64,000 bases of DNA from Comamonas sp. lk (GTDB taxonomy: Bacteria; Pseudomonadota; Gammaproteobacteria; Burkholderiales; Burkholderiaceae_C): assembly GCF_900564145.1 (NCBI RefSeq), contig NZ_UOOB01000001.1, positions 2,420,754 through 2,484,753 of the forward strand. The letters are read 5' to 3'. Numbering within the stretch: the stretch's first letter is position 1; every line of letters begins with the position of its first letter. The notes under the pieces are model-generated. The model worked only from the letters and a program-made list of their open reading frames with translations. It did no database searches and was not told the DNA's origin. Below are positions 1-64,000 of this stretch, one piece after another. The position numbers and the translations under genes are program-made.

Positions 1-137
1 TTGGGCGTGGCATCGCGGCCGATACCGGGAAATGGGTCTTTGGCATGAGCCGTCGTACCCACGAACAGGGTCGCCAGCGCGAGAGAAAGGGCAGCTACAG
101 CCCGGTCAGTACGGCTGAAATCAGGCAAGCTGGACAT
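1..137 (-). CDS. soxD: SoxD, cytochrome c subunit of sulfur dehydrogenase (5' part only)
   Basis: Only the first 45 codons lie in the window; the gene runs off its left edge. The ATG at 137 starts inside soxC, overlapping its end by 17 nt, which points to translational coupling. The visible part is a signal peptide (a hydrophobic stretch ending around THA) followed by FPGIGRDATP, which resembles the first mature residues of SoxD-type diheme cytochromes. In the Sox multienzyme system SoxD pairs with the molybdoprotein SoxC in the periplasm and takes six electrons from the sulfane sulfur bound to SoxY. The heme motifs lie outside the window, so the call rests on the N-terminus and on the position directly after soxC. 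Confidence 0.82.
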   Translation of the reverse strand, partial: MSSLPDFSRTDRAVAALSLALATLFVGTTAHAKDPFPGIGRDATP

Positions 138-1485
138 TGGCCACCTCCCCATTGGCGTGTACCGCCCACGACTGAATTGCGTTGTTGTGATAGATGGAGC
201 GACTGCCGCGCACGGCGCGCAGCTGCTGGTAGGTGGGCTGGACATAACCGGTTTCGTCCATGGCGCGGCTTTGAATAATGCATTCCTCACCGTTCCACAC
301 CCAGTCCAGATTGAAGCGGCTGAGACATTTGTCCATCACCGGGCCTTCCAGCCGCGCGCTGCGCCAGTTGCGGCCGCCGTCCACGCTCACGTCCACACGC
401 TTGATCCTGCCGCGCCCCGACCAGGCCAGGCCCGTAATGTTGTAGAAGCCTTTGTCCAGCAACATCTGCCCGCCCGATGGCGTGGTCACCACGCTTTTGC
501 ATTCCTGAATGCTGCTGTACTGGCGATGCTGGCCGTCGGGCATCAGATCCACGTAGTGGATGGCTTCATCCTTGGTCGCGTAAGGCATGTCGCCAACTTC
601 GATGCGACGCAGGTATTTCACCCAGCTCACGCCTTGGACGCCGGGCACCACCAGACGCAGCGGATAGCCTTGTTCGGGCCGCAGCATTTCACCGTTCTGG
701 CCGTAGGCCACCAGTACCTGGCCCGAAGTGATGAGCTCCACCGGAATGGTGCGCGTCATGGACGATCCATCAGCACCTTCCGCGAGAATGAATTTGCCTT
801 TTTTCAGATCTGCGCCAGCCATCTCCAGCAACTGGATCAGGGGCACGCCTGTGAACTCGCTGCAAGACAGCATGCCGTGCGTGTACTGCACCGTTGGCAC
901 GGCCACATTGCCCCATTCCATGCCGGTGTTGGCACCGCATTCGATGAAATGAAAGCGCGATACCGAGGGCAGGCGCATGATTTCGTCCATGGTGAAGACC
1001 TTGGCGTTCTTCACCAGACCATTGACCATCAGGCGGTGCTTGGATGGATCGATATCCCACCAGCCCTGGTGATGGCGTTCGAAATGCAGTCCGCTGGGCG
1101 TGACGATGCCAAAAAGCGATTGCAGCGGTGCAAACGACACCGATGCCTGCTTGGTCTGAGTCAGTCCCGGGCTTTGGCGGCGCTGCACATTGGCCTCGAA
1201 TTTCGAAGGTTTGCCATAGCCATCGGTGACCACGGCCTGGCCCAGCCCCTTGCTGTGTGCGGGCAACTCCAGAATATTCGGATCACCATCGCCCACGGCT
1301 GCTGCGTGCACGGATGTCGTCGCTGCAGCCGTACCGGCCGCTGCCACAAAAGCGCTGCGTATGAAGTCGCGTCGCCCGGCCTTGGCCTCGGCAAACACCG
1401 TGCCCACGGCTTGTGCAGGCACGAAATTCTCAGGTGCCTTGCGCACCTTGCCCATCAGGTGATCGAGCATAAGCTCCCTTTCCAT
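121..1485 (-). CDS. soxC: SoxC, molybdopterin subunit of sulfur dehydrogenase
   Basis: 454 aa. The N-terminus carries a twin-arginine type signal (GRRDFIRSAF followed by an Ala-rich stretch), as expected for a cofactor-loaded protein exported folded. The sulfite-oxidase-type molybdopterin domain contains the molybdenum-ligand cysteine in the segment FIECGANTG, and a Mo-co dimerisation domain follows. With SoxD it oxidises protein-bound sulfane sulfur in the periplasmic Sox pathway. Its presence predicts full oxidation of thiosulfate to sulfate rather than sulfur storage. A second possible ATG at 1470 sits behind AAAGGGAG but with short spacing, so the first few residues are uncertain. It is preceded by a small cytochrome c gene and overlaps soxD. 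Confidence 0.92.
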   Translation of the reverse strand: MERELMLDHLMGKVRKAPENFVPAQAVGTVFAEAKAGRRDFIRSAFVAAAGTAAATTSVHAAAVGDGDPNILELPAHSKGLGQAVVTDGYGKPSKFEANVQRRQSPGLTQTKQASVSFAPLQSLFGIVTPSGLHFERHHQGWWDIDPSKHRLMVNGLVKNAKVFTMDEIMRLPSVSRFHFIECGANTGMEWGNVAVPTVQYTHGMLSCSEFTGVPLIQLLEMAGADLKKGKFILAEGADGSSMTRTIPVELITSGQVLVAYGQNGEMLRPEQGYPLRLVVPGVQGVSWVKYLRRIEVGDMPYATKDEAIHYVDLMPDGQHRQYSSIQECKSVVTTPSGGQMLLDKGFYNITGLAWSGRGRIKRVDVSVDGGRNWRSARLEGPVMDKCLSRFNLDWVWNGEECIIQSRAMDETGYVQPTYQQLRAVRGSRSIYHNNAIQSWAVHANGEVANVQLA

Positions 1486-1525
1486 GCGCAGACTTCGTTG
1501 GTCGGTACAGTGCTGCAGGCCATGT

Positions 1526-1846
1526 TTATTTGGACCCCGCCAGGATCCAGGCGGCCAGCGTGCTGGCGTCGGCCTCGCTCAGCGCAGCCTGCGCCGGCAT
1601 GGGAATCGGGCCCCATTTGCCAGAACCTCCGGCCTTGATGCTCTTGGTGATCTGTGTTTGCGCGTCTGTCTGGCCTGCATATTTTTTGGCGATCTCCTGA
1701 AACGCAGGGCCCACCAGCTTCTTGTCCACCGCGTGGCATGCCAGACAGGCATTCTTTTGCGCCAGAGCCTGATTGGCTGACGCAATGCCGGGCCACATTG
1801 CCGTGGCCACCATCGCCGCACCGCCTAGCCAAGATTTCCAATGCAT
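1526..1846 (-). CDS. Small periplasmic class I cytochrome c of the sox locus
   Basis: 106 aa from the ATG at 1846, chosen because TAAGGAGA stands just upstream; a longer in-frame extension to 1927 has no such signal. A signal peptide ends near ASA (about residue 24). There is one CxxCH heme site (C34, C37, H38) and a likely axial Met83 in the segment PIPMPAQ, so this is a monoheme cytochrome of the c551/c552 type. It lies 40 nt before soxC and probably carries electrons from SoxCD or SoxAX to a terminal oxidase. It could also be called a SoxE-like carrier; it is too small for SoxA and is not obviously SoxX. Confidence 0.85.
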   Translation of the reverse strand: MHWKSWLGGAAMVATAMWPGIASANQALAQKNACLACHAVDKKLVGPAFQEIAKKYAGQTDAQTQITKSIKAGGSGKWGPIPMPAQAALSEADASTLAAWILAGSK

Positions 1847-1859
1847 CACCGCAGTCTCC

Positions 1860-1889
1860 TTATATTTGTATATAAGCATGTTGTTATGC
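1860..1889. promoter_or_regulatory. Paired AT-rich dyads upstream of the sox cytochrome gene
   Basis: TTATAT-TTGT-ATATAA is a perfect 6-bp inverted repeat at 1860-1875, followed at once by GCAT-gttgtt-ATGC at 1876-1889. Both lie 14-43 nt upstream of the cytochrome ATG, between it and the thioredoxin-like gene. The position fits an operator or promoter element inside the sox cluster, possibly for the ArsR-type repressor at 4094-4402. No binding protein can be assigned from sequence alone. Confidence 0.35.
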
Positions 1890-1968
1890 ATTAGTTTCCA
1901 GCAAGCGCTGAATTTGTGATTGGGCAATTACCCTCGTTGTTCTGATTTGAGACAGCGCCGACGTTCAG

Positions 1969-2466
1969 TCAACGCCCACGGACAGCGGCGCGGGCCTGTT
2001 CCATGCGCTGCTCCAGATAGGCACCGTAGAAATCGGGGATGGAGCTGCCCACCAGGCGCTCGGCAACCTCTTGGTAACCCCGTCCATAGAACAGTACCGT
2101 GGGTGCGACTTCGATGCCCAGCTGCCGTACCACTGAGCCATGGCTGCTCTGTGCGCCGTAGCCGTCACGCAGCGGTTCACTGGAAAGAAAATGGAGTTGC
2201 GTGACAAATGCTCCGGCGCGATGTAGTGGCAGCAGATAGTGCTCTCTGACCACCCGGCAAAACGGGCAGCCGCGCAAGGTGGCCATGAGTACCAAGGGCT
2301 CTTGCCGGGCCAAAGCGGCAGCCAGATCATGTTGCAAGTCCCTGCTGCTGGGCAGCAGCCGCTCCGATGCGTCTGGCGCAGCCAGGGCAGGGTAGGACAT
2401 GGCGGTCAAGGCGCTGGCAGCCATGTACTGCAGCCAGCGTCTGCGCGTCGATGGCGCATCTTTCAT
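1969..2466 (-). CDS. Periplasmic thioredoxin-fold protein, SoxW-like
   Basis: 165 aa. An N-terminal signal (Arg-rich segment STRRRWLQ, then a hydrophobic run ending ALAA near residue 30) places it in the periplasm. The thioredoxin fold shows the redox motif CPFC at residues 67-70 and a cis-proline at P122 (segment VAPTVLF). The start overlaps the end of the metallo-beta-lactamase gene by 4 nt (ATGA), so the two are coupled. In sox loci, SoxW and SoxS type thioredoxins keep SoxY or other Sox thiols reduced. The motif differs from the classical CGPC, and assignment to SoxW is by context. Confidence 0.75.
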   Translation of the reverse strand: MKDAPSTRRRWLQYMAASALTAMSYPALAAPDASERLLPSSRDLQHDLAAALARQEPLVLMATLRGCPFCRVVREHYLLPLHRAGAFVTQLHFLSSEPLRDGYGAQSSHGSVVRQLGIEVAPTVLFYGRGYQEVAERLVGSSIPDFYGAYLEQRMEQARAAVRGR

Positions 2467-3455
2467 GGCTTTTCCTGCTCCATCAGCAAAAAGGTGTTGT
2501 AGGCATTCATGCGATTGGCCTCCTTGAAGAGCGGGTAGCCAGCGAATCGGGACCAGTCCGTCGCTCTATAGGCTTCTTCGAAAGGATCGAGATTGGCTGC
2601 AGCCTTGCCCATGGAGGTGCGCAGATACACCAGATAGTCGCGCGTGAGTTGCATGTCCGGCTTGGGGTGGGTGGAGGCAGGTCCATGCCCGGGCACCATG
2701 ACTTTCACCGGCAGTTGCAGCAGGCTATCGAGGGCTGCAATCCAGTGTCGGCTGTCGGCCTGACCCACATAGGGGATGCGGTTGCGAAACACCACATCGC
2801 CAATGAAGAGCACGCCGCTCTGGGGCAGAAACACCGCCATGTCTTCCGGCGAATGTGCCGGCCCCATGTGCTGCAGCACAAAATCTACACCGCCGATCTG
2901 CAGCGTTTGCGTGTCAGTTGATATCCATTGGTTGGCGGAAACCAGGTGGGTGGAATCGTCGATCCAGGGTGAGAGATCCTTGCGCGAGGCCTCAAGCCGC
3001 AGTCGCGCGGTCTCCGAGTTGATGTATTCCCTGGACTGCACATGGGCCACGATCTGAGCCCCCAGGGCTTGGAATATCTGCAGACCGTAGATATGGTCGG
3101 CATGGTAGTGCGTGACGATCACATGGCTGATGGGCTTGGTGGTGAGGGCCTTGATCTTGTCTACCAATTCCTGCGCCAGGGCGGGCGAACCCAGAGCATC
3201 GATCACCACCACGCTGTTGTCGGTGATGACGAAGCCGGCATTGGAGATGAAATTTCGGTTGGCTGGCGAGCCCAGGGCCGACACGCCCTGGACGTAATAC
3301 GCATTGCTTGCCACTTGCTGGAGCTGCATAGACGCAGCAGATGCTGCCATGGTCCGCGCCTTTTCTGGCTGAGGTGCCTCATGCGCCAGTGCAGGCGTGG
3401 TGCACATCATCGCCAACAGCGCCAGAGCTGTTGCAAGCAGCGTGTTTTTTGCCAT
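2463..3455 (-). CDS. Exported metallo-beta-lactamase fold hydrolase, SoxH-like
   Basis: 330 aa. A signal peptide ends near ALA (residues 1-24). The metal-binding motif HYHADH sits at residues 116-121, with further histidines downstream (GPAHSPEDM, VPGHGPAS), so a dinuclear metal site looks intact. It is the first gene of the minus-strand sox series and overlaps the thioredoxin-like gene. Metallo-beta-lactamase proteins of this kind are called SoxH when found in sox clusters; their role is unproven but may concern thiol-sulfur species. It could equally be grouped with the quinoprotein-relay hydrolases. Confidence 0.8.
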   Translation of the reverse strand: MAKNTLLATALALLAMMCTTPALAHEAPQPEKARTMAASAASMQLQQVASNAYYVQGVSALGSPANRNFISNAGFVITDNSVVVIDALGSPALAQELVDKIKALTTKPISHVIVTHYHADHIYGLQIFQALGAQIVAHVQSREYINSETARLRLEASRKDLSPWIDDSTHLVSANQWISTDTQTLQIGGVDFVLQHMGPAHSPEDMAVFLPQSGVLFIGDVVFRNRIPYVGQADSRHWIAALDSLLQLPVKVMVPGHGPASTHPKPDMQLTRDYLVYLRTSMGKAAANLDPFEEAYRATDWSRFAGYPLFKEANRMNAYNTFLLMEQEKP

Positions 3456-3490
3456 AAGTCATGTCTCCGCAATGGGGCTATATGCTTGTC

Positions 3491-3506
3491 AGTGCTACCA
3501 AGCACT
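3491..3506. promoter_or_regulatory. Inverted repeat in the sox / DsrE divergent promoter region
   Basis: AGTGCT-ACCA-AGCACT is a perfect 6-bp dyad with a 4-bp spacer. It lies 36 nt upstream of the SoxH-like ATG and about 110 nt upstream of the DsrE-like gene, in the 160-bp region between these divergent genes. This is where a sulfur-responsive repressor could control both transcripts. The regulator is not shown by sequence; the ArsR-type gene at 4094-4402 is the nearest candidate. Confidence 0.4.
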
Positions 3507-3615
3507 AGCACTTGCCCTATTTTTCTAAGCTTGTGCGGAGCTAATATAAGCCGTTAGTGATATTTAGAGAACGCCAGCTTTCCCTGATGATCTATTGCAG
3601 AACAGGAGACCCGAT

Positions 3616-4032
3616 ATGAAAAGCGCCCTTATTGCCCTCGCCTTTGCGCTCAGCACTGCCGTCGCTGCGGCACAGGACATCGTGAAGGTGGTCTATCACG
3701 TCAACACCGGCGTGGAGACGGCCGCTGCGATTCTGAACAACATCAACAACGAACTCAAAGCTTCGCCCACGGACAAGATCGTGGTCGTCACCCATGGCCC
3801 CGGCATTGATTTCCTGATCAGCGATGCCAAGGACAGCAAGGGCCGCGAATTCAGCGGCCAGGTGAGCGCGCTGGCCGCGCGTGGTGTGGAATTTCGGGTG
3901 TGCGACAACACCTTGCAAACCCGGCGCATCGATGCGGCCAGCCTGCTGATGGAAACCAAGATCGTGCCGTCAGGTGTGGCAGAAGTGGCGCGTCTGCAAG
4001 CCAAGGAAGGCTTTGTCTATCTCAAACCCTGA
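3616..4032 (+). CDS. Periplasmic DsrE-family protein
   Basis: 138 aa from the ATG at 3616, which has CAGGAGA upstream. Signal peptide at about residues 1-19 (ends VAAA). The rest matches the DsrE/DsrF-like fold: alternating strands and helices with a Val-rich strand before THGPGID. It has a single cysteine, C96, in FRVCDNTL, at a position where related proteins carry sulfur as persulfide. It is transcribed divergently from the sox series. A role as a periplasmic sulfane-sulfur carrier is inferred from fold and context. Confidence 0.8.
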   Translation: MKSALIALAFALSTAVAAAQDIVKVVYHVNTGVETAAAILNNINNELKASPTDKIVVVTHGPGIDFLISDAKDSKGREFSGQVSALAARGVEFRVCDNTLQTRRIDAASLLMETKIVPSGVAEVARLQAKEGFVYLKP

Positions 4033-4052
4033 GATGCAAGGCTGCAGAAAAC

Positions 4053-4079
4053 AAAAAAGGCGCCGACAGCGCCTTTTTT
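4053..4079. terminator. Bidirectional terminator between dsrE-like gene and ArsR-type gene
   Basis: AAAAAAGGCGC, loop CGACA, GCGCCTTTTTT. The stem has A-runs and T-runs on both sides, so it can end transcription of the convergent genes on either strand. Confidence 0.85.
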
Positions 4080-4093
4080 ACTTTCGGCAATGC

Positions 4094-4402
4094 TCAGTTC
4101 TGGTCAATGGCAATCTGCACGCAGATCGTGCGGCACATATGCACCACTTTCTCGTTGGCGATGAAGTAATAGATGCTCACGCCTTCGCGCCTGCGCCCCA
4201 GAATGCCGGCTTGGTACAGAGTATTGAGGTGCTGGGACATATTGGGTTGGGTCGTGTCGATTTCCGCGCGCAGCTCGGAGACGTTTTTCTCACCATTGCA
4301 CAGCGAGCTGATGATTTTCAGCCGCATGGGCGCGGCCATGGCCTTGAAGAGCTCGGCAGCGCTTTCAAAGACACTGTCATCTTCCATATCGGGTGAACTC
4401 AT
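4094..4402 (-). CDS. ArsR-family repressor, probable sulfur-responsive regulator of sox
   Basis: 102 aa from the ATG at 4402 (CAGGAG about 11 nt upstream); an in-frame extension to 4456 has no better signal. It is a winged helix-turn-helix with recognition region DTTQPNMSQHLNTLYQAG and wing GVSIYYF. Cysteines at C35, C90 and C94 place one thiol near helix 2 and others in the last helix, roughly the arrangement used by SqrR/BigR-type persulfide sensors, although C35 is offset by a few residues from the known position. It is convergent with the dsrE-like gene and next to sox. Thiol-sulfur sensing is an inference; metal sensing cannot be excluded. Confidence 0.78.
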   Translation of the reverse strand: MSSPDMEDDSVFESAAELFKAMAAPMRLKIISSLCNGEKNVSELRAEIDTTQPNMSQHLNTLYQAGILGRRREGVSIYYFIANEKVVHMCRTICVQIAIDQN

Positions 4403-4765
4403 TAGGCAACCTACTCCTGAGCAAACAATGAATTTCCTGGCGCGGTTGTGACCCATGGCTCAGAGATCCAGGTGACAGTCTGTCCCAGCCAGCGCATGGA
4501 AGTTTATCGGAAACCGAGATAGGGTAGCAGTGCCATTTGGCTGCTGCTTGTCCGGCTTTCTGTCTGCAGGTCGCGCTGAGCTTGCAAAGCGTTGCAGGCC
4601 GCCAATGAAAATTGGAGCCAAAGCCCTGTTGCATATCCCTGTGCTCCTGAAGCCGCAGTGCGGCATCTGCCTTGCCAGCTCATCCTCGGCTGCGGTTTCC
4701 CCGACAGAAGAATGCAATCAAAGCTACATTCGTCAGCCGATGTTTTGCATAGTGTCTGAAAGCCA
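4403..4765. other. Intergenic region without a recognisable gene
   Basis: 363 bp between the minus-strand ArsR-type gene and the plus-strand VOC gene, so it must hold both promoters. Short open frames on both strands show no family features, no plausible ribosome sites and unconvincing composition. I see no strong dyad or RNA hairpin. Confidence 0.5.
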
Positions 4766-5128
4766 ATGTTGTTAAAGCAAATTGAATCTATTGTGTTCTT
4801 TGTCTCCGATATTGAGGCTGCGGCAGCCTGGTACGCCGAGTTGTTTCAGGCTGAAGTGCAGCACGAAAACTCCCAGTACGCATTCATCCAAGCGCCAGGA
4901 TGCCTGCTCGGCTTTCATCCACTCGACAGCAAGTGCCCCGGTGGAGTGGGTGGTACGACGGTCTACTGGGAGGTGGCTGATTTGGACGTGGCCATCAAGG
5001 CTCTTGAAAGCCGAGGTGCAGTCTTGTATCGAGGCCCGATTTCAACAAGCTTGGGCGCGCGTGCAGCAATGCTGCTTGACCCTTTTGGATGCAGTATTGG
5101 ATTGAACGCGGGTGCTGGCCATCGTTGA
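4766..5128 (+). CDS. VOC-superfamily protein (glyoxalase/bleomycin-resistance fold)
   Basis: 120 aa, the usual length of a single-module VOC protein with two beta-alpha-beta-beta-beta units. The first unit is IESIVFFVSDIEAAAAWYAE, the second begins near TTVYWEVADLDVAIKALESRG and ends with the typical MLLDPFGCSIGL. The usual metal ligands are not complete (no first-strand His), so it may bind a ligand rather than catalyse. It appears to be a single-gene unit; substrate unknown. Confidence 0.78.
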   Translation: MLLKQIESIVFFVSDIEAAAAWYAELFQAEVQHENSQYAFIQAPGCLLGFHPLDSKCPGGVGGTTVYWEVADLDVAIKALESRGAVLYRGPISTSLGARAAMLLDPFGCSIGLNAGAGHR

Positions 5129-5289
5129 TCCCCATTTCGCTCGGAGTTGACCGGCATGCTTGAGCTGACCGGCGGCAACATGCGACCGAGGCTGGAGTTA
5201 ACTTGCATCCAACAGAAGCGTCGAAAGCTGGTGGAGCCCTTCATAATCAAGACCTAACCCCGACTTGCTCGAGACACCTACCTTTGATC

Positions 5290-5772
5290 ATGGATAAATT
5301 GTTGCTGCAGCAGCAAGTGCTGGAACGGCTCGCCGAGGACCTACTGCAAGCCGAACAGGCAGTGCGGGTGGCGCACGAAACGGCGACTCACGAAGAAAAT
5401 ATCGCCGAAAACAAATATGACACATTAGGTCTAGAAGCGGCCTACCTGGCCAGTGGTCAAGCTCGTCGCGCCGAAGCCATTCGCCAGGCGATGGTCAATT
5501 GGCGCCAGTTCCGCCCGCTCCCCTACAGCGTCAGCAAAGGTATACAGATCGGCGCGCTGGTCTGCCTGGTGGGTTCCGACGACAGGCAGCAACAGATCTT
5601 TCTCGGCCCTGATGGGGGCAGCATGAAGTTGGTCTGCGGCGCTGAGCTCGTTCAGGTCATCAGCAGCCAAACCCCCTTGGGCAGGGCCATGCTGGGTAAG
5701 TGCGAGGGTGATGAAGTATCGATTCAGGTTGCTTCAATCCGACAGCAGTTTGAGGTGTTGTGGGTTCAGTAA
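5290..5772 (+). CDS. GreA/GreB-family C-terminal domain protein
   Basis: 160 aa from the ATG at 5290. An N-terminal helical part contains the conserved-looking segment ENIAENKYDTLGLEAAYL. A C-terminal domain follows (IGALVCLVGSDDRQQQIFLGPDGG, then LGRAMLGKCEGDEV), resembling the FKBP-like domain of GreA/GreB with its TPLGRAMLGK signature. It is close to the stand-alone Gre-like proteins of proteobacteria, which are sometimes mis-named 3-oxoacyl-ACP synthase. Such proteins act at the RNA polymerase secondary channel; whether this one cleaves backtracked RNA is unknown. In-frame sequence upstream of the ATG looks non-coding. Confidence 0.75.
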   Translation: MDKLLLQQQVLERLAEDLLQAEQAVRVAHETATHEENIAENKYDTLGLEAAYLASGQARRAEAIRQAMVNWRQFRPLPYSVSKGIQIGALVCLVGSDDRQQQIFLGPDGGSMKLVCGAELVQVISSQTPLGRAMLGKCEGDEVSIQVASIRQQFEVLWVQ

Positions 5773-5945
5773 GCCGCAATCAAGTTCACGCCGAATTGAT
5801 GAGAAATTAATCGTCCCACCCTCTTTAGGTTCGCTCTTGGCAGGTCTGTGAAAGTCGCAGATCGACCCATTGCGGCCCTTCAAAAAGAAGATAAGCAGCC
5901 ACTGAATTTTGACAAAAATGTGTGGCGCCTGCCCGCCTGTATCGC

Positions 5946-6683
5946 TTAGATGCTGCGCTGGTTGACCCGCTTGGACAGTTCTTCGGCGCTTTCGCGGCGC
6001 TCGCTGTAGCGATCCACCAAGTAGTCCGAACAGTCTCTTGTCAGCAGCGTGAACTTGACCAACTCTTCCATAACGTCCACTACCCGTTCGTAATATGAGG
6101 AAGGCTTCATTCGGCCGGCTTCATCAAACTCGGCAAATGCCTTGGCCACGGATGACTGATTGGGGATGGTGATCATGCGCATCCAGCGACCCAACACCCG
6201 CATCTGGTTGACCGCATTGAAGGACTGCGAGCCACCCGAGACCTGCATCACCGCCAGTGTCTTGCCTTGCGTCGGCCGCACAGCGCCAACAGACAAAGGA
6301 AGCCAGTCAATCTGCGCTTTGAGAATGCTGCTCATCGCACCATGGCGCTCAGGAGACGTCCAGACCATGCCCTCGGCCCATAAAGCCAGCTCGCGCAGTT
6401 CCTTGACCTTTGGGTGATCGTCGGGGGCGCCATCCGGCTGCGGCAGGCCACGTGGATCAAAGATCCTGGTCTCGGCCCCCATCTTGCGCAGCAGTCGCGC
6501 TGCCTCTTCGGTCAGCAGGCGGCTATAAGAACGGTCGCGAACCGAGCCATACAGCAGCAAAATACGCGGCGCGTGCGCTGCACGTTGTGCCGGTAACAAG
6601 CCATCCAGGCTGGGCTTTTCAAATACTTGTTCGTCGAGATTTGGTAGATCAGAGCTTGCCAATTCGATTTCCTTTCGAGTCAA
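5946..6683 (-). CDS. arsH: ArsH, NADPH-dependent FMN reductase / organoarsenical oxidase
   Basis: 245 aa in the full frame. It has a flavodoxin-like FMN-binding loop [15 protein letters not shown] and the ArsH-type segments [19 protein letters not shown] and [15 protein letters not shown]. The ATG at 6683 overlaps arsC by 35 nt without a ribosome site. A TTG at 6662, before ASSDLPNLD, has AAAGGAAA at good distance and matches where ArsH proteins normally begin, so the TTG may be the true start. ArsH oxidises trivalent organoarsenicals with NADPH and FMN in the cytoplasm. Last gene of arsRBCH. Confidence 0.92.
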
Positions 6684-7080
6684 TGACGGCTTCCCCGTCT
6701 TCTTTGGAGAATGCGGCCTGTTGGGGCTGCGGCAGGATGTCCAGCACGTCCTCCGAGGGACGGCACAAGCGGGTTCCCAGAGGGGTGACCACTATCGGCC
6801 GATTGATCAGGATGGGGTGCTGGAGCATGAAATCAATCAATTGCTCGTCCGTCCATTTAGGCTCGCCCAAGCCAAGCTCGTCATACGGCGTACCTTTTTG
6901 GCGCAACACATCGCGCACTGGCATGCCCATGGCTTGGATCAGGCCCACCAGGGTGGCGCGATCAGGAGGCGTCTTCAGGTATTCAATGACCGTGGGCTCT
7001 TCTCCGCTGTTGCGGATCAGGGCCAGAACATTGCGGGAGGTACCGCAGGCTGGGTTGTGATAAATCGTGATGTCACTCAT
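6649..7080 (-). CDS. arsC: ArsC, glutaredoxin-coupled arsenate reductase
   Basis: 143 aa from the ATG at 7080; an upstream in-frame ATG at 7095 has no ribosome site. The catalytic Cys12 is in [10 protein letters not shown], the signature of the glutathione/glutaredoxin-dependent ArsC class, and the conserved segments [10 protein letters not shown] and TRLCRPSE follow. It reduces arsenate to arsenite in the cytoplasm for export by ArsB, encoded 24 nt upstream. It overlaps arsH at its 3' end. Confidence 0.94.
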
Positions 7081-7104
7081 AGCGCTAGATTCCATGGCAA
7101 AGGT

Positions 7105-8394
7105 TCATGACGCCACGCTGAGCCGCAAGGCCAGCGCTGCGAGGGTGATGAGTAGCACGGGCATGGTCAACACTGCCCCCACTCTGAAGTAGTAGCCCCA
7201 GCCAATGGTTGTGCCCTTCTTGGCGAGCACATGCAGCCAGAGGAGCGTTGCCAGGCTGCCAATCGGCGTGATCTTGGGACCGAGATCGCAGCCAATCACA
7301 TTGGCGTACACCATGGCTTCCTTGACTGCCCCGCTGGCCGTGGATGCATCGATGGACAAGGCTCCGATCAACACCGTGGGCATGTTGTTCATGATGGAGG
7401 ACAGTACCGCAGACAGCACGCCTGTGCCCAGTGATGCGGTCCACACGCCACCAGCTGCAAATTGATTCAGCAACACGGCGATGTAATCCGTGAGGCCCGC
7501 GTTGCGCAGCCCATAGACCACCAAGTACATACCCAGCGAGAACACCACGATCTGCCATGGAGCGCCATGAAGCACTTTCCTAGTGCTGATGACATGGCCA
7601 CGCGCAGCCACCACCAGCAAGATCGCCGCCCCCACGGCAGCCACGGCACTGACGGGGACGCCCAGAGGCTCCAGAGCGAAGAAGCCGACCAGAAGCAAGA
7701 CCAGAACGACCCAGCCGGCCTGGAAGGTGGCCACATCCTTGATCGCAGCCGACGGCGACTTGAGCTGGGCCACGTCGTAGGTGGCAGGAATATCGCGTCG
7801 GAAAAACAGCAGCAGCACACCGAGGCTGGCCAGGACCGAGGCGATGTTGACCGGCACCATCACCGATGCGTAGTCGTTGAAGCCGATCTTGAAGAAGTCG
7901 GCGGACACGATATTCACCAAATTGGAAACGATCAGCGGCAAGCTCGCAGTGTCGGCAATAAATCCGGCAGCCATCACAAACGCCAGCGTTGCAGCCGGAG
8001 AAAAACCCAGCGCCACTAGCATGGCCATCACGATGGGCGTGAGAATCAGGGCTGCTCCGTCATTGGCGAACAAGGCCGAAACGGCACCCCCCAGCAGCAC
8101 GATGAAAGCAAATAGCTTGACTCCACTGCCACCACCCCAGCGGGCAAAGTGCAATGCGGCCCACTCGAAGAAACCAGCTTCATCCAGCAAAAGGCTGATG
8201 ATGATGACGGCGACAAAGGTCGCCGTGGCATTCCAGACGATATGCCAGACCACAGGAATATCAGCTAGGTTCACAACCCCCAGCAGCAGCGCGATACCGG
8301 CCCCAATCGAGGCGCTCCAGCCAATACCAAGGCCGCGTGGCTGCCAGATGACAAGGGTCAGAGTGAAGACGAAAATCAGAATGGCCGTCAACAT
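7105..8394 (-). CDS. arsB: ArsB, arsenite efflux permease
   Basis: 429 aa with about 11-12 membrane segments. It contains the conserved segments [25 protein letters not shown] and [12 protein letters not shown] typical of ArsB. It exports arsenite (and antimonite) across the inner membrane by proton exchange. AGGAG lies 9 nt before the ATG. No arsA or arsD is present, so it is predicted to work without the ATPase. Confidence 0.95.
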
Positions 8395-8411
8395 GATGAA
8401 CTGCTCCTAGT

Positions 8412-8735
8412 TCAGCACTTGCACAAAGCCGCGGCGTCTGGGGTGCAGGCTGCACCCTGGCAGCAGTTCTCGACAAGGTATGAGAGCAGCCCATTCATGA
8501 CAGGAAACGCGGCTCGATACAGCACGTTGCGCCCCTGCCTCTCCTGACTCACGAGTTCAGCATGGAAGAGTTCCTTAAGGTGAAATGACAGCGCATTGGG
8601 GGCGATACCCAACTGCTCCGCCAACGCACTGGGCGTCAGGCCTTCTGGTCCTGCAACTACCAGCGCACGAAAAACGCGCAGACGTGCCTCGTGGGCCAAA
8701 GCGGAGAGGGAGCGGATAACTTGGGCTTCTTGCAT
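8412..8735 (-). CDS. arsR: ArsR, arsenic-responsive repressor
   Basis: 107 aa winged-helix repressor. Instead of the ELCVCDL sensor in helix 3 used by plasmid ArsR (here LTPSALAEQLG, no Cys), it has a C-terminal cysteine cluster: C91, C92 and C97, then C105 and C107. This resembles the Acidithiobacillus-type ArsR, in which C-terminal cysteines bind As(III). The ATG at 8735 has no clear Shine-Dalgarno and lies 2 nt downstream of a perfect operator dyad, so the transcript may be leaderless or nearly so. First gene of arsRBCH. Confidence 0.92.
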   Translation of the reverse strand: MQEAQVIRSLSALAHEARLRVFRALVVAGPEGLTPSALAEQLGIAPNALSFHLKELFHAELVSQERQGRNVLYRAAFPVMNGLLSYLVENCCQGAACTPDAAALCKC

Positions 8736-8737
8736 TT

Positions 8738-8761
8738 TTCAATAATACAACTATTATTGAA
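8738..8761. promoter_or_regulatory. ArsR operator dyad
   Basis: TTCAATAAT-acaact-ATTATTGAA is a perfect 9-bp inverted repeat with a 6-bp spacer, directly in front of the arsR start. AT-rich dyads of this kind are typical ArsR-family operators. On the minus strand it contains TATTAT about 6 nt before the ATG, which could serve as a -10 element, so bound ArsR would block its own promoter. Confidence 0.8.
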
Positions 8762-9116
8762 TTAATGCTTTGATTCTTATGCTCTGTCATGGCTGATCTA
8801 GGGCTATGGAATGACCGCTTTGCGGATACACATCAAATGGCGGCTTGTGGCCGAACTCAGCCGGTCACGACCAGCACTTTGGTCAGCAGCAACCGGCACA
8901 GGCGTTCAGTTCAACCGGAATACGCATTGAATCAATCCTCACCGCAATCCTTGCAAGCCATTGATCAATTCAAGGTCCAGAATGCGGCTCGGTGAGCAAG
9001 CCGGTTTCAAGCAGCTTTGTATGGATGTTGAGGAAATCCGCCTGAAACAGGTGGGTGGGTTTGTAAAAAGCGACTTTCAAGGTGCTTTGGGAGAGTGCAG
9101 TAGGGCTGCAGAAAGC
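8762..9116. other. Intergenic region without a recognisable gene
   Basis: Between the arsR operator and the terminator of the SDR gene. Short frames are present but none has family features or a convincing ribosome site. The arsR promoter must lie in its left part. Confidence 0.45.
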
Positions 9117-9140
9117 AAAAAGCCCGCTCGATGGCGGGCC
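9117..9140 (-). terminator. Terminator of the SDR gene
   Basis: On the minus strand the stem GCCCGC / GCGGGC is followed by TTTTTGC. It lies about 65 nt downstream of the SDR stop codon. Confidence 0.75.
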
Positions 9141-9204
9141 GTCTGCTAGTTGAAGTGATTCATCGGAGCTGGCTCAAGCAACTGCCGGTGGAGGGCGTAT
9201 CAAG

Positions 9205-10044
9205 TTATGCCGAGCGTCGTGGGGTTGGGAGGTGACCGCCGTCGACATAGATGTTTTGACCTGTAATCCATTCGCCTTGATCGCTGCACAGGAATGCCAC
9301 CAGGTGAGCAATATCTTCACCTGTGCCCGCGCGCCCTAAAGAGATGTAGGAGGCAATCATGTCATCCCATACTTTGCCCCGAGGTACGTCATCCAAACGA
9401 CTTGTTTCGACGATTCCAGGGGCAACGACATTGACCCGGATCTTCTTTGGTCCTAGTTCTCGCGCCATGATGGTCGTCAGGCCATTGATGGCCACTTTCG
9501 TGGTTGCGTAGGCGGCAGTGTCCGGTGCCAGTAATTGAGCTGCCAGCGACGAAATATTGATAATGGCGCCGCCTTCTCCTTGCTCACCCATTTGTTTGGC
9601 GAATGCACGGGACATATAGAACGTGCCGTTGAGGTTGACGTTCATCACTCGCTGCCAGGTCTCGATCGACAGTTCCGTCGCAGGAATTCGATCATTGCCG
9701 CGAGTGGCGCCTGCGTTGTTGATCAGAAAATCGACACGACCGAATTCCGCGATAGTGCGTGCCAGCAGTGCATCGATAGACTCCGGGTTGCTGACATCGG
9801 AAACCACCGGCAAGGCGCGGCGACCTAGCTGACGGACTTCATCAGCCACCGATTCGATATCGCGCCAATTCACTTCGCGCTCATCTTCTGGGTAGGTTTC
9901 GGGTGCGCGGCCTGTGCCAGTCAAGACCACATCGCAACCCGCTTGCGCCAATGCCATCGCAATGGGTCGACCGATGCTGCGCATTCGACCTGCACCGGTG
10001 ATTACTGCTACTTTGCCTTCAAAACCAGTCAAGGTATATGACAT
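9205..10044 (-). CDS. Short-chain dehydrogenase/reductase
   Basis: 279 aa, classical SDR. The nucleotide-binding loop at residues 16-25 is TGAGRMRSIG, longer than the usual TGxxxGIG. NNAG is followed by NVNLNGTF, the catalytic Ser is in ISSLAAQ, and Tyr/Lys in YATTK. The acidic or polar residue choice after strand 2 (LTGTGRAPETYPEDER) suggests NADP preference, but this is weak. It stands alone, with its own terminator, and no neighbour reveals the substrate. Membership of a fabG-like group is possible. Confidence 0.82.
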   Translation of the reverse strand: MSYTLTGFEGKVAVITGAGRMRSIGRPIAMALAQAGCDVVLTGTGRAPETYPEDEREVNWRDIESVADEVRQLGRRALPVVSDVSNPESIDALLARTIAEFGRVDFLINNAGATRGNDRIPATELSIETWQRVMNVNLNGTFYMSRAFAKQMGEQGEGGAIINISSLAAQLLAPDTAAYATTKVAINGLTTIMARELGPKKIRVNVVAPGIVETSRLDDVPRGKVWDDMIASYISLGRAGTGEDIAHLVAFLCSDQGEWITGQNIYVDGGHLPTPRRSA

Positions 10045-10641
10045 ATCGCTTCCTTAGGATGAGAGATTCGTATTACTCAGATTCTTCGATCTGGCTTGAT
10101 GCTCATGTACTTGAACCCGCAATTGAGAACGTTGCGGAGCTTGAAGAGTGAGTCAATCAATAGGCGGATTCTTCGGGCAGGAAGGTGGAGAAAAATCGTC
10201 TGATGGGACTAAGGATAGATTCCCATTGAGGAGCTCCCTCACTGCTGACAGTCTGGTGATCGCTTGCCGACTTGTCAGCTTTGCTGGCGAAGGCTGTGCT
10301 AATTTGTGCCGAAGGCCGCGCAACGCAATTCTCAATGCAACTGACTTTCGTCAAGCCCGTACCAAGCCTTCAAACGGCATGATGCATTGCCGCATTTTTT
10401 TACATGGCAGGAAATAGGGGACTTTGGCACTTTCTCCAATGAAATCATTGTGGGGAAGTGCATGAAAAACCTTGAGTCTTGTACAAGACTTAAAAAAACA
10501 AGCCCGGTTGCGCGTAGAATTTTGTATTGTGGGAATGCATTGCATAACAAGAGTGGCATTCCTTCGGTGTCAGGACCCAGGCGCAAGCATGAGGTTCTGG
10601 CACATGGCAGGCTCCCCCTTTTTCACAACCTGAGACACGAG
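10045..10641. other. Long leader/intergenic region upstream of icd
   Basis: About 600 bp between the divergent SDR and isocitrate dehydrogenase genes. An open frame continues in phase upstream of icd from 10387, but its translation does not resemble the start of monomeric isocitrate dehydrogenases and is interrupted upstream, so I treat it as non-coding. It contains a 16-bp palindrome (listed separately). Confidence 0.5.
10475..10490. promoter_or_regulatory. Perfect palindrome upstream of monomeric icd
   Basis: AGTCTTGTACAAGACT is a perfect 16-bp palindrome, extended by TT and AA after one mismatch on each side. It has no spacer, so it is a protein-binding DNA palindrome rather than an RNA hairpin. 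It lies 152 nt upstream of the icd ATG and is likely the operator of a dimeric regulator of TCA-cycle genes. The GntR and TetR families are candidates. Confidence 0.5.
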
Positions 10642-12873
<2,232 letters not shown>

Positions 12874-12921
12874 GCATGGCGTTTTGCAGAGCGAGGCCTG
12901 CCTCGCCTGCAAGCTCCCATC

Positions 12922-12956
12922 AGCCGGTGCGCCTGAAAAGGCCACCGGCTTTTTTG
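12922..12956 (+). terminator. Terminator of monomeric icd
   Basis: AGCCGGTG ... CACCGGCT stem with a T-run (TTTTTT) immediately after, about 50 nt downstream of the stop. Confidence 0.9.
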
Positions 12957-12963
12957 CGCGTCT

Positions 12964-13030
12964 ATCTTGTTTTGCTATATAAAGAGTAGCTTTCTGTGCT
13001 TGATACGTAAGCGCTTGATGGCAATTTGAC
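12964..13030. repeat. Copy of a dispersed AGCGCTTG palindromic element
   Basis: Contains TAGCTTTCTGTGCTTGATA followed by CGTAAGCGCTTGATGG, resembling the short intergenic palindromes (TAGCTGCTAGCGCTTGAT..AAGCGCTAGAG) common in Comamonadaceae genomes. It lies between the icd terminator and the CPCC gene. Related copies are seen at 17700-17752, 24525-24590, 28499-28540, 34121-34175 and 43688-43720. Confidence 0.45.
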
Positions 13031-13053
13031 TCAAAAATCCCAAGAGCCTGCCC

Positions 13054-13311
13054 ATGACCTTGTTCCAATGCCCGTGCTGCGACTATTTCTCTCTGAAGGA
13101 TCGAGGCGAATACAGCATCTGCAAGCTCTGCTTCTGGGAGGACGATGGTCGCAACCCGGATCAGCTTGACGTGTACTCAGGCCCCAATCACATGACGCTG
13201 CGCGAAGGTCGGCGCAATTTTCAGGCATTCGGAGCCTGCGATAGGCGCATGCTCAAGAGCGTGCTGCCCGCTGCCGAGCGGGCAAGGTTTGCGCACCACA
13301 GTCGCGCTTGA
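13054..13311 (+). CDS. CPCC-family cysteine-rich small protein
   Basis: 85 aa. It starts with MTLFQCPCCDYFSL and has a second cysteine pair in ICKLCFWEDDG. This matches the cysteine-rich CPCC family, probably a small zinc ribbon that holds one zinc with C6, C8/C9 and the CxxC pair. The conserved tail DVYSGPNHMTLREGRRNF is also present. Function of the family is unknown. It ends 22 nt before the convergent PepSY gene. Confidence 0.8.
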   Translation: MTLFQCPCCDYFSLKDRGEYSICKLCFWEDDGRNPDQLDVYSGPNHMTLREGRRNFQAFGACDRRMLKSVLPAAERARFAHHSRA

Positions 13312-13332
13312 TCGCAGGGCTTGGCCGTTTGC

Positions 13333-14844
13333 TCAATGCCTGGCGCGCCGTGGCCGCAGGCGGCGCAAGCCAATCACCACGCCGGTGCCGCTGAGCAGCA
13401 GGCCGCCCAGACTTAAAACAATCAGCAAGCCGTCCCAGAGTGGGCGGCGCTGCAGCAGTGGTAGCCAGTCCCAGCTGTGCAGCATGGCAAACAGCCAGCG
13501 TTTGACGCGCTGGCGCTGGTTCAACTGGCCCAGCAACTGACCGGTGCTCGCATCGATATGCAGCCAGGTCTGGCCGGCATCGCCATAGATCACGCGCAGC
13601 ACCGGCAGCGGCTTGCTGGTGCCGCCCATCATGGTGTGGTCGGCGCGGGCGTAGTAGTAAAGGTCATAGTCGCTCAGCCACTGGCTGCTCAGCACTGCGG
13701 CATCGGAGAGCTGTGCCGCGCCTGCCAGCAAAGCTGCTTTGTCATGCTGCAGCGCCTGGGCCGTGTCGGCATTGAGCACCTGTTTGTGGCCCAGGGCATT
13801 GACGGCGGTCACCTGGGTCTGGCCCAGCACGCGGCTCCAGCGCAACTCCCGCACGCCGGGGCCGGCAGCGGAGAGCAGCTGCGCAGGCCCTGCCGCATCT
13901 GCAGGTAGATTCATGGCCCCCATAGGCCATTTCCCCATATTCACTGTGCGCTGCTTGCTATCAAAGATATGCCATGGGTTCATGGACATCAGACCGCTGA
14001 AAATCCAGGTCAGCGTGACGGCGGCAAACAGCAGGCCGACGATATGGTGCCAACGCATCAGGCGTGAGGGGTAGGGCGTGCGCTGGCCGCTGCGGTAGGG
14101 CCGGGCAAAACGCCAGCGCATCACGCCCACCACCGTGCCGCTGATGGCCAGCGCAATGCCGGCGATGGACAAGGTGTTGACCACATCGGCCCAGATGCCG
14201 TCAAACCAGTTGCCGCGCAGCAGATAAAGCCAGTGCAGCCAGGCGCCCACGTAGTTCCAGCCGCGCTCGGTGGCCGTGGCATCGCGCAGCACTTCGCCGG
14301 TTTGGCTGGAGATATACAGACGGGTCTGGGCCGCATCGTCCAGCGCCACCACATGCAGGGGCCGGTGCGCATCCAGACCACGGCTGTGGGTGAAGGCATC
14401 TTGCTGCACCTGGCCCTGGTAGCTGGCGGCGATGCCAGGCGCGAACGCCGCCGCCGCTGCCATGGCCTGTGCTTGCCCCGCCGGCGGCAGCACGCTGCCG
14501 GTGTAGGCATCAATCACCGTGGCCGTGCTTGGGTGATGGTCTTTGCCCTGCTTGCCTGCCGCAATCACCCAGTAACTGGCCCGACCCGCGCTGGCCATGG
14601 ACAGGCGCAGGTCGCTCACTGCTGTGCTGATGCCCGCCTTGCTCAGCGCCTGCTGAGGTCTGAGCAGCTCGGGGCTGGCCTGCAGCTCGGGCAGATGCAG
14701 CAGCCGCTCGGCTTCGGTGAGCTTGGGGTAGCCCACATACATCATCACCATGCCGGAGAAAAACCACAGCGCAAACAGCAGGCACATGCCTATGCCCAGC
14801 CAGCGGTGGGCCAGAAACAGCCAGCGCTTCCATGAAATTTGCAT
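13333..14844 (-). CDS. PepSY-associated TM-helix protein, probable iron-uptake reductase
   Basis: 503 aa. Membrane helix at about residues 10-37, then a large periplasmic part with PepSY-like stretches (RLYISSQTGEVLRDATATE), two or more helices in the middle (TLSIAGIALAISGTVVGVMRW, IVGLLFAAVTLTWIFSG) and a final helix before the Arg-rich tail. Histidines sit at helix ends as in heme-binding membrane reductases. Proteins of this kind accompany TonB receptors and are thought to reduce or release the imported metal complex at the inner membrane. It follows the TonB receptor gene by 13 nt. Confidence 0.83.
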   Translation of the reverse strand: MQISWKRWLFLAHRWLGIGMCLLFALWFFSGMVMMYVGYPKLTEAERLLHLPELQASPELLRPQQALSKAGISTAVSDLRLSMASAGRASYWVIAAGKQGKDHHPSTATVIDAYTGSVLPPAGQAQAMAAAAAFAPGIAASYQGQVQQDAFTHSRGLDAHRPLHVVALDDAAQTRLYISSQTGEVLRDATATERGWNYVGAWLHWLYLLRGNWFDGIWADVVNTLSIAGIALAISGTVVGVMRWRFARPYRSGQRTPYPSRLMRWHHIVGLLFAAVTLTWIFSGLMSMNPWHIFDSKQRTVNMGKWPMGAMNLPADAAGPAQLLSAAGPGVRELRWSRVLGQTQVTAVNALGHKQVLNADTAQALQHDKAALLAGAAQLSDAAVLSSQWLSDYDLYYYARADHTMMGGTSKPLPVLRVIYGDAGQTWLHIDASTGQLLGQLNQRQRVKRWLFAMLHSWDWLPLLQRRPLWDGLLIVLSLGGLLLSGTGVVIGLRRLRPRRARH

Positions 14845-14857
14845 GGGCTGCCCCGTT

Positions 14858-17071
14858 TCAGTAGCTCAGGCGCAGCGCTATATCGGCGCTGCGGGCGGCA
14901 CCCAGATAAGCCATGGTGCTGCTGAGGCTGGCGGCGTAGCTGCGATTGGTTGCATTGCGCAGCCGCGCCTGCAGCGTCATCTGGCGGTTGATCTGGTAGT
15001 CCAGACCCAGATCCAGCAGCGTGACGCGCGGCCAGTAGAAGGTATTGGCCGCATCACCGTAGATGCGACCCACATGGCGCAGACCGGCGCTCAGCAGCAG
15101 ATCCGGCGTGGCGCGATAACGGGTCCAGAGATTGGCGACCGTGGCCGGGGTGTTGACCGGGTGCTTGCCGGCCATGGAGATGCCGTTTTGCTGGTAATTG
15201 TCATAGCGCGCCCGGGTGTGGCTGTAGTCGGCGCGCAAGCTCCACTGCGCAGACAGGGCCAGCGCCACGGCGGCTTCCATGCCGCGCGAGGACTGCTCTC
15301 CCACCAGCAGGGTGCGGGTGCTGTCGCTGGGGTCTTGCGTGGCGATGTTGTGTCGCTCGATCTGGTAGGCGGCCAGCGTGGCCGAGCCCTTGTCTTGCAT
15401 AAAGCGCCATTTCGCCCCCACTTCGAGCTGGCGGCCGGTGGTCAGGCCGGTGTTGTTGATGGCATCGGCAAAGCTGGCCGTGGCCAGCGTGCCCGAGGGC
15501 GGATCGGCGGCGGTGGCGTACTGGGCATAAAGCGCGGCTTCGGGCGTGGCATCCCAGACCAGGCCGATGCGGCCTGTGGTGGGGCGGTAGCTGCGGCTCC
15601 AGCTGGCAGGTGCGCTGGCCGTGACTTCGCGCCGATTGCTCAGATCCAGATCCAGGCGTTCATGCCTGAGGGCCGTGAGCACATGCAGCGTGGGGGCGAT
15701 GGCGGTGCGGTTTTCCAGGTACAGGGCGATGTTCTGGATGCGGTTGTCCCGGTCGGCCCTGAAGCCGGGCTGCATGCCGGGGATGGAGTAGAAATTTTCG
15801 GTCGCAAAGTCGTAGGGATTGACGGTGCTTACCGTGCCCGAGAGGCTGGTGGGGTAGCGGGTCTGGCGGTTGACGCTGACATCCAGGCCAAACGCCCAGT
15901 CGCTGCGCAAGCCGGCCAGTTGGCTTTGCAGCCTGCCTTCCAGCCGGTCGCCGATCAGCAGTTGCTCATGGCGCTGCAGCAGCGCGCTGGAGCGGATGAC
16001 GGCGCTGTTGCCGGCGTTGAAGCGGTAGCTCTCCACATTGCGGTACTCCCGCTGGGCGCTATAGGCGTAGAAGGTGTTGCTCCACTGCAGTTGCGGGTTG
16101 ACACGGCCTTCGGTGATGGAGCGCAGCCATTGCACGCGCTGGGCATACAGGCCGTCGGCGCTGTTGTAGTTCTTGTCGCGGGTGGCCGGGTCGATGCTGA
16201 CCTCGCCCTGGATGGGGTTGCGCAGCGGCGTGCCCCAGTAAGGTCGGTCTACCCGCTCATGCTGGTATTCGTAGGCCAGGGTGTGGGTGAGTCCGCCGCC
16301 CAGCTCGGAGCGCAGCGACAGCGCTAACTGCGTGGCATGGCGCTTGACCTGATCTATGCTGCTGCCGCCTGTGCTTTGGTTCAGGTCCAGCCGCAGATAG
16401 TGGACGTTGGCGTCATCTGCGCTGCCCACGCGGCGGTTCAGTCCCAACGAAGCCTGCTTGAGTCCGTTGCTGCCCAGGCGTATCTGGCCTTCGGTGAACG
16501 AAGTGCTCTCCGGCAGCTTGGTGATGTAGTTGAGCGTGCCGCCCACCCCGCCTGCGCCATACAGAAAGCTGGACGCGCCGCCTATGGCCTCGATGCGGTC
16601 GTAAATCCAACTGTCTACCGGGCGGGCCGCAATGCTGTACTGCACATTGATGCCGTTGAACAGCTGGCTGACCGAGCTGCCGCCAAAGCCCCGGTAGCTC
16701 ACGCCGGGATTGCCGGGCGGGCTGTAGGCCGTCACACCGGGAATAGCGGCCAGTGCCTCCTGCGTGTTTTGCGCACCGCGCGCTTCCAGCTCGCTGCGAT
16801 CAAGAGTGTGCACGCTGGCCGGTAGCTCTTTGGCGCTCAGGCCCAGGCGGCTGGCCGTCGCCGATTTTGCATCGAGCGCCAGGCTGGAAAAAGCCTCGTG
16901 CCAGCCTTCGCTGACCTCCACGGTGGCCAGCGTGGGCTCGGCGGCATGGACATATCCGCTGAGCAGGGCCAGAACGGCGCAGCTGCTGGCAGAGAGTGCG
17001 GGAAGAGAGAGCTGGGGAAGAGCGCGCGCACGAGCGCGCCCGCCAAAATGACGGGAAGAAGAACGGATCAC
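14858..17071 (-). CDS. TonB-dependent outer-membrane receptor, siderophore type
   Basis: 737 aa. Signal peptide ends near VHA (about residue 43). A TonB-box-like stretch TLATVEVS, a plug domain (ELPASVHTLDRSELEARGAQ; the NTQEALAAIPGV segment; YGAGGVGGTLNYITK) and a 22-strand barrel ending in LRLSY with the C-terminal aromatic residue follow. It imports a ferric chelate, or possibly another metal complex, using TonB. It is the middle gene of DUF2946 - receptor - PepSY on the minus strand. I see no convincing Fur box close by, so metal specificity is open; DUF2946 partners are also seen with copper receptors. Confidence 0.9.
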   Translation of the reverse strand: MIRSSSRHFGGRARARALPQLSLPALSASSCAVLALLSGYVHAAEPTLATVEVSEGWHEAFSSLALDAKSATASRLGLSAKELPASVHTLDRSELEARGAQNTQEALAAIPGVTAYSPPGNPGVSYRGFGGSSVSQLFNGINVQYSIAARPVDSWIYDRIEAIGGASSFLYGAGGVGGTLNYITKLPESTSFTEGQIRLGSNGLKQASLGLNRRVGSADDANVHYLRLDLNQSTGGSSIDQVKRHATQLALSLRSELGGGLTHTLAYEYQHERVDRPYWGTPLRNPIQGEVSIDPATRDKNYNSADGLYAQRVQWLRSITEGRVNPQLQWSNTFYAYSAQREYRNVESYRFNAGNSAVIRSSALLQRHEQLLIGDRLEGRLQSQLAGLRSDWAFGLDVSVNRQTRYPTSLSGTVSTVNPYDFATENFYSIPGMQPGFRADRDNRIQNIALYLENRTAIAPTLHVLTALRHERLDLDLSNRREVTASAPASWSRSYRPTTGRIGLVWDATPEAALYAQYATAADPPSGTLATASFADAINNTGLTTGRQLEVGAKWRFMQDKGSATLAAYQIERHNIATQDPSDSTRTLLVGEQSSRGMEAAVALALSAQWSLRADYSHTRARYDNYQQNGISMAGKHPVNTPATVANLWTRYRATPDLLLSAGLRHVGRIYGDAANTFYWPRVTLLDLGLDYQINRQMTLQARLRNATNRSYAASLSSTMAYLGAARSADIALRLSY

Positions 17072-17160
17072 GAAAAAACTCCTGGCCGGGCACTGAAGAG
17101 CACAGTGCAGACAAAAGCCGAGTCCGCCCTCAGGGACGGCTCAGCCAACCGAGAAAGGTT

Positions 17161-17646
17161 TCAGGAGTTAGCAGGAGGCCCGCGTGCGGGCAGGGGTGCG
17201 CGGGTGACGGAAGCAATATGCGCTGCCACCAGGGGGCGCAGCGCATGGGACAGCGGCTGTGCCATGGGCGGCAGATCGCCAAAATGCAGGGGTGCAGGCC
17301 CGGCAGCAGGCAGGCACAGTGCGCAATCGAGGGTGTTGTGCTGGCCGCTATGGGCCGCGCTCTGCGCATTCTCACCAAGGCTGCTATCTGCGCTGGTGTC
17401 ATCGCTGACGCTGTTGCCGACAGCGCTGCTGACATTGACCCAGCGCATCTCGCCCGAGGTGGTGCAGATCAGTTCCATCGCCTGCGGATGGATGAACGGC
17501 GATGCGCTGGCGGCGCCCAACGTCAAAGCAAACCAGGCCAGGATCAGCCGGGAGAGCCAGAAGGAGGTGCGCAGCTGGTGCATGAAACGATTATGCCGGT
17601 TTGCGATGTGGGTCCGCAGATTGCGGGCCGAGAAAAGCACAGACAT
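17161..17646 (-). CDS. DUF2946-like membrane-anchored protein
   Basis: 161 aa from the ATG at 17646, or 140 aa from a second ATG at 17583; neither has a strong ribosome site, and the second matches the usual family start just before a hydrophobic segment (LILAWFALTLGAASA). The middle is Ser/Asp rich. The conserved part is a CxxC with nearby His (HTLDCALCLPAAGP), which suggests a metal or redox site in the periplasm. It precedes the TonB receptor by 89 nt in the same direction and may assist metal handling. Confidence 0.65.
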   Translation of the reverse strand: MSVLFSARNLRTHIANRHNRFMHQLRTSFWLSRLILAWFALTLGAASASPFIHPQAMELICTTSGEMRWVNVSSAVGNSVSDDTSADSSLGENAQSAAHSGQHNTLDCALCLPAAGPAPLHFGDLPPMAQPLSHALRPLVAAHIASVTRAPLPARGPPANS

Positions 17647-17699
17647 ATGCCTGTTGCGACAAGACTTGGTCGGTGCTGGATTTTCAGTCTGAATGGGCT

Positions 17700-17752
17700 C
17701 TAGTGCTTGTATGTAGAGCGCTAGATGCTATCAATACAGGAATTTTTTGATG
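17700..17752. repeat. Copy of a dispersed AGCGCTTG palindromic element
   Basis: Read on the minus strand: ATTGATAGCATCTAGCGCT, then ctacata, then CAAGCACTAGAG, a near-perfect stem. This is the best match in the window to the Comamonadaceae-type intergenic palindrome. It lies between the convergent-free ends of the DUF192 and DUF2946 genes. Confidence 0.55.
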
Positions 17753-17756
17753 GGCT

Positions 17757-18236
17757 TCAGCGCGGTGCGAAGGGAGCACCGCCCAGCTTGGCTCCGGCCT
17801 TGATGCCGCGCTTGGCGAACCAGCCCTGGTTCATTTCCAGCACAAAGCGCACCGGCTTGGCTGAGCAGTGCGAATCATCGGACTGCGGTTTCATATCGGC
17901 CAGATTGACGATGGTGCCGTCATCGGCCACAAAGGCGGCGGTCAGGGGCAAGAGCGTGTTGCGCATCCAGAAGCACTGCACGCCGGGCTGTTCGAATACA
18001 AACAGCATGCCTTCCTGCTGGGGCATTTCCTTGCGGAACATGAGACCGATCTCGCGCTGCTGTGGCGTAACGGCCAACTGTGTATCGATGCGGTACATGC
18101 CTGCCGTCAGATCGGTGCGACGCAGATTCATCTGGGGAGAACCGTCCTGGGCGTTGGCCAGGCTGCCAAAGCCCAGCAGGGCGCTCAGGGCAAGAGCTGA
18201 AGAAACAACAAAGGGCAGGCGGAGAGCAAACTTCAT
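17757..18236 (-). CDS. DUF192 family secreted protein
   Basis: 159 aa from the ATG at 18236; upstream in-frame sequence overlaps a terminator and is not coding. Signal peptide ends near ANA (about residue 29). The DUF192 domain is complete, with the typical segments REIGLMFRKEMPQQEGMLFV, CFWMRNTLLPLTAAFV and the C-terminal VLEMNQGWFAKRGIKAG. Members are small periplasmic or surface beta-barrel-like proteins of unknown role. Single-gene unit. Confidence 0.88.
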   Translation of the reverse strand: MKFALRLPFVVSSALALSALLGFGSLANAQDGSPQMNLRRTDLTAGMYRIDTQLAVTPQQREIGLMFRKEMPQQEGMLFVFEQPGVQCFWMRNTLLPLTAAFVADDGTIVNLADMKPQSDDSHCSAKPVRFVLEMNQGWFAKRGIKAGAKLGGAPFAPR

Positions 18237-18295
18237 GGCAATCAAGGGCCTTGTAACTGGGTCTGGCAAAGGTCGGTGCGCGAGGCGATCATAAG

Positions 18296-18329
18296 AAAAG
18301 CCCGCAGACTCGTTATTCTGCGGGCTTTT
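18296..18329. terminator. Strong terminator hairpin
   Basis: AAAAGCCCGCAGA, loop CTCGTTAT, TCTGCGGGCTTTT: a 13-bp perfect stem with A/T tails on both sides. It terminates the small secreted protein gene (18400-18594) on the minus strand. Confidence 0.88.
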
Positions 18330-18399
18330 TAGTGTGCGTCCCTGCATTTGAAATGTGGTGGCGCTCAGTATCAGTTGTGCTTGCGGCAGGCCGCTATCT

Positions 18400-18594
18400 T
18401 CACATCGCCTTGTGCATTTTCTTGGAAGAATGTTTGACTTGTTTGTGGCTATGGGTGGACTTGGCCTTCATGTGCTTGGCCGCAGGGGCTGCGGCCTTGG
18501 CGGGCGCTTGAACCGGGGCTGCGGGTGCTGCTGCCTGGGCGAAGGCGCCTGCAGCGAAAGTACCGGCAATCAGGACAGCGAGTAGTTTTTTCAT
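18400..18594 (-). CDS. Small secreted Ala-rich protein with His/Lys-rich tail
   Basis: 64 aa from the ATG at 18594 (MKKLLAVLIA), with AGGAAA upstream. Signal peptide at residues 1-19 (ends AFA). The mature part is an Ala/Pro spacer (residues 20-39) and a basic tail with five histidines and many lysines (HMKAKSTHSHKQVKHSSKKM). Low-complexity, so homology is hard to judge. The tail could bind metal or anionic surfaces. It is followed by the terminator at 18296-18329 and is a free-standing gene. Confidence 0.65.
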   Translation of the reverse strand: MKKLLAVLIAGTFAAGAFAQAAAPAAPVQAPAKAAAPAAKHMKAKSTHSHKQVKHSSKKMHKAM

Positions 18595-18655
18595 GTCTGC
18601 AAATTTCCTGGGTTCAGTTGAGGTTGCGACGCGGACCATCCGTGCCACAAATATT

Positions 18656-18680
18656 CAACGCCGGCGCTGTGCCGGCGTTG
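18656..18680. other. GC-rich perfect hairpin between divergent genes
   Basis: CAACGCCGGC, loop GCTGT, GCCGGCGTTG: a 10-bp perfect stem without a T-run. It sits in the 210-bp region between the small secreted protein gene and the divergent icd. It may be an operator or a structured leader element; no assignment. Confidence 0.4.
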
Positions 18681-18751
18681 ACAGAATCTGGCGATGAACT
18701 GCGTAAGAATTTTGTGAGCGCCAGTGATGCCAAAATCGGGCCATAGACGCA

Positions 18752-18780
18752 TTAACGATCAGGTTGCTGCGCCGCATAAT
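18752..18780 (+). promoter_or_regulatory. Candidate promoter of dimeric icd
   Basis: TTAACG, 17-bp spacer, CATAAT, ending 24 nt before the icd ATG. Both boxes are imperfect and the call rests on spacing and position. Confidence 0.3.
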
Positions 18781-18804
18781 TACCAATTCAGGAGATTCGC
18801 AACA

Positions 18805-20067
<1,263 letters not shown>

Positions 20068-20083
20068 GGCCTTGACGCCTGAA

Positions 20084-20114
20084 TAAAAAAACGCACCTTC
20101 GGGTGCGTTTTTTT
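20084..20114. terminator. Bidirectional UUCG-tetraloop terminator
   Basis: ACGCACC-TTCG-GGTGCGT with seven A on the left and seven T on the right. It serves the icd gene on the plus strand and the thioesterase gene on the minus strand. Confidence 0.92.
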
Positions 20115-20139
20115 CATGGCTAATACCTTGCGTGTACCT

Positions 20140-20709
20140 TCAGAATGCCTTGGCGGCGAACACCAGGCAGGTGGTGCTGGCATGGGCGTAGAGCTTGCCG
20201 TCGGCTCCGACGATGCGGGCTTCGGCCGTGGCCAGCTGGCGGCCGCTGTGAATCACCTGGCCTATGGCGCGCAACGGCCCGGTATGGGCGTGAGCGGCGC
20301 GCACGATGTTCACGCTGAGCTCGGCTGTGGTGTATCCCGTGCCGGCTGGCAAGGTGGTTTGCACGGCGCAGCCCAGGGCCGAGTCCAGCAGCGTGGCAAA
20401 CCAGCCGCCATGCGCCGTGCCCATGGGGTTGTAGTGCTTGAGCTGAGGTGTGCCTTGAAATACGGCTTTGCCGTGGGCCACCTCGATCAGGGCAAAGTCC
20501 AGCGTCTCCGCGATATGCGGGTAGGGCAGCTCACCGCTGAGCATGGCTTGCATGATTTCCAGCCCGGTCTTGCCCTGCAGCTGTGCCGGCGCAGCCACGC
20601 CGGGCTGGCCGCCGCCTGCCAGCATGTGGCTGACGACTTGTTCCTTGTGCGCTTCCCAGTCTCCGTGAGCAGTTTGACGACTGGGGTGGGTGGCGATGGC
20701 TGTATCCAT
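20140..20709 (-). CDS. PaaI-family hotdog thioesterase
   Basis: 189 aa from the ATG at 20709. The hotdog-fold signature is in NPMGTAHGGWFATLLDSALG, followed by TAELSVNIVRAA, as in PaaI/YbgC-type acyl-CoA thioesterases. The N-terminal 60 residues are longer than in the shortest PaaI proteins. It likely hydrolyses (aryl)acyl-CoA esters. It is divergent from a MarR regulator, with operator palindromes in the 50-bp gap, so it is probably controlled by that protein. Confidence 0.87.
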   Translation of the reverse strand: MDTAIATHPSRQTAHGDWEAHKEQVVSHMLAGGGQPGVAAPAQLQGKTGLEIMQAMLSGELPYPHIAETLDFALIEVAHGKAVFQGTPQLKHYNPMGTAHGGWFATLLDSALGCAVQTTLPAGTGYTTAELSVNIVRAAHAHTGPLRAIGQVIHSGRQLATAEARIVGADGKLYAHASTTCLVFAAKAF

Positions 20710-20725
20710 GGAAATCTCTTTAAAG

Positions 20726-20753
20726 TTGCATATGCAATTATTGTAGATACAAT
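20726..20753. promoter_or_regulatory. Two adjoining palindromes, candidate MarR operators
   Basis: TTGCATATGCAA (perfect 12-bp palindrome, 20726-20737) and ATTGTA-GA-TACAAT (20740-20753) occupy most of the 50-bp gap between the divergent thioesterase and MarR genes. The first has the form of many MarR-family sites. The second ends 6 nt before the MarR ATG, so binding would block MarR expression. Confidence 0.7.
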
Positions 20754-20759
20754 GGTTCC

Positions 20760-21263
20760 ATGAGCGCAACCCTGATCCAACCCGATGTCGCCCCGGCCGT
20801 GCAGCCGCAAGGCTGTACCAACTTCAAGCTGCGCCAGCTGCTGCGCCGGGTATCGCAGCGCTATGACGCCGAGCTGGCGCAGGCCGGGCTCAAGACCACG
20901 CAGTACTCGCTGCTGTCGCAGGTGTTGCATCGCGGGCCGATTCGCCCCGGCGATCTGGCGCGCTTCATGACCATGGATGCCTCTACGCTGACCCGCAATC
21001 TCAAGCCCCTGGTGGCCGCAGGTTGGCTGGAGGTGGCCGCTGGCGAGGACGGACGCAGCCGCCTGGTGCATATCACCGACGCCGGGCGCGAAAAGCGGGC
21101 ACAGGCCCAAAGCGGCTGGCGCCGTGCGCAGCTGCAGCTCAATGCCCAGCTGGGTGTGGAACGTGTGCTGGCCCTGCATGCGCTGATCGATGAGGCGCTG
21201 CCTTTGCTGGCCGACGATGCGCCACAAGAGAATCTTCAGGAAAGCGGAGACCATGATGCGTGA
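20760..21263 (+). CDS. MarR-family transcriptional regulator
   Basis: 167 aa. A winged helix-turn-helix of the MarR type: TTQYSLLSQVLHRGPIRPGD, then LARFMTMDASTLTRNLKPLVAAGW (recognition region) and a wing with DGRSRLVHITDAGREK. Such proteins repress divergent genes and release DNA on binding aromatic or acyl-CoA ligands. It overlaps the MFS gene by 11 nt and faces the thioesterase gene across two palindromes, so it probably controls both transcripts. Confidence 0.9.
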   Translation: MSATLIQPDVAPAVQPQGCTNFKLRQLLRRVSQRYDAELAQAGLKTTQYSLLSQVLHRGPIRPGDLARFMTMDASTLTRNLKPLVAAGWLEVAAGEDGRSRLVHITDAGREKRAQAQSGWRRAQLQLNAQLGVERVLALHALIDEALPLLADDAPQENLQESGDHDA

Positions 21264-22563
21264 AGCCCAAACCAAGGATCAAGCCGGTGATCGAAGTCTT
21301 ATCGGCGCTCTGTCGCCAGGCCAGCGCCAGTGGAGCGTATGGCTGGTGCTGCTGGCAGCGGCCTCCACGTTTGCGCTGACCATGGGAACGCGCCAGAGCA
21401 TGGGCTTGTTTGTCAGTCCGCTGAACAGCGCCACCCAGCTGGGCCTGGCGCAGATCAGTCTGGCGTTTGCCTTTGGCCAGCTGTGGTGGGGGCTGACCCA
21501 GCCCTTTGCCGGCGCCATGGCCGACCGTATTGGCGCAGGCCGCGTGCTGCTCATCGGCGTGCTGCTGGTGGCGGTGGGCACCTTTATCACCCCTTATATG
21601 ACCAGCACCTGGGGCCTGATTTTTGCCGTGGGCGTGCTCTCTGCCGGGGGCGCCGGCATGGCCGGCCCCGCCGTGCTGATGGGCACCACCGCCAGGCTGA
21701 TTCCAGAGCGCTACCGGGGCATGGCCACGGGCATCGTCAACGCCGGCGGCTCCACGGGGCAGTTTCTGATCACGCCGCTGGCCGGTGCCTTGATGATTGG
21801 CATGGGCTGGGCCAATGCGCTGCAGGTCATGGCCGTGCTGGTGCTGGTGGCACTACCTGCCATCTGGGTGCTCAAGGGCAAGCCTGAAGTAGTGGCCCCA
21901 GCGGTTGCAGCGGCGACGCCAGGTGCTGCCGAAGCCGCCAAAGCTATGGGCAGCCGTGCCGTCATCGCCCAGGCCTTGGGCAATCGCAGCTATGTGCTGC
22001 TGTCGGTAGGCTTTTTTGTTTGCGGCTTTCATGTGGCATTTCTGGGTACCCACCTGCCAGGCGTGATTGAAAGTTGCGGTCTGCCTGTGCAGTTTGGTGC
22101 CTGGGCGCTGGCCATGCTGGGGCTTTTCAACATCATTGGCAGTCTTGCCATGGGCTGGGCCGTAGGGCACTGGCGCATGAAGTCGCTGCTGTCTCTGGTC
22201 TATGCCGTACGTGCCGTGGCGGTGCTGGCCTTCATGCTGGCGCCCAAGACCGGGGCCGTGGCACTGATCTTTGCTGCAGTGATGGGGCTGACTTTCCTGT
22301 CCACGGTACCGCCCACCGTGGGTCTGGTTGCCAAGTTCTTCGGCACCCGCCATATGGCCATGCTCTTCGGACTGGTGATGCTGGTGCACCAGATGGGTGG
22401 CTTTCTGGGTGCCTGGCTGGGCGGCAAGGTGTTCGAGGCCACGGGCAACTTCGACATTGTCTGGATCATCGACATTCTGCTGGCCGTGGCCGCCGCCCTG
22501 ATTCATCTGCCGATCCGCGAGGCGCGCCTGGCCAAGCCGGCTGGGGCGGCGCTTGCGGGCTGA
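21253..22563 (+). CDS. MFS transporter
   Basis: 436 aa from the ATG at 21253 (GGAG upstream), overlapping the MarR stop. Twelve predicted membrane segments in two halves joined by an Ala-rich loop around residues 215-235 (VVAPAVAAATPGAAEAA). The motif after helix 2 (AGAMADRIGAGRVL) is the MFS signature. It resembles monocarboxylate/oxalate-formate-type carriers. Coupling to a MarR regulator and a thioesterase suggests an organic-acid substrate. Confidence 0.87.
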   Translation: MMREAQTKDQAGDRSLIGALSPGQRQWSVWLVLLAAASTFALTMGTRQSMGLFVSPLNSATQLGLAQISLAFAFGQLWWGLTQPFAGAMADRIGAGRVLLIGVLLVAVGTFITPYMTSTWGLIFAVGVLSAGGAGMAGPAVLMGTTARLIPERYRGMATGIVNAGGSTGQFLITPLAGALMIGMGWANALQVMAVLVLVALPAIWVLKGKPEVVAPAVAAATPGAAEAAKAMGSRAVIAQALGNRSYVLLSVGFFVCGFHVAFLGTHLPGVIESCGLPVQFGAWALAMLGLFNIIGSLAMGWAVGHWRMKSLLSLVYAVRAVAVLAFMLAPKTGAVALIFAAVMGLTFLSTVPPTVGLVAKFFGTRHMAMLFGLVMLVHQMGGFLGAWLGGKVFEATGNFDIVWIIDILLAVAAALIHLPIREARLAKPAGAALAG

Positions 22564-22590
22564 GGCAGCCGCTCAGCGTTAGATCTAGGG

Positions 22591-23799
22591 CTAGGGCAGG
22601 GCCTGGGCAATGGATTCGGTCTTGGCACCGGCCAAGCGTCCGGTCTGAATTCCCCAGGCCCACATGGCCGCACCGGCAATCAGCGCAACCACAAACGAGG
22701 CCTGAGGCCCCCAGTGGTCTATCACCCAGCCGGCGGCTGCCGCGCCCAGGGCCACGCCCATGGCCAGGCCGGTGAGCAGCCAGGTCATGCCTTCGGTCAG
22801 CCGCTGGGCGGCGACTTGCTGCTCCACCAGACCCATGGCCACGGTAATCGTGGGGCCGAAGGTAATGCCGGCCAGCAGCACGGCCAGGGTCAAGGCCGTG
22901 AGATTGCTGGCCAGCAACAGCGGAATGGCGGTAATTGCCACCGATGCACCCACCCACACAATCTGGCGGTTGAGCGGCATCTTCAAGCGCATGACGCCAA
23001 ATACCAGGCCCATCACGCAGGAGCCCAGTGCGTAGAAGGACAGCACCACGCTGGCCATGGCGGGTTGGCCCTGATGGGTGGCAAAGGCCACGCTGGCCAC
23101 ATCGATGGTGCCCACGATGATGCCTTGCGCCAGCATGAACAGCGCCAGCGTACGTACCACGGGCTGGCGCAGCAGCGCCTTTTGCCGGATATGGGCGATG
23201 CCGGGGTTGACCGGTGGTTCGGTGCGCCGCTGCATGGCAAACAGGCTCACGCCCACGATCAGCAGCATTGCGGCCGCCATGGGGCCGGCCTCGGGAAAGA
23301 GCACCATGCTCAACCCCACGGACAAGGGCGGGCCGACAATAAAGCTCAGGTCATCAAGCACGGCTTCCAGCGCATAAGCCGTCTGCAGTTGGGGGGTGCC
23401 GCGGTACAGTACCGTCCAGCGGGCGCGGAACATGGCAGGCATGCTGGGCAGACTGCCCACCAGCGCGGCCAGCAAGAGCAGCAACCAGTCCGGCCCTTCC
23501 CAGTGGGCGCAGGCCAGCAGGGCAAACATGGCGCTGGAGCTGATGCCTGCCGCAATCGGCAGCACCTTGCCTTGACCATGGCGATCCACCAGCGCGGAAA
23601 TGCGCGGTGCCAGCACCGCAATCGACAGCGCAAAGCAGGCGGCGACCGCACCGGCCAAGGTGTAGGCGCCGCGCTGCTGAGAGAGCATGGTGATCAAGCC
23701 TATGCCCGTCATGGACAGCGGCAGGCGGGCCAGCATTCCGGCAAGTACAAAGCTCGTGGTTCCGGGGGCGGAGAACAGGCTGCGGTAGGCGTGAAACAT
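22591..23799 (-). CDS. MFS transporter under TetR control
   Basis: 402 aa from the ATG at 23799, preceded by CAGGG; an ATG at 23829 is in frame but lies within the operator region. Twelve membrane segments; weak MFS motif (PRISALVDRHGQGKVLP). It resembles sugar/drug efflux-type MFS proteins. It is convergent with the previous MFS gene (27 nt gap) and divergent from a TetR gene with two matching operator copies in between, the common layout of a ligand-inducible efflux pump. Confidence 0.85.
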   Translation of the reverse strand: MFHAYRSLFSAPGTTSFVLAGMLARLPLSMTGIGLITMLSQQRGAYTLAGAVAACFALSIAVLAPRISALVDRHGQGKVLPIAAGISSSAMFALLACAHWEGPDWLLLLLAALVGSLPSMPAMFRARWTVLYRGTPQLQTAYALEAVLDDLSFIVGPPLSVGLSMVLFPEAGPMAAAMLLIVGVSLFAMQRRTEPPVNPGIAHIRQKALLRQPVVRTLALFMLAQGIIVGTIDVASVAFATHQGQPAMASVVLSFYALGSCVMGLVFGVMRLKMPLNRQIVWVGASVAITAIPLLLASNLTALTLAVLLAGITFGPTITVAMGLVEQQVAAQRLTEGMTWLLTGLAMGVALGAAAAGWVIDHWGPQASFVVALIAGAAMWAWGIQTGRLAGAKTESIAQALP

Positions 23800-23825
23800 G
23801 AAAACCCTGGCACTTGAATGCATTG

Positions 23826-23842
23826 ACATACGTTTTGTATGT
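23826..23842. promoter_or_regulatory. TetR operator copy 1
   Basis: ACATAC-GTTTT-GTATGT, perfect 6-bp arms, 27 nt upstream of the MFS start. A second copy with the same arms lies 60 bp away. Confidence 0.75.
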
Positions 23843-23885
23843 AAGTTTGCATTTTACGCAGTCATTGCGCGCAGCGTATCATTGG

Positions 23886-23900
23886 CATACGGTTTGTATG
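23886..23900. promoter_or_regulatory. TetR operator copy 2
   Basis: CATAC-GGTTT-GTATG, the same dyad as copy 1 with one different spacer base. It ends 15 nt before the TetR ATG. Centre-to-centre distance to copy 1 is about 59 bp. Confidence 0.75.
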
Positions 23901-23915
23901 TGAATGGAGTCGGGT

Positions 23916-24512
23916 ATGAGTCAGATTCGCCAGAGTCGATCCAGCATGATCGAGGCGACCCGCGCCAAATTGCTGGCGGCGGCCAGGCAGGCGTTTGCCA
24001 CGCACGGCTATGCCCAGGCTTCCATGGATGATTTGACGGCACAAGCGGGTCTCACCCGCGGGGCCCTGTACCACCACTTCGGCGGCAAGAGCGGGCTGCT
24101 GGCGGCGGTGGTGGCGCAGATGGATGCGGAAATGGATGCCCGGCTGGAGCTGGTGCTGCGCGCCCATGCCACTCCCTGGGACGGCTTTCTGGCTTATTGC
24201 CGCGCCTATCTGGCCATGGCCCAGGAGGCGGAGATTCGCCGCATCGTGCTGCAGGATGCGCGCTCCGTGCTCACGGGCACGGACCAGGGCGAGCAACACC
24301 AGAAGTGCATACAGTTCATGGCGAACTATCTGCAGCAACTGATCGATCAGGGCGTTATCAACCGCGCCAACCCGCTGGCGCTGGCCCGCCTGCTCAATGG
24401 CTGCCTGGTGGAGGCGGCCTTCTGGATTGCCGAAGAAGGTGCGCCCGCCGCCCGCCTTGACGATGCCCTGCAAGCGCTGGATTTGATGCTGGAAGGGTGG
24501 AAAGCAGCTTGA
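23916..24512 (+). CDS. TetR/AcrR-family transcriptional regulator
   Basis: 198 aa from the ATG at 23916, chosen because GGAG stands 6 nt upstream; an earlier ATG at 23904 would add four residues. N-terminal TetR helix-turn-helix (ASMDDLTAQAGLTRGALYHHFGGKSGLLAAV) and an all-helical ligand domain. It likely represses its own gene and the divergent MFS gene through the two CATAC/GTATG operators. Confidence 0.9.
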   Translation: MSQIRQSRSSMIEATRAKLLAAARQAFATHGYAQASMDDLTAQAGLTRGALYHHFGGKSGLLAAVVAQMDAEMDARLELVLRAHATPWDGFLAYCRAYLAMAQEAEIRRIVLQDARSVLTGTDQGEQHQKCIQFMANYLQQLIDQGVINRANPLALARLLNGCLVEAAFWIAEEGAPAARLDDALQALDLMLEGWKAA

Positions 24513-24524
24513 ACCTGGCTTTTT

Positions 24525-24590
24525 GCATTTGCTATGAATATATGAGCATCATGCGATTTTTTATAAAGCGCTTGCGCCGGTTTTTAGCAA
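24525..24590. repeat. Degenerate copy of the dispersed AGCGCTTG element
   Basis: Contains TGCTATGAATATATGAGC and AAAGCGCTTGCGCCGGTTTTT. It fills the gap after the TetR gene. Similarity to the better copies is partial. Confidence 0.3.
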
Positions 24591-24649
24591 GATACGAGTG
24601 TTGAGTCATCTCGTCTCGCATCAAGCAGGCTGGCGCTGATGCGTTATCG

Positions 24650-25213
24650 CTACCGCAATGCTTTGGCATCGCGTCGCACGATTTCATCGACCATCGCCGT
24701 GAACTGGCGCGCCAGCACATTGCGCACCACCAGAGTGCCCACCACCGGCGGCACCGCAAAATCGGGCCGCAGACTGGCGCTATAGGACAGCCGGACTTCA
24801 CCGCTGGGCAGTGCTTCCAAGGTATAGCTGCCACTCATTTCCTTCAGATTGCCGCCCACCGCCCTTGCCGTGATTCGCAGCGGCGGCACTTCGGTGACGG
24901 CCAGCCGGACCTCGATGGACTGCTGGAAGAACAAAAAGGCGAGAGCGCCCGTCTGCTCCACCAGCAGCTGCTCGCCATTGCGCTGCACCACCCTGGAGCT
25001 GCTCATATAGGGTATGAATTCGGCCAGATGGTCGTAATCGCTGATCACGCTCCAGGCCGTGCTCAGCTGAACCCGCATGGTGGCCGACGCGTTCACCGTG
25101 ATAACGCCGTTCTGGCCCGAAGTCTCTATGTTCAGCTCCTGGGCCCAGGATGCGCTGCAGATCCAGAGCAAGCCGGCGATGACCCAGCGAACAAGCAGGG
25201 CGCAAGCGCTCAT
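24650..25213 (-). CDS. Exported SRPBCC-fold lipid/ligand-binding protein
   Basis: 187 aa. Signal peptide at about residues 1-24 (ends SWA). The rest matches the START/SRPBCC (polyketide cyclase, coenzyme Q-binding) fold: VNASATMRVQLSTAWSVISD, then YDHLAEFIPYMSSSRVV, and a long C-terminal helix (VRNVLARQFTAMVDEIVRRD). A periplasmic location is unusual for this fold. It is the last gene after two YceI genes, with a 4-nt overlap. Probably binds a lipid or quinone-like ligand. Confidence 0.78.
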   Translation of the reverse strand: MSACALLVRWVIAGLLWICSASWAQELNIETSGQNGVITVNASATMRVQLSTAWSVISDYDHLAEFIPYMSSSRVVQRNGEQLLVEQTGALAFLFFQQSIEVRLAVTEVPPLRITARAVGGNLKEMSGSYTLEALPSGEVRLSYSASLRPDFAVPPVVGTLVVRNVLARQFTAMVDEIVRRDAKALR

Positions 25214-25956
25214 GGCAGCTGGCTCCGCCCAGCAGATTCAATCGCCTGCACGTCAAAGTGCAGCACGAGCCGGTCTTGAACCTGAATGGCTCCACCCAGG
25301 ATGGAAAAAGGCGTGATGCCGAAACTGGATTGATCAAAGGCCAGCATGCCGCTGACTTGCAATCCCTTGCGATTGGTCTCTACCCGCGCCGGCACGCTGA
25401 AGCTGCGCTTGACGCCGTGCAGCGTGATGTCCACCGCCAGCAGCGCATCGCTTGCGAGCGCAGCGGCAGATCGCACCTGGATCAGCGCAAACGGAAACTG
25501 CTGCGTCTGCAACACCTTGCCCAGCATATTGGCGCGGGTGGCAGCAATGTCGGCGGCGCCAGGCTGGGTGTCGAACCCGGCCTGGGCGCGCAGGTCGGAG
25601 TCGTCCACCGACAGGCTGTCCAGCGCCAGGTAGAGGTCGGCACGGCCCAGCTCGGGTGCCACCAGGCCTTGAAGCTCCTGAGCTGCCACCACATGGTCGT
25701 GGCCCAGCTTGGCCAGCGTTCCGCCACGGCGAACGGTGATGACGACCCGCGAAGACCGGGGATCAACCTGCAGCACGCGCTGGCCCTGGGCCGCAGCTTG
25801 CGCGTAGCTCGCCGCAGGAAAGTCTGCGGGAGCCTGAATGGATGGCGGGGCCGGCGGCGACTCCAGCTCCAGTTGCGCGCAGGCGCTAATCAAAGCCGCT
25901 ATCAGCGCCGTCAAGGCTGCGCTCAGTTGCATTCGCAGTGGCCAGCGGTACTTCAT
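25210..25956 (-). CDS. YceI-domain lipoprotein
   Basis: 248 aa from the ATG at 25956, which overlaps the stop of the preceding YceI gene (ATGA). Lipoprotein signal with lipobox ISAC at about residues 23-26. The YceI beta-barrel domain starts near residue 60 (RVLQVDPRSSRVVITVRRGG) and includes KLGHDHVVAA and DITLHGVKRSFSVPA. YceI proteins bind polyisoprenoid or amide-containing lipids in a barrel. The KLGHDH form is a distinct subgroup. Confidence 0.85.
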   Translation of the reverse strand: MKYRWPLRMQLSAALTALIAALISACAQLELESPPAPPSIQAPADFPAASYAQAAAQGQRVLQVDPRSSRVVITVRRGGTLAKLGHDHVVAAQELQGLVAPELGRADLYLALDSLSVDDSDLRAQAGFDTQPGAADIAATRANMLGKVLQTQQFPFALIQVRSAAALASDALLAVDITLHGVKRSFSVPARVETNRKGLQVSGMLAFDQSSFGITPFSILGGAIQVQDRLVLHFDVQAIESAGRSQLP

Positions 25957-26564
25957 GAGGCCTCGCGCAGTTGGATGCGAAATTTCACCTTCACATCGGC
26001 GGCGATGACATCGGTTGCCGCCCATTCTCCCGTGCCAATGCCAAAAGCTGCGCGTTTGACTATCAGCTCGCCTTCCATGGTGGCGGCGCCGCTCGCTGCA
26101 CTCCAGGTAAATGGCAGCTCCACCGGCTTTTGCACGCCTTTCAGGGTGAGCGTGCCGCGTGCCAGATAGCGGCCGGCTTGCACGCGGCGTATATCGCTGG
26201 CATGGAAGCGGGCCTGCTGATGGCGGGCGAAGTCGAACCACTCCAGGCCGGCGATGGCCTGGTTGATGTCGGCATTGGCCATATCCGCACTGGTGACACG
26301 AACGCTGACGTCCAGTTGCCCGGGGCTCGGTTGCCCGGCACCCGCTTGCTCGGCGCCCGCTTGCTCGGCGCCCGCTTGCTCGGGATCAAAGCGGAGCCTC
26401 ACATCGAAGTCCTTGAAAACGCCGGGCGCCGGCCTGTTTTCGAAACTAGCGATGAACTCCAGCCGGTTGTCCTTGGCCGTATCCATCTTCCATTCGGCAG
26501 CCTGCGCCTGCGTCAGGCCTATGGCGGCCAACAGCCCGGCGAGGCAGAAAGCGGTTTTTCTCAT
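25953..26564 (-). CDS. Periplasmic YceI-family protein
   Basis: 203 aa. Signal peptide ends QA-A near residue 22. The YceI domain is seen in RLEFIASFENRPAPGVFKDF, DVSVRVTSADMANADINQAI and GTLTLKGVQKPVELPF. It is interrupted by a low-complexity insert EQAGAEQAGAEQAGAGQ encoded by three 15-bp tandem repeats. It is the first of three overlapping genes (YceI, YceI lipoprotein, SRPBCC). Likely binds an isoprenoid-type lipid in the periplasm. Confidence 0.87.
   Translation of the reverse strand: MRKTAFCLAGLLAAIGLTQAQAAEWKMDTAKDNRLEFIASFENRPAPGVFKDFDVRLRFDPEQAGAEQAGAEQAGAGQPSPGQLDVSVRVTSADMANADINQAIAGLEWFDFARHQQARFHASDIRRVQAGRYLARGTLTLKGVQKPVELPFTWSAASGAATMEGELIVKRAAFGIGTGEWAATDVIAADVKVKFRIQLREAS
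26341..26385. repeat. Three tandem 15-bp repeats inside a YceI gene
   Basis: CCCGCTTGCTCGGCG occurs twice exactly, followed by a third copy with two end changes. In frame it encodes repeated EQAGA. In-frame slippage would change insert length without breaking the gene. Confidence 0.85.
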
Positions 26565-26631
26565 GGAGTTGTACTCCCAAAAAAGAGCATGTGACTTGAT
26601 ACGGTGAATGACATGATGCGATCCGGCCCGC

Positions 26632-28191
26632 TTATGGCGTCAGAGCCTGCGCCACAACGCTGCGGCCTTTGCCTTCGCGCTTGGCCTGGTACATGGCCTC
26701 GTCAGCGGCCAGCAGCAAGCCTTCGGGCGTGGCCGCCGTTTCCGGAAACAAGGCAATGCCAATGCTTGCCGCCACGCAGATGCTGAGATCGTCCAGAAGA
26801 TAGGGCGCTGAAATGCGTTCAATCAGCTGCTCCGCGAACCGGTACGCATCGGCGCGTCCCGCATCAATCAGCAAGAGGGCAAATTCATCGCCGCCCAGTC
26901 TGGCCACAATGTCGGACGACCGGGCGGCCGTGCCAAGGCGCGTTGCAACAGCGCGCAGCAGCTGATCGCCGACGCCGTGGCCGTGCGTGTCGTTGACGGC
27001 CTTGAAGCCATCGAGGTCGATGAAGAGCACGGCCATATGCATCTTCATGCGTTCGCACAACAGCAGCTGCTGGTTCAGCATGTCGTTGAACAGGGCGTGA
27101 TTGGCCAGACCGGTCAGCTTGTCATGCTGGGCCTCATACTGCGCCGCTCTCAGCACAGAAGATGCTTCAGCCAGTGCTTTGGCCACTTCATCGGCCTCGC
27201 GCAGATACACGGCTCCGATCTTCACGGTTTGACCATAGCCCAGTGCCAGCGCCGGTGCCGTCAAGCTGGCAATCGATTGGGCTATCACCCCCCCGACAAA
27301 CCAGGCAAAAGCCAGGGCCGCAGTGGCCAGCAGCAGGGAAATCGCCAGCACCCACTTCAAGGAGTCCCAGAGTTTCTGCTGAAAGTAGGCCTCTGGAATC
27401 GTCATATAGCTCACCCATTGGCTGGCTGCGGAGTGCGCAAAAAGCAGTACGGCGGGCACACCTTCGGCCGTGGTGGTGGGAAAGCTGCCCTCTTTGCGAT
27501 GCTCCATTTGCGCCAGCAGCTGAGCCGGGACTTTGTTGCCGACCAGGCCGTCTTCTCCGGTGGAGCGCGCAACAAGAACCCCGTTGCCGTCAAGCACGCC
27601 GGCAATCTGTCCCGGCAGCGTGCTCTCGGTGGGCAAGATGGCCGCAATGCGGTGCGGAAACATGCCTATGGTCAGTGCATAGATGGGCTTGCCCTCATGA
27701 CGGACCGGAATCTGGATGGCGAAATGCGGCTGTTTGCTGACCGCACCAACGAAGAGATTGGTGGTGATGGCGGTATCGGCCTGAAGAATCTTTTCGAAGT
27801 CAGGTGTCCGGCTCATAGGAAGCTTGGTTCCGTAGGGCCGCAGCGTGTTGATGATCTGCTGACCGTTAGGCCAGCTCAGGACCACGTTGTCTGCGTTCTG
27901 CTGCGCCTGGACTGCCGTGGCCTGGCCGTAGAACGTCGCGTAGTCCCCGGACAAGAGCGCGGGCGAGGTGCCCAGGGCTCTGACCGCACCTTCGGCGGCG
28001 ATCATTTCACGGTCCAGCGATCCGGTGAGGGCCCGGACTCTGGCTAAGGTGTCATTGAGAAGTTGCTGGCGCTCTGCTTTGAAGGAGTAGTAGGCCAGCC
28101 CGGCTTGTGCCAGCGCCGCCGGAATCAGGCAAGCCAGGACCAGAACGATCAGACTGGAGCGAATCGAAGGTTTTGCACCGAGTATCTTCAT
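26632..28191 (-). CDS. Membrane diguanylate cyclase with periplasmic sensor
   Basis: 519 aa from the ATG at 28191. First membrane helix about residues 11-35, a periplasmic Cache-like sensor (about 40-275), a second helix (WVLAISLLLATAALAFAWFV) and a C-terminal GGDEF domain. The active site is RLGGDEF with an inhibitory I-site RSSD exactly five residues upstream, so it should make cyclic di-GMP with product inhibition. It lies 67 nt upstream of the YceI gene and could be transcribed with it. Ligand unknown. Confidence 0.9.
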   Translation of the reverse strand: MKILGAKPSIRSSLIVLVLACLIPAALAQAGLAYYSFKAERQQLLNDTLARVRALTGSLDREMIAAEGAVRALGTSPALLSGDYATFYGQATAVQAQQNADNVVLSWPNGQQIINTLRPYGTKLPMSRTPDFEKILQADTAITTNLFVGAVSKQPHFAIQIPVRHEGKPIYALTIGMFPHRIAAILPTESTLPGQIAGVLDGNGVLVARSTGEDGLVGNKVPAQLLAQMEHRKEGSFPTTTAEGVPAVLLFAHSAASQWVSYMTIPEAYFQQKLWDSLKWVLAISLLLATAALAFAWFVGGVIAQSIASLTAPALALGYGQTVKIGAVYLREADEVAKALAEASSVLRAAQYEAQHDKLTGLANHALFNDMLNQQLLLCERMKMHMAVLFIDLDGFKAVNDTHGHGVGDQLLRAVATRLGTAARSSDIVARLGGDEFALLLIDAGRADAYRFAEQLIERISAPYLLDDLSICVAASIGIALFPETAATPEGLLLAADEAMYQAKREGKGRSVVAQALTP

Positions 28192-28498
28192 CAGTCTTGC
28201 ACCATTCCCATTGCTGGCCGTCTCGGAACAAATGTCCTGTCTGCAGGCTGGCGAGGAAACCCGTGCGCAATACGGCGGCCATGCGAGCCACTGCATATCG
28301 CGGTGGCTGGACAGACGCTGTTTTCGGCCTCTCTTGCCGGCAGCTCTTGCGGGACCCGCTCAGTATCTGCGAAAAATGCTGCTTGCAATCCATGAGCCGC
28401 AAGCGCATCGGCCTGCTTTCTACCCTTGGCGATGTAGGCTGAGCTCGGTTCAATGCTTGAGGGCGCAAGATGTGGTTTTGAGTTTTGCTTCTAAAAAT
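28192..28498. other. Intergenic region without a recognisable gene
   Basis: Upstream of the diguanylate cyclase gene and downstream of a BKACE gene, both on the minus strand. Open frames seen here on both strands look random. It probably holds the promoter of the cyclase gene. Confidence 0.45.
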
Positions 28499-28540
28499 AT
28501 AGCGTCAAGCGCTTGTTTAATAAGAACTTGACGCTGTTTT
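28499..28540 (-). terminator. Hairpin terminator after the BKACE operon, resembling the dispersed element
   Basis: AGCGTCAAG at 28501-28509 pairs with CTTGACGCT at 28527-28535; on the minus strand it is followed by TATATTTTTAG. The loop contains CGCTTG, as in the dispersed palindromes. It lies 33 nt beyond the stop of the last operon gene. Confidence 0.65.
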
Positions 28541-28567
28541 TATCAAAATCCCGGAGAGCTGCAACCT

Positions 28568-29503
28568 TTAGAAGGCGACGGCGTTCTTTCCTTTGAGTTG
28601 CAGCATGTCTCTGGTTTCCTGCGGTGTGGCGATTTCCAGATTCATGCCGTGCAGAATCTGCACGATACGCGTCACCTGTTGCGCATTGCTGGTGGCCAGA
28701 CGGCCCGGACCATCCCATAGCGAGTCCTCGAGGCCCACGCGCACATTGCCGCCCATGCTTGCCGACATGCTGGCCAGCGGCATCTGACTGCGGCCGGCAC
28801 CCAGTACCGACCAGTAGTAGTCGTTACCAAACAGTCGCTCTGCCGTGCGGCGCATGTGCATGACATCGTCGGGATGCGTGCCTATGCCACCCAGCAGACC
28901 GAATACCGACTGGATGAAAAACGGTGCCTTCAGAATGCCGCGATCGATAAAGTGGGCGGCCGTATAGAGGTGGCTGGTGTCGTAGCACTCGATTTCGAAA
29001 CGGGTGCCGTTGTCGGCGCAGGATTCGAGGATGTACTGGATCTCTTTGAAAGTGTTGCGGAACACGCGGTCCTCGGAGCCCTCGAGATAAGGGCGCTCCC
29101 AGTCGTGCTTGAACTCTTTTTGCCGGGCCAGCATGGGGTAGAGGCCGAAGTTCATCGAGCCCATATTCAGCGAGGCGACCTCGGGCTTGAGTTCCAGCGC
29201 CGGTTGCAGACGCTCTTCCACCAGCATATTGGGCGCGCCGCCGGTGGTGAGGTTGATAATGGCATCGGAGCGCTGCGCAATTTGCGGCAGAAATTGTCTA
29301 AACAGCGCGGGGTCCTGGGAGGGCTTGCCGTTTTCCGGAAGGCGTGCATGCAGATGGACGATGGCTGCGCCGGCTTCTGCGGCGGCAACGGCTTCATCCT
29401 CGATCTGTTGGGGCGTGATGGGCAGGTAGGGCGACATGGAGGGCGTGTGAATGCCTCCGGTGATCGCGCAGGTCACGATCACTTTGCTTTGGGGTGCGGC
29501 CAT
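28568..29503 (-). CDS. BKACE-family beta-keto acid cleavage enzyme (second paralogue)
   Basis: 311 aa, the normal length of the 3-keto-5-aminohexanoate cleavage enzyme family (DUF849). The metal-binding HxH is in IVHLHARLPENGKPS, with NLTTGG and the later segment RVGLEDSLWDG typical of the family. These enzymes condense a beta-keto acid with acetyl-CoA to give acetoacetate and a new acyl-CoA. Only distantly similar to the other copy at 31910-32968, so the two probably use different substrates. Last gene of a five-gene minus-strand operon. Confidence 0.9.
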   Translation of the reverse strand: MAAPQSKVIVTCAITGGIHTPSMSPYLPITPQQIEDEAVAAAEAGAAIVHLHARLPENGKPSQDPALFRQFLPQIAQRSDAIINLTTGGAPNMLVEERLQPALELKPEVASLNMGSMNFGLYPMLARQKEFKHDWERPYLEGSEDRVFRNTFKEIQYILESCADNGTRFEIECYDTSHLYTAAHFIDRGILKAPFFIQSVFGLLGGIGTHPDDVMHMRRTAERLFGNDYYWSVLGAGRSQMPLASMSASMGGNVRVGLEDSLWDGPGRLATSNAQQVTRIVQILHGMNLEIATPQETRDMLQLKGKNAVAF

Positions 29504-29550
29504 GAAAAATCCTTGGTGATGAAGCTGTGTTGAATAGGGTGAGAAGGCGC

Positions 29551-30309
29551 TTACATCGCTGTCTTGCCGCCGTTGACCTGCAGAATCTGCCCCGTGATGT
29601 AGCTGGCGCCGGGAGAAGCCAGGTAGAGGATGGCGTCAGCCACTTCCTCGGGCTTGCCCACGCGTTGCATGGGAATCGTGCCGGCCACCAGGGGCACGTT
29701 CTGCGCACCGCCGGCGATACGATCCAGCATCTCGGTGGCGATGGGGCCAGGGGCGACGGCATTGACGCGGACCTGGTACTGGCAGGCTTCCAGTGCCGCA
29801 GACTTGGTGAAGCCTTCGATGGCATGTTTGCTGGCCACATACATGGGGGCGAGTGCGTTGCCGCGGCTGCCCATGGTGGAAGACAGGTTCACGATGGAGC
29901 CGGACTGCTGCTTGGACATCAGGCGCAGCTCATGCTTGAGGCACAGAAAAGTGCCGAGCGCATTGGCGTTGAACGCGGCGGCGTAGGTTTCTACGGTCTG
30001 CTCCATGATGGAGCCGCGCGTGCCTTCCAGGCCCGCACTGTTGACCGCCACATCCAGGCGGCCGTAATGCTCTACACAGGCGGCCAGCAACTGAATGACC
30101 TGTTCCTCGTTGCTCACATCGGCGCGAACAAAGACGGCTTGTGCACCCATTTCGCGCAGCTCGGCCTGGAGTTGAGCGCCGGCTTCGGTATTGCGCCCGC
30201 TGACCACAAGTCGAGCGCCCTGGGCGGCAAACGCCACTGCGGCGGCGCGGCCTATCCCTGCGGTAGCCCCGGTGATGAGAACCACTTGATTCTGGAAGGT
30301 GGAGGACAT
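29551..30309 (-). CDS. Short-chain dehydrogenase/reductase
   Basis: 252 aa classical [18 protein letters not shown] for the cofactor, NSAG (in place of NNAG), catalytic Ser in LSSTMGS and YVASK for Tyr/Lys, ending in [13 protein letters not shown]. In the BKACE operon it could oxidise a 3-hydroxy acid to the beta-keto acid that a BKACE then cleaves. Substrate not assignable. 47 nt before the next BKACE gene. Confidence 0.87.
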
Positions 30310-30406
30310 GCTGGTTTTTTCCTGTAGTTGGAGTAATTGGGCGAAGGCAATGCCGGCCTGCCCAAAGCGGCGGCCAGCAGGCGTCGAGGTATGGCTCGGT
30401 GGGGGC

Positions 30407-30823
30407 TCAGTTGGGTGCCAGAGGTGGCGAGGCAGGCGCTGTTTGCGCTTGATGCCGCGCCACCTCTTCCAGCAACATGGGCGCAGCCATGCTGTTGGCG
30501 TGCAGGCCGAGCACGCTCACCCCCTGCAGCACGGCGGCAATTTCGTCCTGGCTGGCGCCTAGCTCCAGGGCGCGGCGAATGTGGCGGCGCGTGCCCGGCC
30601 CATACATATGGGTGCATGAGGCATCCACGGCGATGGCAAGGAATTCCCAGACTTTGGGCTCTATCAATCCCTTGGCCATGGGGTGCATGGCCATGTCCAG
30701 GAATTTTTCGGTCCATATCGGGTCCAGCTCGGTAAAACTGTTCCACTCCGGATTCCAGTAACCATTGGCGCGCAGGCTGTCGCTGATGGGGGTGGAAGAT
30801 GGGATGTTGCTTCTGTCGTTCAT
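30407..30823 (-). CDS. Carboxymuconolactone decarboxylase-family protein
   Basis: 138 aa, a single all-helical CMD/AhpD-like unit ([20 protein letters not shown], then [21 protein letters not shown]). It has a CTH form instead of the AhpD CxxC, so peroxidase chemistry is unlikely. Closer to decarboxylase or lactone-handling members. It sits between a Bug transporter protein gene and an SDR gene in the BKACE operon. Function unknown. Confidence 0.82.
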
Positions 30824-30833
30824 GTCTCGGCCC

Positions 30834-31826
30834 TCAGGGTTTGTAGTTCATGGCACGCAGCGCAACGCCGGTGCGTTCGTTCTCACGCTTGAGCAATTGC
30901 TCCAGTTCGGCCACGGTTTGCGCGGGGTTGCCGGCATCCATGCCAAGGGCTGCGAGCTGTTGCTTGACGGCGGTTGATGCCATGGCCTTGTTCAGCTCCT
31001 GGCGCAGGCGCTCACGGATGTCGGCGGGCACATCGGGCGTGGACCACACGCTGGTGCCCATGATCTGGCTGAGCTGGGGGTAGCCGCTTTCGGCCAGCGT
31101 CGGGACGTCGGGCAGAAACGGCGAGCGCTGCGGCGAAGTGACCGCCAGCGGACGGACCTTGCCGGCCTTGACCAGAGGCAGGGAGGTGCCCAGGCCATCG
31201 AACATGAACTGAATCTGGCCGCCCATCAGATCGGTCAACGCCGGCGGAGAGCCCTTGTAGCCCACATGCACCATATCCAGGGCCGCGGCCTTGTTGAACT
31301 GCATGCCCTTGATGTGCGAGATAGTGCCCGGGCTGTAGGAGGCATACGAGGTCTGGCCCGGATGGGACTTCACATAGCTGACCAGATCGGTGATGTTTTT
31401 GACGGGCAGACGTGGGTCGGCCACCAGCACCAGCGGCACGCTGGCCACCTGCGCTACCGGCACCAGATCCTTGAAGGGGTCGAAGCGGAATTTGTAGCTG
31501 TACGGGTTTTCAGCCACCAGAGAGTTGGGCGAGAGCACCAAGGTATGGCCGTCGCGTGGGGCCTGCAGCATGGCTTCCACCGCGATGATGCCGCCGGCAC
31601 CAAGCTTGTTTTCAATGATGACCGGCTGCTTGAGGTCTTGCCTGAGACTCTCGGCAAGCGTGCGGGCGATCATGTCGGAAGCGCCGCCTGCAGGGGCGGG
31701 CACCATGATGCGGATCGGCCGGCTAGGCCATTGGCTTTGCGCTACGGCTTGCGCGCAGGGCAGGGCGGCCAGCAGCGCCGCCAAGCAGGTGCGGCGCGTG
31801 AGCGTATGGAAGGATTGAAAGCTCAT
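30834..31826 (-). CDS. Bug/TctC-family periplasmic solute-binding protein
   Basis: 330 aa with a signal peptide ending near VAQ (about residue 29). It has the tripartite tricarboxylate transporter receptor signature: PSRPIRIMVPAPAGGASDMI at the start of the mature part, then the ligand loops. It binds a carboxylate in the periplasm. No TctA/TctB membrane partner is in the window, as is common for Bug proteins in Burkholderiales. Its place in the BKACE operon suggests that the operon substrate is a carboxylic acid taken up from outside. Confidence 0.92.
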   Translation of the reverse strand: MSFQSFHTLTRRTCLAALLAALPCAQAVAQSQWPSRPIRIMVPAPAGGASDMIARTLAESLRQDLKQPVIIENKLGAGGIIAVEAMLQAPRDGHTLVLSPNSLVAENPYSYKFRFDPFKDLVPVAQVASVPLVLVADPRLPVKNITDLVSYVKSHPGQTSYASYSPGTISHIKGMQFNKAAALDMVHVGYKGSPPALTDLMGGQIQFMFDGLGTSLPLVKAGKVRPLAVTSPQRSPFLPDVPTLAESGYPQLSQIMGTSVWSTPDVPADIRERLRQELNKAMASTAVKQQLAALGMDAGNPAQTVAELEQLLKRENERTGVALRAMNYKP

Positions 31827-31909
31827 TTGTCTCCAGGATTGTTGTAGTCATCCTCACGCAGCGGCCGCTTTCGCTGTGCGGCTCGCTGGTGTGCTGCGGC
31901 GCTCTGGCT

Positions 31910-32968
31910 TCAGGCGGCCTTGCGCAAAAAGCCTTGCTGGGCGCCGTTGCGGTTGGGGGCAAAGCCGTTCTTCTCCAGCGTCTCTTCCACGCTGTCGTAG
32001 AACACGCCGATCTGGCAGATCTCACGCGCTTGCGCCGGCGTGGCAATGGGGCGGCTGAACTCCTTGGCCATGCGCACCAACTGCTCGATCTGCGCCACCG
32101 TGCCCATTTTTTCGGTGCGGGTCTGGTTCCACAGGTTGTCTTCGGTGCCGCAGCGCACATGCAGACCCATGGCAATGCCCATGGCGTTGATGGGCAGCAC
32201 GTTGAGCACCGAGCTTTCCACGGTCAGCACGGCACCATCGGGCACGGCGCGCACAAAGTGGGCCAGGCTGTAGATGTTGGGGGCGTCCATGCCGCCGCCA
32301 ATCGCCACCCAGTTCATCACCAGCGGGCCTTTGTAGATGCCGCGGCGCATCAGGCGCTCCACCGACTCGAAGCTGTTGATGTTGTAGCACTGGAAAGCGC
32401 TCTGGATGCCGGCCTCGGACAGGCGGCGGATATGCTCCTCGGCCCAGCCGGGTTGGGCGGGCACGGTCATTTCCTTGTAGGCGTTGAACACCACCGGGTC
32501 TTCCATGGACGTGCCCTGGATGTCGCGCGCATCGAACTGCTCGAGGATGTTCATCTGCGAGGTGTTGATGGTCACCGTCACCTGGTCGGGCTTGGGGTCC
32601 AGCTCGGCCAGCATGTGGCGGGTGTCGTCGGACAGCCACTTGGCAGCAGCACCATCGGTCTCGGGGGCAAAGCTGATGGAGCCGCCGACCTGGATGATCA
32701 TCTCGGGCACGCGGGCACGCACGCCGGCGATCAGCTCGTTGAACTTGGACAGGCGCTTGCTGCCGCGGCCGTCGAGTTCACGCACATGCAGGTGCAGCAC
32801 CTGGGCGCCGGCGTTGTAGCAGTCCACGGCTTTCTGGATCTGCTCTTCCATGGTGACGGCGATTTCGCCGGGAAAGTCACCGGGCATCCACGAGGGGGCA
32901 TAGGGCGCAGCGGTGATGATCAGCGGCTGCTGGTTTTCGGGGAAGAGGTGGCCGTCGAGGAAGTTCAT
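31910..32968 (-). CDS. BKACE-family beta-keto acid cleavage enzyme (first paralogue)
   Basis: 352 aa, about 40 longer than the other copy. Metal-binding HxH in VLHLHVRELDGRGS; family-typical segments PLVMNWVAIGGGMDAPN and CGTEDNLWNQTRTEKMGTVA. It should transfer an acyl group between a beta-keto acid and acetyl-CoA. The longer N- and C-terminal parts and different active-site surroundings suggest a substrate different from that of the copy at 28568-29503. First gene of the operon, divergent from the AraC gene. Confidence 0.9.
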   Translation of the reverse strand: MNFLDGHLFPENQQPLIITAAPYAPSWMPGDFPGEIAVTMEEQIQKAVDCYNAGAQVLHLHVRELDGRGSKRLSKFNELIAGVRARVPEMIIQVGGSISFAPETDGAAAKWLSDDTRHMLAELDPKPDQVTVTINTSQMNILEQFDARDIQGTSMEDPVVFNAYKEMTVPAQPGWAEEHIRRLSEAGIQSAFQCYNINSFESVERLMRRGIYKGPLVMNWVAIGGGMDAPNIYSLAHFVRAVPDGAVLTVESSVLNVLPINAMGIAMGLHVRCGTEDNLWNQTRTEKMGTVAQIEQLVRMAKEFSRPIATPAQAREICQIGVFYDSVEETLEKNGFAPNRNGAQQGFLRKAA

Positions 32969-33077
32969 AAATGCCTTTTCAAGCTAAATACCGGGAATCC
33001 GGATGTATGAGACGCAGGGTTTACGGCTGCTGTCCTGGCGAAATGTAGGCAGGAGCTGCATTAAATGCTTGCCGTTC

Positions 33078-33108
33078 TGGGACAGCCATTTATCCTATTG
33101 GGACACCA
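33078..33108. promoter_or_regulatory. Direct repeats, candidate AraC-family operator
   Basis: TGGGACAGCCA at 33078-33088 and TGGGACACCA at 33099-33108 are direct repeats with a start-to-start distance of 21 bp, two turns of the helix. This is the usual form of AraC-family sites. They lie between the AraC start and the divergent BKACE operon. Confidence 0.65.
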
Positions 33109-33121
33109 AGGGGAAATCTCT

Positions 33122-34108
33122 ATGACTGTTTTGATGCGCAGTGCGAGCTTGACGCACTACGCCGATCTCGCATCCAGCGTCGGACTGGTACCGCACGAAA
33201 TGCTGGCGGCCGTGGGCCTGCCAAGGTCTTGCCTGGACAACACCGAGTTGCGCGTTCCCGCAGCGTCCGTCATGCGCGTGATGGAGCTTTCGGGCGAAAT
33301 GTCGGGCGAAGAGGCGTTCGGCCTGCGCCTGTCTGTGACGCGCCGGTTGTCGTCATTTGGCGTGGTCGGCATGCTGGCCCGTGACGAGCCGACGCTGCGC
33401 CAGGCATTGGATACCCTGACCCGTTACCTCTATCTGCACAACGAGAGCCTGAGCACGCAGATTCACGAGTCCGGCGGCGTGACCGTGATCGAACAGCATT
33501 TTCTGCCCTCGGTATGTGCCGCACGCCAGTCCATAGAGATGGCCATCGGTGCGCTTTATCACACGCTTTGTCTGGCGCTGGGCAAGGACTGGAGGCCGCG
33601 CAGCGTGAGCTTTATGCATCCGCCGCCGGCCAATATGGCCTGGCATCGCAGCATTCTGGGCGGCAACCTGCTTTTCTCTCAGGATTACAACGGCATTGCG
33701 CTGTCAACGGCCGATATGGATGCGCCTTTGCACACGGCCGATCCCGTCATGCGCCAGCAAATGCGCCAGCTGGTGCGCCAGGATCTGGAGGACAGCCGCC
33801 ACTCGCCTAGCTCCGAAGTGGAGCAACTGATGGTGGCCTTGCTGCCCACAGGGCGCTGCAGCGCGGAGCAAGTGGCTCTGCACCTGGGGGTGGACAGGCG
33901 CACCGTACATCGCCGGCTGGCGCAACAAGGTCTGAGCTTTACCCAGCTGCTTGATCGCATACGCCATGAGCAGGCGCAGCGGCTGATGGGCTATGGCGAC
34001 CGCAAGCTCTCCGATATCGCGCCCCTGCTGGGCTTCAGCAGCCTCAGTGCTTTTTCCCGCTGGAGGCGTATTCAGAAAGACAGCGCGCTAGCCAAGTCTG
34101 ACAGCTGA
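33122..34108 (+). CDS. AraC-family regulator of the BKACE operon
   Basis: 328 aa from the ATG at 33122 (GGGGAAA upstream). N-terminal ligand domain of the arabinose-binding-like type found in OruR/ArgR-type regulators; C-terminal AraC DNA-binding domain with two helix-turn-helix units (SAEQVALHLGVDRRTVHRRL and LSDIAPLLGFSSLSAFSRWRR). It is divergent from the five-gene catabolic operon and most likely activates it in response to the substrate. Confidence 0.9.
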   Translation: MTVLMRSASLTHYADLASSVGLVPHEMLAAVGLPRSCLDNTELRVPAASVMRVMELSGEMSGEEAFGLRLSVTRRLSSFGVVGMLARDEPTLRQALDTLTRYLYLHNESLSTQIHESGGVTVIEQHFLPSVCAARQSIEMAIGALYHTLCLALGKDWRPRSVSFMHPPPANMAWHRSILGGNLLFSQDYNGIALSTADMDAPLHTADPVMRQQMRQLVRQDLEDSRHSPSSEVEQLMVALLPTGRCSAEQVALHLGVDRRTVHRRLAQQGLSFTQLLDRIRHEQAQRLMGYGDRKLSDIAPLLGFSSLSAFSRWRRIQKDSALAKSDS

Positions 34109-34120
34109 AAAGAAATTTCA

Positions 34121-34175
34121 AGTAAAAAGAGCTTTCAGCCCTTGTTGATCATGGGTAGGAAGCTCTTGTTTTCAG
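34121..34175. repeat. Dispersed palindromic element acting as convergent terminator
   Basis: AAGAGCTT (34127-34134) pairs with AAGCTCTT (34160-34167) with further inner pairing (CCC/GGG), flanked by A- and T-rich ends. It lies between the convergent AraC and acyl-CoA dehydrogenase genes and resembles the AGCGCTTG-type family in layout. Confidence 0.5.
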
Positions 34176-34215
34176 AGCGCCGGATGGCGCTTTGATCTGC
34201 AGTTATCGCGAAGGG

Positions 34216-36036
34216 TCAGAACGCGTCCATGGGCAAGGCCATCACGCTGGCAGCGCCGTTCAGCACTGCATCGGCCTGACCGGCCACGCGGCTCAGAATG
34301 TGCTCGGCATAGAAGCGGGCGGTTGTCAGTTTCGCCTGCATGAACGCGGTTTCCTGTCCCTTTTGCAACAGCTCCTGGGCTACCAGCACCGAGCGGCCCA
34401 GCTGCCAGCCGGCGACCAGGTTGCCGGTCAGCAGCAGATAGGGGACGCTGCCCGCATACACGGCATTGGGGTCGGCCTTGGCCTGAGCGACCACAAAGTC
34501 CACCACCTGCACAAAAGCCTGGCGTGCCTGGCCCAGGTTCTTGGCCACGGCCAGTGCCGTGACCGTGCCGCTGGCATTGAGTTCGGCTTCGGTTTTCTCG
34601 ATCTGGGCGGCAATAGCCTTGGCGCTCTGGCCCCCATCGCGGCCGGTCTTGCGGCCGACCAGGTCGTTGGCCTGAATGGCGGTTGTGCCTTCGTAAATGG
34701 TCAGGATCTTGGCGTCGCGGTAGTACTGGGCGGCGCCGGTTTCCTCGATAAAGCCCATGCCGCCATGCACTTGCACGCCCAGGCTGGTGACTTCCAGGCT
34801 CATCTCGGTGCTGTAACCCTTGACCAGGGGCACCATGAATTCATAGAAAGCCTGGTTTTGCTGGCGTACCTCGGCGTCAGGGTGGTTGTGGGCCGCGTCA
34901 TAGGCTGCGGCCGCCACCGTGGCCATGGCACGGCAGCCCTCCACGCTGGCGCGCATGGTCATGAGCATGCGGCGCACATCGGGGTGGTGAATGATGGCGG
35001 CGCTGGCCTTCACGGAACCACCGACGGGACGGCTTTGCACCCGCTCCTTGGCGTAGGCCACGGCATGCTGGTAGGCGCGCTCGGCCACGGCAATGCCTTG
35101 CACGCCCACGGCGTAGCGGGCGGCGTTCATCATGATGAACATGTATTCGAGGCCGCGGTTTTCCTCACCGACAAGGTAGCCCACGGCGCCGGGTCCGGCG
35201 CTGTCTGCAATGCTCGCCGCCGTGCCGTCGCCAAACTGCAGCACGGCCGTGGGCGAGGCCTTGATGCCCATCTTGTGCTCGATGGAGACGCAGTGGACAT
35301 CGTTGCGCTCGCCCAGAGAGCCATCGGCATTGACCAGGAACTTGGGCACGACGAACAGGCTGATGCCCTTGACGCCTTCGGGGGCCCCTGCGACGCGGGC
35401 CAGCACCAGGTGGACGATGTTGTCCGCCATATCGTGCTCGCCATAGGTGATGAAGATCTTGGTGCCGAAGACCTTGTAAGAACCATCAGCCTGGGGTTCG
35501 GCCTTGGTGCGCACCAGGGCCAGATCGGAGCCGGCCTGGGGCTCGGTCAGATTCATGGTACCGGTCCATTCGCCGGTGACCAGCTTCTCCAGATATCGGG
35601 CCTTGAGCTCGTCGCTGCCGGCCGTCAGCAGGGCTTCAATCGCGCCATCGGTCAGCAGCGGGCACAGGGCAAAGCTCAGATTGGCGCTGTTGAGCATTTC
35701 GATGCAGGCCGCACCAATGGTCTTGGGCAGGCCTTGGCCACCAAAGTCCGTGGGGTGCTGCAGACCTTGCCAGCCGCCTTGGGCGTATTGCTTGAAGGCA
35801 TCGGCAAAGCCGGGCGTGGTGGTGACGACGCCGTCCTTGAAGGAAGAAGGATTCACATCGCCGGCCACATTGAGGGGGGCGATCACGCCCTCGCACAGCT
35901 TGGCGCATTCTTCGAGCACGGCCTGGGCGGTTTCCAGACCAGCATCTTCAAAGCCGGGGATCTGGGCGACCTGTTCGAGCTGAGCCAGGTGCTCCATGTC
36001 GAACAGCATGTCTTTGATAGGTGCGGCGTATGTCAT
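34216..36036 (-). CDS. Acyl-CoA dehydrogenase (about 600-aa class)
   Basis: 606 aa, longer than the 380-aa mitochondrial type. An N-terminal extension (residues 1-80) precedes the FAD-binding core (GEWTGTMNLTEPQAGSDLAL, FITYGEHDMADNIVHLVLAR) and a C-terminal extra helical domain. The segment MGFIEETGAAQYYRDAKILT holds the likely catalytic region (IYEGT motif follows). It introduces a 2,3-double bond into acyl-CoA, passing electrons to ETF. A palindrome 53 nt upstream is a probable operator. Confidence 0.93.
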   Translation of the reverse strand: MTYAAPIKDMLFDMEHLAQLEQVAQIPGFEDAGLETAQAVLEECAKLCEGVIAPLNVAGDVNPSSFKDGVVTTTPGFADAFKQYAQGGWQGLQHPTDFGGQGLPKTIGAACIEMLNSANLSFALCPLLTDGAIEALLTAGSDELKARYLEKLVTGEWTGTMNLTEPQAGSDLALVRTKAEPQADGSYKVFGTKIFITYGEHDMADNIVHLVLARVAGAPEGVKGISLFVVPKFLVNADGSLGERNDVHCVSIEHKMGIKASPTAVLQFGDGTAASIADSAGPGAVGYLVGEENRGLEYMFIMMNAARYAVGVQGIAVAERAYQHAVAYAKERVQSRPVGGSVKASAAIIHHPDVRRMLMTMRASVEGCRAMATVAAAAYDAAHNHPDAEVRQQNQAFYEFMVPLVKGYSTEMSLEVTSLGVQVHGGMGFIEETGAAQYYRDAKILTIYEGTTAIQANDLVGRKTGRDGGQSAKAIAAQIEKTEAELNASGTVTALAVAKNLGQARQAFVQVVDFVVAQAKADPNAVYAGSVPYLLLTGNLVAGWQLGRSVLVAQELLQKGQETAFMQAKLTTARFYAEHILSRVAGQADAVLNGAASVMALPMDAF

Positions 36037-36088
36037 CGTCTTGGCTTCCTTCTAGTTCCGGGCACAGGTCCAGGCCTGTTGAGTTGAC

Positions 36089-36100
36089 GTTTACGTAAAC
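36089..36100. promoter_or_regulatory. Palindrome upstream of the acyl-CoA dehydrogenase gene
   Basis: GTTTACGTAAAC is a perfect 12-bp palindrome, preceded by TTGAC. Sites of this form are used by regulators of fatty-acid and branched-chain acyl-CoA catabolism in proteobacteria (LiuR/FadP/PsrA-like). The exact regulator cannot be named from sequence. Confidence 0.6.
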
Positions 36101-36441
36101 GGCAGCAATTCTAGAGTGCGCAGCCGCTCAAAGCAGCGCTGTCTTTGTCGCCATGGCGCGCACCAGGTCATGCAAACAGAGGGCGATGGCCGCGCAGGCC
36201 TTGCCAGCAGCCACTTTCAGGCGGTTGAGGGTGTCCTAGGGGTTTACCTTGGTTGTCGCTAGAAGGAAAAAGTTTGGCGCGTTTAGAGAAATATGTTTTC
36301 GAGTTTTTTTCTACATTTGAATTAAGCGGAAGTGTCAGTTCCATTGATTAATGAAATATGAAATCGATATTCAGCTCTGTTTATAGGTATTGAGTTAATC
36401 GATCGAAAATAAAAACTGTGCCCTGATAACGGAGACTACGC
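36101..36441. other. AT-rich intergenic region
   Basis: About 340 bp with no recognisable gene. The right half (from about 36260) is clearly more AT-rich than the flanking genes and holds the region upstream of the truncated MFS gene. Its composition suggests acquired or decaying DNA. Confidence 0.5.
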
Positions 36442-37113
36442 GTGCTTTCCACTGAAGCAGATTCCCATGTCAAGCAAAGCAATGATTACGCCGCATGCCC
36501 CGCGCGTGCCTGGTTTGCCTTTGTCATGATTTTCCTGCTCATGCTCTCTGACTATATGGATAGGCAGATTGTGGTTTCGCTGTTTCCGCATTTGAAACAA
36601 GAATGGGGATTATCGAACAAGCAATTGGCCGCCCTGTTTTTGCTTATCTCCGTGATGGTGGCCGTGGGCAGTTTGCCCGTGGCCAGGATGGCCGATCGCT
36701 TTGGCCGTGTGAAAAGCATTGTGGTCATGGCATCCGTGTGGAGCATGGCCGCCATTGCCTGCGTGTTTGTGCGCAATGACTTCCAGCTTTTTACGGCCCG
36801 CACGGTGGTGGGCCTGGGCGAGACGGGTGATGGCGCTGCAGGTACGGCCCTGCTCAAGGGCTTGTTTCCCAAGCGCTGGCATTCCACCTTGCTGGGCGCA
36901 TTCTTTGCGGCTTCCGCACTGGGCGGGGTGATTGCCGATCACTGGGGCTGGCACGCAGCTTTTTCTTCTGTAGCAATTTTGTCTGTCGTCTGTTTTTGGA
37001 AAGCCTCGCGCAGCGATGAGGCCGATATGGCTCTGGTGCTGCGGCAGGAGGCGGTCGGCAAGCGCATGGAAAACACCGCAGTACTGCTTCCCTTTACGGC
37101 GGCGCAGGCCTGA
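36442..37113 (+). pseudogene. Half-size MFS transporter remnant
   Basis: 223 aa, about half of a normal MFS protein. The first helices and the loop motif VARMADRFGRVKSIV are present, and FTARTVVGLGETGDGAAGTA resembles helix 4-5 of metabolite carriers. The stretch GAFFAASALGGVIADHWGWHAAF looks shortened relative to full-length relatives. After about residue 190 the sequence turns polar and ends; helices 7-12 are absent, and only 90 bp separate it from the next gene. It looks like the product of internal deletions. Confidence 0.7.
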
Positions 37114-37203
37114 GGTGTTTGACTGGATTTTTGATGGCGGTGTTGGCGGTTGCCTGGTGGAGCCGCTGCCCGCAGTGTTTGTTGGTATTTGACAGGAGTT
37201 TGT

Positions 37204-38184
37204 ATGGCTAAAGTAATCCGTTATCACGAAGTTGGCGGCCCCGAAGTGTTGCGCCAAGAGGAAATCGAAGTCGGTCAACCTGGTCCAGGTCAGGTCCGTC
37301 TCAAGCAAGGTGCTGTGGCTCTGAACTTTGCCGATACCTATTTCCGTTCCGGCCTGTATCCCGCTCCGCTGCCAGCCGGCATTGGCAGCGAAGCCTGTGG
37401 CACCATCACGGCCGTGGGTGATGGCGTAACCAACTTCAAGATTGGCGACCGCGTCACCTATACCGGCGCGCACAACACGCTGGGTGCCTACAGCACCGAG
37501 CGCCTCATCGACGCAGCACCGCTGATTCGCCTGCCCGACGCGATTGACTTCGAGACCGCAGCCGCCATCACCATGCGCGGACTGACGGCCGCTTACCTGA
37601 TGCGCCGTATCTGGGACTTCAAGAAGGGCGACACCATCTTGCTGCACGCAGCCGCAGGTGGCGTGGGCTTGCTGGTCTCGCAATGGGCCAAGCTTGAAGG
37701 TCTGAACGTGATCGGCACGGTCTCCAGCGATGCCAAGGCCGAAGTGGCCAAGGCCCATGGCTGCGATCACACCATCAACTACAGCCATGAAGACGTGGCC
37801 AAGCGCGTGCGCGAGATCACCGCCGGCGTGGGCGTGAACGCCGTGTTCGACAGCGTGGGCAAGGACACGTTTGAAGGCTCGCTCAACAGCCTGAAGACAC
37901 GAGGTCTGATGGTCTGCCTGGGCACGGCCTCCGGCCCCATCCCTCCGTTCAATCCACAGATGCTGGCCGGCAAGGGCTCGCTGTTCCTGACGCGTCCCGC
38001 ATCGGCTCACTACATTGCCGATCCCAAGGAGCGCGACGCACTGGCCGGCGAGCTGTTCAGCCATGTGGCCGAAGGCCGCATCAAGGTTGACATCAGCAAG
38101 CGCTACGAACTGGCCGATGCGGTTCAGGCCCACCGCGATCTGGAAGCACGAAAGATTGTGGGCTCGGCCATCTTTACGCTCTAA
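37204..38184 (+). CDS. Quinone oxidoreductase (zinc-free MDR family)
   Basis: 326 aa from the ATG at 37204 (ACAGGAG upstream). It matches NADPH:quinone reductase Qor: N-terminal GROES-like domain (GPEVLRQEEIEVGQPGPGQV, ALNFADTYFRSGLYP, GSEACGTI) and a Rossmann domain (LHAAAGGVGLLVSQWAK). No structural or catalytic zinc cysteines are seen. It reduces quinones or enones with NADPH. First gene of a co-directional run that continues to the thiolase. Confidence 0.92.
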   Translation: MAKVIRYHEVGGPEVLRQEEIEVGQPGPGQVRLKQGAVALNFADTYFRSGLYPAPLPAGIGSEACGTITAVGDGVTNFKIGDRVTYTGAHNTLGAYSTERLIDAAPLIRLPDAIDFETAAAITMRGLTAAYLMRRIWDFKKGDTILLHAAAGGVGLLVSQWAKLEGLNVIGTVSSDAKAEVAKAHGCDHTINYSHEDVAKRVREITAGVGVNAVFDSVGKDTFEGSLNSLKTRGLMVCLGTASGPIPPFNPQMLAGKGSLFLTRPASAHYIADPKERDALAGELFSHVAEGRIKVDISKRYELADAVQAHRDLEARKIVGSAIFTL

Positions 38185-38211
38185 ATCCACCACACCCGGA
38201 GGAGACAAAAA

Positions 38212-39060
38212 ATGAAAGTAGAACAACTGACCTGCGCCATAGGCGCGGAACTTACGGGCGTGAATCTGGCCGATGCCGTGCAGGACGCGGACCTGTTTGC
38301 CGAAATCCGCAAGGCGCTGCTCACGCACCGTGTGCTGTTTTTGCGCGACCAGGACATCAGCCGTGCCGAGCATGTGGCTTTCGCGCGCAAGTTCGGAGAG
38401 CTGGAGGACCATCCTGTGGTTGGCTCCGATCCGGAAAATCCGGGCCTGTTGCAAATCTACAAAACGCCGGCCAGCCCACCTGATCGCTACGAAAATGCCT
38501 GGCACTCGGACACGACCTGGCGCGAGGTGCCGCAGTTTGGCGCGGTGCTGCGCTGCATAGAGTGCCCGACGGTAGGCGGCGACACCATGTGGGCCAATAT
38601 GGTGCTGGCCTACGAAGGTCTGCCAGAGGGCGTGAAGGCTCAGATTCAGGAGCTGCGGGCCCGCCACAGCATCGAGTTCAGCTTTGGCGCGGCCATGCCG
38701 ATGGAAAAGCGTCTGGCCCTCAAGGCCCAGTACCCCGACCCCGAGCATCCCGTGGTGCGCACCCACCCGGAAACCGGCGAAAAGCTGCTGTATGTGAACG
38801 GTTTCACGACCCACTTCACCAATTTCCACACCCCGGCCCGCGTACGCGTGGGTCAGGATCACACCCATGGCGCTGGCGAGCTGCTGCGCTATCTGGTCAG
38901 CCAGGCGCAAATTCCTGAGTACCAGGTGCGCTGGCGCTGGAAACCCAACAGCATTGCCATCTGGGACAACACCGCCACCCAGCACTATGCCGTCATGGAC
39001 TATCCGGCCTGCCATCGCAAGATGGAGCGGGCGGGAATCATCGGCTCCAAGCCTTTTTGA
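38212..39060 (+). CDS. TauD/TfdA-family Fe(II)/2-oxoglutarate dioxygenase
   Basis: 282 aa. The facial triad is visible: H and D in NAWHSDTTW and the distal H in IWDNTATQHYAVMDY, with the later Arg of the 2-oxoglutarate site. Family members oxidise taurine, 2,4-D, or other sulfonates and ethers, releasing sulfite or an aldehyde. Starts 27 nt after the quinone oxidoreductase gene with GGAGGAG upstream. Substrate unknown; no sulfonate transporter is adjacent. Confidence 0.92.
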   Translation: MKVEQLTCAIGAELTGVNLADAVQDADLFAEIRKALLTHRVLFLRDQDISRAEHVAFARKFGELEDHPVVGSDPENPGLLQIYKTPASPPDRYENAWHSDTTWREVPQFGAVLRCIECPTVGGDTMWANMVLAYEGLPEGVKAQIQELRARHSIEFSFGAAMPMEKRLALKAQYPDPEHPVVRTHPETGEKLLYVNGFTTHFTNFHTPARVRVGQDHTHGAGELLRYLVSQAQIPEYQVRWRWKPNSIAIWDNTATQHYAVMDYPACHRKMERAGIIGSKPF

Positions 39061-39118
39061 GCGTTAGGCAAACGTACGGCCAGCCAGTCTGGCCTTCTCT
39101 CTTATTACCTGCATCACC

Positions 39119-39688
39119 ATGAATACCGGCTCTTATCCCGCAGACCTTACTTTTCTGATCGTTCCCGGCCTGCGCGACCATGTGGAAGATCATTGGCAGA
39201 CCCATCTGGCCAAGCAGCTGCCCAAGTCCGTGACCGTGCCGCCGCTCGAGCATGACAAGCTCAGCCGTGCTGCGCGCGTCCAGGCGCTGGACGATGCGCT
39301 GGCCACGATTGAGGGTCCGGTCATCATCGTTGCCCACAGTGCCGGCTGCATTACTACGGTGCACTGGGCTCAGCAGCAGGGGCGTAAGATTCGTGGCGCG
39401 CTGCTGGCCACACCGGCAGATGTGGAGAGCCCCATGCCGGCTGGCTATCCCACGCTGGAGCAGCTGCAGGCCAATGGCTGGAGCCCCATGCCGCGCAGTC
39501 CGCTGCCGTTTCCTACCCTGGTTGCGGCCAGCCGCAATGATCCGCTGGCGCAGTTCGAACGCATGCACCAGCTGTCCATGGATTGGGGCGCGCGCCTGGT
39601 GGACCTGGGCGAAGTCGGGCACCTGAACCCCGCTGCAGGCTATGGCCCCTGGGACGGTGTGCACGCTCTGTTGCAAGAGCTGGTTTGA
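39119..39688 (+). CDS. RBBP9/YdeN-family serine hydrolase
   Basis: 189 aa alpha/beta hydrolase. The nucleophile Ser is in IIVAHSAGC, the Asp in ASRNDPLAQFERM and the His in EVGHLNP. The short size and opening FLIVPGLRDHVEDHWQTHL match the RBBP9/YdeN family. It is 58 nt after the dioxygenase gene. Likely a small ester or thioester hydrolase. Confidence 0.88.
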   Translation: MNTGSYPADLTFLIVPGLRDHVEDHWQTHLAKQLPKSVTVPPLEHDKLSRAARVQALDDALATIEGPVIIVAHSAGCITTVHWAQQQGRKIRGALLATPADVESPMPAGYPTLEQLQANGWSPMPRSPLPFPTLVAASRNDPLAQFERMHQLSMDWGARLVDLGEVGHLNPAAGYGPWDGVHALLQELV

Positions 39689-39698
39689 GGAGATGGTC

Positions 39699-40340
39699 AT
39701 GAAGCAAAACTTGCAAATCGATTTCTCGCTGGATCTGATCTGCCCCTGGTGCTGGATTGGTCTGCGCAATCTGCTGACGGCACATGCGGCCTTTCAGGCC
39801 AAGCAGCCTGAGCTGCAGCTTGATCTGCACTGGCATGCCGACACCTTGCTGCCCCAGATTCCTGAGCAGGGTCTGCCTTACCAGGCTTTCTATGAAGCCC
39901 GTCTGGGCGGTCCCAAGGCCGTGGAAATGCGCCGCGCGCAAGTGCGTGCCGCTGCTGAGGCGGCTGGCCTGCAGATCAACCACGCTGCGATCGAGACCTT
40001 CCCCAACACGCGCCTGGTTTGCGCTCTGGTCAATTACGCCCAGACGCAGCTGGACAGCCAGGCCATGATCGGCTTTGTGGAATCCATTTTTGCCGCCTAT
40101 TTTGTGCAGGGGCGCAATATTGGCGATACCGCCGTGTTGCAGCAGCTGGCCCATACCGCCGCGTTGAACTGGAATCCAGCCGAGTTCGATGCGCTGCAAT
40201 ACCAAAGCGGTTTGCAGCACAGCGGCGGCGTGCCGCATATGGTGTTCAACCAGCGTTTGCAGGTGACGGGAGCTGTGGCCCCCACCGAACTGCTGCGCGC
40301 CATGGAGCATGCCTGTGCTGTCGACCGCGACTTTGCCTGA
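39699..40340 (+). CDS. DsbA-family oxidoreductase (FrnE/HCCA isomerase type)
   Basis: 213 aa from the ATG at 39699 (GAGGAG 6 nt upstream; an ATG at 39693 would lack spacing). Thioredoxin fold with helical insertion; the active motif is CPWC in DLICPWCWIGLRN near residue 14. Cytoplasmic, no signal peptide. It resembles FrnE and the 2-hydroxychromene-2-carboxylate isomerase group. It overlaps the Rieske gene by 32 nt. Confidence 0.87.
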   Translation: MKQNLQIDFSLDLICPWCWIGLRNLLTAHAAFQAKQPELQLDLHWHADTLLPQIPEQGLPYQAFYEARLGGPKAVEMRRAQVRAAAEAAGLQINHAAIETFPNTRLVCALVNYAQTQLDSQAMIGFVESIFAAYFVQGRNIGDTAVLQQLAHTAALNWNPAEFDALQYQSGLQHSGGVPHMVFNQRLQVTGAVAPTELLRAMEHACAVDRDFA

Positions 40341-40659
40341 TACGGCGCTGATTGCCGCAGGCGAGGCCAGGGATTTGCCGCCCGGCGGCCGCAAGCTGGT
40401 CTTCGCCCCGGGGGGCGAATCCATCTTGCTGCTCAATGTGGAAGGCGAGTTCTATGCCCTGGAAAACAGCTGCCCGCATGCGGGCGCTTCCATGGCCAGC
40501 GGCAGCTGCGAAGCCCATGTGCTGCGCTGCCCGGCTCACGGCCTGCAGTTCAACATCAAAAACGGCCAGTGCACGGCGTCGCCCGGGTTGCTGATTCCCA
40601 TGTATGAACCCCTGATACTGGACGGCAAGCTCTGGCTAAGGCCGCCATCCAAGGCTTGA
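40309..40659 (+). CDS. Small Rieske [2Fe-2S] protein
   Basis: 116 aa, a stand-alone Rieske ferredoxin. Cluster ligands are CPH in NSCPHAGASM and CPAH in LRCPAHGLQF, spaced by 17 residues, as in biphenyl-dioxygenase-type ferredoxins and NirD-like proteins. It is cytoplasmic. Overlap with the DsbA-like gene implies co-translation. It may feed electrons to an oxygenase not in the window; a TauD enzyme does not need it. Confidence 0.9.
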   Translation: MPVLSTATLPDTALIAAGEARDLPPGGRKLVFAPGGESILLLNVEGEFYALENSCPHAGASMASGSCEAHVLRCPAHGLQFNIKNGQCTASPGLLIPMYEPLILDGKLWLRPPSKA

Positions 40660-40701
40660 ACGCCGCGCTTTGTTTCCTCTGATTTTCTTTGGGCAAGACG
40701 A

Positions 40702-42360
40702 ATGACCATGACCGCAAATCTCAATCTGCTGACGCCAACACCCTCGGCGTACACCTATCCCCTGCTGATCAAGCAACTGCTGATCAATGCCATGAGCCTG
40801 CATGGGGAGCAGGAGATCACGTATCGCGGACAAATGCGTTACAGCTATCGCGACTTCAGCCAGCGCATAGGCCAGCTGGCCCATGCGCTCACGGCCCTGG
40901 ATGTGGGCGCCGGCAGCACTGTGGCCGTGATGGACTGGGACAGCCACCGCTATCTGGAGAGCTACTTTGGCATCCCCATGATGGGCGCCACCCTGTTCAC
41001 CGTGAACGTGCGCCTGTCACCCGCGCAAATCCTCTACACCTTGAACGATGCCGACACCGATGTGCTGCTGGTGCACACGGATTTTCTGCCGGTGATCGAG
41101 GAAATCCGCGCCCAGCTGCCGCGCATACGTCATATCGTCGTGCTCTCGGACGACGGCGCGCTGCCTGCTACCTCGTTTGACGTGGCCGGTGAGTACGAGG
41201 CCCTGGTGTCCAGTGCTGCTGCCGACTACGACTTTCCCGAGCTGGACGAAAACACCAAGGCCGTCACCTTCTACACCACCGGTACCACGGGCGATCCCAA
41301 GGGCGTGTGCTACAGCCATCGCCATATCGTCATGCATGCGCTGGCCACGGCGCTGAGCATGTGCTCGCCCATGGGCGAGCAGCGCCTGCATCGCGGCGAT
41401 GTGTACATGCCCATCACTCCCATGTTCCATGTGCTGGGCTGGGGCTTCCCCTATATCTCCCTTATGTTGGGCTTGCGCACGGTGCTGCCGGGCCGCTATC
41501 TGCCGGAAGTGCTGCTCAAGCTGCGCGAGACCGAGAAAGTCACGTTCTCGCACTGCGTGCCCACGATTTTGCAAATGCTGGTGACGGGTGCTGACAAGAC
41601 GGGCCAGGATTTGAGCGGCTGGAAGGTCGTCATCGGTGGTTCGGCCCTGCCGGCCGGCTTGTGCGAAGCCGCACTGGCCAAGGGCATGGATGTGTTTGGC
41701 GGCTACGGCATGTCGGAAACCGGCCCCGTGGTCTCGCTGGCGCTGGCGCCTACCCACGCCAAGCTCAGCGCGCAAGACGATGTGCGTCTGCGCAGCTCCA
41801 CCGGCATGCCTTCACTGATGGTGGATTTCCGCGTGGTCGATGAAGACATGAAGGACGTGCCGCGCGACGGCGTGACCCGTGGCGAAGTCGTGCTGCGCTC
41901 GCCCTCGCTCACCCCGGTTTACTTCAAAAAGCCCGAAGCTTCGGAAGAGCTCTGGCGCGGCGGCTATCTGCACACACAGGACATTGCCGTCATGCATGCC
42001 AACGGCATGGTGCAGATCGTCGATCGCCTGAAAGACGTGATCAAGACCGGGGGCGAATGGGTGTCTTCCATCGAGGTGGAAGGCCTGATCACCCAGGTTC
42101 CCGGAGTCAGCGAAGCTGCCGTGATCGGCGTGCCCGACGCCAAATGGGGCGAGCGCCCCATGGCCTTTGTGGTGGCTGCTACCGGTGTGAAGGCCGAATT
42201 CATTCGCGAGCATCTGCAAAGCCATGTGCAGGCCAAGCGCATCAGCGCCTATGCCGTGCCCGAACTCAGCCGCATCTGCCTGGTCGCCGAGATTCCCAAG
42301 ACCAGCGTGGGCAAGATCAACAAAAAACTGCTGCGCGAAGCGCAGCCCACTTCGGCTTAA
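40702..42360 (+). CDS. Acyl-CoA ligase (AMP-forming)
   Basis: 552 aa. The AMP-binding motif is TFYTTGTTGDPKGV, followed by YGMSETGPVVSLAL and DRLKDVIKTGGEWVSSIEVE with the C-terminal catalytic lysine in KTSVGKINKKLL. It belongs to the fatty-acyl/medium-chain CoA ligase group (FadD3/AlkK-like). It activates a carboxylic acid to its CoA thioester, suitable as input for the acyl-CoA dehydrogenase and thiolase nearby. Starts 42 nt after the Rieske gene. Confidence 0.93.
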   Translation: MTMTANLNLLTPTPSAYTYPLLIKQLLINAMSLHGEQEITYRGQMRYSYRDFSQRIGQLAHALTALDVGAGSTVAVMDWDSHRYLESYFGIPMMGATLFTVNVRLSPAQILYTLNDADTDVLLVHTDFLPVIEEIRAQLPRIRHIVVLSDDGALPATSFDVAGEYEALVSSAAADYDFPELDENTKAVTFYTTGTTGDPKGVCYSHRHIVMHALATALSMCSPMGEQRLHRGDVYMPITPMFHVLGWGFPYISLMLGLRTVLPGRYLPEVLLKLRETEKVTFSHCVPTILQMLVTGADKTGQDLSGWKVVIGGSALPAGLCEAALAKGMDVFGGYGMSETGPVVSLALAPTHAKLSAQDDVRLRSSTGMPSLMVDFRVVDEDMKDVPRDGVTRGEVVLRSPSLTPVYFKKPEASEELWRGGYLHTQDIAVMHANGMVQIVDRLKDVIKTGGEWVSSIEVEGLITQVPGVSEAAVIGVPDAKWGERPMAFVVAATGVKAEFIREHLQSHVQAKRISAYAVPELSRICLVAEIPKTSVGKINKKLLREAQPTSA

Positions 42361-42435
42361 GCCAAAAAGGTCTTAAGCCATTGCCAGGAGCGCGTTATGC
42401 GCTCCTGTTTTTGATAGATAAATGGAAGAGCCATC

Positions 42436-43623
42436 ATGAGCACCAAAGACATCTTTGTCGTCAGCACCGCCCGTACCGCCATAGGCACGTTTGGTGGCGG
42501 ACTCAAGGACGTACCCAACACCCAGCTGGCCACCACCGTGGTCAAGGCGGCCATTGAGCGCGCCGGCATTGCGGCCGACACCGTAGGCCATGTGGTCATG
42601 GGCAATGTGATTCCCACCGACACCAAGGACGCTTACCTGTCGCGCGTGGCGGCCGTCGATGCCGGCTGCCCCATCGAGACGCCGGCTTTCAACGTCAACC
42701 GCCTGTGCGGCTCCGGCCTGCAGGCCATTGTCTCGGCGGCGCAAGCGATTGCCCTGGGTGACTGCGAAGTGGCGATCGGTGCCGGCTCCGAATCCATGAG
42801 CCGCGGCCCTTACTTCGACATGGCTTCGCGCTGGGGCGCACGCATGGGCGATACCAAGAGCATCGACTACATGCTGGGCATTCTGCACGACCCCTGGCAA
42901 AAACTGCATATGGGCATCACGGCCGAAAACGTGGCCGAGCGCTACCAGATCAGCCGTGCCATGCAGGACGAGCTGGCCGTGCTGAGCCAGCAACGTGCGG
43001 CCGCCGCCATTGAAGCCGGCCGCTTCAAGGAGCAGATCGTGGCCGTGGAAATCGCCACCCGCAAGGGCGTGGTGCGGTTCGACACCGACGAACATGTGCG
43101 CGCCAGCACCACGCTGGAGACGCTGGCCGGCATGAAGCCCGCCTTCAATAAGGAAGGCGGCACCGTCACCGCCGGCAATGCCTCCGGCATCAACGACGGC
43201 GCCGCTGCCGTGCTGATGATGAGCGAGCAGGCCCTGAAGTCCGCCGGTGCCAAGCCCCTGGCCCGCCTGGTGGGTTATGCCCACGCCGGTGTGGAGCCTG
43301 CCTACATGGGTATTGGCCCTGTGCCCGCCACCCAGAAGGTGCTGGCCCGTACAGGCCTGAAGATTCAGGACATGGACGTGATCGAAGCCAACGAAGCCTT
43401 TGCGGCCCAGGCCTGCGCCGTGATCCAGGAGCTGGGCATGGATCCGGCCAAGGTCAACCCCAATGGCTCGGGCATCTCCCTGGGTCACCCCGTGGGCGCG
43501 ACCGGTGCCATCATCACCACCAAAGCGATTGCCGAGCTGCACCGCACGGGCGGCCGCTATGCCCTGGTGACCATGTGCATTGGCGGCGGCCAAGGCATTG
43601 CCGCGATTTTTGAACGCGTGTAA
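42436..43623 (+). CDS. Thiolase (acetyl-CoA C-acyltransferase)
   Basis: 395 aa. Nucleophilic Cys in [12 protein letters not shown], His in [18 protein letters not shown] and the second Cys in [10 protein letters not shown]. This is a thiolase II-type enzyme that splits 3-ketoacyl-CoA to acetyl-CoA and a shorter acyl-CoA. It ends the co-directional cluster beginning with the quinone oxidoreductase, and a terminator follows. Together with the ligase it suggests beta-oxidation of an organic acid. Confidence 0.95.
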
Positions 43624-43645
43624 GTCTTTAGTCGACTGAGCAAAA

Positions 43646-43676
43646 AAAGGCCTGCGGAGTGATCCGGCAGGCCTTT
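43646..43676 (+). terminator. Terminator after the thiolase gene
   Basis: AAAGGCCTGC, loop GGAGTGATCCG, GCAGGCCTTT; A-run on the left, short T-run on the right. Confidence 0.85.
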
Positions 43677-43687
43677 GTTGTCTATGG

Positions 43688-43784
43688 ACTTGATAGCTGT
43701 CAGCGCTTGATCAACAAGTCATTCAATGCAAAATTGTTTGAGAAGCTAAAGAGATCATGCGCAATAAGCTATTGAATCAATAGC
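43688..43784. repeat. Dispersed AGCGCTTG element and adjoining palindrome
   Basis: TTGATAGCTGTCAGCGCTTG is close to the family core; nearby GCTATTGA-A-TCAATAGC (43768-43784) is a near-perfect dyad. The 150-bp gap between thiolase and msrA holds nothing else. Confidence 0.5.
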
Positions 43785-43832
43785 GACTTAAATCGCGCTC
43801 GGAACTGTGCCTTCTCGGGTGCTTGCAGGCCG

Positions 43833-44531
43833 TCAGCTGTTCTTGGCCTGGCGAACCAGCGAAGGTGTAGCTTGGTAGACCTCGGGGAATGACCGCTTGA
43901 GATCTTCGATCTTGGGCAGGTCATTGATGACGATATAGGGCTGGTTCGGGTGCAGCGTCAGGTAGTCCTGGTGGTAATCCTCGGCCGCATAAAAAGGTTT
44001 GGACATTTCGATCGTCGTGGCCAGCGGCTTGCCATAGGTTTTGGCCTGGTTGAGCTGGGCTATGTATTCCTTGGCAATGCGCGCCTGCTCGGGATTTTGC
44101 GCAAATACGGTGGAGCGGTATTGCGTGCCACGGTCAGGGCCCTGGCGGTTCAGCTCGGTGGGGTCGTGCGCCACCGAGAAATAGATTTGCAGCAGCTTGC
44201 CGTAGCTGATGAGTTGGGGGTCGTAAGTGATGCGCACCGCTTCGGCATGGCCGGTGCGGCCCGAGCCCACGTCGTCATAGCGCGCCGATTTGGCCTCACC
44301 GCCCGAATAGCCGGAGACCGCATTGCTCACGCCTTTGACGTGCTGGAACACGCCTTGAACGCCCCAAAAGCAGCCGCCGGCAAAGACGGCGTTGTCGCTC
44401 CCTGCCGTTGTGGCGGCGATATCGCTGATGGGAGCCGGTATCCGGCGCGGTGTTTGCGCCAGTGAGGGTGCGGCTTGCAAGAGCAGTGCCGCAGCAGCCA
44501 GGCTGCAGGCTGCGAGAGTGCGGGATTTCAT
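43833..44531 (-). CDS. msrA: Periplasmic peptide-methionine (S)-S-oxide reductase MsrA
   Basis: 232 aa from the ATG at 44531 (AAAAGGAG upstream). Signal peptide at about residues 1-25 (ends SLA), so this MsrA acts outside the cytoplasm. The catalytic motif is FAGGCFWGVQ; later segments YSGGEAKSARYDDVGSG, GHAEAVRITYDP and DRGTQYRS are all family-typical. The C-terminal resolving cysteines of cytosolic MsrA are absent, so it may depend on another thiol donor. It follows the methionine-rich repeat protein gene by about 135 nt on the same strand, suggesting that it repairs this protein. Confidence 0.94.
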   Translation of the reverse strand: MKSRTLAACSLAAAALLLQAAPSLAQTPRRIPAPISDIAATTAGSDNAVFAGGCFWGVQGVFQHVKGVSNAVSGYSGGEAKSARYDDVGSGRTGHAEAVRITYDPQLISYGKLLQIYFSVAHDPTELNRQGPDRGTQYRSTVFAQNPEQARIAKEYIAQLNQAKTYGKPLATTIEMSKPFYAAEDYHQDYLTLHPNQPYIVINDLPKIEDLKRSFPEVYQATPSLVRQAKNS

Positions 44532-44666
44532 GAAAACTCCTTTTGCAGGTGGCTGTTGCGGGCGGCGCAAGTTGACACCAGGCAGAACCAGGCAGAGCTG
44601 AACGTCAACCTGGGCGCTCAACCCGCTGCAGTTCAATAGGCGGGTAGAGCGATTCCGGTTCAGCGC

Positions 44667-44963
44667 TTATTTGGACATGGAGTCCTTGCCCATGGCATCT
44701 TTCTTCATGCCGTCCTTGGACATGGAGTCCTTGCCCATGGCGTCTTTCTTCATGCCGTCCTTGGACATGGAGTCTTTGGCCATATGGTCTTTCTTCATGC
44801 CGTCCTTGGACATGGAGTCTTTGCCCATATGGTCTTTTTTCATGCCGTCCTTGGACATGCTGTCCTTAGCCATGTTGTCCTTGGACATATCGCTCATGGC
44901 AAAAGCGGAGGCTCCAGCAAAGGCAAGGCAGGTGGCGAGTACGGTAGTGGTGAGCTTGTTCAT
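44667..44963 (-). CDS. Secreted methionine-rich MxKDx repeat protein
   Basis: 98 aa from the ATG at 44963. Signal peptide at residues 1-22 (ends AFA). The 76-residue mature chain is made almost wholly of pentapeptides of the form M-x-K-D-x, with 16 methionines and no Cys, Tyr or Trp. It matches the pentapeptide MxKDx repeat family. Methionine every fifth residue in a Lys/Asp background suits a soluble oxidant-scavenging peptide, like MrpX of Azospira, whose oxidised Met is restored by a molybdoenzyme. Its neighbours are msrA on one side and the YedY-like oxidoreductase on the other. Confidence 0.85.
   Translation of the reverse strand: MNKLTTTVLATCLAFAGASAFAMSDMSKDNMAKDSMSKDGMKKDHMGKDSMSKDGMKKDHMAKDSMSKDGMKKDAMGKDSMSKDGMKKDAMGKDSMSK
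44676..44855. repeat. Four tandem 45-bp repeats in the MxKDx gene
   Basis: Units at 44676-44720, 44721-44765, 44766-44810 and 44811-44855, each coding three pentapeptides; they differ at a few positions only. A partial fifth unit follows. Repeat number may vary between strains. Confidence 0.9.
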
Positions 44964-45057
44964 TTGGATGCTTTCAGTTGCGTTGTCATTGTCAAAAGAT
45001 AGGTCCGGTTCTTGGGAACACGGCCTCGCGCTTTCTTTGGCGGCCGAGGGGGCTCCC

Positions 45058-45849
45058 TCAGCTGCCTCCGAACCAGTTGTAGCCCTGGTCTTCCCAGTAG
45101 CCACCGGAATAGGTGTTGGTCACGAACATGGCCTGAATGTGCTTGGGGTTCTTGTAGCCAAGCTTGGTCGGCATGCGCAGCTTCATGGGGAAGCCGTATT
45201 TGGGCGGTAGCGGCTGGCCGTCATAGCTCAGCGTCAAAAGCGTCTGCGGGTGCAGCGCGGTAGGCATGTCAATGCTGGTGTAGTAGTCGTCGGCGCACTT
45301 GAAACCCACGTACTTGGCCGTGGTGTCGGCACCGATATGGCGCAGAAAATCAGAGAAGCGCACGCCACCCCATTTGCCTATGGCACTCCAGCCTTCAACG
45401 CAGATATGGCGCGTGATCTGGTCCTCCTGTGCCATGGCTCGCAGCTCGGCCAGCGTCCAGGCATGCTTGTCTGCGACCAGGCCCGTCACTTCCAGCCGGT
45501 AGCTGGCCTCGTCCACCAAGCGTACTTCGTCTTCGCTGTAGTAGGCATTGAAAGGAAAGGGGCGCGTGATCTCGGCATCGGTGTAGGTGGGCGCCAGCTG
45601 CGTGGGGCTGAAGATCAGGGCTTGCACCTTGTCGTTGAAGCGCGAGATCTTGCCCAGTGCGGCTTCCACGTGGGCGTCATCGCTGATGCTGCAACCGGTG
45701 AGCAGTGACAGGCCGCCCAGCGTGAATGAACGCTGCAAAAAAGCGCGGCGGGCAGGCTGGTCCAGCTTGCTGGCAATCTGCGCACGGGCTTCGCGCACTG
45801 CGGCATCGGCATCTACGCCGCTCAAGGTAGGGGCTTTGAATATTTTCAT
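45058..45849 (-). CDS. Molybdopterin-dependent oxidoreductase, YedY-like
   Basis: 263 aa from the ATG at 45849, which overlaps the cytochrome b stop (ATGA). It has a Tat-like signal RRAFLQRSFTLGG followed by LLTGC, near residues 34-52. The sulfite-oxidase-fold domain shows the Mo-ligand cysteine in ITRHICVEGWSAIGKW. It is shorter than SoxC and lacks the dimerisation domain, as in MsrP/YedY proteins. In the YedY1-YedZ1 or MsrPQ pairs such enzymes reduce methionine sulfoxide in the periplasm. Here it pairs with a cytochrome b and lies next to a Met-rich protein and MsrA. A sulfite-oxidase-like activity cannot be excluded. Confidence 0.88.
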   Translation of the reverse strand: MKIFKAPTLSGVDADAAVREARAQIASKLDQPARRAFLQRSFTLGGLSLLTGCSISDDAHVEAALGKISRFNDKVQALIFSPTQLAPTYTDAEITRPFPFNAYYSEDEVRLVDEASYRLEVTGLVADKHAWTLAELRAMAQEDQITRHICVEGWSAIGKWGGVRFSDFLRHIGADTTAKYVGFKCADDYYTSIDMPTALHPQTLLTLSYDGQPLPPKYGFPMKLRMPTKLGYKNPKHIQAMFVTNTYSGGYWEDQGYNWFGGS

Positions 45850-46496
45850 AGTGTTTTGGGTGCGCGGCCGCTGATCATGGTGAGCAGGGTGCGGGGCACC
45901 AGGGCCACCATCACCAGATGCACTGCAACAAAGGCCACCATGGCCGTCATGCCCACGAAGTGAATGCGCCGTGCAAATTCGTAACCACCCAGCAGTTGGC
46001 GCAGCAGGGGAAATTGCACCGATTTCCACAGCACCAGGCCGGACAGCACGATCACGATCAGATCCAGGATCACGAACAGATAGGCCAGCTTTTGCACGTG
46101 GTTGTACTGGCGCGGGTTGGCGTGCGAGAGCCTGCCCTGAAGTGCCTCGATCAGGTCGTGCGCCACGCCCTTGATACTGAGGGGCAGGAATTTGCGCTGC
46201 AATCTGCCGCTGAAAATATTGAGCGCCAGATACAGCAAGCCGTTGAACACCAGCAGCCACATGGCGGCGAAGTGCCACTGAAGCGCGCCGCCAAGCCAGC
46301 CGCCCAGGGTGATGGCCGGCGGGATGGTGAAAGGGAAAAAAGGCGAAGCATCGTAAATGCGCCAGCCACTCATGGCGAGGATCACCACGGCCAGGGCGTT
46401 GAGCCAGTGCGTGAGCCGCATCCACAGCGGATGAATGGGCCGAACATCAGCCGTGTCGGCGAGAGGGGCGATGATGGTGCTGTTCATGTAGGCCAT
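45846..46496 (-). CDS. Cytochrome b561-type membrane subunit (YedZ1-like)
   Basis: 216 aa from the ATG at 46496; ATG at 46487 and a GTG at 46508 are alternatives. Four main membrane segments with helix histidines (LTHWLNALAV, LQWHFAAMWL, RRIHFVGMTAMVAFVAVHL) that can bind two hemes, as in Ni/Fe-hydrogenase-type cytochromes b and formate dehydrogenase gamma. It likely passes quinol electrons to the molybdoenzyme encoded directly downstream. It is not an MsrQ/YedZ (ferric-reductase-like) protein but resembles the cytochrome b partner of YedY1. Confidence 0.87.
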   Translation of the reverse strand: MAYMNSTIIAPLADTADVRPIHPLWMRLTHWLNALAVVILAMSGWRIYDASPFFPFTIPPAITLGGWLGGALQWHFAAMWLLVFNGLLYLALNIFSGRLQRKFLPLSIKGVAHDLIEALQGRLSHANPRQYNHVQKLAYLFVILDLIVIVLSGLVLWKSVQFPLLRQLLGGYEFARRIHFVGMTAMVAFVAVHLVMVALVPRTLLTMISGRAPKTL

Positions 46497-46585
46497 TGTT
46501 GGGCGCACCCCATGGCCGATGTATCACGCAAAGTTCAATTAATTGTGATAACTCCCCAGCGCGTATCGCGAGAAAATGCCTAGCT

Positions 46586-47311
46586 ATGGAATCAACCAAG
46601 CGCGTACTGATCGTCGAGGACGACCTCCACATTGCGGAGCTTTTGCGTTTGCATCTGCGCGATGAGGGATATGCCGTCGAGCATGCGGCCGACGGCCATG
46701 CGGGCCTGCGTGAACTGGAACGCAGCAACTGGGATGCACTGGTGCTGGACCTGATGCTTCCGGGCATTGACGGCCTGGAAATCTGCCGCCGGGCCCGGGC
46801 CATGGCACGCTACACACCCATCATCATCATCAGCGCCCGCTCCAGCGAGGTGCACCGCATTCTCGGGCTGGAGCTGGGTGCGGACGACTACCTGGCCAAG
46901 CCTTTTTCGGTGCTGGAACTGGTGGCCCGCGTCAAGGCGCTGCTGCGACGCAACGACGCGCTGGCCCGTAATGCACGCATGGAGTCGGGCAGCCTCTCGA
47001 TTGCCGAAATCGACATTGAACCCCTGGCCCGGGAGGTACGGGTCAGCGGCAAGCTCATTGAGCTCACACCGCGCGAGTTCGATTTGCTGTATTTTTTTGC
47101 GCGCAGCCCCGGCAAAGTGTTTTCACGCCTGGACCTGCTCAACCAGGTCTGGGGTTATCACCATGATGGATATGAGCACACCGTCAACACCCATATCAAC
47201 CGGCTGCGCCTGAAGATAGAAGCCGATCCGGCGCAGCCGCGCCGGATTCTCACGGTTTGGGGGCATGGGTACAAGCTGTCTGCCTCTGCCGGCGAGGAGG
47301 GCGCCTCATGA
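46586..47311 (+). CDS. OmpR-family response regulator
   Basis: 241 aa from the ATG at 46586. Receiver domain with acidic pair D12/D13, phospho-acceptor D55 (VLDLMLPGIDG) and K105-region (YLAKPFSVLEL); C-terminal OmpR/PhoB winged helix (LTPREFDLLYFFARSPGKVFSR, GYEHTVNTHINRLRLKIE). Divergent from the cytochrome b/molybdoenzyme genes with only 89 bp between starts; overlaps the histidine kinase gene. Probably controls that operon, as HprR controls msrPQ in E. coli. Confidence 0.93.
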   Translation: MESTKRVLIVEDDLHIAELLRLHLRDEGYAVEHAADGHAGLRELERSNWDALVLDLMLPGIDGLEICRRARAMARYTPIIIISARSSEVHRILGLELGADDYLAKPFSVLELVARVKALLRRNDALARNARMESGSLSIAEIDIEPLAREVRVSGKLIELTPREFDLLYFFARSPGKVFSRLDLLNQVWGYHHDGYEHTVNTHINRLRLKIEADPAQPRRILTVWGHGYKLSASAGEEGAS

Positions 47312-48795
47312 TGGCCTGGGCCTCCTTGTCAAGACGGCTGTCGGCCGTGTTTGCAGCCTTGCTGCTGGTGTGCTGCGGCGCCTCGGTCTGGCTGCAGGTG
47401 CGCTCCAATGGCAAGCATGAGCAGGAGGTGATTCAGCGCCTGTCCAGTGGACTGGCAGCCCATATTGCAGGGAATGCGGAACTGATGAAGCCCGGCGGCC
47501 TGAATCAGGAGGCCGTGAAGGATTTGTTTGGCAAGCTGATGTCCGTCAATCCCAGTGTGGAGGTCTATCTGCTGGGGTTGGACGGACGCATCGAGGCCCA
47601 GGCCGCACCGCCAGGGCATTTGAAGCGCGACAAAGTCGATCTCAAGCCGGTTCGTGACCTGCTCGCCGGCGCAGCGCTGCCCATTGTGGGCGACGACCCG
47701 CGCAGCCTGGATGCGCGCAAGGTGTTCAGCGCCGCCCCGCTGCGCATGGGCGGGCGTGATGCAGGCTATGTCTATGTGGTGCTTCAGGGCGAGGACCATG
47801 ATGCGCTGGTCGCCAACACAGCGGCCGACAACGTGCTGCGAACCACGCTGTGGCTGACGGGCCTGGGCGCTCTGCTGGGCCTGCTAGCGGGGTTGGCCGC
47901 ATTTCGCCTCATCACCCGGCCGCTGCGCGAGCTGACGGCGGTGGTCAAGCGTTTCGAAACCGAAGGCATTGCGGCGCTGGAAAACGAAGCCCCCAGGCTG
48001 GAGCGTCTGTCGCAAGGGCACGACGAGATTGCGCAACTGGGCCAGGCCTTCATGCAAATGAAGCAGCGCATTGCCGAGCAGTGGCGCGAGCTGACGTTGC
48101 AAGACCAGCAGCGCCGGGAACTGTTTGCCAATATCTCTCACGATTTGCGCACACCGCTGACCTCGTTGCATGGCTATCTGGAGACCTTGATGCTCAAGGC
48201 TGCCACGCTTGACGAGACCGAACGGCGGCGTTACCTGGAAATTGCACTGGGCCAGAGCCGCAAGGTCGGGCGCCTGGCCCAGGAGGTGTTCGAGTTGGCA
48301 AGACTGGAGTACGGCGTGGTCAAGCCCGAGAGGGAAAATTTTGCCTTGGCCGACCTGGTGCAGGACGTGTTCCAGAAATTCGAACTGGCGGCAGAAGCCC
48401 GTCAGCAAAGGCTCAGGCCCGATATTGCGCCCAATCTTCCCGTGGTGTCTGCCGACTTGGGCATGATTGAGCGTGTTCTGACGAATCTGCTGGATAACGC
48501 TATTCGCCATACGCCCACGGGTGGTGAAATCGTGGTGCAGCTGAGTTCCCAGAACTCTGGCGTGGCGGTGCAGGTGAGCGATACCGGCGCCGGCATACCG
48601 GCCGAGCTCCAGCAGTCCTTGTTCATACGCCCGGCCTTTATGAGCGGCGCAAGCTCAGAGCGATCCGGCAGCGGCGGCCTGGGTCTGGTGATCGTCAAGC
48701 GTATTTTGCAATTGCACGGCAGCGATATTCAGCTGGTGCGCTTGCCGGACAAGGGCGCGGTATTTCGCTTTCAACTCACCGGGGCAGGGTACTGA
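47308..48795 (+). CDS. Sensor histidine kinase
   Basis: 495 aa from the ATG at 47308, overlapping the regulator stop (ATGA), with GAGGAGG upstream. Two membrane helices (about 10-30 and 175-200) enclose a periplasmic sensor of about 145 residues. Then HAMP, HisKA (phospho-His in ANISHDLRTPLTSLHG) and HATPase (NLLDNAIRHTPTGG, DTGAGIP, GSGGLGLVIVKRI). The signal is unknown; oxidative damage in the periplasm is suggested by the genes it faces. Confidence 0.93.
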   Translation: MMAWASLSRRLSAVFAALLLVCCGASVWLQVRSNGKHEQEVIQRLSSGLAAHIAGNAELMKPGGLNQEAVKDLFGKLMSVNPSVEVYLLGLDGRIEAQAAPPGHLKRDKVDLKPVRDLLAGAALPIVGDDPRSLDARKVFSAAPLRMGGRDAGYVYVVLQGEDHDALVANTAADNVLRTTLWLTGLGALLGLLAGLAAFRLITRPLRELTAVVKRFETEGIAALENEAPRLERLSQGHDEIAQLGQAFMQMKQRIAEQWRELTLQDQQRRELFANISHDLRTPLTSLHGYLETLMLKAATLDETERRRYLEIALGQSRKVGRLAQEVFELARLEYGVVKPERENFALADLVQDVFQKFELAAEARQQRLRPDIAPNLPVVSADLGMIERVLTNLLDNAIRHTPTGGEIVVQLSSQNSGVAVQVSDTGAGIPAELQQSLFIRPAFMSGASSERSGSGGLGLVIVKRILQLHGSDIQLVRLPDKGAVFRFQLTGAGY

Positions 48796-48903
48796 GAATA
48801 TGCAGCGTGTCTTTCCTGGGAAGGATAGGTCTGAGCTGCCTGGTCAACGTGTCGGACTCATTTTCCAAGGGCGTCAGCAATCACTCATGACTGACTGATG
48901 ACG

Positions 48904-48918
48904 AAGATCGGTGATCTT
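48904..48918. promoter_or_regulatory. Inverted repeat upstream of the nap operon
   Basis: AAGATC-GGT-GATCTT, perfect 6-bp arms, about 134 nt before napE. It is not an FNR box (TTGAT-N4-ATCAA). Possible operator for nap; regulator unknown. Confidence 0.35.
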
Positions 48919-49051
48919 GTCATAGCGCAAGGAATGATTAACTAGCTTGTGACTATGTCCGCTTGCCTGTAATCTCTGGGCACAATTGTCTATCTGCATC
49001 TCTTTAGCCAGATTACGGATGCCTTGGTATCCAGCAAGCGGAGATTGACCT

Positions 49052-49213
49052 ATGACGAATCCTCAGCCCCAGTCGACGCGCTCGGAAGAGTTGCGTAGTT
49101 TTGTCTTTATGACGGTGGTGATGGCCCCAGTGCTCTCTGGTGTGCTGATTGCCAGCTTTGGCTTTCTGGTCTGGATCTATCAGATGCTGATCGGCGGGCC
49201 TCCGCACGCATGA
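49052..49213 (+). CDS. napE: NapE, small membrane protein of periplasmic nitrate reductase operon
   Basis: 53 aa, a short gene easily missed. Polar start (TNPQPQSTRSEELRSF), one membrane helix (VVMAPVLSGVLIASFGFLVW) and a WIYQMLIGGPP end, typical of NapE. Its function is unknown. The stop overlaps the ATG of napD (ATGA). First gene of napEDABC. Confidence 0.88.
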   Translation: MTNPQPQSTRSEELRSFVFMTVVMAPVLSGVLIASFGFLVWIYQMLIGGPPHA

Positions 49214-49509
49214 GGGCATTACGCATGCCCGATACGAACGATGAGTTGCATATCACCAGTCTAGTGGTGCATGTAATTCCCCAGGCATTGGCGCAGGTGG
49301 CCCACGGGCTGGCCGCCATCGACGGTGCCCAGGTGCATGGAAGCCACCCCAGCGGCAAGCTGGTGGTGACGCTGGAAGCACCCCACGCAAGGGAAATTCT
49401 GGATCGTGTGTCTCAAATCGAGCAACTCCAGGGGGTGATCAACGCCTCACTCGTCTACCAGCATGCGGAAAGCTGGCAATCACTCAATCAAGGGGTAGAA
49501 CATGACTAG
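49210..49509 (+). CDS. napD: NapD, maturation chaperone of NapA
   Basis: 99 aa; a start at 49225 ([15 protein letters not shown]) is also possible. NapD-type ferredoxin fold: [17 protein letters not shown], then GKLVVTLEA and the C-terminal [11 protein letters not shown]. It binds the Tat signal peptide of NapA in the cytoplasm until the molybdenum and iron-sulfur cofactors are in place. Overlaps napA by 8 nt. Confidence 0.92.
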
Positions 49510-51994
49510 CACCAGGCGCGACTTTGTCCGTCAATCCGCTGCTGCCGCTGCAGGCGCTGTGGCCGGCATTCCCATTGAAGTTCTGTCGCAAGGCAGCGTT
49601 GCGGCCGCAGATGTCGGACTGAAATGGTCCAAAGCTCCTTGCCGCTTTTGCGGTACCGGCTGTGGCGTCATGGTCGCCGTCAAGGAAAACCGCGTGGTGG
49701 CGACCCAGGGCGACCCGGAAGCAGAGGTCAACCGAGGACTCAACTGCGTCAAGGGCTATTTCCTGTCCAAGATCATGTATGGCGGCGATCGTCTGACCCA
49801 GCCGCTGCTGCGCATGAAAAATGGCCGCTATGCCAAGGATGGAGAGTTCCAGCCGGTGTCCTGGGATACGGCATTCGATGTCATGGCCGAGCAGTTCAAG
49901 AAAACAATCAAGGCCAAAGGTGCCGATGCCGTGGGCATGTTCGGCTCCGGTCAATGGACGGTCTGGGAGGGCTATGCGGCCTCCAAGCTGTTCAAGGCGG
50001 GCTTTCGCACCAACAATATCGACCCCAATGCCCGCCACTGTATGGCCTCGGCGGTCGCCGGCTTCATGCGCACTTTCGGCATGGATGAGCCCATGGGCTG
50101 TTACGACGACATCGAAGCCGCAACCGCTTTTGTGTTGTGGGGCTCCAACATGGCCGAGATGCACCCGGTGCTCTGGACGCGGGTGACGGACCGTCGCCTT
50201 TCCACGCCGGGCGTGAAAGTGGCCGTGCTGTCCACCTTCGAGCACCGTTCCTACGAACTGGCGGATCTGGAGCTGACCTTCAAGCCCCAGACCGATCTGG
50301 CGATTCTCAATTACATCGCCAACCACATCATTGCCACGGGACGAGTCAACAAGGAGTTCGTCTCCAAGCATTGCAACTTCAAGCTGGGCAACACTGACAT
50401 AGGTTACGGCCTGCGCCCCGAGCATCCGCTGCAAAAAGCCGCCAAGAATGCGAATGATCCCGGCGGTGCCAAGCCCATGAGCTTTGAGGAGTACGCCAAG
50501 TTCGTCTCCACCTATACCCTGGACTACACGGCCAAGCTCACAGGCGTTGCGGCCAACCGGCTCAAGGCCCTGGCAGAGCTGTATGCCGACCCCAACAGCA
50601 AGGTGGTGTCGTTCTGGACCATGGGCTTCAATCAGCACACACGTGGTGTCTGGGCCAACAATCTGGTCTACAACATCCATCTGTTGCTGGGCAAGATTGC
50701 CACACCGGGCAACAGCCCGTTTTCGCTGACGGGCCAGCCCTCGGCCTGCGGCACGGCACGCGAAGTGGGAACCTTCTCCCACCGTCTGCCGGCAGACATG
50801 GTGGTGACCAATCCCGAGCACCGCAAGACGGCGGAAACCATCTGGAAGCTGCCCGAAGGCACGATCCCGCCCAAGCCCGGCTACCATGCGGTCGAGCAAA
50901 ACCGCATGCTCAAGGACGGCAAGCTCAATGCCTACTGGGTCATGGTCAACAACAATATCCAGGCCGGTGCCAATCTGGCACAGGAGGGCTATCCAGGCTA
51001 TCGCAATCCCGAAAATTTTGTGGTGGTCTCCGATGTCTACCCGACGGTCACCGCCGTGGCGGCCGACCTGATCCTGCCTACGGCCATGTGGGTGGAAAAA
51101 GAGGGCGCTTATGGCAATGCCGAGCGTCGCACGCACTTCTGGCATCAATTGGTGAAAGCACCTGGCGAATGCCGCTCCGACCTGTGGCAGCTGATGGAAT
51201 TTGCCAAGCGTTTCAAGGTCGAGGAAGTCTGGCCCGAGGAACTGCTGGCCAAGAAGCCCCAGTTGCGTGGCAAGACCTTGTTCGATGTGCTGTATCGCAA
51301 CGGTCAGGTGGACAAGTTTGCTCTGGCCGAAATGGACCCGGCCTATGAGAACGATGAGGCCAAGCAGTTCGGCTTTTATGTGCAAAAAGGCCTGTTCGAG
51401 GAATACGCCACCTTCGGTCGCGGCCACGGCCACGATCTGGCACCGTTCGACGAATATCACAAGGTGCGTGGTTTGCGCTGGCCGGTGGTCAACGGCAAGG
51501 AGACCCGCTGGCGCTACCGTGAAGGCACGGATCCGTATGTGAAGCCGGGCACTGAGTACCAGTTCTACGGCAACCCTGACGGCAAGGCCAACATCTTTGC
51601 TCTACCCTACGAGCCAGCCGCGGAAGCACCTGACAAGGACTATCCGTTCTGGCTCTCCACGGGCCGGGTGCTTGAGCATTGGCACTCGGGCTCCATGACC
51701 CGGCGCGTACCCGAGCTGCACCGTGCCGTACCCAATGCGCTGTGCTATATGCATCCCGACGATGCCAAGGCCATGGGCTTGCGCCGGGGCAGTCAGGTGG
51801 AAGTGGCTTCACGGCGTGGCTCCATGCGTACCCGTGTCGAAACCCGGGGCCGCAACAAGCCGCCGCGTGGCCTGGTCTATGTACCTTGGTTCGATGCCAG
51901 TCAGCTGATCAACAAGGTGACACTGGATGCAACCGATCCGATCTCGCTGCAGACGGACTTCAAGAAGTGTGCCGTGAAGATCACCAAGGTGTGA
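49502..51994 (+). CDS. napA: NapA, catalytic subunit of periplasmic nitrate reductase
   Basis: 830 aa, the normal length. Tat signal TRRDFVRQ at residues 4-11. The [4Fe-4S] ligands are C47, C50, C54 (CRFCGTGCG) and C82 (GLNCVKG). The Mo-ligand cysteine is C180 in NARHCMASA. It reduces nitrate to nitrite with electrons from NapB. A complete, uninterrupted gene; a conserved C-terminal MopB domain ends in [10 protein letters not shown]. Confidence 0.97.
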
Positions 51995-52011
51995 CGAAAG
52001 GAGTGTGGGTC

Positions 52012-52518
52012 ATGAATTTCATCCGTCATTTCGTTCGTGCTTTGGTCGTGCCCCTGATGCTGTGCACGGGCATGGCCTGGGGTCCATCTGCTGTTGCCGA
52101 GACGTTCTACGATGCGGCGCGCGGAACCACGCCCATCATGCAAGCCACCAAGCCGCCGGTGCTGGGCAATGCCATCAATGACGATGTGCGTCGCACGCGC
52201 AACTACACCTGGCAGCCGCCCACGATTCCGCATCGTGTGGACGGCTATCAGGTGGACAAGAATTTCAATAAGTGCATGGATTGCCACTCACGTACCAAGG
52301 CCGAGATTTCCCAGGCCATACCGGTATCGGTGACGCACTATATGGATCGTGATGGCCGCATGCTGGGCCAGGTGTCCACGCGGCGCTATTTCTGTCAGCA
52401 GTGCCATGTGGCCCAGGATGCCGTGCGCCCCCTGGTCAGCAATACCTTCGAGGATGTGGACACCGTGATCCTCAAGGCCATGCAGGCCCAGTCGGGCAAG
52501 GCATCCAAGAAAAACTGA
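52012..52518 (+). CDS. napB: NapB, diheme cytochrome c subunit of nitrate reductase
   Basis: 168 aa. Signal peptide ends VAE-T near residue 29. Two CxxCH sites: CMDCH and CQQCH. The segment PPTIPHRVDGYQVDKNFNKC and the later TRRYFCQQCHVAQ are typical NapB. It passes electrons from NapC to NapA in the periplasm. AAAGGAG precedes it. Confidence 0.95.
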   Translation: MNFIRHFVRALVVPLMLCTGMAWGPSAVAETFYDAARGTTPIMQATKPPVLGNAINDDVRRTRNYTWQPPTIPHRVDGYQVDKNFNKCMDCHSRTKAEISQAIPVSVTHYMDRDGRMLGQVSTRRYFCQQCHVAQDAVRPLVSNTFEDVDTVILKAMQAQSGKASKKN

Positions 52519-52542
52519 CGCTGCGGCGCACGAGGTCCCTTT

Positions 52543-53181
52543 ATGTTGACACTTCTCAAGCGCTACTGGGCGGTGATCCGTCGCCCCAGTGTGCATTTCA
52601 GTCTGGGCTTTCTGACCATAGGCGGCTTTGTTGGCGGCATTTTGTTCTGGGGTGCATTCAATACCGCCATGGAGCTGACCAATACGGAGAAATTCTGTAC
52701 CGGTTGCCATGAAATGCGGGAAAACGTGTTTGCCGAACTCAAGAGCACGATCCACTACACCAATCGCTCTGGCGTGCGCGCCGTGTGTTCCGACTGCCAT
52801 GTTCCGCACGATTGGACCGACAAGATTGCCCGCAAGATGCAGGCCTCCAAAGAGGTCTGGGGCAAGATCTTCGGCACCATAGACACGCCTGAAAAATTCC
52901 AGGCCAAGCGGCTGGAGCTGGCGCAGCATGAATGGGCGCGCCTGAAGGCCAATGACTCACTGGAGTGCCGTAACTGCCATAACTATGACTCCATGGACAT
53001 GACGCGCCAGAGCCTGCGTGCCCAGAACATGCACAACACCTATCTGGCCAGCAAGGAAAAAACCTGTATCGACTGCCACAAGGGTATTGCCCATAAGCTG
53101 CCCCATATTCCCCCCGGCCAAGGTCCCAGCGATTCGCCCGGTCAAAAGGTGCCTGGGTCACCGCTCGCCTTGGCTCAGTAA
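52543..53181 (+). CDS. napC: NapC, membrane tetraheme quinol dehydrogenase
   Basis: 212 aa. One N-terminal membrane helix ([17 protein letters not shown]) anchors a periplasmic tetraheme domain with CTGCH, CSDCH, CRNCH and CIDCH. It oxidises membrane quinol and feeds NapB. With no napF, G or H in the operon, NapC is the only visible electron entry. The ccm genes start 4 nt downstream. Confidence 0.95.
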
Positions 53182-53185
53182 CGGC

Positions 53186-53887
53186 ATGCAAGGTTTTGAC
53201 GCGGTCACTTGCCCGCGCCTCTCGCGCTCTCTTTCGGTTTCCAGCCTGGGCTGCATACGCGGCGGCCGGGTACTGTTTCGTGACCGAAGTCTGGAACTGG
53301 AGTCCGGTCAGTTGCTGATGCTGAGAGGTCATAACGGTGCCGGCAAGAGCAGCCTGCTGCGTTGTCTGGCCGGTCTGCTGCCCTGGCGTGCGGGCCGCCT
53401 GCACTGGGGCGGCAAGGAGGTGCGCGCAGCAGATGCCGCTTACCAGGGGCAACTGGCCTATATGGGGCATCAGGCTGGAATGAGCGATACCCTGACCGGG
53501 CTGGAGAATCTGCGTTTTTCGCTGCAGTTGATGGCCGTGCCATGGGATAAGAAGGCGGTGCAGACGGTCCTTCAGGCTTTGACGCTGAATGATGTGGCAT
53601 CGCGGCCCTTTGGTCGCTTGTCGCAGGGGCAGCGCAGGCGTCTAGGCCTGGCGCGGGTATTGCTGAGTCAGCGTCCGCTGTGGCTGCTGGACGAGCCCGA
53701 CAACTGCCTTGACATGCAGGGCGAACAATATCTGGGCCAGGCGTTGGAGCAGCATCTGGCAGGAGGCGGTATGGCGGTGGTGGCATCGCATCGCAACCTG
53801 ATATTGCCGGCATCCGCCATGTCGATACTGGATCTTTCCTCGCCGGTGCAAGCCACTGCAAAGAATGTGCAGGAGGCTGTTTGCTGA
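53186..53887 (+). CDS. ccmA: CcmA, ATPase of the heme exporter / CcmABCD complex
   Basis: 233 aa ABC ATPase. Walker A GHNGAGKSS, signature LSQGQRRRLGL and Walker B LWLLDEPDN. With CcmB and CcmC it releases holo-CcmE during cytochrome c maturation. The ATG at 53186 follows napC directly, so nap and ccm may be one transcript. Overlaps ccmB by 7 nt. Confidence 0.93.
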   Translation: MQGFDAVTCPRLSRSLSVSSLGCIRGGRVLFRDRSLELESGQLLMLRGHNGAGKSSLLRCLAGLLPWRAGRLHWGGKEVRAADAAYQGQLAYMGHQAGMSDTLTGLENLRFSLQLMAVPWDKKAVQTVLQALTLNDVASRPFGRLSQGQRRRLGLARVLLSQRPLWLLDEPDNCLDMQGEQYLGQALEQHLAGGGMAVVASHRNLILPASAMSILDLSSPVQATAKNVQEAVC

Positions 53888-54537
53888 GAGCTGTTTGCGC
53901 AAGAGAGTTGAAACTGGCCGCCCGAAGGCCTGCCGATGTTCTGGGGGGCTTGTTCTTTTTCGTGTTGGTGGGTAGCCTCTTTCCGCTGGCTTTGGGGCCT
54001 GATACGGCTTTGCTCAAGCAGATCGCCCCGGGCATGGTGTGGGTGGCAGCCTTGCTGGCCGTGCTGCTGGGCCAGCACCGCCTGTTTGAGAGCGATATGG
54101 CCGATGGCTCACTCGAGCAGTGGCTGCTGGCACCTGCAGCTTTACCCTTGTTGGTAGGTATCAAAGTGGCCACGCATTGCTTGCTGTGCGTGGTGCCATT
54201 GCTGCTGGTTGCTCCCTTGCTTGGCTGGCAATATGGCCTGGATGGCGATGTGATTGCCATTTTGCTGGCCTCGCTGGCGCTGGGAATGCCCAGCCTGTGT
54301 CTGCTGGCTGCTCTGGGCGCTGCGTTGACGCTGGGCGTGCGAGGGCAGATGTTGCTGGCTTTGCTGGTGCTGCCGCTGAGCATTCCCGTTCTGATCTTCG
54401 GCAGCCACGCCGTGGCCCAGGCCCAGCAGGGGTTGAGCGCCGCGCCTGCCCTCAATTTGCTGGGCGCCTGGCTATGTTTGGCGATTCTGGCCGGCCCCTG
54501 GGCCATAGCAGGCGCTTTGCGTCTGGCGCTGGAGTGA
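53881..54537 (+). CDS. ccmB: CcmB, membrane subunit of CcmAB
   Basis: 218 aa with six membrane segments; opening LRAVCARELKLAARRPADVL is characteristic. The start appears to be TTG at 53881, directly after AGGAGG inside ccmA; no in-frame ATG is near. It forms the membrane half of the ABC transporter in cytochrome c maturation. Confidence 0.92.
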   Translation: MLRAVCARELKLAARRPADVLGGLFFFVLVGSLFPLALGPDTALLKQIAPGMVWVAALLAVLLGQHRLFESDMADGSLEQWLLAPAALPLLVGIKVATHCLLCVVPLLLVAPLLGWQYGLDGDVIAILLASLALGMPSLCLLAALGAALTLGVRGQMLLALLVLPLSIPVLIFGSHAVAQAQQGLSAAPALNLLGAWLCLAILAGPWAIAGALRLALE

Positions 54538-54538
54538 T

Positions 54539-55300
54539 ATGAATTCCCTGATTTCCAAATCGTCGTCGCCATCTGCCGCTAGCAGCCGTGGCGGCCGATG
54601 GCGTCAACTGGCCTCGCCACCGGTTTTCTACCACTGGGCGGGCCGGGTCTGGCCCTGGATGGCCGTTTTGGCTGCCTTGCTGGCAGCCACTGGCCTATGG
54701 GTCGGGTTTGCACTGGCTCCTACCGATAGTCAGCAGGGTGAGGTGTACCGCATCATCTTTCTGCACGTTCCTGCAGCCTGGATGTCCATGTTTATCTATC
54801 TTGTGGCCGCCGCTCATGCGGCTTTAGGACTGATTTACGGCACGCGCCTGTCGCCTTTGCTGGCCCGTGCCCTGGCGCCCACCGGTGCGCTGTTCACAGC
54901 CATCGCCTTGTGGACGGGGGCCGCCTGGGGCAAGCCCACCTGGGGCGCATGGTGGGTGTGGGATGCCAGACTGACTTCGGAGCTGATCTTGCTGTTCCTG
55001 TACCTTGGGTATATAGGCATGGTCTCGGCCATAGAGGATACGCGCCGTGCCGACGGTGCCGGTGCCATCGTGCTATTGGCCGGAGTGGTCAATATTCCCA
55101 TCATTTATTTCTCCGTCCAGTGGTGGAGCACCTTGCACCAGGGGGCAAGCATCCGCATGGATGCGGCGCCCAGCATGACCTACACCATGCTGGCCGGAAT
55201 GTTGCTGATGGCTCTGGCCTGCTGGGCTTATACGCTGGCCGTGGCCCTGGTGCGAACCCGGGCCTTGATTCTGGAACGCAGCCGTGAGGAGCATCTGTAA
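54539..55300 (+). CDS. ccmC: CcmC, heme-handling membrane protein
   Basis: 253 aa, six membrane segments. The tryptophan-rich heme motif is WGAWWVWDARLTSELI, with conserved His residues in FLHVPAAWMSM and VQWWSTLHQGAS. It loads heme onto CcmE in the periplasm. The last base overlaps ccmD. Confidence 0.95.
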   Translation: MNSLISKSSSPSAASSRGGRWRQLASPPVFYHWAGRVWPWMAVLAALLAATGLWVGFALAPTDSQQGEVYRIIFLHVPAAWMSMFIYLVAAAHAALGLIYGTRLSPLLARALAPTGALFTAIALWTGAAWGKPTWGAWWVWDARLTSELILLFLYLGYIGMVSAIEDTRRADGAGAIVLLAGVVNIPIIYFSVQWWSTLHQGASIRMDAAPSMTYTMLAGMLLMALACWAYTLAVALVRTRALILERSREEHL

Positions 55301-55443
55301 TGCAGGACCATGCATTTTTCATCGCGCTGGCCTATGGGGTGAGCATTGCGGCCATAGGCCTTGAACTGGTTTGCCTGTACCGCCGCAGCGGCCGCGCCCG
55401 TCGCGATTCGCTTGACGCGCTCGAATCCAAGGAGCGTCCATGA
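55300..55443 (+). CDS. ccmD: CcmD, small membrane protein
   Basis: 47 aa, TAATG overlap with ccmC. One helix ([20 protein letters not shown]) followed by a basic cytoplasmic tail ([20 protein letters not shown]). Small proteins at this position help release holo-CcmE from CcmABC. Overlaps ccmE by 4 nt. Confidence 0.9.
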
Positions 55444-55892
55444 AGCCACGTCAGCGTCGTCTGTTGTGGGTGCTTGCCGGGCTGGTTCTGGTGTCGTCCG
55501 CCGTTGCCCTGGTGTTGCGTGCGCTCAACTCCAATGTGATGTTCTTCTATAGCCCGAGCCAGGTTCAGTCTGGTTCCGTGCCGCACGGGGCGGCTTTTCG
55601 TCTTGGCGGACTGGTGGAGCAGGGTTCCTTGCAGCGCAGCGCAGACGGGTTGCTGCTGAAGTTTGTGGTTACTGACGAGGTGCAGCGCGTTCCCGTGCAG
55701 TATCGCGGTCTGCTGCCCGATCTGTTTCGCGAAGGCAAGGGCGTGGTGGTCTCGGGCAAGCTTCAGTCAGAAGGGTATTTTCATGCCACCGAAGTGCTGG
55801 CCAAGCACGATGAGAACTATATGCCGCCTGAGGCCGCCCACGCGCTCAAGAGTGCGGCTGACAAGGCGGCAGAAAAAGGAGGGCGGCCATGA
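55440..55892 (+). CDS. ccmE: CcmE, periplasmic heme chaperone
   Basis: 150 aa. Signal anchor (residues 8-28), then the beta-barrel domain; the covalent heme-binding His123 is in [11 protein letters not shown] with Tyr127 after it. It takes heme from CcmC and delivers it to CcmF. Overlaps ccmF by 4 nt. Confidence 0.96.
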
Positions 55893-57895
55893 TTGCGGAG
55901 CTTGGTGTATTTGCCCTCGTGCTGGCTTTGGTTGTCGCAGCCTTGCAGGCCGTTCTACCCCTGGCTGGAGCTCATTGGGGCTTGAGCAGCTGGGTGCGTC
56001 TGGCCAGACCGGCTGCCGCTTTGCAATGCCTGCTGTGCGTGCTCTCGGCTGCCAGCCTGTTCTGGTGCTTTTGGCAAGGCGATTTTTCCGTGCTGTATGT
56101 GGCGGCCAATTCGCACAGCGATCTGCCCATGGCTTATAAGCTGGCGGCGTTCTGGGGCGGGCATGAAGGCTCCATGCTGCTGTGGCAGCTGATGCTGTCT
56201 GGCTGGACTCTGGCCGTGGCCTGGCGTAGCCGCGATCTGCCACCGGCTTTTGTGGCCCGCGTACTGGCGGTGCTGGGCTGGATCAGCGTAGGCCTGCTAT
56301 TGTTTTTGCTGTTTCTCTCCAACCCGTTCACCCGTCTGGTGCCGGCGGCTCCCGAGGGTAAGGATCTGAACCCTTTGCTGCAGGACCCCGGCATGGTGCT
56401 GCACCCGCCTTTGCTCTACATGGGTTATGTGGGCTTTGCCGTGCCGTTTGCCTTTGCATTGGCAGCGTTGATCTCTGGCGAGCTGGGTGCCGCTTGGGCG
56501 CGCTGGTCGCGTTCGTGGACGCTGGCAGCCTGGGGCTTTCTGACCCTGGGCATTTTGCTGGGCAGCGCTTGGGCCTATTACGTGCTTGGCTGGGGAGGCT
56601 GGTGGTTCTGGGACCCGGTGGAGAACGCCTCGTTCATGCCCTGGCTGATGGGGACGGCCTTGGTGCATTCGCTGATAGTCACCGATCAGCGTGGCGCTTT
56701 CCGCAGCTGGTCGGCGCTGCTGGCCATCTGTGCCTTCTCTTTGTGTCTGCTGGGCACTTTCCTCGTGCGCTCCGGTGTGCTGACCTCGGTGCACGCTTTT
56801 GCCGTGGACCCTGGGCGAGGGCTTTACATCCTCTGTTTCATCGTGGCCGTGGTGGGCAGCTCGCTGTGGCTGTTTGCCTGGCGTGCCCCTGAACTTGGGC
56901 GTGGTTCAGGGCAATTTTCCATGCTCTCGCGCGAGAGTTTTCTGCTGATCAACAACGTGCTGTTCAGCGCCGCCGCGCTGGCCGTGCTGATCGGCACCTT
57001 GTATCCGCTGGCGCTCGATGTGCTGAGCGGCGAGAAAATTTCCGTGGGGCCTCCTTACTTTGAAGCCGTGTTCCTGCCTCTGGTGCTGCCGGCTTTGGCG
57101 CTGATGGGCGTGGGCACGGCGGCACGCTGGAAAAGCAACTCCTCTGGTGAGCTGTGGCGCCGTCTGCGCATGGCCGTGGTGATGAGTGCGGCCTGCGCAC
57201 TGGTGCTTGCGCTGAGCAGCGGCTGGTGGGGGCTGCAACTGTCGCCTGCGACCTTGCTGGGTTTGACGCTGGGGCTGTGGTGTCTGCTTAGCACCCTGGT
57301 TCATCTCTGGCAGCGTCTTTTCCAAGGGCTGGAGAAAGGCCAGTTAGGCCAGCGTCTGGCACGCCAGAACTGGGGCTGGTGGGGCATGTTGATGGCGCAT
57401 GCGGGTGTGGGCGTTTTCGTGTTGGCCGTCTGTCTGGCCGATGGCGTTGAAAGCCGGCACGAGACCACAATGGCACAAGGTGAAACCGTCGAGCTTGGTG
57501 GCTATCAGTTTCGCTTTGACAGTCTGGGACCGGTTGCCGGCCCCAACTACGACGCTCAGCGAGCGCAATTTAGCGTCGGCAAACCGGGGCAAGCCGCGTG
57601 GATCATGCTGCCAGAAAAGCGCGTCTATCGCGCCCAGGGCATGGCACTGAGTCAGGCCGCTATCGACAGTGGTTGGACGCGCGATGTCTTCGTCGCACTG
57701 GGTGAGCCGCTCGACGACCAAGGCTTGCGCTGGAGCGTGCGTCTGCAGATCAAGCCTTTCATGGATTGGGTGTGGATTGGCACGCTGATGATGGCTTTGG
57801 GGGCGGGGTTGAGCCTGATGGATAGGCGTTTTCGCATGAGCTCGCGTCGCACGCACAGCCAACTGAGTAGCACTGCATTGCAAGGGGCCGCCTGA
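55889..57895 (+). CDS. ccmF: CcmF, cytochrome c heme lyase subunit
   Basis: 668 aa with about 15 membrane segments. WWD motif [19 protein letters not shown]; heme-ligand histidines in [12 protein letters not shown] and [11 protein letters not shown]. It ligates heme to the CxxCH motifs of apocytochromes, among them NapB, NapC and the Sox cytochromes of this window. Overlaps ccmG by 1 nt. Confidence 0.97.
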
Positions 57896-58413
57896 TGCGT
57901 TTTGTCCTGCCACTGGCGATTTTCCTGGGGCTGGCAGTCATGCTGGGCCTGGGCTTGCAGCGCGATCCCCGGGCCTTGCCGTCTGCCTTGCTGGATCGGC
58001 CGGCGCCGGCCATCGCTTTGCCTCTGCTTGAAGATCCCGGGCAGCGTCTGGAGCTGGACTCCATGCGCGGCCAGGTCTGGTTGCTCAATGTCTGGGCCTC
58101 GTGGTGTGCGCCTTGCCGTCAAGAACTGCCCGTGCTGCTGGCGCTTTCTCAGCAGGACCAGGTGTCGGTTTATGGCCTGAACTACAAGGACCAGCCCGAC
58201 AAGGCCCGCGCGCTGCTGCGCGTGGCCGGCAACCCTTACCGAGCTTCGGCAGTGGATGCCGATGGTCGCGTGGGCATGGATTTCGGTATACAGGGCGTGC
58301 CCGAAACCTTTGTCATCGACGGCCAGGGCCGGGTGCGTTTTCGCCATACGGGGCCGGTGACGCCTGAGGTCTGGCGTGATCATCTGCTGCCCGCGATCAG
58401 GAGTGTGAAATGA
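57895..58413 (+). CDS. ccmG: CcmG/DsbE, membrane-anchored thioredoxin
   Basis: 172 aa. N-terminal anchor helix, thioredoxin domain with active site WCAPC (NVWASWCAPCRQELP) and GVPETFVIDGQGRVRF. It reduces apocytochrome cysteines. Overlaps ccmH by 4 nt. Confidence 0.95.
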   Translation: MRFVLPLAIFLGLAVMLGLGLQRDPRALPSALLDRPAPAIALPLLEDPGQRLELDSMRGQVWLLNVWASWCAPCRQELPVLLALSQQDQVSVYGLNYKDQPDKARALLRVAGNPYRASAVDADGRVGMDFGIQGVPETFVIDGQGRVRFRHTGPVTPEVWRDHLLPAIRSVK

Positions 58414-58874
58414 GGCTTCGTGAATGGCTGGTGGCCGCAGCCGTGGCCTGGGCCTGCACCCAGGCTCAGGCGTCACAGGACCTGCAGGATCGGGAAATGG
58501 CGCTGGCTGCGCAACTGCGCTGTGTTGTCTGTCAGAACCAGACCGTGGCCGAATCACGGGCGCCCATGGCTCAGGACATGCGCCGCGAGATTCGTACCCA
58601 GCTTGAGCAAGGTCATAGCAATGCCGAGGTGATCGCATTTTTTGAGCAGCGTTACGGCGCTTTTGTGCGCTACAACCCGCCTTGGAAACCGTCTACCTGG
58701 CTGCTGTGGTGCGGTCCTTTTGTTGCGGCATTGGGCGGATTTTGGCTGCTGCGGCGCACCTTGCGCCGTGGTCGCCCCGAGAATGCGCCGCTCACCCAGG
58801 CTCAACGTCAGAGAGCCCGGCAATGGCTGGATGAAGAAATGCCGGATGATGGTAAGAAAGAGGGGCAAGCATGA
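58410..58874 (+). CDS. ccmH: CcmH, thiol oxidoreductase of cytochrome c maturation
   Basis: 154 aa. Signal peptide, CcmH domain with LRCVVCQNQTVAES (redox CxxC), then a membrane helix (WLLWCGPFVAALGGFWLL). The C-terminal TPR part found fused in E. coli CcmH is encoded separately here as ccmI. Overlaps ccmI by 4 nt. Confidence 0.95.
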   Translation: MRLREWLVAAAVAWACTQAQASQDLQDREMALAAQLRCVVCQNQTVAESRAPMAQDMRREIRTQLEQGHSNAEVIAFFEQRYGAFVRYNPPWKPSTWLLWCGPFVAALGGFWLLRRTLRRGRPENAPLTQAQRQRARQWLDEEMPDDGKKEGQA

Positions 58875-60145
58875 CTGCCATGCACTGGTTGTGGCTGGGA
58901 GCCATTGCTTTGATGCTGATGAGTTTAGCGGTATTGCTGCCGCCGCTGCTGACAGAGACGGCACCGGCTCCAGCCGAGCGTGATGAGGCAATGCTGCGAC
59001 GCCTGTACCAGGCCCAACTGGCCGAGCTGGAGCAGGAACGGCAGGGATCGCGCCTGAGCGAGACCGATCATGCCCAGGCCGTGGAAGAGTTGCAGCGCCG
59101 CTTGCTGAACGAGCTCGAAAGGCCCAAACGATCGGCCGCCTGGCGCCAGAGCCCCTGGGTCAAGCGTGGCAGCGCCCTGGCGCTGGCCGTGCTGCTGCCG
59201 GTGGCTGCATTTGCGCTGTATTTGCAGGTGGGTGATCCGCAGGCCGCAGCCCGGCTGACACAGGAGCAGCCCGATGCGCACGATGGGCAAAATGATCAGG
59301 TGCAAGCCATGGTGGATGGACTGGCCCGCCGTCTGCAAGAGCAGCCGCAGAATCTGCCCGCCTGGGTGATGCTGGCCCGCTCCTATGAAACTCTGGAGCG
59401 CTACGACGACGCGGCCAAGGCCTGGCGCCAGGCCGTGCAAGAGGCGCAGCGCAGCCAGATGGATGCAGAAGTCCAGGCCATGCTGTGGGCCGATATGGCC
59501 GATGCCTTGGCTTCTGCGCGTGGCGGCAGCCTGGATGGAGATGCAGGCCAGGCCATTGCCCACGCGCTGAAGCTGCAACCAAGTCAGCCCAAGGCCTTGG
59601 CTCTGGCGGGTAGTGCGGCCCTGCGTCTTGGTGAGCTGGGGCAGGCACGCAAGCACTGGCAGGCTTTGCTGGCCCTGCTGGAGCCGGGCTCTGATTTGGC
59701 GTTGCGTGTGCAGGACGATTTGCTCAGGCTGGAAACCTTGTCGCCGGAAGGCGGGCGGTCGGTGGCAGCCAAGGCCAAGATTCCAGAGGCATCGCCGAGC
59801 CGACTCAGTGGCGAGCTGCGCTGGTCTGCTGGACAGACAGCTCAGGCCGCGCAGATTCAGGACACGCAGGCCCAGGTCTTTGTGGTGGTGCGTGCCGACG
59901 GCCATCCTCGACCGGTGGCAGTGCTGCGCCTGCCTGCTAAGGCTTTGCCCACGCATTTCACATTGGGCCCTGAAAATCTCCTCGATCCGTCCGTCGATCT
60001 GTCGGCTTTTGCTGCGCTGCGAGTGCAGGCGCGGCTGTCGCTTGACGGCCAGGCTATGCCCAAGAGTGGCGATGTCTACAGTCCCGCTTTGGTGGTAGCA
60101 CCCGGGGCCTCAGCCCTGGTGTTGGAGCTTGGGGCTGCTCCCTAA
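58871..60145 (+). CDS. ccmI: CcmI, apocytochrome chaperone with TPR domain
   Basis: 424 aa. Two N-terminal membrane helices (about residues 5-27 and 97-118) separated by a cytoplasmic coiled-coil loop (YQAQLAELEQERQGSRLSET), then periplasmic TPR units (AWVMLARSYETLERYDDAAK, PKALALAGSAALRLGELGQA) and a C-terminal beta domain. It presents apocytochrome c to CcmF/H. Last gene of the nap-ccm run. Confidence 0.93.
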   Translation: MTAMHWLWLGAIALMLMSLAVLLPPLLTETAPAPAERDEAMLRRLYQAQLAELEQERQGSRLSETDHAQAVEELQRRLLNELERPKRSAAWRQSPWVKRGSALALAVLLPVAAFALYLQVGDPQAAARLTQEQPDAHDGQNDQVQAMVDGLARRLQEQPQNLPAWVMLARSYETLERYDDAAKAWRQAVQEAQRSQMDAEVQAMLWADMADALASARGGSLDGDAGQAIAHALKLQPSQPKALALAGSAALRLGELGQARKHWQALLALLEPGSDLALRVQDDLLRLETLSPEGGRSVAAKAKIPEASPSRLSGELRWSAGQTAQAAQIQDTQAQVFVVVRADGHPRPVAVLRLPAKALPTHFTLGPENLLDPSVDLSAFAALRVQARLSLDGQAMPKSGDVYSPALVVAPGASALVLELGAAP

Positions 60146-60439
60146 GCTCTAGCAAAGAGGCGCTGTCAGGCGGCAGACATGGCGCGCTACTGGCGTTGAT
60201 TCGCGCCGCTCAAAAGTGCCTGCGTTGTCGGACAAGACCTGAAGCTCTGCCATCACATGGAAATTTCTTTACGCTTGCTTTACAATTGTAGTAAATGCAA
60301 GTGAGAATCATTCTTTATCTTGTAGGCTGCTAGCCCGCACGCGGTTTCTTCCGATCTAGCCACAGCATTCACTGCCTCTCGAAGTGATCCAAAAGCGATC
60401 TCTGTCGAGGGCCTCCCATGGTTCGCACCTGAATTGCTC
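60146..60439. other. Promoter region of the TonB receptor gene
   Basis: 294 bp with no gene. Contains the Fur-box-like element at 60301-60319 and AT-rich stretches upstream of it (for instance TTTACAATTGTAG) that may form the promoter. Confidence 0.55.
60301..60319. promoter_or_regulatory. Fur-box-like iron-response operator
   Basis: GTGAGAATCATTCTTTATC, with a perfect AGAAT-C-ATTCT core at 60304-60314, agrees well with the Fur consensus (GATAATGATAATCATTATC). It lies 121 nt upstream of the receptor ATG. Confidence 0.75.
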
Positions 60440-62674
60440 ATGCTAGATCGTTCGTACCGTCCCGCCAGCGGGGCTTTGCCATTTTCGTTTCGCAGCACTG
60501 CTGTTGCAGCAGGCCTGGTTTGCCTTCTTCCCCACGTCAGCTTCGCGCAAAGCGGATCTTCAGCTGAAACTGCTTCCACTTTGGCGGAGGTCACGGTCAC
60601 CGAGAAGGCCGCCCCCAGCGTGTATGGGGAAGCTGTCGATTCCTATATTCCCCAGGGCGTCGAGGTCGGCAAGACGGCTCAGTCCTTGCGCGAAATTCCG
60701 CAGTCGGTGACCGTTGTCACCCGCCAGCGCATGGATGACCAGGCCATGCGAACCCTGGATGACGTGATGAACTACACGACCGGGGTGACGCGTGAGGAGA
60801 CCTGGCTCGATACCACTTACCTGTCGCGCGGCATGTCGATCTCGAATATGCGATTTGATGGCGGCGCTGCAGGCTCTACACGCTCGGGCAACCGTAATCT
60901 GGACATGGCGCAATTCGACAGCGTGAGTCTGCTGCGCGGTGCCGATGGCATGTTCGGTGCCGGAGAAGCCGGTGGTGTTCTCAATTTCACTTACAAGAGG
61001 CCGCTTGCCCAGCGTCAGACGCAGATGCTGCTTTCCGGCGGGACTTTGAACAACTATCGTGCAGAGATCGATACCACCGGGGCGTTGAACCAGTCCGGTA
61101 GCGTGAGAGGGCGCTTTGTTGCGGCCAACCATGATCGCCGTGAAATGGCGGAACCCTCCAAACTCAAACGTCAGATGCTGTATGGCGCGTTGGAGTTCGA
61201 TCTGACCTCCAGCACCATTGCAACGCTGGGCGCCAGCTACCAAAAAGATCGCAACACCGGCTTCAATGCCAGCCTGCCGCGTTATGCGGACGGCACCGAT
61301 ATCGGTTTTCCGCGCAACACCAACTTTGGCGCGCCCTGGAATTGGATCAATCGAGAAAACACCACGGTGTTTGCCAAGCTTGAGCACCAGCTCAATGCCG
61401 AGTGGTTGCTCAAGACACAGCTGAGGCATACGCGCTTCAATGAAGGCATCAATGCGGCCGAAATTGAAAGTGCTCCGGAACCCGGCACCCTGTTGGGTAC
61501 GGACTGGTGGATACATCAGGCCAAGTCGCGCGAGCGCGAGACCAGTTTCGACATCAATCTTCAAGGCGGCTTTGACGCATTTGGCCAGCGCCACGATGTG
61601 ATCCTGGGCTTCGATCAGCACCGCTCCAGCAACTTCTATCGCAGCCTGTGGCCCAGAATCGGGCCAGCCGATGTGTTCAACCGGATTCCTCCGGCAGATC
61701 CGGGCTATCCGCTGGGCGAGTGGGCCAATGGTTCCCAGACTCAGGCGCAGAAATCCGGCTTCTATGGTTCGGTACGACTCAGACCCATAGACCGCTGGGC
61801 CGTGATTCTGGGCGGCCGCTATGTGCTGCAGGACAGGAACACGCAGCATGACATGGACGGTTCTCTGACCTCGAAGAGTCGTGAATCCAATGTGTTCGTT
61901 CCCTATGCCGGACTGGTCTATGAGCTTTCCAAGTCGGCCAGCCTGTATGCCAGCACGGCAGAAATCTATCAATCACAGGCCGGAAAATTTTCGGCACCTT
62001 TGCCAGGCTCACCCCTGGATCCTGTCCGTGGGCGTACCTATGAGCTGGGCATCAAGGGAGAACTGAACAAGGACCTGATGGCCAGTGCCGCGCTGTTCCG
62101 TACCGAGAAGAGGGGCCAGGCCGTCTATGACCCGGCCTATCCGCAAACGGACTGGCGCGGCGGTTGCTGCTATTTTCGTGACGGCTATCAACTGAGTCAG
62201 GGTCTTGATCTGGAGATGACCGGGCGCATCACTCCCAATTTCCAGGTGGCTGTGGGCTATACCTACAACAGCAACCAAGACCGGCGCAAGGACAACGCTC
62301 AGTTCAGCACCGTGACTCCACGGCATCTGTTCAAGGCCTGGGCGGACTACCGCATGAGCGGCGCACTGCGCGGCTGGAGCCTGGGCGGCGGCGTGGTGGC
62401 GCAAGGCTCCAACTTCAGGGCTTCGGGCATCAGTGCCTACAACCCGAGCACCGGTCGTTATGACGGTGCCTGGACGCCTTACAACTTCACTTCGCCTGGC
62501 TATGCCGTTTGGTCGGCACGGGTGGGCTACGCCATCAACAAGGACTGGAGCGTGGCCATGAATGTGGGCAATCTGTTCGACAAGACTTACTACAGCACCG
62601 TGGGTTATGCGGGCTACGGAAACTTCTATGGCGAAAAGCGCACGGTGACCGTGTCCCTCAAGGGTCGCTTCTGA
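60440..62674 (+). CDS. TonB-dependent siderophore receptor (FhuE/FpvA type)
   Basis: 744 aa from the ATG at 60440; a TTG at 60434 is an alternative. Signal peptide ends SFA near residue 35. TonB-box/plug start EVTVTEKA, then YIPQGVEVGKTAQSLREIPQ, QSVTVVTRQRMDDQ and GAGEAGGVLNFTYKRP, and a barrel ending in VTVSLKGRF with terminal Phe. It resembles coprogen/pyoverdine-type ferric siderophore receptors. No N-terminal signalling domain is present. The Fur box upstream predicts iron-starvation expression. Followed by a small membrane protein and a PepSY protein. Confidence 0.93.
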   Translation: MLDRSYRPASGALPFSFRSTAVAAGLVCLLPHVSFAQSGSSAETASTLAEVTVTEKAAPSVYGEAVDSYIPQGVEVGKTAQSLREIPQSVTVVTRQRMDDQAMRTLDDVMNYTTGVTREETWLDTTYLSRGMSISNMRFDGGAAGSTRSGNRNLDMAQFDSVSLLRGADGMFGAGEAGGVLNFTYKRPLAQRQTQMLLSGGTLNNYRAEIDTTGALNQSGSVRGRFVAANHDRREMAEPSKLKRQMLYGALEFDLTSSTIATLGASYQKDRNTGFNASLPRYADGTDIGFPRNTNFGAPWNWINRENTTVFAKLEHQLNAEWLLKTQLRHTRFNEGINAAEIESAPEPGTLLGTDWWIHQAKSRERETSFDINLQGGFDAFGQRHDVILGFDQHRSSNFYRSLWPRIGPADVFNRIPPADPGYPLGEWANGSQTQAQKSGFYGSVRLRPIDRWAVILGGRYVLQDRNTQHDMDGSLTSKSRESNVFVPYAGLVYELSKSASLYASTAEIYQSQAGKFSAPLPGSPLDPVRGRTYELGIKGELNKDLMASAALFRTEKRGQAVYDPAYPQTDWRGGCCYFRDGYQLSQGLDLEMTGRITPNFQVAVGYTYNSNQDRRKDNAQFSTVTPRHLFKAWADYRMSGALRGWSLGGGVVAQGSNFRASGISAYNPSTGRYDGAWTPYNFTSPGYAVWSARVGYAINKDWSVAMNVGNLFDKTYYSTVGYAGYGNFYGEKRTVTVSLKGRF

Positions 62675-62687
62675 TTAGGTGTGCGAG

Positions 62688-62978
62688 ATGGATCAATCTG
62701 CTGAAAAGCATTCGGGCTTGAGTTTGATTTCGCGCCTCGCTGCCGCGGTCTTGGGGGGCTATGCGCTCGCCAGCGCCTGGGTGGTGATGTGCGGAGCTCT
62801 GGGCGCTGCTCGCGTGGAAGCCGTTCTTGGCGGCGTGCAATCGAGTTGGCTATGGTATGTAGCCGCTGTGATCTGGGCTTTCTCGCCGGTGGCACCTCGT
62901 CGGGTATGGGCTGTGCTGGGCGGGGCGACGGTGGTGCTGCTGAGCGCAGCGGCGTTGCTTACTGCTGTGAGAGGCTGA
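62688..62978 (+). CDS. Small membrane protein linked to iron uptake (DUF3649-like)
   Basis: 96 aa, three membrane helices (about 15-35, 48-65 and 70-92). The segment LAAAVLGGYALASAWV and the closing VWAVLGGATVVLLSAAALL resemble the DUF3649 iron-uptake-associated family. It sits 13 nt after the receptor gene and 3 nt before the PepSY gene, so it is part of the iron module. Role unknown. Confidence 0.75.
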   Translation: MDQSAEKHSGLSLISRLAAAVLGGYALASAWVVMCGALGAARVEAVLGGVQSSWLWYVAAVIWAFSPVAPRRVWAVLGGATVVLLSAAALLTAVRG

Positions 62979-62981
62979 CCC

Positions 62982-64000
62982 ATGGCGCAGCAAAAAAAAG
63001 CTTTTGGTGCCGGGCAGGGCGGCTTTCGTCAGGCCCAAGCCTGGCTGCACACCTGGTGTGGCCTGTGGTTTTCCTGGCTGTTGTATGCCGTGTTTCTGAC
63101 CGGGACTCTGGCGGTCTTTGAAGAGCCGATTACCCATTGGATGACTCCCGAGCACCATGCCGAGGAGGCTGCGGCCTTGCTTGATCAGGCTGGCTCTGCT
63201 GGTCCGGTGGCAACTTTGGGCCAGCGCTTGGGCTGGGCGACGGCCTATATGGAGCGGCAGCACCCAGGTGCTGGCATGTGGGAGCTGTGGCCCGCCGACG
63301 CCAAAGGGGCAGGGGAGTTGCGCGTGTACTGGTTTGATGCCAAAGGCCAGTATGCGGCTGTCAAACTGGATCCTCTGACCGGAGCATCACTGCAAGGGTC
63401 AGAACCGGCGCCGGCGCGCCAGACCCAGGGCGGGCATCACTTTGTGGATTTTCACTATGAACTCCATGCCGGTCAGATCGGCTTGTGGATCGTGGGAATT
63501 GCAGCCCTGGCCATGCTGGTCGCCCTGGTCAGCGGGGTGATCACTCATAGGCGGATTTTCAAGGACTTCTTCACTTTCCGTGCGCACAAGGGCCAGCGCA
63601 GCTGGCTTGATGCCCACAATGCCGTGGCCGTGTTGACGCTGCCGTTCCAGCTCATGATTGCCTATACGGGAATTGCGATCTCCGGCCTGACCTTTATGCC
63701 GGCCGGCATTGCCACCTATTTTGGCGCGAGCAGCGAAGGTACGAAGGCCTTTCAGACGGCGCTCAACGAGCCCGGCAAGCCGCAGCGCTCAGGTAAGGCC
63801 ATGGCTGTGCCTGATCTGGAACCCTTTGTTTTACGTGGCCAGACGTTGATGGGCCAGCCTGTTCGAGCCGTGGTGATTGATTACCCGGGAGATGCTTCGG
63901 CCCGCATCGGCGTGTATGGATGGAACGATGCTGACGAGCTGCGCCAGCGCCTGAGTCCTAGCAGCGGTCTGGCCATGTTTTCCGCCGCCACAGGTGAGCT
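62982..64000 (+). CDS. PepSY-associated TM-helix protein (3' end outside window)
   Basis: 339 codons visible, still open at the window end. First membrane helix LWFSWLLYAVFLTGTLAVF, a periplasmic part with HHFVDFHYELH, a second helix (IGLWIVGIAALAMLVALVSG) with RRIFKDFFTFRAHKGQRSWLDAHN, and a third (FQLMIAYTGIAISGLTF). The histidine pattern matches PepSY iron-regulated membrane proteins thought to reduce ferric siderophores. It is a paralogue in role of the protein at 13333-14844. Confidence 0.88.
   Translation, partial: MAQQKKAFGAGQGGFRQAQAWLHTWCGLWFSWLLYAVFLTGTLAVFEEPITHWMTPEHHAEEAAALLDQAGSAGPVATLGQRLGWATAYMERQHPGAGMWELWPADAKGAGELRVYWFDAKGQYAAVKLDPLTGASLQGSEPAPARQTQGGHHFVDFHYELHAGQIGLWIVGIAALAMLVALVSGVITHRRIFKDFFTFRAHKGQRSWLDAHNAVAVLTLPFQLMIAYTGIAISGLTFMPAGIATYFGASSEGTKAFQTALNEPGKPQRSGKAMAVPDLEPFVLRGQTLMGQPVRAVVIDYPGDASARIGVYGWNDADELRQRLSPSSGLAMFSAATGE

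Follow-up and report, generated by a model that had tools for sequence, protein, structure and literature searches.

Does the gene group described here from Comamonas sp. lk constitute a unit for trapping oxidants on a methionine-rich periplasmic protein and repairing that protein, and under which regulator would such a unit stand? The original prediction had proposed an oxidant sink, with enzymes to repair it, controlled by a two-component system of its own; the six genes concerned were all found as described.

Gene content of the locus

The locus lies within a window of 64,000 nt (the whole stretch of DNA analyzed; NZ_UOOB01000001.1, GCF_900564145.1), to which all coordinates refer. Its features are as follows.

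43833..44531, minus strand: msrA, peptide-methionine (S)-S-oxide reductase, exported-looking (TIGR00401, PF01625; signal peptide by eye)
44667..44963, minus strand: metX/mrpX-like pentapeptide MxKDx repeat protein, exported-looking (TIGR02953)
45058..45849, minus strand: YedY/MsrP-like molybdoenzyme with twin-arginine motif and lipobox (PF00174)
45846..46508, minus strand: cytochrome b561-type membrane subunit (PF01292)
46524..46548, unstranded: putative operator TCACG-N15-TGTGA in the divergent promoter region (pattern search; match to the OrhR inverted repeat)
46586..47311, plus strand: OmpR-family response regulator, OrhR ortholog by sequence (PF00072 and PF00486)
47308 or 47311..48795, plus strand: sensor histidine kinase, OrhK-like, with periplasmic sensor domain (HAMP, HisKA, HATPase_c)

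The cytochrome gene has three possible starts (GTG at 46508, ATG at 46496 and ATG at 46487), and the divergent gap of 89 bp given earlier is obtained with the start at 46496.

By employing family models, the methionine-rich secreted peptide was recovered as an MxKDx protein of 98 aa (TIGR02953, 93.1 bits, above the cut-off of 41), with 16 Met in the 76 residues past the signal peptide as judged by eye. Its gene is the sole one detected in the genome, two overlapping matches falling in this one gene, and proteins above the cut-off were found in 14 out of 200 genomes of the family. In a search for the neighborhood of MxKDx protein, YedY and cytochrome b, proposed earlier as a check, 75 out of 80 homologous loci, as counted with the score limit of the script and with neighboring genes annotated in part, had MxKDx after the molybdoenzyme. 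Since the model cut-off was passed and the protein recurs in these genomes and loci, the observation is not a chance one. The MsrA with a signal peptide was likewise borne out, by its family model (TIGR00401, 177.5 bits, cut-off 108.1) and by an exported-looking N-terminus, judged by eye; its mature part contains a single catalytic Cys, in the motif GCFWG. Another MsrA is encoded in the same genome.

The molybdoenzyme (263 aa) carries a twin-arginine motif, RRAFL, and a lipobox, LLTGC, with Cys53, and this pattern is present in 81 of 82 aligned rows, the proteins of the window and of E. coli among them. Its neighbor, previously named only as a cytochrome b, is of the b561/Ni-hydrogenase type, and six His residues are each found in all, or all but one, of the 79 rows. 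No similarity to MsrQ was detectable in the cytochrome (BLASTP E 0.24; no MsrQ model match at E 0.001), and a homologous cytochrome is also present in those relatives whose loci contain SigF/NrsF.

The regulator, the kinase and the putative operator

The regulator is 59% identical to E. coli OrhR (E 4.5e-95), the next best protein of the genome reaching 40% (E 1.9e-45), and on this sequence comparison it is the ortholog of OrhR; the kinase is 43% identical to OrhK. Published work in UPEC found c3566-c3568 expression to fall by some 5 to 7 log2 units when either orhK or orhR is deleted, and promoter binding by OrhR was shown as well (PMC8550376). Orthology to a regulator that binds and activates such a promoter supports the proposed control of sink and repair enzymes by a dedicated two-component system. 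The parallel that had been drawn with HprRS and msrPQ did not survive at the level of homology. HprR orthology was rejected, as the regulator is 36% identical to HprR and scores 154.7 bits with the HprR model NF008567 (cut-off 353), and the cytochrome is not MsrQ-like. When HprS and this kinase were compared by hhalign, the kinase core alone was aligned and the sensor domains were not. Met77 in the periplasmic sensor domain of the kinase is invariant (49/49), as are many other residues of that domain. A likeness between the Met72/73 region of HprS and kinase Met77 was seen by eye; homology is not claimed.

Upstream of the cytochrome gene, the box at 46524-46548 agrees with the published OrhR inverted repeat, TCACA-N15-TGTGA, in 9 of 10 bases and has the identical spacing, while a wider inverted repeat, TATCAC-N17-GTGATA, spans 46522-46550. 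A box precedes the operon in 35 of the 36 loci with an adjacent two-component system (a group including locus L053, whose class was assigned by hand), compared with none of the 14 with adjacent SigF/NrsF. It was also found in 11 of 24 loci with neither regulator type inside the locus, all 11 of which have the regulator elsewhere in the genome, and in two of six loci cut upstream. Searching whole genomes yielded the box in 47 out of 59, with 0 for the reversed control and 0/10 among genomes lacking the regulator. Within the family the strict box occurs in 7 of 200 genomes, and these are seven of the eight with a regulator ortholog (at least 67% identity), an association with a Fisher p of 3.5e-12 when kinship is ignored. 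The half-sites alone are uninformative, because TCAC-N17-GTGA occurs at 43 places in the Comamonas genome and at 31 in the reversed control; the informative pattern is the one with an AT-rich core.

The only other strict site in the genome lies upstream of an unlinked, exported-looking MsrB gene, and off-operon sites upstream of msrB were also found in two further genomes (G239 and G043). The original prediction, whose proposal of repair by the molybdoenzyme and an exported MsrA is supported as a reading, had overlooked this MsrB behind the same putative operator. Furthermore, in all 12 genomes with an unlinked two-component system its divergent neighbor is an MsrB homolog and TCAC-N17-GTGA lies between the two, and in genome G158 MsrP-MsrQ is preceded by this system together with a near-box.

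Alternative explanations

Methionine-rich proteins can bind Cu(I), which speaks for a reading in which copper or silver is bound by the MxKDx protein and sensed, in the manner of Cus/Cop, by the two-component system. Copper also induces MsrPQ in E. coli, via CusSR, according to the accessible part of one study (PMC9302797), and weak matches to heavy-metal models were obtained for the kinase (158.2 of 292.55 bits) and the regulator (172 of 279.2 bits). Both nevertheless miss the cut-offs of these models, on which ground metal sensing was dropped; the off-operon boxes, moreover, are located at msrB or in the gap between regulator and msrB, and H2O2 is a signal to which E. coli OrhKR responds in the part of the UPEC report available (PMC8550376). 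We hold a metal sensor to be very improbable, though a metal gene may lie among the neighbors of the 80 loci, which were annotated in part. Slightly less so, and still improbable, is a sulfite or small sulfoxide substrate for the molybdoenzyme and cytochrome, with the methionine-rich protein as a bystander. The SUOX fold is common to both kinds of enzyme, and in a fold comparison MsrP and sulfite dehydrogenase tied, so that the fold alone does not discriminate; the protein also falls below the MsrP family cut-off (NF003767, 74.6 bits, cut-off 207). That score and the lack of MsrQ similarity in the cytochrome led us to reject membership in MsrPQ, and a separate MsrP (486.2 bits by the same model) is encoded in the genome. 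In sequence, however, the molybdoenzyme is still closest to MsrP: its best PDB match is 1xdq (58.6 bits, plant sulfite oxidase 44), and it reaches only 47.5 bits with SorA (cut-off 600) and 39 bits with SoxC (cut-off 420). It is shorter than sulfite oxidases, and separate SoxC and SorT proteins are encoded in the genome. Identity as a sulfite dehydrogenase was rejected on the SoxC and SorA scores, the 1xdq match and these separate proteins; the unlinked regulators beside the MsrB homolog and, in G158, beside MsrP-MsrQ also count against a sulfite substrate.

The remaining alternative concerns the extent of the operon, which might end with the MxKDx gene and leave msrA as a separate neighbor outside the regulon. 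A gap of 135 bp separates the two genes, and msrA was not found in 14 of the 36 loci with an adjacent two-component system, five of these 14 having less than 1 kb of downstream sequence. Against this, the other 22 carry msrA downstream on the same strand, a share of 22/31 once the loci with short downstream sequence (under 1 kb) are set aside. The scans list no terminator-like site in the gap and no sigma-70-like promoter in the region (1.6 expected), a weak argument, the terminator scan giving nothing decisive. A separate msrA appears unlikely, the least so of the three alternatives.

Proposed function

We consider it likely that these genes form a unit that traps oxidants on periplasmic methionine and repairs it, under an OrhKR-type two-component system of its own. 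The kinase would be activated by a periplasmic oxidant, for which HOCl, chlorite and H2O2 are candidates, and the regulator, acting on TCAC-N17-GTGA between the divergent genes, would switch on the genes for cytochrome b, molybdoenzyme, MxKDx protein and MsrA; the operator is supported in silico, and binding and activation are carried over from the E. coli ortholog. By analogy with MrpX, the 16 Met of the MxKDx peptide may become oxidized. The Tat-type lipoprotein molybdoenzyme, presumably supplied with electrons by the b561-type cytochrome, would reduce Met sulfoxide on this and other envelope proteins, and exported MsrA would act on the S form and exported MsrB, encoded elsewhere behind the same operator, on the R form. 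In one group of relatives SigF/NrsF stands where the two-component system does here, before the same operon.

In our reading these genes make up a regulon devoted to methionine repair in the periplasm, for which we infer both the sensing of oxidants and the enzyme activities. With only a slight leaning in its favor, we extend the reading to a conserved OrhKR-type system dedicated, across beta- and gammaproteobacteria, to sensing the oxidation of periplasmic methionine. One operator would there govern three different repair enzymes (a lipoprotein molybdoenzyme with its b561 cytochrome, and MsrA and MsrB, both exported) as well as a sacrificial methionine-rich protein, and the system would be swappable with SigF/NrsF at the same promoter. 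The kinase may sense via a Met that is invariant in its periplasmic domain; the molybdoenzyme would form a distinct Tat-lipoprotein family receiving electrons from a b561 cytochrome and not from MsrQ. OrhKR as known in a single E. coli pathotype would apparently be a distant branch of a far wider regulon in environmental bacteria, whose precise operator predicts its targets. Thiol-based (MsrA/MsrB) and molybdenum-based repair routes would be joined under one sensor, two unrelated regulators are seen at the same promoter position, and the oxidant sensed and the kinase methionine as sensor both become directly testable.

Comparison with known systems

E. coli HprRS-MsrPQ resembles the present locus in the two-component control of molybdenum-based periplasmic repair, but differs in its regulator, as given above, in its cytochrome partner, to which the one here has no detectable similarity, and in its molybdoenzyme, to which the one here, a lipoprotein by motif, is 28% identical over 157 aa. 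The other comparisons draw on the available portions of the sources. Haemophilus influenzae likewise has exported MsrA/B activity with its own stress regulator, although MsrAB is fused there and the regulator is the ECF sigma factor RpoE2, not a two-component system (PMC7907618). Azospira MrpX/YedY1/YedZ1 shares the sacrificial methionine-rich peptide, the YedY-like reductase and the presence of a membrane partner; it is controlled by SigF/NrsF, whereas the Comamonas locus has a two-component system and no match to NrsF was found in its genome. The same three kinds of component, with an MXKDX protein, occur in Brucella bcrXQP under BcrS/AbcS, which likewise differs from the Comamonas locus in its type of regulator (PMC8315932). 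In perchlorate reduction islands exported MsrA/B occurs together with mrpX-yedYZ, under SigF/NrsF, and the available portion of that work describes no two-component operator (PMC4623255).

The closest likeness is with UPEC OrhK/OrhR-c3566-c3568, in which regulator and kinase are divergent from cytochrome b, molybdoenzyme and methionine-rich peptide in the same order, the regulator is orthologous, the inverted-repeat spacing is equal, and cytochrome and molybdoenzyme are related. The UPEC operon lacks msrA and shares a transcript with a toxin operon lying downstream, and msrB is not named as an OrhKR target in the portion available (PMC8550376). The earlier claim of novelty consequently holds in part: the core gene combination was already published in UPEC, as was exported MsrA/B with mrpX-yedYZ in 2015 (PMC4623255). 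The open-access papers searched yielded no description of the operator outside E. coli, nor of the two-component system with an exported MsrB, and it is the operator and the regulon that are new here.

Gene content of the locus

The six genes of the original prediction are present, as judged from profile matches, and a residue count gives the Met-rich peptide described there, with 16 Met among the 76 residues of the mature MxKDx protein (cleavage site set by eye).

Genes of the locus (window positions)
43833-44531, minus strand: msrA (TIGR00401, 177.5 bits, cut-off 108.1)
44667-44963, minus strand: MxKDx protein (TIGR02953, 93.1 bits, cut-off 41)
45058-45849, minus strand: molybdoenzyme (PF00174 match)
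45846-46508, or start at 46496 or 46487, minus strand: cytochrome b (PF01292 match)
46586-47311, plus strand, divergent from the cytochrome operon: OmpR-type regulator
47308 or 47311-48795, plus strand: kinase

The MxKDx gene is the sole TIGR02953 gene found in this genome, and the closest match to the molybdoenzyme (98%) is in a Comamonas MAG. The msrA gene would be co-transcribed with the cytochrome-molybdoenzyme-MxKDx operon. Downstream of the kinase, on the same strand and after a gap of about 415 bp, lie napD, napA and a napB-like gene (49210-52518; napB by eye). NapA adjoins the locus in the window only, and was found at none of the 80 related loci analyzed below. Nap is able to reduce chlorate and is as such a possible local chlorite source. 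A SoxC-type sulfite dehydrogenase is encoded at 124-1485 on the minus strand (599.1 bits, cut-off 420).

Related loci and their regulators

By scanning one genome per species with the molybdoenzyme, and classifying the best 80 loci of a larger number by script, we found the cytochrome gene 5' of the molybdoenzyme gene in 77, the remaining three being cut upstream, and the MxKDx gene 3' of it in 75 at the script's score limit. At least one of the five loci under that limit, L044, has a Met-rich gene there nonetheless. Upstream, divergent two-component genes were found at 36 loci, SigF and/or NrsF at 14, and neither within the locus at 24, while six were cut. One of the 36, L053 of Bordetella genomosp. 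2, was assigned by hand, as the script had used its second tandem copy and the first has the two-component genes; the cytochrome-molybdoenzyme-MxKDx-msrB-msrA block occurs there twice in tandem, possibly as an assembly effect. A Pfam search of one member each confirmed the NrsF and ECF sigma factor assignments. Of the 36 two-component loci, 22 carry msrA downstream in the same orientation (22 of 31 when only loci with over 1 kb of downstream sequence are counted), and 10 carry a downstream msrB. All 14 SigF loci fall within one supported group of 25 rows (100/97) in the molybdoenzyme tree, which is midpoint rooted and has a very long E. coli row; the other 11 rows of this group have no assigned regulator.

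MxKDx proteins over the cut-off occur in 14 out of 200 genomes sampled from the host family. Six of these 14 have the regulator ortholog, in two others (G014, G125) NrsF lies on the same contig, at most 3 kb away, and six have neither, so a third kind of control exists. G122 has both the regulator ortholog and NrsF, but the latter is 140 kb off. Nine loci (L060, L067, L070, L077, L078, L079, L085, L092 and L099) form a third class with neither the operator described below nor SigF/NrsF in the fetched stretch; msrA is divergent upstream in L070, L078 and L092. The only other same-genus genome listed in the family sample, G128, has no MxKDx match, operator or regulator ortholog, and the system is therefore patchy within the genus.

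The putative operator at the operon promoter

The sequence TCACG-N15-TGTGA (the box) is found at window positions 46524-46548, within the inverted repeat TATCAC-N17-GTGATA at 46522-46550. This match alone proves little, since the 29-bp inverted-repeat pattern with at most two mismatches gave one window match against 0.61 expected; the weight comes from conservation. A box with an AT-rich core precedes the cytochrome gene at 35 of the 36 two-component loci, 11 of the 24 loci with neither regulator and two of the six cut ones, but at none of the 14 SigF/NrsF loci. The sole two-component locus without it, L066, carries a site in which one half-site position is mismatched. The SigF-type promoter pattern GTAAC-N14-19-CGAA, drawn after a Brucella promoter table, mirrors the box, with 9/14 SigF loci and 0/36 two-component loci.

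The putative operator away from the operon

For the 11 box-bearing loci with neither regulator (ten Pseudomonas, one Bordetella) and the box-less Pseudomonas locus L076, a regulator ortholog was found elsewhere in all 12 genomes, one in each (75-78% identity, E limit 1e-75), as compared to none in ten comparison genomes (nine SigF-type and that of L072). In all 12, the unlinked regulator and kinase genes are divergent from an MsrB homolog and the regulator-MsrB gap contains TCAC-N17-GTGA, with 0 to 2 core mismatches. In ten of the 12 cases the MsrB alignment begins with the first residue of the query, which looks exported. Among 59 whole genomes the box pattern was present in 47 (reversed control 0), and most of the 59 have a single site with letters identical to the operon box. 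The 12 box-less genomes are the ten without the regulator together with G211 (L076) and G254 (L066). Further sites were located in the regulator-msrB gap (G200, G202, G210), at msrB (G239) and at a duplicated operon (G246).

A strict box pattern, derived from the window's genome and the 80 loci, gave eight sites in seven of the 200 family genomes (reversed control 0); at least G014, G070 and G131, and none of the box-positive genomes, overlap with the 80 loci. Orthologs of the regulator (identity of 67% or more; next 59%) occur in eight genomes, namely the seven box-positive ones and G158 (Fisher p 3.5e-12, ignoring kinship). Six of the eight strict sites are beside an MxKDx operon. Of the remaining two, the one in the window's genome (G000:C1:2548583-2548607) immediately precedes an unlinked MsrB that looks exported and is of Tat type, and that of G043 precedes an MsrB-MsrA pair. 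The regulator of G043 adjoins cytochrome and molybdoenzyme genes, where the site misses one outer base, and an MxKDx match was not found in this 80% complete genome. In G158, the same two-component genes and TCAC-N17-GTGA (one core mismatch) precede genes for a small protein, MsrP (50% to E. coli MsrP) and MsrQ (37%; NF003831, 146.9 bits, cut-off 130). The small protein (L205, approximately 5350-5690, minus strand), encoded between the two-component genes and MsrP, is exported-looking and Cys-containing, and we take it to be DUF2282-like.

In a box comparison covering part of the MsrB matches, L228-L232 being left out, the three MsrB homologs nearest that of the window's genome (84-100%) have the box, one with a core mismatch. 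The unlinked MsrB homologs of Variovorax (62-67% identity) have no box in five of five genomes, which counts against the MsrB link.

Enzymes and sensor residues

The molybdoenzyme shares 28% identity with MsrP over 157 residues, and MsrP (1xdq) is its nearest solved structure by sequence. Foldseek with its model (mean pLDDT 76) also placed MsrP at the top, while by Z the model is equally close to sulfite dehydrogenase and MsrP. Cys150, in RHICVEGWS, is kept in the window enzyme and invariant in 41 rows. By pattern, 81 of 82 rows carry both a twin-arginine motif and a lipobox, the sole miss being a start called too early. By the Lol rule, Asp after the lipobox Cys leads to inner-membrane retention. 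This residue is Asp in the E. coli copy, which would accordingly be retained in that membrane, close to the cytochrome, and Ser in the window enzyme. Since an MsrP is also encoded in the window's genome (G000:C1:924406-924873, L108; 486.2 bits, cut-off 207), the lipoprotein enzyme is an additional system.

We propose that the MxKDx protein would be sacrificed to oxidant and then repaired, with electrons passing through the cytochrome to the molybdoenzyme. Sequence comparison detected no similarity of the window cytochrome to MsrQ; for its uropathogenic E. coli homolog, 23.1% is given in PMC8550376. MsrA and MsrB would be exported. Signal region aside, MsrA carries one Cys in 38 of 40 rows and so would depend on an external thiol; a DsbD/TlpA-like protein is encoded near L038, L048, L051 and L099 (Pfam-typed on one of the four).

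The kinase would sense oxidant in this organism. Met77 is found in 49/49 kinases and Met59 in 45/49. Cys21 lies, as judged by eye, within the first membrane stretch and is present in 40 of the 43 kinases whose sequence includes that stretch. According to a review (PMC10151825), hypochlorous acid is sensed in HprS by two periplasmic Met, with a membrane Cys being important for signalling; this is a parallel, and not evidence for the same mechanism.

Comparison with known systems

The window regulator is the ortholog of OrhR: with the E. coli regulator as query it came first in the genome at 59%, the next being 40%. Gene order in the copy of E. coli ATCC 25922 matches that of the window, with identities (aligned parts) of 57% for the molybdoenzyme, 59% for the regulator, 43% for the kinase and 44% for the MxKDx protein. 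Its cytochrome gene (L105 1096-1694) is annotated as frameshifted, a flag found on no other gene of the set. Of 5426 E. coli genomes, 350 contain DNA resembling part of the cytochrome-molybdoenzyme pair.

PMC8550376 reports that, in uropathogenic E. coli, deletion of either OrhK or OrhR lowers c3566-c3568 (cytochrome, molybdoenzyme and Met-rich peptide) by some 5 to 7 log2 units, and that OrhR binds their promoter, where TCACA-N15-TGTGA, 5' of the -35 box, is a potential site of binding. In E. coli, orthologs have been shown to be activated by OrhKR and to protect against peroxide. Two perchlorate islands combine exported MsrA and MsrB with mrpX-yedYZ-sigF/nrsF (PMC4623255), and MrpX scavenges hypochlorite, as stated in citing papers. 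The original prediction was aware of no description of the exact combination; given these two reports, the parts and most of the pairings were already published. The present analysis establishes the gene content, the OrhR orthology and how the operator is distributed, including its link to msrB. We rate the window system as a newly defined regulon on an otherwise known type of locus.
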